Assembly (NCBI GenBank): GCA_903939765.1
Contig: CAJAIK010000004.1
Location: forward strand, 1-40,907
From: an uncultured Chlorobiaceae bacterium
Lineage (GTDB): Bacteria; Bacteroidota; Chlorobiia; Chlorobiales; Chlorobiaceae
Length of the DNA: 40,907 nt
Direction of reading: 5' to 3'
Positions 1 through 40,907 of this stretch are shown here, piece after piece. The position numbers and the translations under genes were made by a program. The notes beneath the pieces are model-generated. The model saw nothing but the letters and a program-made list of their open reading frames with translations, was not told the DNA's origin and searched no databases. Numbering within the stretch: position 1 is the stretch's first letter; each line of letters opens with the position of its first letter.

Positions 1-835
1 CGAGCACAGGTTTGTGCAGCAGGACGTTGACGCCAAAAATAATAACCACCAGCACCATGGTAATCTCCATCAGCATATAACCAAAGCGGCGCACACCCCG
101 CTCAAAATCGGTTTCAGGCGCTTTCAGCCTCAGTGAGCTGGAAATTTTGCCAAACTCGCTCTCCATTGCGCTGCGCATCACCAGCGATTTTGCTTCGCCG
201 CTGATGACATGAGCGCCCATAAACAGGGTGTTGCTCCGTTTGGCCAAAGGGGTTTCGGCAAGCAGAACACCGCAACTTTTTTCGACAGGGTAGGTCTCGC
301 CCGTGAAGGCGGCTTCATCCACAAACAACTCTTTCGACTCGAGTAAAAGGCTGTCGGCCGGAATCAGGTCGCCGGCAGAGAGCAATACAACATCCCCCGG
401 CACCACCTCTTCGATGTGTATCTCTTTCTCCTCGCCGTTACGGAGCACCCGGCAGTTAATCTGCACCATTTTCATCAGTTGATCAACAGCATTGGCGGCC
501 CCCTTTTCCTGCCACCAGCCGAGCAGGCCACTCACCAGGACGATCACCAGAATAATGGCTGCATCAGTTTTATCATGCAGGGCAAAAGAGAGTCCAGCCG
601 CAAAAATCAGCAGCAAGGTCACAGGGCTTTTGAACTGCAGCAGAAAAAGCATGAAGGAGGAGTTTCTGGAGCTTCCTTTCAGTGAGTTTGGGCCGTACTG
701 CTTCAATCGCTCCTGCGCCGTTTTTTCTGCCAAACCTTGCAGGTTGCTGCCAAGCTTCAGGAGCGCCTCTTCAGGCGAGAGTGTCCAAAAACTCTTTTCT
801 GCCGTCTGCTGATTGGTTGCGGGCTTTTTCGTCAT
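1..835 (-). CDS. mgtA: P-type cation-transporting ATPase, N-terminal part (MgtA-like), runs off the window
   Basis: This is the first 278 codons of a membrane ATP-driven cation pump; the rest lies beyond position 1. The ATG at 833-835 gives a protein starting MTKKPATNQQTAEKSFW. It has the N-terminal cation-ATPase region (about residues 15-60), a first membrane hairpin with DKTDAAIILVIVLV at about 88-101, and the actuator domain with VPGDVVLLSAGDLIPAD and the FTGETYPVEK version of the TGE dephosphorylation loop. A later membrane segment follows the stretch ETDFERGVRRFGYMLM, which resembles the Mg2+-translocating MgtA/MgtB group (P-IIIB) more than the Ca2+ pumps. The phosphorylation DKTG motif is outside the window. 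That it is a P-type ATPase is near certain; Mg2+ as substrate is an inference from family resemblance. The next gene upstream on this strand, the ABC exporter, ends 70 bp before it. Confidence 0.85.
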   Translation of the reverse strand, partial: MTKKPATNQQTAEKSFWTLSPEEALLKLGSNLQGLAEKTAQERLKQYGPNSLKGSSRNSSFMLFLLQFKSPVTLLLIFAAGLSFALHDKTDAAIILVIVLVSGLLGWWQEKGAANAVDQLMKMVQINCRVLRNGEEKEIHIEEVVPGDVVLLSAGDLIPADSLLLESKELFVDEAAFTGETYPVEKSCGVLLAETPLAKRSNTLFMGAHVISGEAKSLVMRSAMESEFGKISSSLRLKAPETDFERGVRRFGYMLMEITMVLVVIIFGVNVLLHKPVL

Positions 836-905
836 GGCGCTGATAGGTGGTTATCAACTGTTCTTGTGCAAAATCAAGGTGTAGACGGTGGCATCGAGAG
901 ACGCT

Positions 906-2654
906 CTACGAAATCGAAAGAATCTCCTCTTCGAGCAACTGCTGGTTATAGAGTTCAGCGTAGAGGTGTTGCTCAGCGAGCAGCTCCTCGTGGGTACCGC
1001 TTTCAACAATCTCTCCCTCTTTCAGCACAACAATGCGGTCACAGTTTTTTACCGTGGAGATCCTGTGGCTGATGAGCAGGATGGTGGTATCGGGGAGCTT
1101 TTGCAGGAGCGCCTCAAAAATGCGTGCTTCGGTGTCGGTATCAACGGCTGAAAGGGCATCATCAAGCACGAGGAGACGGGGTTTCCAGGCAATGGCCCGG
1201 GCAATGCATGCTCTCTGTTTCTGTCCGCCGGAGAGGTTAATCCCTTTTTCGCCGAGCATGGTCTCAAAACCGTCAGGAAAGCCCTCCACATCATCATAGA
1301 GCATGGCAATCCGGCTTGCTTCAATCACAGCATCGGCCTCTTCGTCACGGCTGCCCCAGTTGATGTTGTGGGCGATGGTGTCGGAAAAGAGAAAGTTGAC
1401 CTGCGGGACAAAGCCGATGAACTCCCGCAGGGTTTTGAGCGGAAAGCTTCGAATGTCGCGGCCATCAAGCAGTATCGCTCCGTCGACTGCTTCGTAAAGT
1501 CTCGGGATCAGGTTAACCAGTGTTGTTTTACCCGAGCCTGTTGCGCCGACAATGGCCACTTTTGAGCCTGCGGCAATATCGAGCGTAATGTTGTTCAGTA
1601 TGGGATTCTTCTCCTGGCCGGGGTAGTGAAAGCGCACATTGCGGAAAGAGAGCGCTCCGCTGAAGCTTTCTGCGGCTATCTCACCCTTGTTTTCCTCAAT
1701 ATCGGGCCTGGCATTGAAAATTTCATTCAGGCGAACCTGGGCTGATGAGGCTCTTTGCACAATGCTGGTGACCCAGCCGATGGAGATGATTGGCCAGCTC
1801 AGCATGGAGACATAGACGATAAATTGTGCAATTCCGCCGACGCTCATACTTCCATTGATGACGCTTATTCCGCCGACCCATACAACCGGGAGGAGCGAGA
1901 AGGCGGTCATGGAGGTCAGAAAGGCAAAAAAGAGTGCCTGAAGTTTTCCCAAAGAGAGGTTTTTGCGGTAGTACTCTTTGTTTAAAATTTCAAAGCGGTT
2001 TATTTCGAATAATTCGCGGGTGTAGCTCTTCACCACCCGGATGCCGGAGAGGTTTTCCTGTACCAGATTGGTTATTCCGGCATAGCTCTCCTGAATGCTT
2101 TTTGACCGTTTTTGCATGGAACTGCCGATTTTATAGACCGAGTAACTTAAAAACGGGGCGGGCAGCAGGGCAAAGAGGGTCAATTTCGGGGAGATGGCCA
2201 CCATGGCAATCAGCGCAAAAAAGAGCCGGAAGAAGGTGTTGAGGGAGTACATGATGCCGGGCCCGAGGAACTCCCTTATGGCATTGAGGTCATTGGTGCC
2301 TCTTGAAATGAGATCGCCGGTTGTGGTGGTATTGTAAAAACGGCGGGGAAGCTGCTGCAGATGTTGGTAATAGTCGTTTTTCAGGTCATATTCAATATGT
2401 CGTGAAGCAACAATGATATTCTGGCGCACAAGAAAGAGAAAAAATCCGCTCAGAAGGGCGAAGAGAAAGTAGAGAGCGGTATCCTGGAGAACGCTGGAAA
2501 GCTCGAAATGCCGGTTCATGGTGTCGATGGCACGTCCAATATAGTTTGGCGCGATAACGGCAAAAAGGTTGGTCAGAATGATGAAGAGAAAGCCTGACCA
2601 GAGATTTTTTTTATACCTTAAAAGATAAGGTTTAAGGCTGAGAAGATTTTTCAT
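906..2654 (-). CDS. ABC transporter, fused membrane and ATPase domains (MsbA/MdlB-like exporter)
   Basis: A 582-residue half-transporter that would work as a dimer in the inner membrane, exporting lipids or drugs. Residues 1 to about 310 form the six-helix type 1 exporter domain. The nucleotide-binding domain follows: Walker A GATGSGKTT near residue 370, signature LSGGQKQR near 475, Walker B LLVLDDALSAVD with the D-loop near 495, and the switch histidine in LLISHRIS. Length and domain order match bacterial exporters of the MsbA/BmrA/MdlB type. The ATG start at 2652-2654 leaves about 80 bp to the divergent MerR-type gene at 2737, so the two may share a control region. The substrate cannot be read from the sequence, and a heterodimeric partner is not adjacent. 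Confidence 0.92.
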   Translation of the reverse strand: MKNLLSLKPYLLRYKKNLWSGFLFIILTNLFAVIAPNYIGRAIDTMNRHFELSSVLQDTALYFLFALLSGFFLFLVRQNIIVASRHIEYDLKNDYYQHLQQLPRRFYNTTTTGDLISRGTNDLNAIREFLGPGIMYSLNTFFRLFFALIAMVAISPKLTLFALLPAPFLSYSVYKIGSSMQKRSKSIQESYAGITNLVQENLSGIRVVKSYTRELFEINRFEILNKEYYRKNLSLGKLQALFFAFLTSMTAFSLLPVVWVGGISVINGSMSVGGIAQFIVYVSMLSWPIISIGWVTSIVQRASSAQVRLNEIFNARPDIEENKGEIAAESFSGALSFRNVRFHYPGQEKNPILNNITLDIAAGSKVAIVGATGSGKTTLVNLIPRLYEAVDGAILLDGRDIRSFPLKTLREFIGFVPQVNFLFSDTIAHNINWGSRDEEADAVIEASRIAMLYDDVEGFPDGFETMLGEKGINLSGGQKQRACIARAIAWKPRLLVLDDALSAVDTDTEARIFEALLQKLPDTTILLISHRISTVKNCDRIVVLKEGEIVESGTHEELLAEQHLYAELYNQQLLEEEILSIS

Positions 2655-2687
2655 CCGTCATAAATTTTTGAAGTGACGGTAGTAATG

Positions 2688-2693
2688 TATAAT
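2688..2693 (+). promoter_or_regulatory. Candidate -10 element of the MerR-type gene
   Basis: A TATAAT hexamer lies 43 bases before the ATG at 2737, in the gap shared with the divergent ABC exporter. The matching -35 is poor: a TTTTTG-like run about 17 bases upstream, or TTGAAG only 14 bases upstream. A weak -35 with odd spacing is common for MerR-controlled promoters, so autoregulation is possible but not shown. Confidence 0.35.
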
Positions 2694-2736
2694 AAGAACA
2701 GGGAAAACAAAATTTCACCCTTATTTCAGCTCTCTT

Positions 2737-3138
2737 ATGGCATTTGATGCAGCAAAAAACTACTACTCAATCGGTGAGGTTACCAAAATTGCAGGTGTTC
2801 CTGCTTACCTGCTCAGGTACTGGGAAGGCTTTTTCACTGAACTGACTCCGGCGAGGGACACCAGGGGGAATCGGCGGTATACCAACCGTGATATCGCCAT
2901 GGTGCTTAATATCAAGGAGCTGGTCTATGAAAAAGGGTACAAGCTGGGCAAAGCGAGTGAAATTGTCAGGGGAGTTCTCCGGAGCAGTGAAACCGATCAT
3001 AAAACCACTGAAATTCTCAAACTGCAGAAACAGATCGGCCATGAGAAAAACCGCCACGGTGTGGTTGACGAACGGCGGATGGTGCTTCTGAAAGAGATAA
3101 AAGAGGAGATAGAGGATATCTTGCAGTTGATGGGCTGA
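2737..3138 (+). CDS. MerR family transcriptional regulator
   Basis: A 133-residue DNA-binding protein. The N-terminal winged helix-turn-helix is clear: YYSIGEVTKIAGVPAYLLRY at about residues 9-28, then the wing with TRGNRRYTNRDIAMVLNIK. Residues after about 85 are a short helical dimerisation stretch rich in charged residues. There is no cysteine cluster or long effector domain, so it is not an obvious metal sensor. It resembles the small MerR-like proteins of Bacteroidetes and Chlorobi. Its partner genes are unknown; the divergent ABC exporter is the nearest candidate target. It converges on fmoA and shares a hairpin terminator region with it. Confidence 0.88.
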   Translation: MAFDAAKNYYSIGEVTKIAGVPAYLLRYWEGFFTELTPARDTRGNRRYTNRDIAMVLNIKELVYEKGYKLGKASEIVRGVLRSSETDHKTTEILKLQKQIGHEKNRHGVVDERRMVLLKEIKEEIEDILQLMG

Positions 3139-3140
3139 AA

Positions 3141-3171
3141 AGAGAAAAACCGGCTTTTCGCCGGTTTCTCT
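3141..3171 (-). terminator. Hairpin terminator between fmoA and the MerR-type gene
   Basis: The arms AGAGAAAAACCGGC (3141-3154) and GCCGGTTTCTCT (3160-3171) pair around a TTTTC loop. Read on the minus strand the second arm is T-rich and is followed by CTTTTC, so it fits an intrinsic terminator for fmoA best. It could also stop transcripts from the plus-strand gene ending at 3138. Confidence 0.7.
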
Positions 3172-3191
3172 GCTCTCATCAATCAGCTTGC

Positions 3192-4292
3192 TTACTGAGC
3201 GTAAAGCACTTCAAACTGTCCGGTACCACCCTTGCAGACATGCTCGACCCAGCGGCCATAAGCACCACCGCTCCAGCGATACTCTTCAAGGTTCTGTGAA
3301 CGGAACTGGGGTGCCGCATAACGGACCTTGTATCCCTTTGGAAGAACAATTTTCAACTGTGCATCGACGGTAAAGTCGTTCAGTTTTCCTACCATGCCGT
3401 GGTGTACAAGCGGAATGAGGGGGTGGTTCAAAATTCTGCGCAGACCACCGCCAGCATCAACCGATACGCCAGGGAAGTCGCCATCAACCTTGACTTCGAT
3501 ACCCTGTGAGTCGGAACGGAATCCAGCTTCAACCGATGCAGGCCTGTTCAGCTTGTCTGCAGGGAAGAGCTCTGCCCAGCGTGCAATGGAGTCAACAATA
3601 CCCGAGCCGCCGTGAGAGAAACGCCATCTCGTCACACCAACCGGTCCTTTGTCACCACTCTGGGTGCCAATGCTGTTGACCTCAATTTTTGAAATTCTCT
3701 GTCCGCCTTCATTCAGTGCAGTAAAGGCCGGTCCGATAAACCAGAACTCACGAATCCAGTCATTGAATGCGCCGTTTGACTGCAACGACTGCAGAGTACC
3801 TTCCCATGTGTCGATAACATCGGGATTGTCGAGCGGCACCTTCATGATGATGTCATGGAACTGACGTCCCTGCATGTAGATCGGGTTCGGGACATTTCTT
3901 TTGACTGCGTCTGAGCGGTAGTAGAAGAGGTTGACAACGGAGCCTTCAAAGGAGAACGAGTGAGAGAAGTCGCCTACGGTAACAGATCCTTCACCGACGC
4001 AGATTCTTCTTTCTTTGGTCTCATTGGCAATGTCAGCCTCTACAACCAGCTTGCTTTTTGTGCTGTCTACAATTGACTCGATAACTGCTGAAAACCTTAC
4101 GAAACCTTTGGCTGGGTCGAGGGGTTTTACATTAATCTTGATGTTACAGTCAGCCGGTAAAAGAGGAAGCGCCGGTGGGACGTTAACCTTTGCCCGACAT
4201 TTTACTTTGCCCCACGAGCTCGAACCGCCCTCAAGTACGATCTCATAATCTGAGTGTGCGGTGGTGGTGTCTTTTGTGCCGAAAAGAGCCAT
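3192..4292 (-). CDS. fmoA: Bacteriochlorophyll a protein (Fenna-Matthews-Olson antenna protein)
   Basis: FMO is the water-soluble trimeric antenna protein that passes excitation energy from the chlorosome baseplate to the type I reaction centre on the cytoplasmic membrane face. The 366-residue product begins MALFGTKDTTTAHSDYEIVL and has the full family length. Histidines suited to bacteriochlorophyll ligation are present at 111, 146, 290, 297 and 298. Cysteines at 49 and 353 match the pair linked to redox-dependent quenching in Chlorobaculum tepidum FMO. There is no signal peptide, as expected. An AGGAG Shine-Dalgarno sequence (plus-strand ctcct, 4301-4305) sits 8 bases before the ATG and suggests high expression. 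The gene is monocistronic between two divergent or convergent neighbours. The identification is essentially certain and sets the taxonomic origin of the window. Confidence 0.99.
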   Translation of the reverse strand: MALFGTKDTTTAHSDYEIVLEGGSSSWGKVKCRAKVNVPPALPLLPADCNIKINVKPLDPAKGFVRFSAVIESIVDSTKSKLVVEADIANETKERRICVGEGSVTVGDFSHSFSFEGSVVNLFYYRSDAVKRNVPNPIYMQGRQFHDIIMKVPLDNPDVIDTWEGTLQSLQSNGAFNDWIREFWFIGPAFTALNEGGQRISKIEVNSIGTQSGDKGPVGVTRWRFSHGGSGIVDSIARWAELFPADKLNRPASVEAGFRSDSQGIEVKVDGDFPGVSVDAGGGLRRILNHPLIPLVHHGMVGKLNDFTVDAQLKIVLPKGYKVRYAAPQFRSQNLEEYRWSGGAYGRWVEHVCKGGTGQFEVLYAQ

Positions 4293-4359
4293 AATGAGTT
4301 CTCCTTTTTCTAATGGCGTTGAAATTGGATATTTTCAGGAAGTGTCATAGAAACTATTC

Positions 4360-4373
4360 CTGTTAAGTAACAG
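4360..4373. promoter_or_regulatory. Perfect palindrome in the fmoA upstream region
   Basis: CTGTTAAGTAACAG is a perfect 6-2-6 inverted repeat lying 68 bases upstream of the fmoA start, in an AT-rich stretch (about 4313-4440) that must hold the fmoA promoter. It could be an operator or a stem at the mRNA 5' end. No regulator can be named. Confidence 0.4.
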
Positions 4374-4532
4374 ATTGGAAGAAATTTAAAGAATAAAAAT
4401 CAATAAATAAAGTAAAATATGTTTTGAGCTATTATCTGTTTGCCGGAAATGGCGTTTGCTCTTGGCAGTTTTCTGTCGGATCTCTGCTTTTTTGTTTTTT
4501 TTGCGTCAATTGATAACCTTTTTGTTGTTTTG

Positions 4533-6098
4533 ATGAGCCAATTATTCCGGACAATTAACAAACTGAGTCATTCCCGTTACGTGCCATCCCTCCTGAGCGG
4601 AGCTCTTCTTGGCCTTTCGTTTCCATCCTATCCCTTCATTCGCCTTGAAATAATAGCCTGGGTTGCCCTTGTGCCGCTGCTCATCTCTCTTCAAAATGTG
4701 GAAAAGCCGGGGGAACTCTTTCGTCGGGTCTATCTCGCGATGCTTCTTTTTTGTCTGATCAGCCTCTGGTGGGTGAGTCTGGCAACGTTACCGGGCGGCG
4801 TGTTGACCATTATTGCTCAGGCATTTTTTCTCACGGTACCTATTTTTGCCTTTTTTGTGCTCAAAAAATTGGCCGGTTACCGTTTTGCACTCTTCTCTCT
4901 CCCTTTTCTCTGGGTTGCATGGGAGTGGTCCTATATGCAGCAGGATATGTCGCTTGGATGGCTGACCCTTGGAAATTCACAGGCCAATTTGAACCTCATG
5001 ATTCAGTATGCCGATCTTGTCGGGGTATGGGGAATCAGTTTCTGGCTTGTGTGGTTCAATGTGCTGGTTGTGCTCTCTTTGACAGGCAGCAAAAAGGAGG
5101 TCATCGGCTCTGTCGCCATCATGGCCCTTATGGTTCTGGCTCCACTGCTCTATGCCTCAGTGCTTTTCTATCGGGAAGGGATCGTTTCCGAAAAGGAGTT
5201 GTATCTCCGGGTAACACTTGTCCAGCCAGATATCAATCCCCACGACAAGTGGGCAGAGTATAACAGTACTGAGATTATGGAGCGATATTACCGCATGACC
5301 GGCAAGGCTGTTCGTGAGAATCGTCCCGAGCTGGTGATATGGCCCGAAACCGCCATTCCATTTTCCATTCTTGAGGGTGCCTACGCTGCTGATCTTCAGT
5401 CGTTGCATGTTGCGCTGCGAGGGTGGAACACCGCTCTGTTGAGCGGGTTTATTGATATCGCCGGTGAGCGTAATCAGCCTAATGAGAGCTATAATGCTTC
5501 GATGCTGCTTGAACCGGGTCGTGCTGTTCCCCAGATCTATCACAAGATGCGTCTTGTGCCCTTTGCCGAACGGGTACCATACATCGACTATTTTCCCTGG
5601 CTTGGTAATCTGACCTTTTCCTTGTCAGGTATCAGGGGGTGGGGGAAGGGGCGCGATGCCTCCGTCATGGAACTCACCTCTCCAAGGCATGGTGATGTGG
5701 TTATTGCCAATATCATCTGCTATGAGTCCATTTTTCCTACCCTTGTTTCGGAGTTTGTCCGCAAAGGGGCAAGGCTTCTGACTCTTGTTACCAATGATGG
5801 CTGGTATGGAACCTCGTACGGCCCATACCAGCATCTGGCCATTGGCAGGATGCGCTGTATCGAAAACCGCCGGGCGATGGCGAGGTGTGCCAATACCGGT
5901 CTGACGGTTGTTATCGATAAGTTTGGTCGTACCATTGCAGAAGTGCCCTGGTGGCAGGAGGAGAGCTTGACGGCAGAGGTACCACTCGAAAGTCGCATGA
6001 CTTTTTATACCACTCACCCCGATCTTTTGCCGAAAACAGCGTTGGCTCTCTCTGCGCTCCTTTTTGTTGCGGCAGGTATCAAGAGTCGGAGAGGGTGA
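4533..6098 (+). CDS. lnt: Apolipoprotein N-acyltransferase
   Basis: Lnt adds the third acyl chain to the N-terminal cysteine of outer-membrane lipoproteins, in the inner membrane with its active site in the periplasm. Several hydrophobic segments fill the first 210 or so residues, followed by a nitrilase-fold domain with the catalytic triad: Glu272 in WPETAIPF, Lys338 in YHKMRLVPF and Cys396 in IICYESIFP. From the ATG at 4533 the protein has 521 residues, close to the family norm. The frame stays open upstream, with possible starts at 4449 (ATG) and 4440 (TTG) that would add 28-31 hydrophobic residues; none has a clear Shine-Dalgarno sequence, so the start is uncertain. LolD, which also serves lipoproteins, lies elsewhere in the window. 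Confidence 0.93.
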   Translation: MSQLFRTINKLSHSRYVPSLLSGALLGLSFPSYPFIRLEIIAWVALVPLLISLQNVEKPGELFRRVYLAMLLFCLISLWWVSLATLPGGVLTIIAQAFFLTVPIFAFFVLKKLAGYRFALFSLPFLWVAWEWSYMQQDMSLGWLTLGNSQANLNLMIQYADLVGVWGISFWLVWFNVLVVLSLTGSKKEVIGSVAIMALMVLAPLLYASVLFYREGIVSEKELYLRVTLVQPDINPHDKWAEYNSTEIMERYYRMTGKAVRENRPELVIWPETAIPFSILEGAYAADLQSLHVALRGWNTALLSGFIDIAGERNQPNESYNASMLLEPGRAVPQIYHKMRLVPFAERVPYIDYFPWLGNLTFSLSGIRGWGKGRDASVMELTSPRHGDVVIANIICYESIFPTLVSEFVRKGARLLTLVTNDGWYGTSYGPYQHLAIGRMRCIENRRAMARCANTGLTVVIDKFGRTIAEVPWWQEESLTAEVPLESRMTFYTTHPDLLPKTALALSALLFVAAGIKSRRG

Positions 6099-6110
6099 AG
6101 TTTTCCGTCA

Positions 6111-7298
6111 TCAAGAGTGTTTCTCTTTGGAATCGGGCAGCTCATGCAGTCCGTAAGCCTTGATTTTGCGGTAGAGGGTTCGTTCAGTAATCCCGAGAGC
6201 AAGGGCGGTTTTTCGTTTGTTGCCATGACATGCATCAAGTGTGTCAGCGATGCTCTTCCGTTCTATATCGTCGAGCGAGAGGAGCATTTCTGTCGGGTGC
6301 ATGGACTCTCCATTTTCGCCGAGGGAGGGCATTGATGCGGTTGTAAAGGGCGGTGCCGTTACTGATGTATCGGGCAGAAGCAGCGGGGAGAGAGGTCTGG
6401 TTTGAACGAGGAGCTGAAGGAGTTGACGGATATCACTCACCTCCTGGCGAAGCTGGATAATCGAGCTGTAGATGATCTGGAGCTCATTTTTTTCAGATCT
6501 GGCAGGATCATGAACGAGGCTTTTATACCTGTTTCGCTGCACAAGATGGCGTTCAAGGATTTCGGGAGTGATATATTTTCCTTTTTCCAGTACAAGCAGC
6601 GACTCTATAAGATTTCTGAGCTCGCGGACGTTGCCCGGCCAGGGATAGCGCATAAGCATCTCCGCAGCATCGGGGCTGAATCCTTCAAAGAGGATTTTGT
6701 GTTTTTGCTCAAATTCATGAACAAATGCTTCGGCCAGCAGGAGGATGTCTTTTCCCCTCTCCCTCAGTGGCGGGATCTGAATTTCAACACTGCGCAGGCG
6801 GTAAAAGAGATCCTCCCTGAATTTTTTTTCAGCAACGGCCTGGTACATGTTTTTGTTTGTCGCAGCAATGATGCGTGCATCAGAGTAGATTGTTTCCGAA
6901 GAGCCGACCCGTTGAAACTCGCCGGTTTCAATCACTCGGAGAAATTTCACCTGGGTTTCAAGTGGCATTTCGCCGATTTCGTCAAGAAAAATGGTGCCAC
7001 GGTCGGCGCTTTCAAAGTACCCTTTTCTGCTTTGTACCGCTCCGGTAAAGGCCCCTTTTTCATGACCAAACAGTTCCGATTCAAGAATGCCGGAGGGAAT
7101 GGCACCACAATTGACAGGAATAAAGCTTCTTTCAGCCCGCAGGCTGTTGGCATGAATAAAGCGTGCCAGCACATCCTTGCCCGATCCGGTTTCTCCAATA
7201 ATCAATACCGTAATATCGGTTCCGGCAACCTGGAGAGCAAGTTGCTTGAGTTGGGATATCAGTACAGATTGCCCAACAATGGTGCTCTCTCGCTTCAT
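6111..7298 (-). CDS. Sigma-54-dependent activator without receiver domain (PspF-like architecture)
   Basis: An AAA+ enhancer-binding protein that remodels sigma-54 RNA polymerase. Near the N-terminus comes the central domain: Walker A GETGSGKD, the sigma-54 contact loop GAFTGA, Walker B GTIFLDEIGEMP, and R-fingers in FREDLFYRLRSVEIQIPPLRERG. A linker of about 100 residues follows, then a C-terminal Fis-type helix-turn-helix (CHGNKRKTALALGITERTLY). There is no receiver, GAF or PAS domain, so control must come from a partner protein or expression level. The start is set at the ATG at 7296-7298 (395 residues). A TTG at 7320-7322 would add 8 residues and overlap the stop of the SPOR gene by 4 bases, so the pair is an operon either way. 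Target promoters are unknown. Confidence 0.9.
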   Translation of the reverse strand: MKRESTIVGQSVLISQLKQLALQVAGTDITVLIIGETGSGKDVLARFIHANSLRAERSFIPVNCGAIPSGILESELFGHEKGAFTGAVQSRKGYFESADRGTIFLDEIGEMPLETQVKFLRVIETGEFQRVGSSETIYSDARIIAATNKNMYQAVAEKKFREDLFYRLRSVEIQIPPLRERGKDILLLAEAFVHEFEQKHKILFEGFSPDAAEMLMRYPWPGNVRELRNLIESLLVLEKGKYITPEILERHLVQRNRYKSLVHDPARSEKNELQIIYSSIIQLRQEVSDIRQLLQLLVQTRPLSPLLLPDTSVTAPPFTTASMPSLGENGESMHPTEMLLSLDDIERKSIADTLDACHGNKRKTALALGITERTLYRKIKAYGLHELPDSKEKHS

Positions 7299-7318
7299 CA
7301 GTTTATTTTCTCTTTGGT

Positions 7319-8155
7319 TCAATGCTGAGCCACTTTGACAGGAACAATAATTGCAAGAAACGGCAGCACTTTCACCAAAGCAGCAACCTCTTCTCTTGAT
7401 GCGTAATTTTTTCTCAAAAACACTTTATAGAACTCGCCCTGCTGCATGGTTTTTGCTGGCTCGTAGAGCGAGACCTTTTGGGCAAGTGCTTCAGCATTCT
7501 CTTTGCTTGTGAAACTTCCAAACTGCAGTGTAAAGTTGTTCTTCGTTGTACCAGCAGGTTCCTGGTTCGCTTTTTCAGCCAAAGATGGCGGGAGATGCAC
7601 GGTTTTCTGTATTGGCTTTTTTTGCCAAAGTGATGGGGGCGCTACGGTTTTCAGCCTTTGCTTCTCCGGCGCAGTTGGCTGGGGAGCAAGAGCGTCCCTC
7701 GTTTGCTTCTCCGCAATGAGCGCAACTTTTTGACTTGTGGTATCCTGTACGTCCGGAGGCATCTCTTTGCCTGGTGCCAGAGGCCGGGAAAGGTTCGGAA
7801 GTTTGGCGGTGCCATTGAGTGCCATGCTATAGGCGGCTATTCGTGATTTGCTGAGCTTGTCAAGCACAGGATCCGGATAATCTCTTAACTGCTTGCGAAA
7901 AAGCTCTATCGCTTCCGGCCCACTTTCAGAAAGCAGGGCATCAACAATAGTTTCTTCAGAAGGGCGGGTGATGTTTTGCCGAATATTTTCGAGCAAATAA
8001 ACCTTATCTTCAGCCACGTACTGCTCTATTTCCTGTGCATAGGAGCGATCTTCTGCCGGGGAGAGGATGGGTAGAGAGGATAGCGTCACAAAGAGAGCAA
8101 TACAGAGTGCTGCTGTGCTTTTGCGAAGATGGAACAACCTCTTTTCAGAAAGCAT
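7319..8155 (-). CDS. Exported SPOR-domain protein
   Basis: A 278-residue protein with an N-terminal signal sequence (hydrophobic core STAALCIALFVTLSSLPIL, about residues 13-31). It has a helical middle part, a Pro/Ala/Gln-rich linker (about 120-205) and a C-terminal SPOR-like repeat (FTLQFGSFTSKENAEALAQK, then FYKVFLRKNYASREEVAAL). SPOR domains bind denuded glycan strands of peptidoglycan, often at the division site. It is the first gene of a two-gene unit with the sigma-54 activator and is divergent from ispE with 92 bp between. The pairing suggests a link between envelope state and sigma-54 control, but this is inference. No specific gene name is recognised. Confidence 0.82.
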   Translation of the reverse strand: MLSEKRLFHLRKSTAALCIALFVTLSSLPILSPAEDRSYAQEIEQYVAEDKVYLLENIRQNITRPSEETIVDALLSESGPEAIELFRKQLRDYPDPVLDKLSKSRIAAYSMALNGTAKLPNLSRPLAPGKEMPPDVQDTTSQKVALIAEKQTRDALAPQPTAPEKQRLKTVAPPSLWQKKPIQKTVHLPPSLAEKANQEPAGTTKNNFTLQFGSFTSKENAEALAQKVSLYEPAKTMQQGEFYKVFLRKNYASREEVAALVKVLPFLAIIVPVKVAQH

Positions 8156-8247
8156 GAATGTCGGGTTTGTTTTTGTTCAGTGTTTTTTGCGGAATGTTCC
8201 TTTCTCTGAATATGCCAAATTTTTTCATATAAAATCAAACGCATTCC

Positions 8248-9111
8248 ATGTATACACTCTCTCTGAAAGCTTTTGCGAAAATCAATCTCGGCCTTCTCAT
8301 CACCGGCAAACGCAAGGATGGCTACCACACGCTTGAGACTATTTTTGCGCCAATCAACTGGTATGACACCATCGAATTCAGCGATTCCGAAGCCATTTCA
8401 ATGAGTTGCTCTATTCTCGACCTTTCAGTGGACGACAACAATCTTTGCATCAAGGCCGCCAAATCCCTGCAGCAGTTTGCCGGAACCACAAAAGGCGTGG
8501 CGATGCACCTTCAAAAACAGGTGCCATTTGGAGCGGGGCTTGGTGGTGGAAGCAGCGATGCAGCCACGGTGCTCAGAGTGCTCAATCAGTTTTGGCAGGT
8601 TAACGCATCTCCGATTGAACTGCACGCTCTTGCAGTTAAACTTGGTGCCGACGTGCCCTATTTTCTTGCCATGAAAGGGCTTGCATACGCACGAGGAATT
8701 GGAGATGAGCTCGATGACCTCGCCCTCACCCTTCCTTATTATGTCGTAACAGTTTTTCCTGATGAGCATATTGCGACTGCCTGGGCATACAAGCATTTCT
8801 ACCCGCGCTTTGATCGCAAACTTCCGGACTTGAAAAAATGTGTTTCAGAACTTTGTCTTTCCGGAAAAAAGGAGGATTTGGCACTCTTTGAAAATGATTT
8901 TGAGCCTGCGGTATTTGATCATTATCCCGCCGTTCGCCAGGTTAAATCTGCATTACTTGAAGCGGGCAGCATTTTTGCCTCACTTTCTGGCAGCGGGTCA
9001 GCCGTTTTCGGGCTTTTTGAGAGAGAAGAGGAGGCGTTGACAGCTATGCATTGCCTGCCTGAAACCTATCGCAAAAGTTTGACACGCCCAGGATTTTCAA
9101 TGGAGCAATAA
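8248..9111 (+). CDS. ispE: 4-diphosphocytidyl-2-C-methyl-D-erythritol kinase
   Basis: IspE phosphorylates CDP-methylerythritol in the non-mevalonate isoprenoid pathway, which feeds chlorophyll phytyl/farnesyl tails, carotenoids and quinones in this phototroph. The 287-residue protein has the GHMP-kinase layout: substrate motif AKINLGLLITGKRKDGYH at the N-terminus, the ATP-binding glycine loop PFGAGLGGGSSDAA near residue 92, and the C-terminal motif SLSGSGSAVFGLF. Length and start are as expected. It stands alone on the plus strand, divergent from the SPOR gene and convergent with the H-NS-like gene. Confidence 0.96.
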   Translation: MYTLSLKAFAKINLGLLITGKRKDGYHTLETIFAPINWYDTIEFSDSEAISMSCSILDLSVDDNNLCIKAAKSLQQFAGTTKGVAMHLQKQVPFGAGLGGGSSDAATVLRVLNQFWQVNASPIELHALAVKLGADVPYFLAMKGLAYARGIGDELDDLALTLPYYVVTVFPDEHIATAWAYKHFYPRFDRKLPDLKKCVSELCLSGKKEDLALFENDFEPAVFDHYPAVRQVKSALLEAGSIFASLSGSGSAVFGLFEREEEALTAMHCLPETYRKSLTRPGFSMEQ

Positions 9112-9112
9112 C

Positions 9113-9174
9113 AAAAAAAACCTCAAGCAGTCGAGAATAAGTATCACTCTTATCGCTCATTTTGCTGCTTGAGG
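9113..9174 (-). terminator. Long hairpin terminator of the H-NS-like gene
   Basis: CCTCAAGCAG (9121-9130) and CTGCTTGAGG (9165-9174) are perfect 10-bp arms. The 34-base interior is itself partly self-complementary (AATAAG against CTTAT with flanking GAG/CTC). On the minus strand the hairpin is followed at once by eight T residues (9113-9120 are all A on the plus strand), the form of an intrinsic terminator for the gene ending at 9222. Confidence 0.8.
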
Positions 9175-9221
9175 TTGCCTGAAATTATATCGAGAAAAAT
9201 AAATGAAGAGGTGTTCCTGAT

Positions 9222-9527
9222 TTATTCTGGTAGCCGGTATAATTCAATATTTTCACCTTCACTTTCGATTGCCTTCACCCATTGCGGTTTAGGGCCTCTG
9301 CCTACCCAGTATTCAGTCTCACTCTTTCTGTACTTGATGGGAGACGGGGTTCTCTGTCCAGCTTTAACGGCCTTTCCCTTTTTTTCAAGCTCCTCTGCAG
9401 AAATATTATAGGTGGTCATCTTTACCTTGATATCATCAATGACTGCTCTGCGCTCTACGTTGATGATTTCCTGAGCCTGCTTCTGAAGCTCGGCTATCTG
9501 GGTCTGGATTTCTGTAAGTGTTGACAT
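9222..9527 (-). CDS. H-NS family nucleoid-associated protein
   Basis: A 101-residue protein with the two-part plan of H-NS. The N-terminal half is a coiled-coil oligomerisation region (heptad-like LTEIQTQIAELQKQAQEIIN). The C-terminal half is a DNA-binding domain around SETEYWVGRGPKPQWVKA, a variant of the W-x-G-RGR-x-P-W-L core in which RGR reads RGP. H-NS proteins bind curved AT-rich DNA and silence acquired genes. The family is best known in Proteobacteria, so its presence here is noteworthy. The gene is monocistronic with its own terminator. Its upstream region on this strand is AT-rich and 417 bp long. The call rests on the C-terminal motif. Confidence 0.85.
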   Translation of the reverse strand: MSTLTEIQTQIAELQKQAQEIINVERRAVIDDIKVKMTTYNISAEELEKKGKAVKAGQRTPSPIKYRKSETEYWVGRGPKPQWVKAIESEGENIELYRLPE

Positions 9528-9944
9528 AATGTTCAGCGGATAATTAATTGATCTAATTCAACGAAACACCGTCAATTTAAAATAAATTTTGATTTCTTCC
9601 TATTCCAAAATAATACTTGTGAGTTTATCATATTTATTGTCGTAAGCGGAATTAAAGTACCGCCCCAGTCGTGGCAAAATATCGTGAAACTCGTTACGAG
9701 TTTGATTTGCCTGAATACGGAATTGAATATGTTAATATCACTTCTTCCGCCATATCCGCAAGAACGTCTGCCTCTTCGTAATCTTCGATCAAAATCCCGT
9801 TAATATCCCTTCCGGGTATTTGACTTTGTGATACCTCTTTTCTCAGGTGGGGTGATCGCCTGATAGTTTTTTCTGCTTTTTATTGGTGCGCTCTGCTTTG
9901 TAATTATTCCTGATTCTTGCGGCGTCTCTGTTATCGAATACCGC
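9528..9944. other. 417-bp gap between the H-NS-like gene and the nitrilase-family gene
   Basis: The part next to the H-NS-like gene is AT-rich and contains a TTGACG (minus strand, 9570-9575) that could be a -35 element, without a convincing -10. The rest contains a short open stretch without a start codon, listed separately. No RNA gene or repeat was recognised. Confidence 0.4.
9694..9879 (-). pseudogene. Possible gene remnant, 61 open codons without an early start
   Basis: On the minus strand a frame is open from just after a TAA at 9880-9882 to a stop at 9694-9696. The predicted residues look protein-like, with an acidic helical stretch reading ILIEDYEEADVLADMAEEVI, but no ATG, GTG or TTG with a ribosome site precedes it. 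It may be the tail of a decayed gene or chance. No family is recognised. Confidence 0.25.
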
Positions 9945-10805
9945 TCACAACCGCCTTCCCTGTCCTATGATTTCGTTGAGTTCAGCGCTGATAAGGCGGA
10001 GATCTTCATCGAGAAAATGGGAAGAGTGCAGACGGGCGCGTTTTACCTCCGAAACATCTACCATGGCATCCATCACCGAGTGTTTGAAGAGGGGAGCGGA
10101 GCAGAGGAGGGTCCCCTCCGGTCCGGTTACGGAGGAGTTGCCCCAGTAGGTGAAGCTGTCTTCATTACCCACCCGGTTGATGCAGGCGACATAACTGCTG
10201 AAAAGAAAAGAGTAGGTCGATGCAATGGTCTGCCACTGGGTTACAATTGCCGGATTACCGCTTCCTGGCGCCATGCGCAAAGGGCTTGACATCAGCACAA
10301 AAAGCAGCTTGGCGCCCTGGTGTGCCAGCAGGTAAGGCACAGAGACATGCCAGAAATCCTCACAGATGGCCACGCCGATGCAGCCAAGCCTTCTTGACGT
10401 GACCGCCTTGATCTGTTGACCGGCAGAAAAATAGCGCAGCTCTTCAAACATGCCGTAGGTCGGCAGGTAAATTTTGCGGTGGACACTTCGGCCAACCCCA
10501 TCCTCAAACATAAACGCCGAGTTATAGACGCCGTAATCGTTGCTCAGCTCAATGCCTCCGCAGAGAATACATATCTTCCGGCTGAGCTCGCGCAGGGGTT
10601 CAAAATGGGCATCCTCAATGTGCATGGCAATATCCTGTGCTGCATCCTGAACATTGTATCCCGTGAGTGAGAGCTCGGGAAAGGCGATGGCATCGGCTCC
10701 GTCCCGAATCGCCTCTTCAGTCAGGGCGCAGTGTTGTGCCAGATTTTCATCAAAATTAGCCAGTGTGCAATCAATCTGGGCTATGCGCAGTTTCGCGTTC
10801 AGCAT
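9945..10805 (-). CDS. Nitrilase-superfamily carbon-nitrogen hydrolase (NAD synthetase glutaminase-domain type)
   Basis: A cytoplasmic amidase-like enzyme of 286 residues. All three catalytic residues of the superfamily are visible: Glu in FPELSLTGY, Lys in HRKIYLPTYGMFEE and Cys in VAICEDFWH. The sequence is closest in style to the N-terminal glutamine amidotransferase domain of NadE, but no synthetase domain follows. The start is placed at the ATG at 10803-10805, 14 bases after the stop of the permease gene. A longer frame to 10874 would run back into the permease gene and adds an atypical hydrophobic leader. The tight spacing says it is co-transcribed with the purine-type permease, so it may release ammonia from an imported or related compound. 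The substrate is unknown. Confidence 0.85.
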   Translation of the reverse strand: MLNAKLRIAQIDCTLANFDENLAQHCALTEEAIRDGADAIAFPELSLTGYNVQDAAQDIAMHIEDAHFEPLRELSRKICILCGGIELSNDYGVYNSAFMFEDGVGRSVHRKIYLPTYGMFEELRYFSAGQQIKAVTSRRLGCIGVAICEDFWHVSVPYLLAHQGAKLLFVLMSSPLRMAPGSGNPAIVTQWQTIASTYSFLFSSYVACINRVGNEDSFTYWGNSSVTGPEGTLLCSAPLFKHSVMDAMVDVSEVKRARLHSSHFLDEDLRLISAELNEIIGQGRRL

Positions 10806-10819
10806 CCTTTGTTCAGGGT

Positions 10820-12127
10820 TTAATGGTAGGGATAGAAAAGATAGAAGGTAAAAGAGAGTCCGGCAAGAATCCACATACCGCTGCGCACCTCCCGCACCCT
10901 TCCGGTAAAGAGTTTCAGGAGAACATAGGCAATAAACCCGGCAGTTATGCCGACGCCGATATTAAAGGTAAAGATCATGAGGGCAATGGTCAGAAAGGCA
11001 GGGAGGAGCTCACTGTAGTCGGTGAAATCCATCCTGGTGACTGATTGGAGCATGAACATGCCGACAACAACGAGTGCCGGCCCGTAGGCGAAGGGCGGAA
11101 CAATGGTCAGCACTGGTGAAAAAAAGAGGGCAAGCCCAAAGAGTGCCGCCACAACAAGCGCCGTCAATCCGCTCTTTCCGCCCTGCTCAATACCGGCGGC
11201 GGACTCAATATAGACACCCGCCGTAGTGGTTCCGAAGAGTGACGCGGCGATGGTTGAGAGTGCATCGACCAGCATCGGTTTTTCAATTTCTGGCAGGTTA
11301 TCCTGTTCATCAAGCAGGTTGGCTCTTGAAGACAAGCCGAAAAGGGTGCCCATGGTATCAACAAAATCCATCACCAGCACACTGATGATGACGCTGGCAA
11401 ATCCCCAGGTCAGCGCCCCCTGCAGGTCAATTTTCATAAAGATCGGCTCGATGGAGGGCGGCATACTGAAAGCCGTTGCAGGAAGGGGGATAAGGCCGGT
11501 CAAAAGAAAGGCGGCCGTCGTGACGGCCATACCGGCAAGAATTGCGCCGGTTACCCGCTGGATGAGAAGGACAGCCGTAAGGAGCAGACCGCCAAGGCTC
11601 AACAGTACCGGGAGTTGTGCAATATTGCCCAGTTGTACCGGTGCACCGGGCACACCGAGCGTCACAACGCCCATCTCGCAGAGGCCGAGAAAGGCCAGAA
11701 AGAGCCCGATTCCTCCCGAAAAGCTGTGCTTGAGCGAAGAGGGAATCGCCTCAGCCAGCCATTGGCGCAGCCCCCCGATGGTGATCAGGGTGAAAAGCAC
11801 ACCGCCGATAAAAATGGCCGCCATGGCCGTCTGCCAAGAGTAGCCGAGCGTCTGCACTACCGTATAGGCAATAAAGGCATTTTCGCCCATGTAAGGTGCA
11901 ACGGCAAAAGGGCGTTTGGCATAAAGCCCCATCAAAAGCGTCCCAAAGATGGAAGTAAGGATGGTCGCCGTCATTGAGGCCCCTTTGGGAATACCCGCCG
12001 CAGCAAGGATGGCCGGGTTGACAATAATAATATAAGAGAGCGTAAAGAAGGTGGTGATGCCAGCAATTATTTCCTGCCGGTAACTGGTACCGTGCCGGTC
12101 AAACTCGAAGTATGAGCGCACTGTCAT
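10820..12127 (-). CDS. NCS2 family (AzgA/PbuG-like) purine permease
   Basis: A 435-residue integral membrane transporter with about 12-14 hydrophobic segments. Family landmarks include the N-terminal RQEIIAGITTFFTLSYIIIV, the NPAILAAAGIP segment, and FVDTMGTLFGL with the following acidic stretch, the last typical of the guanine/hypoxanthine/adenine branch of nucleobase:cation symporters. It probably brings in a nucleobase with protons. It is the first gene of a two-gene unit with the nitrilase-like enzyme. The 244-bp upstream gap has no recognisable purine riboswitch. The exact base transported cannot be told from sequence. Confidence 0.9.
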   Translation of the reverse strand: MTVRSYFEFDRHGTSYRQEIIAGITTFFTLSYIIIVNPAILAAAGIPKGASMTATILTSIFGTLLMGLYAKRPFAVAPYMGENAFIAYTVVQTLGYSWQTAMAAIFIGGVLFTLITIGGLRQWLAEAIPSSLKHSFSGGIGLFLAFLGLCEMGVVTLGVPGAPVQLGNIAQLPVLLSLGGLLLTAVLLIQRVTGAILAGMAVTTAAFLLTGLIPLPATAFSMPPSIEPIFMKIDLQGALTWGFASVIISVLVMDFVDTMGTLFGLSSRANLLDEQDNLPEIEKPMLVDALSTIAASLFGTTTAGVYIESAAGIEQGGKSGLTALVVAALFGLALFFSPVLTIVPPFAYGPALVVVGMFMLQSVTRMDFTDYSELLPAFLTIALMIFTFNIGVGITAGFIAYVLLKLFTGRVREVRSGMWILAGLSFTFYLFYPYH

Positions 12128-12371
12128 GGTCGGATATCGTTTTATAGCGGGAAGCGGGTTTTATAAGCGCAAGATACATATAAAGCGTGAAAACGGCGAG
12201 GCGTAAACGGTTAAAATGGATTGGGGATCATTGATGAAAAACTTGTTTAGTAATAGCAATGGGTTACGTTTTTCTTTGCGGTAATTTTATTGTTACTTTT
12301 CCTGAGGTTTATCCATTTCTGAGTGGGGGCAAATCGCCGGGATTATCGTGAACTATTCATAAAGAGTATTC

Positions 12372-12983
12372 ATGGAGATAATTGATTTCAAGAAGGAGTT
12401 GAAGCATCTTTATCTCGCTTCTGCCAAAGAAGTTATTGGGGTTGATGTTCCTTCCATGAATTTCCTGATGGTAGATGGTGAGGGCGATCCCAATACCTCT
12501 CAAGCCTATGCTGAGGCAATTGAAGCACTGTTTGCCCTCTCCTATACCGTGAAGTTCATGGTCAAGAAAGGGGAGCTTTCAATTGATTATAGTGTTATGC
12601 CCCTTGAAGGGCTCTGGTGGGCAGATGATATGACCAGGTTTTCACCTGACGACAAATCAAACTGGAAGTGGACGGCAATGATTATGCAGCCCTCGTTTAT
12701 CACTCCTGACCTTATTGAACGTGCCTTTGCTGACGTGAAAAAGAAAAAGAATCCGGCGGCCATATCAAGGGTGCGGTTTGCATCATGGTGTGAAGGGGAG
12801 TGCGCACAAATCATGCATATCGGGCCGTTTTCCGAAGAGGGTCCGACGATTGAGCGGCTTCACCGCTTCATTGAAGCCAGCAACCGGCAGCGAATGGGCA
12901 AGCATCACGAAATTTACCTGAGCGACATCCGCAAAGCCGATCCCAAAAAATGGAAAACCATTATCCGGCAGCCGATGCTGTGA
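12372..12983 (+). CDS. GyrI-like small-molecule-binding domain protein
   Basis: A 203-residue cytoplasmic protein whose features fit the GyrI-like/SOUL-type fold used in AraC/MerR effector domains, here without a DNA-binding domain (COG4832-type). Landmarks are VDVPSMNFLMVDGEGDPNTS near the N-terminus, PLEGLWWADD in the middle, and AQIMHIGPFSEEGPTIERLH followed by HHEIYLSD near the end. Such stand-alone proteins bind or hydrolyse small hydrophobic compounds; the function here is not known. It is on the same strand as the NACHT gene but 271 bp upstream, so co-transcription is uncertain. Confidence 0.8.
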   Translation: MEIIDFKKELKHLYLASAKEVIGVDVPSMNFLMVDGEGDPNTSQAYAEAIEALFALSYTVKFMVKKGELSIDYSVMPLEGLWWADDMTRFSPDDKSNWKWTAMIMQPSFITPDLIERAFADVKKKKNPAAISRVRFASWCEGECAQIMHIGPFSEEGPTIERLHRFIEASNRQRMGKHHEIYLSDIRKADPKKWKTIIRQPML

Positions 12984-13254
12984 TGGCGACCACTTTGCAC
13001 CTCGTATTACATTGAAAAATTCTTTGCAGTCGATTCAGTCAAGCCGTTAATCCGCTGATTATGGCAATAAGGATGTTGTTGCTGCGTGATTAGTCGTTAT
13101 TTTATTCTGGAAAATAGCTGTTAATGGGGGTTGCTTTCGGGATGTTTTTTTTCTTAAAACGGTATTACCTTTTTTTCAAATCAAGATGCTCCCTCTGTGT
13201 GAAAATGAGTAGTCGAAATCGGCATTATGAACTCTTTACTTAAATACTGACCCT

Positions 13255-16200
13255 GTGCAAATACTGTCAACGATCAAACTTCTCGCTTCCACGAAAAACG
13301 CCTCTGGTGATTTATTCACGCGACTTGTCAACGACCTTTTCTTTGCACTTGGATATGACGATTTGAGATTGAATGTACACAAGTCCGGTCGAGAGGTGGA
13401 TATTCATGGAACGCACCGTATGGAGCCACGTTGCATGGTTGCCGAGTGCAAAGCCCATTCGGACAAGATTGGCGGGGACGATCTTAACAAGTTTTTTGGA
13501 GTGCTTGAACGTGAAAGAGATAGGCAGAATCCAACACAAGTGGCAGGCTATTTCGTTTCACTCAGCGGTTTTCGGGAAACAGGGAAGGAGCAGGAGCTTG
13601 AAACCAGCCAGCAGAAGCGCGTTATTCTGATCGACGGGAAACAGGTGATTGAGGAACTGCAACGGTGTCGAGCATTAGTGGATCAAACAGAGGCCATTGA
13701 AAAGGCAGGCCATTGTGCGGAGTATGCCGGTTTAAAGGAGGCTGTGCTCGATGGCGTTGAGCTTTTCGGTCACGATATGGGCTACTTGTGGGCTGTGTTC
13801 TACTCGGAAGGAAAAGTGCGAAGGTATTTTGCTTTGATTCATGCCGACGGAACACCATTGGCGGAATCCGCAGCTTCTCTGGTAATCAAGGCAGATCGCA
13901 CTTGTAAAGGGTCGTTGCATCGTTTGCACTACCTTGCTCCACCTCCTCCTGTGCCTGACCGGGAGGCGCTTCGTAAGGCGGTATCCAAACGGTATTGCCA
14001 GTGGATCAGTGAGGAGTGCGGATATATTCAACTTGATGGGCTGCCTGCGGATACAGACCTCAGCGCTGCGCGTATGAGGCTGGAGAGACTGTTTGTTCCG
14101 CTGAATATCGTGACGAAAGCGAAGAAGAGCGGCAAGAAGAGCGACGATGGGTCAGAATTGACGGAGTCAGTGGGCAAATTTATCTGCTCACACCAACATG
14201 CAGCAATATTGGCTTCTCCGGGTGGCGGAAAAAGCACTTTGCTTAAGCGGGTGGCCATAGCCTATGCCGCCCCTGAACGCTTAACAGAAGTTGACGATAA
14301 TCTTCCGGAACGTGAGTGGATTCCCTTGTTTCTTCGTTGCCGGGAACTCAGGGATCGTGCCCATCGACCAATTTTGGAGTTGCTTGATGATCTCTCTCGG
14401 CACGTGGGGTTGAGTACAGAGGAGGCTGCGGCTTTCCATGAACGACTTCATGAGCTCCTGCGTTCGGGGAAAGCATTGCTTCTCGTTGATGGACTTGATG
14501 AGATTTCCGATGAGGGTGGGAGGCAGACCTTTGCCCAGCACTTACGGACATTTGTTGCCATGTTTCCTCATGTTACCCTGCTGGTAACCTCGCGTGAGGC
14601 TGGCTTTCGGCATGTGGCTGGTGTGGTCGCCAGTGTCTGTGACCAAGCGCGGCTGGCGCCTTTCTCCAAAGAGGATGTAGGGCGCCTCTGTGAGCGTTGG
14701 CATGTCGAGGTCGTGGGTGACAATGACCAAGTCCGGTCAGATGCCCGGTTGTTGGCCGACACAATCTGGAACAACGAGCGCATTCGCGCTTTGGCGGAGA
14801 ATCCATTGATGTTGACCACTATTCTTGTTGTTCGACGCTGCATCGGGGATTTGCCGAGTCGTCGGGTTGAACTCTACCATGAGGCAGTGCGTGTGCTTAT
14901 CCGAACATGGAATACTGAGGGTTTTGCGCCGATGGATCTTGAAGAAACCAAGACACAACTCTCTTACGTTGCCTGCACCATGATGGCCGAGGGTATACAA
15001 CAGATTGGACAGAAAGCTCTTCTCAGGTTGCTTCAGCAGGCCAGAAGCGAGTTGGAGGCAGAGCTCCAGTTTATTCGTATCAGTCCGGAGGAATTTGTCC
15101 GCCGTATCGAGTATCGCAGCAGCCTTCTGATGCAGACTGGCCACGAGCGCATTAACGGAGAGTTGCAACCGGTATACGAATTTCGGCATTTGACGTTTCA
15201 GGAGTACCTTGCTGCCCGTGGTTTTGTTGAAGAACAGTATCCCGGCCGCGATGGAGGTCAAAGCCTGGCGGATTTACTGGCGCAACATTTTGATGATGAA
15301 CGATGGCGCGAAGTTATTCCGCTTGCGGTAGTCATGGCTGGGCGCAGAGCAGAGGAAACGGTCAAGCGATTAATTCGGGTTGCTGAGGATTATCCTGAAA
15401 CGAAGATGCCTCCGGGTATTCTTCCGCCTCCTGCGGCGCTCCTCATGCAGTGTCTGCTTGACGAGGTACAGGTGACCCCGGCCACATTGCGAGTTGCATT
15501 GCTTTGTTTGGGAAAGCAAGATGGGCTTCGTGATTGTTCGGATTTATTGCGCGGTAAGTTTGGTGAGCTATTCATGCAGTTAATGAACGACGCATACTTT
15601 GGAGCCGGTGAGAATTGGGATGAGTATGTTTCTGCTCAAATGCGTATTGCCGTTTATCTCTATTTGACAGATTATGAACCCGAAAAACCTTCAGACGCGT
15701 TGATCGATTCACTGGTGGAAGTTCTGAAGAGTGGGGGGCGAATTGAAACGGCTCGTGCGGCTCTGGCATCAACGCATTTAGCTTTTAGAAGACGGCCACC
15801 ACTGTTGCATATAATTGAAAACATAACGGAAGATTCTCGTTATCAGCCACTTTATGAGTCGTTATTACCATTGGTTTATTGTGATGATCCCCATCTTTCA
15901 ATGCCAGCAACCTGGGCACTTGCGTGGATTGGTGCAAATGGTTTATGGAGACCAAAACCCTCTCAAGAGTTACTGCTTTTTCTTTATCGTATCTGGCGTG
16001 AAGCAGCCTCTCGCGAGCAGTCTCGTTTCGCTGGCTGGGCGTTCTCTGTCCAGCCGCTGTTTCCTCGGGAAACATTCAGCCCTGATCTTTGGGGTGACTG
16101 CGATCCCTTTCTTCAGGAAATCGCATCAAAAAAAGACGTAGATAGCTTAGGTGCGCTTATCGTGGGATGGTATCGGCACGCACCATGGGACGATAGAACT

Positions 16201-16323
16201 ATAGCGAACCTCATTAAGGAGGACTGGGCTAACAGAAAATCAAGCTTTAGGCATCGTGAACTGCTTGTCGCTCTCGGTGATGCAGGAAAGGAAGTTCTTG
16301 CAACTTTGGATGATAATAAATAA
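13255..16323 (+). CDS. Restriction-endonuclease-like/NACHT NTPase fusion (bacterial NLR-like, probable antiphage protein)
   Basis: A 1022-residue protein with three parts. Residues about 15-135 look like a PD-(D/E)XK nuclease: SGREVDIHG with Asp49, then VAECK with Glu64 and Lys66, and a downstream FFGVLERER helix. Residues about 310-660 are a NACHT-type STAND ATPase: Walker A ASPGGGKST (320-328), extended Walker B ALLLVDGLDEI (407-417), sensor VTSREAG (444-450), the ENPLMLTTI winged-helix motif (515-523) and FRHLTFQEYLAAR (643-655). The C-terminal 360 residues are helical and unassigned, a likely sensor. Known bacterial NACHT proteins sense phage and trigger an N-terminal effector; here DNA cleavage is the inferred effector. 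The only in-frame start is the GTG at 13255, with no clear Shine-Dalgarno sequence. A toxin-antitoxin pair follows 313 bp downstream. Confidence 0.88.
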   Translation: MQILSTIKLLASTKNASGDLFTRLVNDLFFALGYDDLRLNVHKSGREVDIHGTHRMEPRCMVAECKAHSDKIGGDDLNKFFGVLERERDRQNPTQVAGYFVSLSGFRETGKEQELETSQQKRVILIDGKQVIEELQRCRALVDQTEAIEKAGHCAEYAGLKEAVLDGVELFGHDMGYLWAVFYSEGKVRRYFALIHADGTPLAESAASLVIKADRTCKGSLHRLHYLAPPPPVPDREALRKAVSKRYCQWISEECGYIQLDGLPADTDLSAARMRLERLFVPLNIVTKAKKSGKKSDDGSELTESVGKFICSHQHAAILASPGGGKSTLLKRVAIAYAAPERLTEVDDNLPEREWIPLFLRCRELRDRAHRPILELLDDLSRHVGLSTEEAAAFHERLHELLRSGKALLLVDGLDEISDEGGRQTFAQHLRTFVAMFPHVTLLVTSREAGFRHVAGVVASVCDQARLAPFSKEDVGRLCERWHVEVVGDNDQVRSDARLLADTIWNNERIRALAENPLMLTTILVVRRCIGDLPSRRVELYHEAVRVLIRTWNTEGFAPMDLEETKTQLSYVACTMMAEGIQQIGQKALLRLLQQARSELEAELQFIRISPEEFVRRIEYRSSLLMQTGHERINGELQPVYEFRHLTFQEYLAARGFVEEQYPGRDGGQSLADLLAQHFDDERWREVIPLAVVMAGRRAEETVKRLIRVAEDYPETKMPPGILPPPAALLMQCLLDEVQVTPATLRVALLCLGKQDGLRDCSDLLRGKFGELFMQLMNDAYFGAGENWDEYVSAQMRIAVYLYLTDYEPEKPSDALIDSLVEVLKSGGRIETARAALASTHLAFRRRPPLLHIIENITEDSRYQPLYESLLPLVYCDDPHLSMPATWALAWIGANGLWRPKPSQELLLFLYRIWREAASREQSRFAGWAFSVQPLFPRETFSPDLWGDCDPFLQEIASKKDVDSLGALIVGWYRHAPWDDRTIANLIKEDWANRKSSFRHRELLVALGDAGKEVLATLDDNK

Positions 16324-16636
16324 CTCCTGTTCTTGAAATTGCGGAGCATTCAAACAAGGCTGACGATTTGAATTCAATCATTTCAAAGCATTCCCCTGCT
16401 GCCATATCTGACTAACTTTAGCGGCATGGATTGTGCCTCGTGTGGTTCATTTTGCTGGTTTGCTTCAATTATCCGTACCTTTACTGTAATTTAGTTCCGG
16501 GCAAGAACAGAAGAGGTTTAACAAGCCTTGTTGACCTCTGTTTCGTTGAAGGGCTTGATCGGCTCGGTCACCATTTTCCGAATCAGCCATCAGGAGCAAA
16601 AATAAAGTTGTTTTATCGTCTTTACCGGAGAGCATT
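16324..16636. other. 313-bp gap between the NACHT gene and the toxin-antitoxin pair
   Basis: No gene, RNA or terminator was recognised here. The one structured element is an imperfect inverted repeat at 16512-16539, listed separately. A GGAGAG Shine-Dalgarno sequence lies at the right edge, just before the antitoxin ATG. Confidence 0.5.
16512..16539. promoter_or_regulatory. Imperfect inverted repeat upstream of the antitoxin gene
   Basis: AGAGGTTTAACAA and TTGTTGACCTCT face each other around GCC, pairing over 11 positions with one bulge and one mismatch, about 98 bases before the antitoxin start. It is a candidate operator for the toxin-antitoxin complex, or a stem in the leader RNA. Confidence 0.4.
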
Positions 16637-16846
16637 ATGACTGTCATCGAACAACTAAAACAAGAAGCAGAAAACCTTTCGGAGCCATTGGCTCAAGAGG
16701 TATTGGATTTTTTGTTGTTTTTACGCACGCGGCGTGCAAAGGCGTGGCCTCCGGCTTTTTTTGAGCACACTGCGGGAGCATGGCAAGGAGAGCCGCTTGA
16801 ACGATCTCCACAAGGAGAACAGGAAGAACGTTTGGAATTGGAATAA
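16637..16846 (+). CDS. Antitoxin of a VapBC-type pair (DUF2281-like)
   Basis: A 69-residue protein. The N-terminal half (IEQLKQEAENLSEPLAQEVL, then DFLLFLRTRR) is a helical segment of the DUF2281/VapB-like type. The C-terminal half (WPPAFFEHTAGAWQGEPL) is the toxin-wrapping tail seen in this antitoxin group. The stop codon overlaps the toxin start by one base (TAATG), the usual coupling of such pairs. A GGAGAG ribosome site precedes the ATG. It would bind the PIN toxin and probably its own promoter. Confidence 0.82.
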   Translation: MTVIEQLKQEAENLSEPLAQEVLDFLLFLRTRRAKAWPPAFFEHTAGAWQGEPLERSPQGEQEERLELE

Positions 16847-17244
16847 TGTGGCTACCCGACACTAACGTCTGGATTCGTTATTTGAATCCTCAATTATCTC
16901 CGGTGAAAGCCTGTTTCTTGCGGTATCCTGCCGACCAGATATTTCTGTGTGATGTTGTGAAAGCGGAACTGTTCTACGGCGCATTCAAGAGTACGCGCCG
17001 TGACAAAAATCTGGCTCTGCTTGACGAATTGAGTAATGGTTTTTTATCACTTCCATTTGATGGTAATACAGCCCACCACTTTGGTCGAATCCGCGCTGAT
17101 CTTGCCAGGGCTGGGAACCCGATTGGCCCTTATGATCTTCAGATTGCAGCCATTGCTTTAAGCCACTCTTTAACGTTGGTAACACACAATACAAGAGAGT
17201 TTTCGAGAGTGGACGGCTTGCATCTTGAAGACTGGGAAACGTAA
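16846..17244 (+). CDS. vapC: PIN-domain ribonuclease toxin (VapC-like)
   Basis: A 132-residue PIN-domain protein. Acidic residues expected to hold the metal are visible: Asp5 in LPDTNVWIRYL, Glu near 41 in VVKAELFYGA, and an Asp near 97 in NPIGPYDLQIAAIA. The C-terminal motif VTHNTREFSRVDGLHLEDW is the standard end of this toxin group. VapC toxins cut tRNA or rRNA to stop translation until the antitoxin is restored. It is translationally coupled to the antitoxin and lies downstream of the NACHT gene. Confidence 0.9.
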   Translation: MWLPDTNVWIRYLNPQLSPVKACFLRYPADQIFLCDVVKAELFYGAFKSTRRDKNLALLDELSNGFLSLPFDGNTAHHFGRIRADLARAGNPIGPYDLQIAAIALSHSLTLVTHNTREFSRVDGLHLEDWET

Positions 17245-17295
17245 CCCTCGCGCAAACAGTTCGGCAACTATCTCTGTCGCAACCGTGTTATTTTG

Positions 17296-17324
17296 TTGCA
17301 AGAGGTCATGAAAAATATTATAAT
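17296..17324 (+). promoter_or_regulatory. Near-consensus housekeeping promoter of the peroxiredoxin gene
   Basis: TTGCAA (17296-17301) and a perfect TATAAT (17319-17324) are separated by exactly 17 bases, 63 bases before the peroxiredoxin ATG. This is the best sigma-70-type promoter seen in the window and predicts strong constitutive expression. Confidence 0.7.
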
Positions 17325-17387
17325 GGACAAAATTAATCCAGGTTTTGTTCTTTACTCATAACCATAACCCAAAAAAAAGAAAATATC

Positions 17388-17978
17388 ATGAGTGTACTCG
17401 TCGGCCGCAAGGCGCCGGATTTTGATGTCGCAGCCGTTGTCAATGGCTCGCAGTTTATGGACTCAATAAAGCTTTCTGTTTACAAGGGCAAGTATGTGGT
17501 GCTCTTCTTTTATCCGCTTGATTTTACCTTTGTCTGTCCTACAGAGTTGCACGCCTTTCAGGAGAAGCTTCAGGAGTTCCGTGACAGGAATGTAGAGCTG
17601 ATTGGCTGTTCGGTCGATTCCAAGTTTTCCCATTTTGCCTGGCTTAACACTCCGAGAGCCCAGGGTGGTATCAAGGGCGTTACCTATACACTGCTTTCAG
17701 ATATCAACAAGAGCGTAGCTGCCGATTATGATGTGCTGCTTGAGGGCGCGGGGATTGCACTCAGAGGGCTCTTTCTGATCGACAAGGAGGGTGTTGTACA
17801 GCACCAGGTAGTCAACAATCTTCCTCTTGGCCGTAACATTGATGAGGTGCTCCGTCTGGTTGATGCGTTACAGTTTACCGAAGAGCATGGTGAGGTTTGC
17901 CCGGCAAACTGGAACAAGGGTGATAAAACGATGGCACCAACGCAAGAGGGTTTGGTAGAGTTTTTCGAGGAGACCTGA
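17388..17978 (+). CDS. Typical 2-Cys peroxiredoxin (AhpC/TSA family)
   Basis: A 196-residue thiol peroxidase that reduces hydrogen peroxide and organic peroxides. The peroxidatic cysteine is Cys50 in PLDFTFVCPTE and the resolving cysteine is Cys171 in HGEVCPANW. The C-terminal extension ends FFEET, which with the GGIKG loop resembles peroxide-sensitive typical 2-Cys enzymes. Oxidant defence matters for an anaerobic phototroph exposed to oxygen. No AhpF or thioredoxin reductase gene is adjacent, so the electron donor is encoded elsewhere. The gene is monocistronic with a strong promoter. Confidence 0.95.
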   Translation: MSVLVGRKAPDFDVAAVVNGSQFMDSIKLSVYKGKYVVLFFYPLDFTFVCPTELHAFQEKLQEFRDRNVELIGCSVDSKFSHFAWLNTPRAQGGIKGVTYTLLSDINKSVAADYDVLLEGAGIALRGLFLIDKEGVVQHQVVNNLPLGRNIDEVLRLVDALQFTEEHGEVCPANWNKGDKTMAPTQEGLVEFFEET

Positions 17979-18103
17979 AAACTGTTTTCATGATATGGCT
18001 GTCAGTTTGTTTCTTTGGAGCCTGAAGCCATTGCGTGAGTGGATATTGTTGATGATAGAAGCAGCTTGTTCATTGTTTATTGACAGCTTCAAAGTAAGCC
18101 GAT

Positions 18104-18133
18104 TCCCCTGCCTCTTTTTAAAAGGGCAGGGGA
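18104..18133 (-). terminator. GC-rich hairpin downstream of proS
   Basis: TCCCCTGCC (18104-18112) and GGCAGGGGA (18125-18133) form a perfect 9-bp stem around a 12-base loop. It lies 11 bases beyond the proS stop. No T-run follows on either strand, so it may stabilise the 3' end rather than act as a classic intrinsic terminator. Confidence 0.5.
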
Positions 18134-18143
18134 GCCGCCTTGC

Positions 18144-19589
18144 TTAGTACGCTTTGGCAAACACAACCTTGCTTGCAGCCGGTTTTCCTGAGTAGATACA
18201 GGTGCCCGGTTCGTCAATGCGGTATTGTGCTATATAGTCGGCCTCCTGGGGGAGTACCCTGATGGTGGCTTTGGTTTCCGCCTTGATTTTCGCTTCAGTT
18301 TCTGCCGTGCCGTCCCAGTGGGCGATAACAAATCCCTTTTCAACAGCCACTTTGAACTCCTCATAACTCTGCACTTCGAAAGTGTGCTCAGTACGGAACA
18401 GAAGCGCACGCTCGAACATGCTTTGCTGGATGGTGTTCAGAATTTCACTGATGCGCTGCGGCAGGGTTTCGTCAAGCGCCAGTTCAGTTTTTTCGAGTGT
18501 GTCGCGCCGTGCGGCAATGCAGATGCCGTTTTCGATATCCCGTGGACCAAGTTCGATACGGACAGGAATACCCTGCAGCTCATATTCGGCAAATTTCCAT
18601 CCGGGGGAGTTCTGTTCGCTGCTGTCAACAAAAGCCGCTACGCCGCGTTTGTTGAGTTCGTGGGCTATGGCATTGGCTCGTTCAATGACTGCGGCCTTGT
18701 CGCCCCTGAGAATAGGGATGATGACCACCTGGCGTGTGGCAAGTTTTGGCGGAAGCACCAGACCACGGTCGTCCGAGTGGGCCATGATCAAGGCGCCGAT
18801 AAGCCTTGTTGAGACGCCCCAGCTTGTTGCCCAGACATAGTCAAGTTTCCCCTCTTTGGTCTGGAACTGGCATTCGAAGGCTTTGGCAAAATTCTGGCCG
18901 AGGTTGTGGGAGGTTCCGGCCTGGAGCGCTTTGCTGTCTTGCATCATCGCCTCAATGCACCAGGTATCAACCGCACCGGCAAATTTTTCGTTGTCGGTTT
19001 TCTTGCCCATGATGACCGGCATTGCCATGTACTCTTCCGCAAAGGTTTTGTAGACATTGATCATGCGGAGCACCTCTTCCTGCGACTCCTCCGGGTTGGC
19101 ATGGGCGGTATGACCCTCCTGCCAGAGAAACTCGGTGGTTCTGAGGAAGAGACGGGTTCTCATCTCCCAGCGTACGACGTTGGCCCACTGGTTGATCAAA
19201 ATCGGCAGGTCGCGGTATGACTGTATCCACTTTTTGTAGGATGACCAGATGATGGTCTCCGATGTCGGGCGTATATAGAGCTTTTCAGCCAGCTCTTCGC
19301 CTCCTCCGTGGGTGACCACGGCACATTCAGGGGCAAATCCTTCGATATGTTCAGCCTCTTTTGCGATGAAGCTTTCGGGAATAAAGAGCGGGAAGTAGGC
19401 GTTGACATGGCCGGTCTCCTTGAACATGCGGTCGAGGGCGGACTGCATTTTTTCCCATATTGCATAGCCGTTTGGCCGTATGACCATACATCCCCTGACA
19501 TCGGCATAGTCGGCCAGTTTAGCTGATCGTACAAGGTCAATATACCACTGGGAGTAATCCTCGCTTCTTGAAGTTATTTTATCTGCCAC
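18144..19589 (-). CDS. proS: Prolyl-tRNA synthetase, archaeal/eukaryotic-type (short form)
   Basis: A class II aminoacyl-tRNA synthetase of 481 residues that charges tRNA-Pro in the cytoplasm. It begins [20 protein letters not shown], has motif 2 in [20 protein letters not shown] with EGHTAHA, and motif 3 in [20 protein letters not shown]. It lacks the editing insertion of the long bacterial form and ends in Tyr (VVFAKAY), as archaeal-type ProS does. An anticodon-binding domain occupies about residues 285-385. The start is a GTG at 19587-19589. It is monocistronic, 57 bp downstream of the DUF4412-like gene on the same strand. Confidence 0.95.
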
Positions 19590-19646
19590 GTTTTCGGTTA
19601 AATGATTGTTACTGAAGAAGAGTAATGTGAAAAAATATACAACCTG

Positions 19647-20384
19647 CTAATCAAACTTTTTCATCTTTTCCATAAGCTTTTTGAGATGTGCTTTCTCCTG
19701 CGCTCCGAGTGGTTTCTGGTTGTCAGCAACTTCCTGATATCCTGCAGGCACACTGAATTGTGAGGGAGGAACTGTTTTTGTCGAGATTTGCACAACTTCC
19801 ATCATGTATTTTCCGTTATCGTTATATTGCAGGATCCTGACGGGAAATCCTTCAATGCCTTCCGTGCTGAGTTTTTTTGAAAGTTGTGTATTGGAGAGAC
19901 GGGGATTTTGTGATTGCAGGATTTGGAAGGTCGAGAAATCCCCAAGATCCCGTGTTACCCAGAGCTCAAGTTTTTCGGTGGTGCTGGTGAGCATGATGTG
20001 CTGGCAACGGTACCCTTTTATGGTTTCCGTGCCGAGCTTTGCAAGGGTGTAGTTGCTGTCGAAATCAAGCAACATTGCATTTTCGGCCGCGGTTTTCAGG
20101 TTGACAATGCTGTAATTTTTTGCCCGGTGGTTGATGATACAGGCCTGGTCGGGCTGGGAGGCTTTTGTAATGACCGTCGTTTTGAGTGGATCAGGTATTT
20201 TGTTCAGTTGCATGACCATGTCCATGCGTTGCGCCGTTGGTCCAAACGAGTAGGTGATTTTGGCAGAGCCGTTCGGCATGGTGAGCGCCATATCCATGAT
20301 GCCGGTGAATTTTGAAGCGGCAGAAGCGGGAGCGCCTTGAGCGGCAAAAAGCAGCAGAAGCAGTGCAATAAGAGCTTTTTTCAT
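19647..20384 (-). CDS. Exported DUF4412-like protein
   Basis: A 245-residue protein with a clear signal peptide (MKKALIALLLLLFAAQGAPA, cleavage likely after ASA near residue 22). The mature part is beta-rich with repeats typical of LolA/LolB-like or DUF4412 proteins: GIMDMALTMPNGSAKITYSF, CIINHRAKNYSIVNL, ETIKGYRCQHIMLTSTTEKL. The C-terminus is lysine-rich. It is expected in the periplasm or at the outer membrane. Its function is unknown; binding a hydrophobic ligand is an inference from the fold. It may be co-transcribed with proS. Confidence 0.75.
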   Translation of the reverse strand: MKKALIALLLLLFAAQGAPASAASKFTGIMDMALTMPNGSAKITYSFGPTAQRMDMVMQLNKIPDPLKTTVITKASQPDQACIINHRAKNYSIVNLKTAAENAMLLDFDSNYTLAKLGTETIKGYRCQHIMLTSTTEKLELWVTRDLGDFSTFQILQSQNPRLSNTQLSKKLSTEGIEGFPVRILQYNDNGKYMMEVVQISTKTVPPSQFSVPAGYQEVADNQKPLGAQEKAHLKKLMEKMKKFD

Positions 20385-20584
20385 CGTGTCGGTGACTGTT
20401 TATTGGGCTATGTGATGTATTCCTGTGTAAGGGGGATCATGATCAATTGTAAACGGTAATGTACTCTTTGTAATGGCCAGGTGAGCGGATTTTTTTTAAA
20501 GAGCGGTCGGGATGGTGTACCTTAATGACTTTTGCTGTTTCCATGTGGATGGGGCGGCGTGAACGCTTGGCTTGACGGGGTGTG

Positions 20585-21475
20585 ATGGAAGAGGTGAAAG
20601 AGTGGGAGGTTGTTGAACTGCTCAAAACAACCACTGATTATTTTGTAGCAAAAAAGGTTGATGAGGCGCGTATCAGTGCGGAATTGCTGTTGGGCCATGT
20701 GCTCGCCAAGAGCCGCCTTGAGCTCTATTTGCAGCACAACAGGCCGGTTTACCGCGATGAGCTTGACCGCTTCAGGGCACTCTGCCGCCAGCGGATTGAA
20801 GGTCGTCCGGTGCAGTACATAACCGGGGAGCAGTATTTTTACGGGTTGCAATTTTTTGTTGATGAGCGGGTGCTTATTCCCCGTCCTGAAACCGAACTGC
20901 TTGTTGAACACGTGCTTCATTCTCTTGGCATGACCGGTCGCGGAGGCTCACGGGAGGCGAAGATTCTTGATATTGGCACGGGAAGCGGCTGTGTTGCCCT
21001 GACGTTGGCGAAGCTCTGCTCTCAACTGAGGGTGAGCGCCGTTGATTGCTCTCCCGGTGCTCTTGAGGTTGCCCGCATCAATGCCGCAACGCTTGGGGTA
21101 GAGTCGCAGGTCGTGTTCATTCAGGCCGATCTCTTTCATGACTCTTTTGCAGCCAAACTGCCCGAGGCGGCCTATGATTTGATTGTCTCCAATCCGCCCT
21201 ATATTCCGGCGCTCGAATGGGAGACGTTGCAGCAGGAGGTGAAGCAGTACGAGCCAAAAATTGCGCTGACCACGCTTGACGGGCTGGAGTGTTACCAGGC
21301 GATTGCCGCAAAGGCAACAAAGCTCCTCGTGCCGGGTGGACGGCTCTCTTTTGAACTTCATGCCGACGGGGCCGCCGCAGTGCGGGAACTGATGGTACAA
21401 CATGGTTTTTGCGGCATCAGCGTCGCAAAGGATTATTCCGGCCATGACCGGATTTTATCGGGTACTTTTGGCTGA
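20585..21475 (+). CDS. prmC: Peptide chain release factor N5-glutamine methyltransferase
   Basis: PrmC methylates the glutamine of the GGQ motif in release factors 1 and 2 using S-adenosylmethionine. The N-terminal helical domain (to about residue 85) is followed by a Rossmann methyltransferase fold: GRPVQYITGEQYFYGLQFFV, PRPETELLVEHVL, SAM motif ILDIGTGSGCVALTLA, and the glutamine-binding NPPY in IVSNPPYIP. At 296 residues it is of normal length. The ATG at 20585 is chosen over a GTG three bases upstream. It is divergent from the DUF4412-like gene and lies upstream of hrcA. Confidence 0.95.
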   Translation: MEEVKEWEVVELLKTTTDYFVAKKVDEARISAELLLGHVLAKSRLELYLQHNRPVYRDELDRFRALCRQRIEGRPVQYITGEQYFYGLQFFVDERVLIPRPETELLVEHVLHSLGMTGRGGSREAKILDIGTGSGCVALTLAKLCSQLRVSAVDCSPGALEVARINAATLGVESQVVFIQADLFHDSFAAKLPEAAYDLIVSNPPYIPALEWETLQQEVKQYEPKIALTTLDGLECYQAIAAKATKLLVPGGRLSFELHADGAAAVRELMVQHGFCGISVAKDYSGHDRILSGTFG

Positions 21476-21640
21476 AAAAAGAAGGGGCTCGCTCTTTTTT
21501 TCGTGAAAAGAGAATGGCTGCGCTATATTACAGCTCTTTATCTATAATGAAGATTCAACGGGTGCGGAGAAGATTAGTTTTTTTAAATTCACAGGTTTGT
21601 TTCCTCTCTGCTAAATTGCAATTGCTATGGGTGTACGTTG

Positions 21641-22693
21641 ATGGATTTTCGTGAACTCAATATACGGGAACGGCAGGTTCTTGGTATCATTATCCAGGCC
21701 TATGTCGTGACTGCTGCTCCGGTCGGCTCGAGGTATATTGCCAAAAATCACAATCTTGGCCTTTCCGATGCCACGATACGCAATGTCATGGCTGAACTTG
21801 AGAGTGCAGGCTATATCAGCCAGCCGCATACCTCCGCAGGGAGAATTCCTACCGACAAGGGATATCGCTACTATGTTGATCTTATCATGACCTTTCAGTC
21901 TCTTGATGAGCAGGAGAAAAAGCGCATTGAAGAAAATGTCGGTCATCTCAGCATCGATCGAACGGGTACCTCTTCCGATGTTCTGCTCTCGGCCGTAAAG
22001 GTTCTTGGAACAATTTCAAGGCAATTGAGCGTTGTCTTGTCACCGACGCTCTCAAATGCGATTTTTGAGAAGCTTGATATGGTGCTGCTGAGTTCGACCA
22101 GAATGATGGTCATTCTCTCTATCCAGTCGCTTTTTGTCAAGACCATTGTTATGGAACTGGATCTTGAGGTCTCGCGCCAGACGGTTGACGGGGTGGTCGA
22201 TATGCTTAACGAGCGGTTGTCGGGGTTGACATTGGCTGAAATTCGCCGCTCAATTACCCGGCGTCTCTCGGATTGCAGTTGCGACAGTGGCCTGAAAAAT
22301 CTTATTGTGCGCTCTGCCGGTACACTGTTTGACGAGTCGCCTATTTTTGAGCGGCTATACATCTCCGGTACCGAATATATTGTTGATCAGCCCGAGTTCA
22401 AGCAGCCCGAAAAGGTTCGCGAGCTTATCACCATGATCGAAGACAAGTTCAGCATGGCCAAGCTTGTTGAAAACAGCGGCCCATCGCGCATGGATATTAC
22501 CATCAGTATTGGCAAGGAGAACTGCGAACGGCAGGCCGAAGAGCTGACTATTGTTTCAGCGCCCTATTATGTCGGAAACATGGTTGGAAAACTCGGGATA
22601 CTCGGGCCGAAAAGAATGGATTATGAACATGCTGTTCGTGTGCTCAATTATATGGCCGACAGCCTTTCAACAACGCTGTCGGGTGTTAACTAA
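21641..22693 (+). CDS. hrcA: Heat-inducible transcription repressor HrcA
   Basis: HrcA represses chaperone operons by binding the CIRCE element. The 350-residue protein has the N-terminal winged helix ([19 protein letters not shown] and [20 protein letters not shown]), the [19 protein letters not shown] motif, a GAF-like dimerisation core and the end [20 protein letters not shown]. The start is the ATG at 21641. It heads a hrcA-grpE-dnaJ cluster. I could not find the CIRCE inverted repeat TTAGCACTC/GAGTGCTAA in the 165 bases upstream. Confidence 0.97.
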
Positions 22694-22709
22694 CCAAGGA
22701 ACGTAAGTT

Positions 22710-23333
22710 ATGACAAAGAAAGCAATGGACCAGCAAGAGAACCATAAAGAGTCTCCGGAAGAGATCACCCAAAGCGGTGAGTTTCAGGACGATGTATTCA
22801 GTACAGCAGAGTGGTCGCAGGGGCAATCAGCACCGCAGGTCGATGCTGCGGCTGCCAGAATAGCCGAACTCGAGAGTGAGCTGAACAGCCAGAAGGAGCA
22901 GGTGGGCAAGTATCGCGACGAGCTGTTACGCAAAGCGGCTGATTTTGAAAATTTTCGTAAGCAGAAGGAGCGCGAGGCAATGATGGCCTCTTCGAGGGCT
23001 CTCGAGAATGTGATCAGGGGGCTGCTTCCGGTTGTTGATGATGTTAAACGCATTCTTGCGTATGCTCCCGTTGATAGTGAGAAGGCTGGAGAAGCGCGTC
23101 CTTATATTGAGGGAGTGGAGATGGTCAAGAAAAATCTGGAAAAATGGCTTGCTGAAAAGGGGGTCAAGGCAATAGAGTCGAAGGGAATGAAGCTTGATGT
23201 TAACTTCCATGAAGCCATCTCCCAGGTCGATCACCCCGGAGCAGAGCCGGAGATGATTATCGAAGAGTACCAGACTGGCTATCTCCTGGGAGAGAAGGTG
23301 ATCCGCCATGCCAAGGTCATCGTTGCCCGGTAG
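22710..23333 (+). CDS. grpE: Nucleotide exchange factor GrpE
   Basis: GrpE releases ADP from DnaK. The 207-residue protein has an acidic, disordered N-terminus (residues 1-45), a long coiled coil ([20 protein letters not shown]), the family motif [18 protein letters not shown], and a C-terminal beta domain with [15 protein letters not shown] and [18 protein letters not shown]. An AAGGAA ribosome site precedes the ATG. It starts 16 bases after hrcA. dnaK itself is not in this window. Confidence 0.97.
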
Positions 23334-23384
23334 GGGTTCTTTTTTTACAATGAACGACATACAAGTAAATTTGCAGCTCTTATT

Positions 23385-24569
23385 ATGAAGAAAGATTATT
23401 ACGAGGTACTTGGTGTGGGCCGTACGGCAACCAAGGACGAGATAAAAAAGGCATACCGCAAGCTCGCCTTGCAGTTTCACCCCGACAAGAATCCCGACAA
23501 CAAGGATGCCGAAGATCACTTCAAGGATGTGAACGAAGCATACGAAGTGTTGAGTAACGACGACAAACGACGCCGTTACGACCAGTTCGGCCATGCCGGT
23601 GTTGGTTCATCTGCCGCATCCGGTGGTGCGCAGCAGGGCGGTGGTGCCGATTTAAACGATATTTTCAGCGCCTTCAACGACATGTTCAGCGGCCGCAACA
23701 GGGGAGGAGGGGGCTCTCCCTTCGGTTTTGAAGATGCTTTTGGAGGAGGCGGAAGAAGACGCGCTTCGGCAGGTATTCAGGGTACCGATCTGAAAATCCG
23801 TCTCAAGCTGACCCTTGAGGAGATTGCCAAAGGTGTTGAAAAGACACTGAAAATCAAACGGCAGGTTACCTGCAAAGAGTGTAACGGCAGTGGCTCCAAG
23901 TCGGGGGCAACGGAGAATTGCCAGACTTGCCATGGCACCGGAGAGGTTCGGCAGGTTTCAAAAACGATGTTTGGTCAGTTTGTCAATGTTGCAGCCTGTC
24001 CGACATGTGGCGGTGAAGGGCGGATGATCAAGGATCGCTGCACCGCCTGTTACGGTGAAGGCATAAAGCTTGGCGAAGTGACGGTCAAGGTTGCCGTTCC
24101 ATCAGGAGTAGAGAATGGAAATTACCTCACCCTGCGCGGTCAGGGCAATGCAGGCCCGAGAGGTGGTGCAGCCGGAGACCTGATTGTGGTGATTGAGGAG
24201 ATTCCGCATGAGCTCTTCTCCCGCAATGGCGATGACGTTATCTATAATCTTGCTGTCAGTTTTCCAGACCTTGTTCTCGGCACAAAGGTAGACGTTCCCA
24301 CGCTTGACGGAGCGGTCAAGTTGACCATTCCTCCTTCAACGCAGCCGGAGACCATGCTTCGCATAGCAGGTCATGGGATAGGTCATCTGAGAGGATCGTC
24401 AAGAGGTGATCAATATGTGAAAGTCAATGTTTTTGTTCCGAAAGATCTTTCACACCAGGACAGGGATCTTCTGAAGGAGATGAAAAAATCCGCTGCGATT
24501 TCGCCCTCAGCCCATAACGACAAGAATGCAAAAGGCTTTTTTGAAAAAGCCCGGGATATCTTCAGTTAA
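23385..24569 (+). CDS. dnaJ: Chaperone protein DnaJ
   Basis: A 394-residue type I J-protein that delivers substrates to DnaK and stimulates its ATPase. The order is the J domain with HPD in FHPDKNPDN (about residues 1-70), a Gly/Phe-rich linker, a zinc-binding domain with all four CxxCxGxG repeats ([32 protein letters not shown]), and the C-terminal substrate-binding domains. It is the last gene of the hrcA-grpE-dnaJ cluster, 51 bases after grpE, and is closed by a strong hairpin terminator. Confidence 0.98.
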
Positions 24570-24593
24570 TAAGCCATCTCTCTGAAGCAGTAC

Positions 24594-24626
24594 AAAAAAA
24601 GGCCGGTAGCAATCCGGCCTTTTTTT
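24594..24626. terminator. Bidirectional terminator between dnaJ and the malic enzyme gene
   Basis: GGCCGG (24601-24606) pairs with CCGGCC (24614-24619), flanked by seven A on the left (24594-24600) and seven T on the right (24620-24626). It therefore works as an intrinsic terminator in both directions for the two convergent genes. Confidence 0.9.
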
Positions 24627-24640
24627 GATGTGAACAGACG

Positions 24641-25855
24641 TCAGTTCAGCAATTGATTTGCCAGCTCAACCAGTTCTTCGAGCCCTTCCGATTCGTTGTT
24701 CGCGTAGTTTCTGTCGTTATCAGGATTTGATATAACGTCAACGATATTTCGTACAACATTCTTGTTAAAGGCTGTTGGCATCAAATGGTCGCGGGTTGGC
24801 TCAATGGACCAGGCAATAGAGGTCGCAACAGCCATTTTGATTTCCGGGGTCACTTTTTTAATGCCGCTTGTAAAGAGTCCCCTGAAGAGGCCTGGAAAAA
24901 CAAGTGCATTATTAACCTGGTTAGGCAGATCCGAGCGACCCGTTCCAACAACGCTGGCGCCGGCCTTGTAGGCAAGATCAGGCATGATTTCCGGCTCCGG
25001 ATTGGCCATGGCAAAGATAAACGGAGCGGGGTTCATTCCCTCAATCATGGCGGAAGTGACGATGTTGCCAATCGAGACACCGACAAAAACATCCATACCG
25101 ACCATCGTGCTCTGCAGATCACCACTATGCTTCGCCTTGTTGCTGATTGTGGCAATTCCCTGCTTGATTGCATTCATACCCGGACGGCCCTCGTAGATTG
25201 CGCCCTGCGTATCAACCAGCACAACATCCTTCACCTGTGCATGAATGAGGAGCCTTGCAATTGCAATACCGGCAGCTCCGGCACCATTGATGATAACCGA
25301 AAGATCCTTGATGTCGCGTCCCGTTACACGGCAGGCATTGATAATGGCCGCCAGAGTGACGATAGCCGTACCATCCTGATCGTCATGAAAGACTGGAATA
25401 GAGAGTTCCTCTTCGAGGCGCTCAAAAATTTCAAAACATCTTGGTGCTGAAATATCTTCAAGATTGATGCCGGCAAAACTTGGCTCAATCATCTTGCAAA
25501 ATTTGATGATCTCTTCAACATCGGTTGAGTTGATGCAGAGCGGAATGGCATCAATATCGGCAAACTCCTTGAAAATGATCGCCTTGCCCTCCATGACGGG
25601 CATTGCTGCCTCCGGGCCAAGGTCACCGAGACCCAGAATAGCGGTACCATCAGTGACAATCGCAACCTGATTGGCCCGGTTGGTCAAGGTATAGGATTTC
25701 TCTTTGTCGAGGCCAATCTCTGTGCAGACTGCGGCCACGCCCGGCGTATAAGCCAAAGAGAGGTCATCTTTTGTTTTGATGCTCACCTTCGACCGTATTT
25801 CGATTTTGCCACGTGAACGGAGATGTAATTCTATTGATTTTTTTGAATAATCCAT
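24641..25855 (-). CDS. Malic enzyme (oxaloacetate-decarboxylating malate dehydrogenase)
   Basis: A 404-residue short-form malic enzyme that converts malate to pyruvate and carbon dioxide, or the reverse, with NAD(P). Landmarks are LAYTPGVAAVC near residue 35, VAIVTDGTAILGLGDLGPEA, the metal-site stretch FHDDQDGTAIVTLAA, the Rossmann loop INGAGAAGIAIARLL, and IFAMANPEPEI. It lacks the phosphotransacetylase-like extension of MaeB. In an organism with a reductive TCA cycle it links C4 acids to pyruvate. It is monocistronic. Coenzyme preference cannot be read with confidence. Confidence 0.94.
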   Translation of the reverse strand: MDYSKKSIELHLRSRGKIEIRSKVSIKTKDDLSLAYTPGVAAVCTEIGLDKEKSYTLTNRANQVAIVTDGTAILGLGDLGPEAAMPVMEGKAIIFKEFADIDAIPLCINSTDVEEIIKFCKMIEPSFAGINLEDISAPRCFEIFERLEEELSIPVFHDDQDGTAIVTLAAIINACRVTGRDIKDLSVIINGAGAAGIAIARLLIHAQVKDVVLVDTQGAIYEGRPGMNAIKQGIATISNKAKHSGDLQSTMVGMDVFVGVSIGNIVTSAMIEGMNPAPFIFAMANPEPEIMPDLAYKAGASVVGTGRSDLPNQVNNALVFPGLFRGLFTSGIKKVTPEIKMAVATSIAWSIEPTRDHLMPTAFNKNVVRNIVDVISNPDNDRNYANNESEGLEELVELANQLLN

Positions 25856-26090
25856 GTTTTTAAAAATGACTCCCTGGTCATGATTTGTTGAGTGATATAA
25901 AATGAGCTTGTCTTACTGGGTGGTGTGCTGGTGAACGCGCTTAAACGTACGAGGCATCCCTGTGAAAGGTATATAGGCGGACAAGGTGATTGAAAAAACT
26001 TCTCAATATAGCTTTTTTTCTGTATTAATCAGCTCTTTGATAACGTTCTCTTTAACGCAGGGCAGAATAATCACCTGCCAGCTATCCCGC

Positions 26091-26124
26091 ACAGAAACCC
26101 CGCCATTGACGGTGGGGTTTCTGT
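26091..26124 (-). terminator. Strong hairpin downstream of the flavodoxin-like gene
   Basis: ACAGAAACCCCGCC (26091-26104) pairs with GGTGGGGTTTCTGT (26111-26124) through 14 positions with one G-U pair and a 6-base loop. It lies 26 bases after the stop at 26151 (minus strand). No T-run follows, so a role in 3'-end protection is also possible. Confidence 0.6.
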
Positions 26125-26150
26125 ACCTCTGTTGCAAATTGCTCGAAACG

Positions 26151-26621
26151 TTATAATGACTGGTACGCTTTGTTCAGCCCGTCAACATAGTTGGCAATAA
26201 GCGTCTGGTCAGAGAGCTGATCGGGGGCAAAAATCTTTTCGGCTATAATGGTGCTGCCGATAAGGTTCAGTTTTAGTTGTGGCAGGTAGAGCAGGTTTGC
26301 CATCAGTTCGGGGCTGCCGCAGGTGAGAAAGAGGGCAATTTTTTTGCCTTGAAGGCAGCTTTTGAGGTTGCTTTGCAGCAGTGCGCCAAGCAGTTCTGAT
26401 GCTACAAGCAGATAGTAAATGGGGGCCCCCATGATGACAACGTCAAACTCTTTGACGAAGCTGTAATCGCCGGTTGCTTTACATTTTGCTTTTTCAACGT
26501 AGGCTCCTGTTTCAGCAAGTTTCCGGCCGATTGAGTCAATGAGCTGTTCGGTTGATCCGCCAGAGGTTTTGCTGTCGAAAAGGATGATGGCTTTCATGGG
26601 CGCAGCGGCAGTGTGTGTCAT
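26151..26621 (-). CDS. Flavodoxin-like protein
   Basis: A 156-residue protein with a flavodoxin fold. The phosphate-binding loop is IILFDSKTSGGSTEQLIDSI, a variant of the S/T-x-T-G-x-T loop. Later come FDVVIMGAPIYYLLVA and GKKIALFLTCGSPE, where the flavin ring normally binds. It may carry FMN and transfer electrons, or be a flavodoxin-domain oxidoreductase. The frame is open to 26696, but that extension runs into the gap terminator, so the ATG at 26619-26621 is used; the ATG at 26595-26597 is the other choice. Its partners are unknown. Confidence 0.78.
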   Translation of the reverse strand: MTHTAAAPMKAIILFDSKTSGGSTEQLIDSIGRKLAETGAYVEKAKCKATGDYSFVKEFDVVIMGAPIYYLLVASELLGALLQSNLKSCLQGKKIALFLTCGSPELMANLLYLPQLKLNLIGSTIIAEKIFAPDQLSDQTLIANYVDGLNKAYQSL

Positions 26622-26693
26622 AAGGAAAAAGGGATGGTTTCGGTTGAGCACAGAACTGAAATTGTAGTGGAGCGTAGTGAATGAAACAAAGTA

Positions 26694-26728
26694 CAAAAAA
26701 AAGCGCCCCGTGAAGAGCGCCTTTTTTT
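26694..26728. terminator. Terminator between gap and the flavodoxin-like gene
   Basis: AAAGCGC and GCGC(C)TTT arms with one bulged base face each other around CCCGTGAAGA, with eight A on the left and seven T on the right. On the minus strand it follows the gap stop at 26755 and ends in eight T, as an intrinsic terminator should. Confidence 0.75.
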
Positions 26729-26754
26729 ATCATCATCGTTTTGAAGCGTGCTGT

Positions 26755-27843
<1,089 letters not shown>

Positions 27844-27871
27844 CTAAGATATGATTTGAAACTGGAATTAT

Positions 27872-29302
27872 TCAGGAATTTTTTTGAAAACTTTCTGTCA
27901 AAAGATTTTTCAGGTTGCCGAAACTTCCGTTACTGAGCAAAACAACAACATCTCCTTCTTTCAGTATCGGGTGAAGAAATTCCACAATATCGGAAGGATA
28001 GTTTGCACTGTTTTCTCCGGCAAGAAAAACGATTTTTCCCTGTTGCTCCAACTCGGTCTTCAGCCGCCGGGTATTGAGCGATTTTTCTGGCGCGTAGCGT
28101 TCAGGGCGGTGCACCTTTCCCATGACCACAATGGAGGCTGGATTGAAACACTCGGCAAGTTCCTGCTGGAAGATGTTCCGGGTGGTTGTGTTGGAGCGGG
28201 GTTCAAAACAGGTGACAATTCTGCGCCCCGCGTAGAGCTCTCCGAGAGCTTCGAGTGTTACCCGGATGGCGGTTGGATGATGGGCAAAATCCTCAACAAG
28301 CGTGATGTTGCGGGGGTAGGTGCCGACAATCTCCATGCGCCGTTTCGGGCGTTTGAAGAGGGGCATGGCGCGCATTATGGCTTCAAGGGAAAGGCCGGTA
28401 TGGGTGGCCGCAGCGATTGCTGCGAGCGCATTCATGATGTTGTGGTTGCCGAAAAGCGGCACGCGGAAAATTCCCTGAAAAGCGCCCAGATAGAGCAGCT
28501 CAAAGGTTGATGCTTCACTGTCGGTCGTTATGTTGCAGGCGCTCCACTCCGACTCTGTGGTCATGCCGAACCGTTCCACCCGGCAGAATGCCCGTGAAGC
28601 AATTTCGAGGGCGACCTTGTCATCACCGTTTACGAGCAGTGTTCCGTTTCCGGGGATAAGATTGACGAAAAGCCGGAAGCTGCGTTTGATATCCTCAAGA
28701 GAGTCGAAAATATCGGCGTGGTCAAATTCAATATTGTTGATAATGGCGATGTCGGGGCGGTAGAGCAAAAACTTGCTTCGCTTGTCGAAAAAGGCGGTGT
28801 CGTACTCATCACCCTCGGTGACAAAAAAGCCCTCTCCGCTGCGTCCCGAAGCACGGCAGCCAATCGAAAAGTTTTCGGGGATGCCGCCAACCAGAAATCC
28901 CGGTTTGAGGCCGCCATGTTCCAGCAGCCAGGCTACCAGCGAGGTGGTGGTTGTTTTGCCATGAGTGCCCGCCACCACAATGGAGGTGTTCTTGCCGATG
29001 AGGTGACGCCGTACCAGATCTGGCATGGAGAGCAGCTCAAAATGGTGGATGAGGGCGTATTCGAGTTCCGGATTTCCCCGGCTTATCGCATTGCCGACAA
29101 CTACAAAATCCGGCGAGGCGCTCAGCAGGTTTGTTTCGGAAAAGCCGTTGAAGTAGCGGATATTATGGTCGTCAAGATAACTGCTCATAGGAGGGTAGAG
29201 CTGCGTATCGGAGCCACTGATGGCATGACCTGCATGGGAGAGGGCGACGGCAACCGAAGCCATTGCGGTACCGCCGATACCGAGAAAGTAGAAGGAGCTC
29301 AT
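27872..29302 (-). CDS. mpl: UDP-N-acetylmuramate:L-alanyl-gamma-D-glutamyl-meso-diaminopimelate ligase
   Basis: Mpl re-attaches recycled murein tripeptide to UDP-MurNAc. The product of 476 residues starts MSSFYFLGIGGTAMASVAVA and has GSDTQLYPPMSSYL, which separates Mpl from MurC. The ATP loop is VVAGTHGKTTTTSLVAWLL, with NNIEFDHADIF in the central domain and VEDFAHHPTAIRVTLEAL in the C-terminal domain. The ATG at 29300-29302 gives the family N-terminus; the frame is open to 29434, but the added 44 residues look non-coding and run toward the divergent aminotransferase gene at 29445. Confidence 0.93.
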   Translation of the reverse strand: MSSFYFLGIGGTAMASVAVALSHAGHAISGSDTQLYPPMSSYLDDHNIRYFNGFSETNLLSASPDFVVVGNAISRGNPELEYALIHHFELLSMPDLVRRHLIGKNTSIVVAGTHGKTTTTSLVAWLLEHGGLKPGFLVGGIPENFSIGCRASGRSGEGFFVTEGDEYDTAFFDKRSKFLLYRPDIAIINNIEFDHADIFDSLEDIKRSFRLFVNLIPGNGTLLVNGDDKVALEIASRAFCRVERFGMTTESEWSACNITTDSEASTFELLYLGAFQGIFRVPLFGNHNIMNALAAIAAATHTGLSLEAIMRAMPLFKRPKRRMEIVGTYPRNITLVEDFAHHPTAIRVTLEALGELYAGRRIVTCFEPRSNTTTRNIFQQELAECFNPASIVVMGKVHRPERYAPEKSLNTRRLKTELEQQGKIVFLAGENSANYPSDIVEFLHPILKEGDVVVLLSNGSFGNLKNLLTESFQKNS

Positions 29303-29444
29303 CGTTGGCTGATTGTCAATTTCCAGGTTACTGTGCTGCTCAGGCAGCTTATTCAAGGGCTTATATACATAAATGGTGTAAAAGAATGAAATGAATCCGT
29401 ATTTTAGGGGAAAGGGATTCCAAATTTTAATCAAATAATCAGTT

Positions 29445-30560
29445 ATGCAGTTTATTGACCTGCTTTCCCAGAAAGAGCGGATACGTACAGCACTTCTTCA
29501 TCGCATTGAGGGTATTTTGGATCGCGGACAGTTTATCATGGGGCCAGAGGTAACTGAACTCGAATCGTGTCTCGCTTCCTATGTCGGTTCACGGCACTGT
29601 GTCTCTTGCTCATCAGGAACCGACGCGCTGCTCATGCCTCTGCTCGCCAGAGGTATTGGCCCGGGAGATGCTGTGCTGACCACGCCGTTTACCTTTGTGG
29701 CCACCGCCGAGGTGATCAGCCTGGCGGGAGCAACTCCTGTTTTTGTTGATGTTGCTCCCGATACCTTTAATATGGATCCCGATCTTGTCGGCTTCGCTGT
29801 TGATGATGCTGTGCAGCGGGGATTGAAGCCCAAGGCACTCATTCCCGTTGATCTTTTTGGTCTTCCAGCCGATTATGACCGCCTCCTCGCGGTTGCTGAT
29901 GCTTACAGGCTCTGGACTCTTGAGGATGCAGCCCAGAGTTTTGGAGGGAGTTTCAATGGGCGCAGGGCGGGCTGTTTCGGCCTTGTTGGGGCCACCTCTT
30001 TTTTCCCTGCCAAGCCTCTCGGCTGTTATGGTGACGGGGGAGCGATTTTTACCGACGACGATGAGCTTGATACGCTTTTGCGATCAATACGGGTGCATGG
30101 CAGCGGGGTAGACAAGTACAGCAACGACCGTATCGGCATTAACGGACGGCTTGATTCAATCCAGGCGGCCGTGCTGCTCGAAAAGCTCACCATTTTTGAC
30201 GAGGAGCTTGAGGCACGCCAACGCATCGCCGATCTCTACAGCAAGAGGCTGCATAGCAGGGTTGTTGTTCCCCGCATTCCGAACGGCTACCGCTCCGCAT
30301 GGGCACAATATTCTGTGCTTGCAGCCTCAACCGAGGAACGGGAACGGCTCATGCTGGCCTTGCAGCGGGAGGGAATTCCAACGATGATCTATTACAAGAT
30401 TCCCCTCCACCTCCAGAAGGCCTACGATTTTCTCGGATATAAAGCGGGAGATTTTCCTGTTTCAGAAGATTTGAGCAGCCGGATATTTTCCCTCCCGATG
30501 CATCCCTATCTTGAGGATGATGAGATCGACCATATCTGTTCCGTGCTTCTGCGCACCTGA
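29445..30560 (+). CDS. DegT/DnrJ/EryC1/StrS-family sugar aminotransferase
   Basis: A 371-residue PLP enzyme that transfers an amino group to a nucleotide-linked keto sugar for surface polysaccharide synthesis. Visible landmarks are GPEVTELESCLASYVGSRHC, SSGTDALLMPLLARGIGPGD, TTPFTFVATAEVI, the cofactor aspartate in LEDAAQSFGG, and the PLP lysine in SFFPAKPLGCYGDGGAIFT. Its style is close to WbpE/WlbC-type UDP-3-keto-glucuronate aminotransferases, but no partner dehydrogenase or acetyltransferase is adjacent, so the exact sugar is open. It is divergent from mpl. Confidence 0.9.
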   Translation: MQFIDLLSQKERIRTALLHRIEGILDRGQFIMGPEVTELESCLASYVGSRHCVSCSSGTDALLMPLLARGIGPGDAVLTTPFTFVATAEVISLAGATPVFVDVAPDTFNMDPDLVGFAVDDAVQRGLKPKALIPVDLFGLPADYDRLLAVADAYRLWTLEDAAQSFGGSFNGRRAGCFGLVGATSFFPAKPLGCYGDGGAIFTDDDELDTLLRSIRVHGSGVDKYSNDRIGINGRLDSIQAAVLLEKLTIFDEELEARQRIADLYSKRLHSRVVVPRIPNGYRSAWAQYSVLAASTEERERLMLALQREGIPTMIYYKIPLHLQKAYDFLGYKAGDFPVSEDLSSRIFSLPMHPYLEDDEIDHICSVLLRT

Positions 30561-30583
30561 CCGGAGAGCGGTATCCTCGCTCG

Positions 30584-31897
30584 TTATTGTTGTTTGCTTA
30601 CGGCTGCTTTGCCGGGAAATTTGAGGCGGACATAGATACCGGAAAGCATGACCAGGGCATTGATGGCGCCGACAACCATGAACGGCGCCTTGGGGCTCAT
30701 GGAGTCGAAGAGCCTTCCTCCAAGCGTGGTGATGACAAGGATGCCCACGGCACCGCTGATGTTGAACATGCCGATAACCGATCCCCGCTCTGCTTTGGGA
30801 GCCTCCTGCCCGATGAGGGATTGTGAGCCGAGAAAGGCGCTGATTTGCCCTATGCCGAGAAGGACGAAAGAGACAATTGAGGCGGGTTCATGCGGGTTGC
30901 CGATGAACCCCAGCGAAAGATAGCCGATGCTTGCCAGCCCCATGCAGACCGTCAGCGCAGTAACCCGGTTCCAGCGGTCGATGAGCGGACCGATAACCGG
31001 CGCCCAGAGCAGTGCCGCACCTTGTGAAATAATAAAAATCATCATCCCTTTTTTGACCGCTTCGGCAGGTGCCATCCCCATGGCAATTCCGGCGGTTGTT
31101 CCCCACAAAGGCAGAAAGGTGCCGATAATGGATTGATCACCCCTGGCAACAAAGGCGGCCGCGTAGGAGAGAAGGATGCGCGGATTTTTTGCACACCTGA
31201 TGCCGCTGGTAATGAGGGATCGAAGTGCCGGGCGCTCCTTTTCGCTTACTTCTGTGCCCCCTTTGAGTCCAAAGCCGACAACCACGGCCGAAACAAGCGC
31301 CACTCCGGCAATGGCAAGGTGCGTGTAGAGGCCAGCATCACTCCCGCTAAACCCCTTTGCCACAAGCCGCATTGGTAATCCTCCAAAAAAACTGTTCAGC
31401 ACCACAATACCGAGGCCGTTGAGGAAGCCGGTTATAGCTATCAGTTTTCCCCGTGACCGTTCGGCAGGGTAGTCGATCATCACGGTCGAAAGTGCACCGG
31501 TCACCGCAACGATGCCGAGCGCATAGATCATCCGGTAAAGAGTCAATTCATCAACCGATCGCGAGAGAGGGTAGAGCGCGTAGGCGAGTGCGAGCAAAAA
31601 AAATCCGGCACTGTATACCGGTTTTCGTCCTATCCGGTCCATCAAAACTCCGGCAGGCACAAAAAAGAGCAGCGTCACAACCTCCGTCCAGAAGACCAGG
31701 TTGCCGCTTATAGTTCCCTGCTGTGAGGTCGGAATTTTCAGGTGCTCATTGAGGATATAGGGCTGCCCGATAGAAACAAAGGTGACCAGCCCGATGGAAA
31801 AGAAGGCGGCATAGAGATAGGTCAGGGCGTGGCGGGGGAGCACCGAAGGCGCAAGGGTAATCGGCCCCATTTTATGAAGCATTGTTTTTTTTGTCAT
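30584..31897 (-). CDS. Major facilitator superfamily transporter
   Basis: A 437-residue membrane protein with about 12 hydrophobic segments. The loop between segments 2 and 3 reads GVLMDRIGRKPVYSAGFFLL, the conserved G-x-x-x-D-R-x-G-R-K motif of the superfamily, and the second half has a related GPLIDRWNRVTAL. A central cytoplasmic loop lies around GLKGGTEVSEKERPALRSLI. It could export drugs or move a metabolite; no substrate can be assigned. It converges on the aminotransferase gene with 23 bp between. Confidence 0.88.
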   Translation of the reverse strand: MTKKTMLHKMGPITLAPSVLPRHALTYLYAAFFSIGLVTFVSIGQPYILNEHLKIPTSQQGTISGNLVFWTEVVTLLFFVPAGVLMDRIGRKPVYSAGFFLLALAYALYPLSRSVDELTLYRMIYALGIVAVTGALSTVMIDYPAERSRGKLIAITGFLNGLGIVVLNSFFGGLPMRLVAKGFSGSDAGLYTHLAIAGVALVSAVVVGFGLKGGTEVSEKERPALRSLITSGIRCAKNPRILLSYAAAFVARGDQSIIGTFLPLWGTTAGIAMGMAPAEAVKKGMMIFIISQGAALLWAPVIGPLIDRWNRVTALTVCMGLASIGYLSLGFIGNPHEPASIVSFVLLGIGQISAFLGSQSLIGQEAPKAERGSVIGMFNISGAVGILVITTLGGRLFDSMSPKAPFMVVGAINALVMLSGIYVRLKFPGKAAVSKQQ

Positions 31898-31918
31898 GGG
31901 GCGGTTATTTATGAAGCG

Positions 31919-32371
31919 CTATGGCAATGCAGAGAGGAGGATAACGTCAAGAGCATTGGCAGACCTGATGCCACTATCGTTGGTTATGAAAAACGCGCAT
32001 CCGGCCCGAATTGCCGTAGCATAATGCAGTGCATCGATAAATTTCAGATTGTATTTTGCCCTTGATTGGGCTGCCAAGTCAAACGTTTCTGCATCGTGGG
32101 GCAATATGGTCAGGAAATTCTCCATTCTGAAAAACGCCTTGATACTTGCCACCAGTTCCAGGTTAACGGACTGATAGGGTTTGACCAATATTTCGGCAAT
32201 GGTAACGTCTCCCGTGCAGGCAATGATTAATCCTGACTCTACAGCTTCAATTATCGGTGCAACCAGTCGAAAATAATCGGGATTACGGTCCAGAAAGTAG
32301 ATAAAAACATTTGTATCCAGATAGACTTTGTGACCCTGTAGCCGCTTCAGTATTTCTGCTATCGTTCCCAT
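31919..32371 (-). CDS. PIN-domain toxin of an AbrB/MazE-PIN pair
   Basis: A 150-residue PIN-domain protein. The first metal-binding Asp is in KVYLDTNVFIYFLDRN (about residue 19), the Glu in VTIAEILVKPYQ (about 60), and later acidic residues occur in KFIDALHYATAIRAGC and FITNDSGIRS. It is expected to be an RNA-cutting toxin. Its start lies within the antitoxin gene (13-base overlap), so the two are translated together. The longer N-terminal lead before the first strand is slightly unusual for VapC. Confidence 0.87.
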   Translation of the reverse strand: MGTIAEILKRLQGHKVYLDTNVFIYFLDRNPDYFRLVAPIIEAVESGLIIACTGDVTIAEILVKPYQSVNLELVASIKAFFRMENFLTILPHDAETFDLAAQSRAKYNLKFIDALHYATAIRAGCAFFITNDSGIRSANALDVILLSALP

Positions 32372-32613
32372 GAATCACGGCTTTGATTATGTTCCCGATC
32401 AATTTCCTGAGTTGTTTCACCCCAGGTACCTCGTGCGATACCCGCATAAGCCATGGCTGACTCTTTCCGTTTTTTGCGTGCTACCGGTATCAGGGTTACA
32501 ACTCCGTTATTATAAGAAACCTCAAGCATGTCGTCCGGCTTGATGTTTGCCGATTCAGCAATCCGGGCAGGAATGGTGATTTGGTGCTTGTTTCTAACAC
32601 GGACTTGTGCCAT
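32359..32613 (-). CDS. AbrB/MazE-type antitoxin
   Basis: An 84-residue protein with an N-terminal SpoVT/AbrB swapped-hairpin DNA-binding domain (VRNKHQITIPARIAESANIK, then DDMLEVSYNNGVVTLIPV) and a charged C-terminal tail that would bind the toxin. It overlaps the PIN gene by 13 bases. A palindrome 39 bases upstream of its start is the likely operator for autoregulation. Confidence 0.87.
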   Translation of the reverse strand: MAQVRVRNKHQITIPARIAESANIKPDDMLEVSYNNGVVTLIPVARKKRKESAMAYAGIARGTWGETTQEIDREHNQSRDSWER

Positions 32614-32651
32614 TGTTCTTGTGCGTTTATTAGTAAGAAACTCGATTTTTT

Positions 32652-32665
32652 GTTAGAAATCTAAC
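32652..32665. promoter_or_regulatory. Palindrome upstream of the AbrB-type antitoxin
   Basis: GTTAGAAATCTAAC is a perfect 6-2-6 palindrome set in a T/A-rich stretch with further TTTGTTA/TAACAAA symmetry outside it (about 32649-32680). Its place just upstream of a MazE/AbrB-type gene makes it a good operator candidate. Confidence 0.5.
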
Positions 32666-32784
32666 TATTTTTTTAACAAATAAACCTTCTTGCATAGAAA
32701 AATATTGATGAACCGTGCTCAATTCGGTTGAGTTTCAAATACAATGGCCGGTTCAACCGGGAGTTATTGTTCGGGCTTATTTTA

Positions 32785-33693
32785 CTACACGACTCTTTTC
32801 AGAAATTTCCTGACGGCCACAAGAAAGGCTTCGGGCTGCTCTTCGTGTGGAAGGTGTCCGCAATCAGGCACAACCACCAGTTTCGCGCAGGGAAGCTCAT
32901 GGGCAAGTCGGATGCTCTCCACTGTTTTGACGGTCAAGTCGTGTTCACCGGTAATAACGAGTGATGGCAGCGTCACGGTTTTCAGTCGGTTCTCCAACTT
33001 GAGATGATGTGTCTCCAAAAAAAGCTCCCAGAACGCTCTCGACCAGTTGCCATGCATCAAGTCACTGCGAAACGCGGCCAGAACAGCATCGTCAAGCCGC
33101 TCCTTGTTGTGCCAGAACCCTCGAATATTGCGGTCGTACAGCCGGGTGATGAGGAATTTCATTAAACCCGAAAAGAGCGGGGTAAGGGCTTTCATGGCGG
33201 GCTTCATGAAGGCTGGCACTTCGCTGGTGGCATAGCCGCTGTATATCATTGCTCCGGCAAGCACCACTCCCTCAACATGCTGCGGATAGCGAAGCGCACA
33301 GAGAAGCGCCAGGGTACCGCCCGTTGAATTGCCAACCAGTACCCCTTTGCTGAAACCCAGTTTTTTCATCAGCGCAATAACCAGATCACACTGAGCTTCA
33401 GGAGTGTAACTGACCCCTGTTGTTTTTGAAGGCAGAGGGCGTGAGGTAAAACCAAAAGCAGGCCGGTCGAACGCCAGAACGGTTGCATTTTCCGCCAGCT
33501 TGTCAAACACCAGTCGCCATGACCGCAGACTCAGAAAACTGCCATGCAGCAGCACAACGAGCGGCTTTCCGCTCCCGGCCATCCGGTAATGAACCTTGAA
33601 CCCGTTAACCTCAATAAAGTGCTTCTCAGAAACGGTTTGTTTTCCGTTCGTAGCGAAAGTTCCCTTGGCAATCAGTGTCGTTCTTTCAGGCAT
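32785..33693 (-). CDS. Alpha/beta-hydrolase fold protein
   Basis: A 302-residue hydrolase with a complete catalytic triad by motif: nucleophile Ser in VGNSTGGTLAL, Asp in VITGEHDLTV and His in CGHLPHEEQP. The oxyanion region is VVLLHGSFLSLRSW. A helical cap (about residues 150-225) is rich in Phe and Leu. There is no signal peptide. It begins 12 bases after the VapC stop at 33706, so it is probably co-transcribed with that toxin-antitoxin pair, an odd association. The substrate is unknown; esterase or epoxide-hydrolase-like activity cannot be told apart. Confidence 0.88.
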   Translation of the reverse strand: MPERTTLIAKGTFATNGKQTVSEKHFIEVNGFKVHYRMAGSGKPLVVLLHGSFLSLRSWRLVFDKLAENATVLAFDRPAFGFTSRPLPSKTTGVSYTPEAQCDLVIALMKKLGFSKGVLVGNSTGGTLALLCALRYPQHVEGVVLAGAMIYSGYATSEVPAFMKPAMKALTPLFSGLMKFLITRLYDRNIRGFWHNKERLDDAVLAAFRSDLMHGNWSRAFWELFLETHHLKLENRLKTVTLPSLVITGEHDLTVKTVESIRLAHELPCAKLVVVPDCGHLPHEEQPEAFLVAVRKFLKRVV

Positions 33694-33705
33694 GGTTGCA
33701 ACAGT

Positions 33706-34107
33706 TTATAATGCGGCCCAATTTTCAATGGTTAACCCTTTTACTCGATTGAATTCTTTGGTGTTATTGGTCACAAGCACCGCATTGAGCGACTTGGCAT
33801 GAGCCGCAATCATGGTGTCAAGCGATCCGATAGGTGTTCCTTTTTTTTCAAGCTCTGTTCGTATTTCGCCATAATGCCAGATAGTCGAAGCATCAAATGC
33901 AAAGAGTTCGAGTGGTGCAAAAAACATTTCAAGAACTCGGCGATTTTTTTTGGAACCGCTTTTAATGACGCCAAAAGCAAGCTCAGCAGCGGTAATGCTC
34001 GATATGCCAATGTTGATGATGCTTTCCTGACGGAACCGTTCAAGAACATGTGCTGGCCGGGCATTGATGATGTAGATGCAGATGCTGGTATCGAGGAGAT
34101 AGCTCAC
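33706..34107 (-). CDS. vapC: VapC-type PIN-domain toxin
   Basis: A 133-residue ribonuclease toxin. Metal-site residues appear in order: Asp6 in YLLDTSICIYIIN, Glu43 in ITAAELAFGV, and Asp in PIGSLDTMIAAHA. The C-terminal motif VTNNTKEFNRVKGLTIENW is standard for VapC. The start is a GTG at 34105-34107 that overlaps the antitoxin stop (GTGA), giving tight coupling. The alpha/beta hydrolase gene follows closely. Confidence 0.93.
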   Translation of the reverse strand: MSYLLDTSICIYIINARPAHVLERFRQESIINIGISSITAAELAFGVIKSGSKKNRRVLEMFFAPLELFAFDASTIWHYGEIRTELEKKGTPIGSLDTMIAAHAKSLNAVLVTNNTKEFNRVKGLTIENWAAL

Positions 34108-34337
34108 GGTACAATCTCCTCACGCATCTGTTCTTCAGGCTGCTCTCGCTGCAATTGAAACCCTGGTTCAAACTCCTCCAGAGCAGCTTCAAGCGTTGCC
34201 CATGATTTATCAATCGGCAAAAGCAAAACTCCGTTACCAAAATGTTTGATAATAACGTCGGTGCCCTGAAACCGGTACTCCTTTGGCAACCGGACTGCCT
34301 GGCTCCGCCCTGATGGACAAATGCGTGCCGTATCCAT
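34104..34337 (-). CDS. vapB: VapB-type antitoxin
   Basis: A 77-residue antitoxin with an N-terminal AbrB-like DNA-binding domain (ICPSGRSQAVRLPKEYRF, the standard VapB motif, then FGNGVLLLPIDKSW) and an acidic Glu/Gln-rich tail for binding VapC. The ATG at 34335-34337 is chosen because a GGAGAG ribosome site precedes it; the frame is open to 34376 but without such a site. It lies directly upstream of vapC and downstream of a pair of direct repeats. Confidence 0.9.
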   Translation of the reverse strand: MDTARICPSGRSQAVRLPKEYRFQGTDVIIKHFGNGVLLLPIDKSWATLEAALEEFEPGFQLQREQPEEQMREEIVP

Positions 34338-34366
34338 ACTCTCTCCTTTATTAAACACGCAATAAA

Positions 34367-34387
34367 TAGTTATCAATGATAGTTATC
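34367..34387. promoter_or_regulatory. Direct repeat pair upstream of vapB
   Basis: TAGTTATC occurs at 34367-34374 and again at 34380-34387, a 13-base period, starting 30 bases upstream of the vapB start. A related TATCTATTGG repeats at about 34383-34392 and again near 34476. This spacing suits operator half-sites for the VapBC complex. Confidence 0.4.
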
Positions 34388-34557
34388 TATTGGGGCAAAA
34401 GCAAAAGCAAAAGTGAAACTTACAATGCGCTACCGTTTTGTGAATTTCGGCAGATGTGTGGCTTGATCGTCAACTATCTATTGGCGATAATGTTTCTCAA
34501 ATAGCTTTATTAAAGGGATAATTCAGATTGATATTGTCCTTCTGAAAAGGATAACAT

Positions 34558-35487
34558 TCATTCAAATTGAAGAGACTGTTGGTCTTGAGTCAGAATGATC
34601 GCTTCCGGTACTCCTTCAAACCGTAATCGGCTTTCCTCGGCATAGTCGCTTCTGAGTTCTACCCCCATCCATTGTCGCTTCAGACCATCGGCTACATATC
34701 CAGTCGTGTTGCTGCCGGCAAAGGGATCAAGCACCAAATCTCCGGGGTTTGTCAGAAATTCGATGAAGAATCTTGGCAGTTCTGCTGGGAAACGAGCGGG
34801 ATGAATTTTATTACCAGCAATTTTACTGTTCTTTATATAGGCGCTATTCGATTCGTTATTACCACACTGAATGAGATTTGACGGAATTGAACCGCCTTGA
34901 TCACTAGCAAAGGTGCCGTTGATCACGTGTCCGCTTGGCCGGATAGTTTGCTTGACCCCTCGTTTGATCAGGCGCTTCATGTCCTCGCTGTATGGCTGGA
35001 GAACTTTGCGATTATCCGCTTTTGCCATCGGATCTTTGACAAGCCAAAAAATATATTCCACGCTGTCTTTTACCCGGATGCGACGAACATTGACCCATTC
35101 TGCGGGTGCAGGCATTTTTGCAGGATTGAACCAGAAAAATTCTTGCGCCAAGTCAAATCCGATTTCGTCCACAAGAGCAAGCAGGACGCGATAATGGTAG
35201 AGACTGCGAATTGGTAACCCAGGTTGCCATGCTCCACCGAGGTTCAGAACGAATGAACCGGATGGCTTTATGATCCGTTTGATTTCTCGAACAAAAGGAA
35301 GAAGCCAGGCAATGTAATCCTGCTGATTTGCGTTACCATACTCTTTTTTGAAGTGGAGAGCGTAGGGCGGACTGGTAAGAACCAGATCAACTGAGTCGTC
35401 CGGTATTTGCTGCATGAATTCGAGGCTGTCAGCGCAGAATAACGCACCAAATTTTGTCTTGTATATTGGTTCAGATTGTATAAGCAT
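34558..35487 (-). CDS. Type II site-specific DNA methyltransferase, beta class (N4-cytosine type likely)
   Basis: A 309-residue DNA methyltransferase with the motif order of the beta class: catalytic motif [17 protein letters not shown] near residue 38, then at the other end HPARFP and the SAM-binding motif DPFAGSNTT near 255. The SPPY form favours N4-cytosine over N6-adenine, and the stretch after it resembles M.PvuII-type enzymes. A variable region (about 160-225) would read the DNA target. The ATG at 35485-35487 is chosen (AGGA upstream); a TTG lies one codon before. It overlaps the preceding nuclease-like gene by 17 bases, the layout of a restriction-modification pair. The recognition site cannot be predicted. 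Confidence 0.92.
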
Positions 35488-35974
35488 CAATAATATCCTG
35501 AAAACGTGAAAACCATCGAGGCTCTGTTCCTGTTCCCTCTGGAATAGAGTGCATGACCTGAAGTTTGTTTGAATGATGCCGATGGCTTGGAAGTTCCCTT
35601 ACTAACGTGTATCGGAATTGGCTCCAATCGGCAGTGAAGCGACCGACGCAAACAGCGACAACATCGAAGTGATTACGATCGTAGTAACGGCTACTGGGAT
35701 CAGCTTTGGCAGCACGAGTCTTCTGCAACTCGACATGGGGCTTCGGGCCATTGCGTATGGTCTTGACTTCAACCCGGATGGATATTCCGGAGAGCGTCAC
35801 AACAGTGAAGTCATGCATTCCATCGACATCATGGCTCTCATAACTGGTCAACCAACCTTCTCTGCTGGCGATGCGAAGTTTCCTTTCGAAATGAACTTCC
35901 GCAACAGCTCCTTCCAAGGCGACCTTAAGGCGAAATCGTTTCTCTATGGCATCAAGCAACTCTTGGGCTGTCAA
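35471..35974 (-). CDS. Probable type II restriction endonuclease (PD-(D/E)XK-like)
   Basis: A 167-residue protein with a likely nuclease core: Asp55 in GMHDFTVVT, then Glu69 and Lys71 in IRVEVKT. After the core come [20 protein letters not shown] and [10 protein letters not shown], a pattern found in type II endonucleases that contact DNA just after the active site. Overlap with the methyltransferase gene supports the role. Only a TTG at 35972-35974 is available as start in the region of clear coding. The same frame stays open upstream to about 36112 without any usual start and reads plausibly (HALELKYG just before the TTG), so the true N-terminus is uncertain. The function is inferred from motif and context. 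Confidence 0.72.
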
Positions 35975-36232
35975 GCCATATTTCAGTTCGAGAGCGTGAG
36001 GCCTGGTTGTACAAATTGTTGAAAAATACGTGACTTTCTGGTTTCGAGTGCCGAAGCATGTGCTGAATGTACGAAATTGTTCTTCGTTGTTCGGTTGTCT
36101 TTCTTGTTTGAGTTATCGTGGTGAAGCCGGGAATAGGCAGGAAGACAATGAAGTCCATGTGCCGATAGCAATCCGGAATTGATTTTTTTTGGAGTCTAAT
36201 GCTGGGCCAGACCTGCCATTGATTGCCGCTTG
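35975..36232. other. Gap between the 347-residue gene and the nuclease-like gene
   Basis: Two overlapping frames stay open on the minus strand here. One continues the nuclease-like frame back to a TAA near 36113 but lacks a start codon. The other, 35952-36158, has an ATG and 68 codons but matches nothing I recognise. A longer nuclease gene, a small control protein or decayed sequence are all possible. Confidence 0.3.
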
Positions 36233-37276
36233 TTATCCCTCTGATTCTTGTTCAGATGTCTCTATCAAGACGATTGATACTCCACCTTCTGGCTCTCTGA
36301 AGTCATTCTCTTTATTGCGATAATCTGGAGGAACATCATCGTTTCCTGCGTAGATGAGACTTGCTTCATATTGGCCGACAATATCAGAAGCAGTGGAGGG
36401 AGACATCCGTGACGACGCTCGAGCAAACACAGTTCCGTCAAGCATTTCAAGTGTGTCGCCTGCTGAACGTGGAGTCCGATATCTACCTGAGTTTTTTCTG
36501 TTGAAGGATTTTTTTACTCCGATTTCTAGTAAGTCCCAGACAAGCTGTGACCAATCCTGTTTTTTCGAAGCAGTATTTTTGTCTTCAAACGGACGTCCAG
36601 TGCGGAAAATCAATAAATTGAACAATTCGTCAGCCAAACGACTATGATCTCGGAGTAACTCATCTGGCATACAGCAGCCAACAGGATATGTTTCGGGAAA
36701 TCCCAACAAGCCACTCATTGGGTCGCTTGGGCGCCTGTCATCAATTAGAAGGTACTGTGCTCCTGAATGCGGTGTTTTCGGGGTCACTGCGCGTTTCTGG
36801 CCGTTGAGAAAAGATGATCTCTTATACTCAAAGTCTGGCCAGTCACTGTAGAGTTTTAGTTGGTTTGACTCACCTGTACGGATGCGATATGGTTGCTGTG
36901 CAGATGCTTTTGCCTGAAACAGGAGAGCGTTTCGTTTAGGAATTTCATTTCTTGGTGTGTGAACATACGCAAAGAGAATGTCACCGAGTTCGCACGATCT
37001 TGATGGATGGGAATTGAAAGTTATTTCAGGTTTTTGGTGGCAAAAGACAGCGCATACCGAGACCGAGATGTATAGAGGGGAAAGCACTGCTTTGAGGGCA
37101 GAGTGAATAAGCGGAGTGCTCTCAGTCACGAGCCCAGCCACGAAATCCGGTTCTTGTGGAGTTGTATTCATACTTACACATCGTCGCCAAGTGTCCAGTA
37201 TTCCGTATATCGTAGCAATGTGAAAAGACTGAACTAATTCTTCGCGATCTTGCCAGAGAGCTGCAGTAATAGACAT
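36233..37276 (-). CDS. Unrecognised 347-residue protein in the restriction-modification cluster, possible QxK nuclease fold
   Basis: No family name can be given. Residues 96-123 contain CELGDILFAY followed by ALLFQAKAS, the layout of a PD-(D/E)XK active site in which the acidic residue of (D/E)xK is Gln121 before Lys123, with Asp99 as the first acid. Next comes NQLKLYSDWPDFEYKR, and later LIFRTGRPF and WSQLVWDLLEIG. The C-terminal 60 residues are acidic and polar. A strong GGAGG ribosome site lies 8 bases before the ATG, so it is well expressed. Its 3' end is 258 bp before the nuclease-like gene on the same strand. It could be a second nuclease, a specificity partner or a regulator of the restriction-modification pair. 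Confidence 0.7.
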   Translation of the reverse strand: MSITAALWQDREELVQSFHIATIYGILDTWRRCVSMNTTPQEPDFVAGLVTESTPLIHSALKAVLSPLYISVSVCAVFCHQKPEITFNSHPSRSCELGDILFAYVHTPRNEIPKRNALLFQAKASAQQPYRIRTGESNQLKLYSDWPDFEYKRSSFLNGQKRAVTPKTPHSGAQYLLIDDRRPSDPMSGLLGFPETYPVGCCMPDELLRDHSRLADELFNLLIFRTGRPFEDKNTASKKQDWSQLVWDLLEIGVKKSFNRKNSGRYRTPRSAGDTLEMLDGTVFARASSRMSPSTASDIVGQYEASLIYAGNDDVPPDYRNKENDFREPEGGVSIVLIETSEQESEG

Positions 37277-37323
37277 TGTTTTATCCTCCGTTTTTTTAAG
37301 TGTCTTGTGCTGATTGACAAATA

Positions 37324-37346
37324 ATCACTTCACCCCCCGAAGTGAT
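37324..37346 (-). terminator. Hairpin at the end of lolD
   Basis: ATCACTTC (37324-37331) and GAAGTGAT (37339-37346) form an 8-bp stem with a C-rich loop, overlapping the lolD stop. On the minus strand TATTTGT follows, a poor T-run, so it is a weak terminator at best. Confidence 0.4.
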
Positions 37347-38022
37347 GCAAATGCCCGCCTTCCATTCGCAGGCAACGGTCAGCGAGGGCGGCATACTCTT
37401 CGTTGTGAGTGACGATGATGAAGGAGGTGCGGCGCTCCTTGCTCAGGCGGGCCATGAGCTCATAAAGGATGCGGCTGTTCTGGCTGTCGAGGTTGCCGCT
37501 TGGTTCGTCGGCCAGTATCAGTTTGGGGTTGTTCATCAGGGCGCGGGCAATGGCGACGCGCTGCTGTTCACCGCCGGAGAGTTCCGAGGGTAGATGGTCG
37601 AAGCGTTCCGAGAGGCCGAGGCTTGCCAGCAGCTCTCCGGCCCGTATTTTTGCGGGTGGGAGTTTGCCGGTGGCGATGAATTCGGGCATAGCCACATTTT
37701 CAAGGGCCGTGAAGTCGGAAAGGAGGTGGTGGAACTGGAAGACAAAGCCTATTTTCCGGTTCCGGAACGTTGCCAGCGCTTTTTGGGAGAGCGTGTATTT
37801 TTTATCCTTGAAGAGAAGCTCCTTGTCAAAAAGGATTTCGCCGCTGTCGGGTGTGTCGAGGGTTCCGAGCAGGTTCAGCAGAGTTGTTTTGCCGCTGCCT
37901 GATGCTCCAATAACGGTCACCATCTCACCTTCGCCAAGCGAGAGATTGACGTTGTGGAGGATCTCAAGGCTCTTTTTGCCCGGCAGGGAGTACGATTTGC
38001 TGATGTTTATTGCTTCGAGCAT
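37330..38022 (-). CDS. lolD: Lipoprotein-releasing system ATP-binding protein
   Basis: LolD is the ATPase that, with LolC/E in the inner membrane, extracts outer-membrane lipoproteins and hands them to LolA. The 230-residue protein has Walker [16 protein letters not shown], the Q-loop in [19 protein letters not shown], signature [15 protein letters not shown], Walker [13 protein letters not shown] and the switch His in [10 protein letters not shown]. The Q-loop sequence FQFHHLL is characteristic of LolD over other MacB-group ATPases. The membrane partner genes are not here. It is the last gene of an operon, 3 bases after proA. Confidence 0.9.
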
Positions 38023-38025
38023 CGT

Positions 38026-39282
38026 TTACGCTGGTCTGGTTTGGCCGTTTCCTTCTATAATCCATTTATACGTCGTCAGCTCTTTCAGCGCCATTGGCCC
38101 ACGTGCGTGGAGCTTCTGTGTGCTGATACCGATCTCGGCGCCAAGGCCGAACTGTGCGCCGTCGGTGTATGCGGTTGAGGTGTTGGCATAGACCACTGCG
38201 GCATCGACCCGTTTGAGAAAGGTTGCTGTGGTTTCGGGGTCAGTCGCGATGATTGCTTCGCTGTGGCGTGAACTGTATCGGGCGATATGCTCAAGCGCCT
38301 CTTCAAGGGATGCAACAGTTTTTACCGACATCTTCAGCGAGAGAAACTCGGTGCCGAAATGTTCCGGTTCAGCCCGATGGAGCAGCTCTTCGGGGTAGAA
38401 GCTCTGCAGCGCAAGGAAAGCGGCTTCATCGGCAAAAAGCACCACCTGCTTCTCCTGAAGCGGTTCCACCAGAGCGGGAAGGTCACTGAGACGGTCGCGA
38501 TGGGTGACGAGGGTGTCGAGCGCATTGCAGACGCTGGGCCGACGGGTTTTGGCGTTGAAGATCACCTGTTTGCCAAGCTCAAGGTCGCCGCTTTTGTCGA
38601 AATAGGTATGCACAATGCCTGCACCGGTTTCGATCACCGGTACCTTAGCGTTATTGCGGACAAAGTCGATCAGCTTTTGGCTCCCTCTCGGGATGATCAT
38701 GTCGATGTAGCCGACTGCGTTCAGCATGACGGCGGCGGCCTCCCGTTTTGCGGGGAGCAGGTAGATCGTATCGGGGTTGATCCCGTGTTCCTTCAGGACG
38801 GAGTGGATAAGCTCAACAATGGCAATATTTGAATACATGGCGTCGCTTCCGCCCTTCAGTACGGTGGCGTTGCCCGATTTCAGGCAGAGCGCAAAGACGT
38901 CGAAGGTGACGTTTGGCCGAGCTTCGTAAATGATTCCAATCACGCCAATTGGAACGGTTACCTTTTTCAGGTTGAGGCCGTTCGGCAGCACCCGCTCTTC
39001 AAGCAGGGAGTCGAGGGGAGAGGGGAGCGAGGCGACATTACGGATGTCGGCGGCAATACCGTCAAGGCGCGATGCGTTCAGCAGCAGCCGGTCGACCATC
39101 GGGTCCGTCGGATCCATCCGTTCGATATCTTTCTGATTGGCCTCAAGAATGGCATCCCGATGGGCGGGTATGCTGTCGGCAAGGGCGCAGAGCAGGCGAT
39201 TGATCGCTTCATCGGTGAGGGTGATGATCTCCCTGCTTGCCTGCTGGACGGCTTGGAGCTGTTTGGTTATCGTTTCCTTCAT
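38026..39282 (-). CDS. proA: Gamma-glutamyl phosphate reductase
   Basis: ProA reduces gamma-glutamyl phosphate to glutamate semialdehyde, the second step of proline synthesis. The 418-residue protein has the aldehyde-dehydrogenase-like fold. Landmarks are [47 protein letters not shown] and the catalytic Cys in [15 protein letters not shown], with [20 protein letters not shown] near the end. It starts 12 bases after proB and is followed within 3 bases by lolD. Confidence 0.97.
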
Positions 39283-39294
39283 GTCGAACCAGGT

Positions 39295-40377
39295 TCAGGT
39301 GGTTATATAGAGATAATCGTAATGAATCAGAGGTTTCTGATCTTTCAGTCCCATGATTGCCAAAGTTTTTTCGGAGCTGTATTGCGCCATACCGTAGCCG
39401 ATGACGGTTCTGTCTGTGGCACATACCTTGATGATGTCGCCTTTCAGAAAAGGCCCTTCAACCGATTCGATACCGACAGGGAGCAGGCTGTTGGCGCGAT
39501 CTCCGGCCACCAGCGCCATTTCAGCGCCCATGTTGACGGTGACCGCTCCCTTTTCCATCCCCTCGCTGTTGGCAATCCACCGTTTCGGCCCGTGCGTGGC
39601 TTTTTGCGGCAGAAATTTTGTCCCGTTTTGTTCACCCTCAAGAATCGAGAGAAGAATGTCGGGGGTGCGTCCATTGGCGATATGGACGGTAATACCGAGG
39701 CGTGAGAGCTTTTGCGCGATATGGCATTTGGTCAGCATTCCTCCCCGACCGAATTCAGATTTTCCCGGTTGGATATACTGATGGAAGTGTTTGGTCGAGG
39801 GATCAATGACGGGGATAATGGTGCCGTCGCCTGTTTTCATGTCAAACAGACCATCAACATGTGAGAGAATAATATAGCCCTCAACATCCATCATTGAGGC
39901 AATGAGTCCGGAAAGCTCATCGTTGTCGGTAAACATCAGTTCGGTCACCGAAACAGCATCGTTTTCATTGACAACAGGAATGATGTTCTGCTGCAAGAGG
40001 GAGCTGAAGCAGGTCTGCATGTTGAGGTAGTGCAGGCGGTCGCTGAAATCGCTTTTGGTGACAAGAATCTGGGCGGTAACCAGCCCGTGCTCTCCAAAAA
40101 GCTCGTTGTAGGTGCTGATCAGCTTGATCTGCCCTGTTGAGGCAAGCACCTGGCGGGCCGCAACCGGCGCGATGGTGCCGGAGAGTTTGACCACTGAACG
40201 CCCGGCTCCGACAGCACCGGATGAGACGAGGATAATCTGGATGCCCTGCTTCTGCAACTCCGCAATCTGGGCGGTGAGCTGCTTAAGAATTGCAAGGTCA
40301 AGCTCGCCTTTTTTCGTGGTAATGACGTTGGTGCCGACTTTGACGACTATTTTTTTATAAATGAGTTGTTCTTTCAT
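39295..40377 (-). CDS. proB: Glutamate 5-kinase
   Basis: ProB phosphorylates glutamate in the first step of proline synthesis and is the usual point of feedback control by proline. The 360-residue protein has the amino-acid kinase domain (KKIVVKVGTNVIT, LVSSGAVGAG, VVNENDAVSVTEL with DNDELSGLIASM, FGRGGMLTKCHIA) and, after about residue 275, a C-terminal PUA domain as in E. coli ProB. It lies 3 bases after the SMR transporter gene and 12 bases before proA. Confidence 0.97.
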   Translation of the reverse strand: MKEQLIYKKIVVKVGTNVITTKKGELDLAILKQLTAQIAELQKQGIQIILVSSGAVGAGRSVVKLSGTIAPVAARQVLASTGQIKLISTYNELFGEHGLVTAQILVTKSDFSDRLHYLNMQTCFSSLLQQNIIPVVNENDAVSVTELMFTDNDELSGLIASMMDVEGYIILSHVDGLFDMKTGDGTIIPVIDPSTKHFHQYIQPGKSEFGRGGMLTKCHIAQKLSRLGITVHIANGRTPDILLSILEGEQNGTKFLPQKATHGPKRWIANSEGMEKGAVTVNMGAEMALVAGDRANSLLPVGIESVEGPFLKGDIIKVCATDRTVIGYGMAQYSSEKTLAIMGLKDQKPLIHYDYLYITT

Positions 40378-40380
40378 CTG

Positions 40381-40707
40381 TTAGTGAAGCTGTTGCTGAC
40401 CATAGTGTAACCCTGCAACACCGATAATAATCAGCAGCAGGGAGATGATTTTAATGGCATTGAGCCCTTCACCGAACCAGATAACTCCGATAACGGTGAT
40501 CGTGGCAGTTCCAATTCCTGACCAGATTGCGTAGGTCAACGCGATCGGCAGAACCTTGAGCGCCAGCGAAAGAAAGGTAAAGCTCAGCCCGTAAAAAATA
40601 AAGATAAAAAGTGTTGGTGCAAGTTTTGTGAATCCGTCGGAGATTTTCATGCAGGTGGTGCCGGATACTTCAAGCAAAATTGCAATAATCAGGTAAATCC
40701 AGTGCAT
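40381..40707 (-). CDS. Small multidrug resistance (SMR) family transporter
   Basis: A 108-residue protein with four transmembrane helices. It starts MHWIYLIIAILLEVSGTTCM with the essential membrane Glu at position 13 (LLEVSGTT), equivalent to Glu14 of EmrE, and has LTYAIWSGIGTATITVIGVI and the end IGVAGLHY. The Trp-Ser-Gly-Ile-Gly motif suits the EmrE/QAC branch more than the SugE/Gdx branch. The ATG at 40705-40707 gives the normal family length; the upstream frame is a non-coding extension. It heads an operon with proB, proA and lolD, so a link to osmolyte or metabolite export is possible. Confidence 0.92.
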   Translation of the reverse strand: MHWIYLIIAILLEVSGTTCMKISDGFTKLAPTLFIFIFYGLSFTFLSLALKVLPIALTYAIWSGIGTATITVIGVIWFGEGLNAIKIISLLLIIIGVAGLHYGQQQLH

Positions 40708-40907
40708 TGTTCCGGGATGGATAAGGTTTTCAGGAGATTGAGTAACTTCGGGCTGCGCTCGGGCCCGGATTGGCCTGTTTGTGTTCAACTGAAAAGATAG
40801 GCATAATTCCCACAGCCTCTCCATCCTCATCCTTGCACACACCCCAAAAATTGCCGAAAGCACACCCATCACACAAAACGACATGGCCGCCTCCAAACAC
40901 CTCATGA

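Follow-up and report, generated by a model that had tools for sequence, protein, structure and literature searches.

The closest described systems are bNACHT25 and bNACHT32 (clade 6), proven anti-phage PD-(D/E)XK-NACHT proteins with which DNA is degraded upon infection. Their PD-(D/E)XK residue D48 is required for both defence and DNA degradation, and the D48A substitution abolishes defence (PMC12169576). A fusion of an Mrr restriction endonuclease to NACHT (gi:68548712) was named in passing in one passage of a 2007 paper (PMC1913061), and the section on P4 satellite hotspots of E. coli in another study describes STAND NTPases carrying Mrr_cat, SIR2, or TIR effectors (PMC9122126). The Mrr-NACHT class is already known, and nuclease-NACHT defence is proven in bNACHT25/bNACHT32; the novelty that the original prediction had attached to the combination of nuclease and NACHT does not hold, given the earlier cases in these three papers.

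The window analyzed here, a 40,907-nt stretch of DNA from an uncultured Chlorobiaceae bacterium, encodes a protein of this kind (Mrr-NACHT gene, 13255..16323, plus strand; 1022 residues, GTG start). As predicted, the DNA comes from a green sulfur bacterium, the window genome and Chlorobium ferrooxidans belonging to one genus. Likened by description, the window protein resembles bNACHT25/bNACHT32 in being a single protein with an N-terminal PD-(D/E)XK domain, a central NACHT module, and a C-terminal sensor (putative here), and the active-site Asp occupies nearly the same position (D48 in bNACHT25/bNACHT32 and D49 in the window protein). bNACHT25/bNACHT32 reportedly have an NCH1 domain at the C-terminus, whereas no C-terminal domain of the window protein was recognised with Pfam, and they are also said to depend on DnaJ. 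Again by description, gi:68548712 and the window protein both place an Mrr domain on a NACHT ATPase. Going by the section on P4 hotspots, the STAND proteins there share with the window protein an Mrr_cat or SIR2 effector, carriage as mobile-element cargo, and exchange between Mrr and SIR2, although they come from E. coli satellites and the section does not name NACHT as their NTPase clade.

Domain architecture of the Mrr-NACHT protein

All features of the gene lie on the plus strand. The N-terminus contains an Mrr_cat PD-(D/E)XK nuclease domain (residues 15–133, 13297..13653; Pfam PF04471, E 2.6e-9), which scored 37.6 bits against a curated cut-off of 21. Within this match, the predicted catalytic residues Asp49 (13399..13401) and Glu64-Cys65-Lys66 (ExK; 13444..13452) were found at the originally predicted residues and were invariant in an alignment of six intact homologues, which were 41–88% identical and represent two families of bacteria as well as two viral contigs. 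A scan for the ExK pattern also returned a candidate elsewhere (L085), which was rejected because it lies within a phage gene but in a different reading frame and matches by chance.

Between the Mrr domain and the NACHT module lies a conserved block that had been overlooked in the original prediction (residues 136–245, 13660..13989). This block is present in every Mrr member, had no Pfam match, and was modelled as a helix, three strands, and a helix. The pre-NACHT linker that follows (residues 246–315, 13990..14199; ECGYIQLDGLPAD...LERLFVPL) is common to the SIR2-NACHT relatives described below, with similarity starting from residue 247. The NACHT NTPase domain (residues 322–483, 14218..14703; Pfam PF05729, E 3.7e-12) scored 46.8 bits against a curated cut-off of 26.7. 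The Walker A (residues 320–328, 14212..14238) and Walker B (residues 407–417, ALLLVDGLDEI, 14473..14505) motifs, both correctly located beforehand, were invariant in the six homologues, Walker B lying inside the NACHT match. Walker A reads A320-S-P-G-G-G-K326-S-T328, the first P-loop Gly being replaced by Ala in 6/6 homologues. The NACHT module continues into a conserved arm of helices (residues 484–690, 14704..15324), which includes the likewise invariant FRHLTFQE.

The remaining residues 691–1022 (15325..16320) constitute a putative sensor that is predicted to be all-helical, is fast evolving, and had no Pfam match even at E 10. This region spans ~332 residues, fewer than the ~360 unassigned C-terminal residues first claimed. 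Within the libraries searched, every part of the protein has a known counterpart except the middle block and the C-terminal region. A PADLOC scan of the window protein gave only weak matches to PDC-S60, PDC-S02, and mad8 (best E 1.8e-4), and no Rfam family was found within 12000–18200. The profile E-values, the full-length homologues in other species, and purifying selection exclude a chance origin.

Structural prediction

Residues 1–250 were modelled with AlphaFold2 from four sequences, with a mean pLDDT of 56 and values of only ~37–63 in the Mrr domain. The model, of moderate confidence, showed an alpha-beta-beta-beta-alpha-beta core with D49 in the second strand (47–51) and E64/K66 in the third (62–68). 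This PD-(D/E)XK topology agreed with the nuclease fold first proposed for the N-terminus, as did the nearest solved structures, namely AF1548 (Z 7.4), EndoMS/NucS (Z 7.1), and AspBHI (Z 6.5), followed by MspJI. Most of the top structural neighbours were REase-fold or PD-(D/E)XK proteins, with Foldseek E-values of 0.01 or worse. RPB5 chains were also among the neighbours, and the RPB5 N-terminal domain resembles the PD-(D/E)XK fold. The N-terminus of Avs4 (AVAST type 4) was a further neighbour when aligned with the model (Z 5.9); the window protein is like Avs4 in combining a nuclease-fold N-terminus with a STAND switch and a C-terminal sensor (putative here), albeit in 1022 residues versus the 1,534 of the solved Avs4 chain. 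These middling Z values support, without proving, the PD-(D/E)XK assignment made from the sequence. Given the low pLDDT of the Mrr domain and the weak Foldseek E-values, the fold call comes mainly from the Pfam profile and the active-site residues.

The middle block (136–245) returned few matches in the structural search, and a REase-like nature of this block would be a guess from the order of its modelled structural elements. A full-length AlphaFold2 model from three sequences (mean pLDDT 41.9) was used for secondary structure only and indicated, with low confidence, that the C-terminus is helical throughout. PDB sequence searches gave no match to the N-terminus, and the viral structure library gave nothing below E 0.001. 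A ryanodine-receptor match from the PDB sequences at residues 784–848 (E 0.006) was discarded; it fell in the least conserved part of the protein and was gone when the family profile was used.

Homologues and evolutionary rates

The orthologue in Chlorobium ferrooxidans shows 88% identity along the entire protein, has an ATG start at the equivalent place, and is located as in the window, with a GyrI-like gene on one side and a peroxiredoxin gene on the other. Two further Chlorobium genomes carry copies with ~43% identity, one of them with an internal stop, and the gene was present in 4 of the 86 Chlorobiaceae genomes. Outside the Chlorobiaceae, it was found in one Bacteroidota family (2/204 genomes, one copy intact and the other frameshifted), and intact copies were present on two IMG/VR viral contigs. 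The protein of genome G429 also matches Mrr_cat (PF04471, 35.4 bits). The two decayed copies, L023 10007–13087 (G031; internal TAG) and L021 5967–9280 (G141; broken by frameshifts), point to turnover of the Mrr-NACHT family.

Comparison of the window gene with that of C. ferrooxidans gave dN/dS values of 0.08 for the Mrr domain, 0.09 for the NACHT domain, and 0.08 for the arm. The ratio was 0.10 over residues 2–690 versus 0.63 over residues 691–1022 (Fisher p 3.5e-13), and the independent pair G035/G031 showed the same split at residue 690, with 0.06 versus 0.28 (p 2e-19). The effector and the switch are under purifying selection, and the fast-changing C-terminus is, as far as sequence can indicate, what would be expected of a sensor. 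Positive selection at residues 771–870 was not significant (dN/dS 1.76, p 0.20).

A one-gene cassette at a variable locus

The congener G054 lacks exactly 13191–16320 of the window, and its flanks meet at 13190|16321 without a gap or any visible target duplication. The stretch missing in G054 defines a one-gene cassette (13191..16320, plus strand) consisting of the 64 bp upstream of the start and the coding region up to the stop codon. This difference may reflect either an insertion in the window genome or a precise loss in G054. Nucleotide identity to C. ferrooxidans was 82–94% over 13201–16400 versus 68–81% just outside, and dS between the two was 0.34 for the cassette gene, below the values of 1.0 to 2.5 for the flanking genes. 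The lower dS of the gene and the identity plateau suggest that the exchange of the cassette probably postdates the divergence of its flanks.

Another congener, G052, carries at the same locus between the GyrI-like and peroxiredoxin genes a candidate defence pair, PDC-M07A/PDC-M07B (PADLOC, E 1.8e-199 and 1.5e-64, respectively; L073 2164–3492 and 3456–3977), and the site therefore looks like a defence hotspot. At this locus, G054 carries nothing but vapBC, and a gap of ~170 bp is seen in several genomes. Among 30 peroxiredoxin loci (1.5 kb on each side), the NACHT gene was found only in the window and in C. ferrooxidans, and no phage genes flank these two intact Chlorobium copies.

Directly downstream of the Mrr-NACHT gene, the window encodes a DUF2281-type antitoxin (16637–16846) and a PIN-domain VapC toxin (16846–17244). 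VapBC was rejected as a partner, as C. ferrooxidans carries the NACHT gene but lacks vapC, and in G054 vapBC is present and the NACHT gene absent. Elsewhere in the window, a small protein whose DNA-binding domain is of the H-NS C-terminal type (9222–9527, minus strand; PF00816, E 4.3e-9) is a possible silencer of acquired genes. In G035, an AbiE-type toxin–antitoxin pair (L022 4546–6392) lies ~2 kb upstream of the Mrr-NACHT gene.

Carriage by prophages and exchange of effectors

The copy on viral contig L078 is flanked on one side by a phage-type repressor and on the other by a tyrosine integrase, and a tail tape-measure gene follows 3.5 kb further on. On viral contig L020, the adjoining gene encodes a related integrase, and a repressor is located at a distance of 2.6 kb. 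The G429 copy lies near an integrase of the type found on these contigs, and relatives near integrases were found in two Bacteroidota genomes and on the two viral contigs. No conserved partner gene was common to all the neighbourhoods inspected, which makes a single-protein system most likely.

The NACHT core is shared, from residue 247 and with 35–37% identity, by proteins that carry a SIR2 effector where the window protein has its Mrr nuclease. In the NACHT tree, the SIR2-NACHT and Mrr-NACHT proteins formed one clade (support 100/100) apart from the other included NACHT proteins of the genome; the tree was midpoint-rooted, and the exchange between Mrr and SIR2 could run either way. The SIR2-NACHT proteins are encoded on an IMG/VR contig (L082 5068–8484) and on the Agrobacterium plasmid pAt2788a (L013 5542–8397), the latter adjoining an IS3 element and an mcrC gene. 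The same kind of effector also occurs on another STAND switch, in a fusion of Mrr_cat to an nSTAND1-type NTPase on a Chryseobacterium oryzae plasmid (L077 3995–6655).

Other NACHT proteins of the genome

The genome also contains a diversity-generating retroelement (DGR), with a template repeat beside a reverse transcriptase (C97:3836–4477). Five NACHT proteins encoded at dispersed sites have variable tails that match the template, and 69 of the 73 mismatches fall on template adenines. The DGR repeats are located at L027 391–480 and 4885–4974, L025 1425–1514, L028 268–357 and 3675–3764, and L029 5249–5338 (contigs C97, C113, C87, and C96). A DGR-diversified class of NACHT proteins has been described (PMC10907252). 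The window protein is unlike these NACHT-CLec sensors in having no template-copied C-terminal variable tail: the DGR-type tail ...CSSR...GFRVIRSS, present in other NACHT proteins from this genome, is missing from it. Contig C87 also encodes a metallophosphoesterase-like N-terminus fused to NACHT (L030 2509–5991, minus strand), with a reverse transcriptase at C87:43979–44518; this fusion resembles the validated defence system DS-8 (PMC13092281).

Proposed function

We propose, with a probability of roughly three in four, that the gene encodes a single-protein, NLR-like anti-phage system of bacteria that is built from a nuclease, a NACHT switch, and a sensor. The course outlined here is drawn by analogy with bNACHT25/bNACHT32, in which a PD-(D/E)XK domain on NACHT brings about infection-triggered DNA degradation. 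At rest, the NACHT switch would keep the Mrr-type nuclease inactive. Once the helical C-terminal region (691–1022) met a trigger made or altered in infection, the NACHT module would exchange nucleotide and oligomerise. Oligomerisation would gather the N-terminal PD-(D/E)XK domains, leading to the cutting of phage DNA, host DNA, or both, which would halt phage production, probably at a cost to the cell. The gene itself would travel as a self-sufficient cassette among bacteria and prophages. In the reading first offered for this gene, the nuclease-NACHT-sensor arrangement is supported by the domain profiles, the conserved active-site residues, the modelled topology, the rate split, and carriage by prophages and at a defence locus, while switching, oligomerisation, DNA cutting, the trigger, and protection against phage are inferred.

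More tentatively, the protein may belong to an undescribed lineage of mobile NACHT receptors. In such a lineage, the C-terminus would recognise the trigger directly, residues 136–245 would form a second, non-catalytic REase-like domain that aids DNA loading or nuclease gating, and Mrr and SIR2 effectors would be freely swapped by prophages.

It is unlikely that the same mechanism has been selected chiefly for competition among prophages and mobile elements, through superinfection exclusion or element maintenance, with the chromosomal Chlorobium copies as captured relics. Such a history would fit the copies near integrases on two viral contigs and in two Bacteroidota genomes, as well as the frameshifted copy and the copy with an internal stop. 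However, both Chlorobium copies at the peroxiredoxin locus are intact and free of flanking phage genes, and their dN/dS near 0.1 over the catalytic parts argues for selection on the chromosome.

Slightly less probable again is a type IV restriction enzyme without an infection sensor, whose NTPase would drive or gate the cleavage of modified foreign DNA in a McrBC- or Mrr-like manner. Although the nuclease domain belongs to the Mrr_cat family and the structural neighbours include the modification-dependent MspJI and AspBHI, neither Mrr_N nor SRA nor any other type IV DNA-recognition domain was found in the window protein (Pfam, E 1). In addition, the NTPase belongs with the NACHT/STAND switches rather than with McrB or helicase motors, the helical C-terminus is the fastest-evolving part, and the replacement of the nuclease by SIR2 on the same core suits a switch used in signalling, not a motor for restriction. 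Many STAND proteins act as regulators, but a stress or development regulator with a NACHT switch, unrelated to phage, is highly improbable in view of the nuclease effector, the patchy presence (4/86 Chlorobiaceae genomes), the prophage carriage, and the other predicted defence genes that the locus holds elsewhere.

The anti-phage reading places a predicted immune receptor of the nuclease-NACHT type among the anaerobic green sulfur bacteria. To the known class, the present analysis adds a discrete cassette, a predicted defence pair at the same locus in another congener, relatives near integrases and on viral contigs, the rate split, and the exchange between Mrr and SIR2. With its exact empty site, its relatives in prophages, and a putative sensor that has been mapped and evolves fast, the clean one-gene cassette is a convenient, self-contained system, suited to asking what the sensors of bacterial NLRs recognise and how their effectors get swapped.
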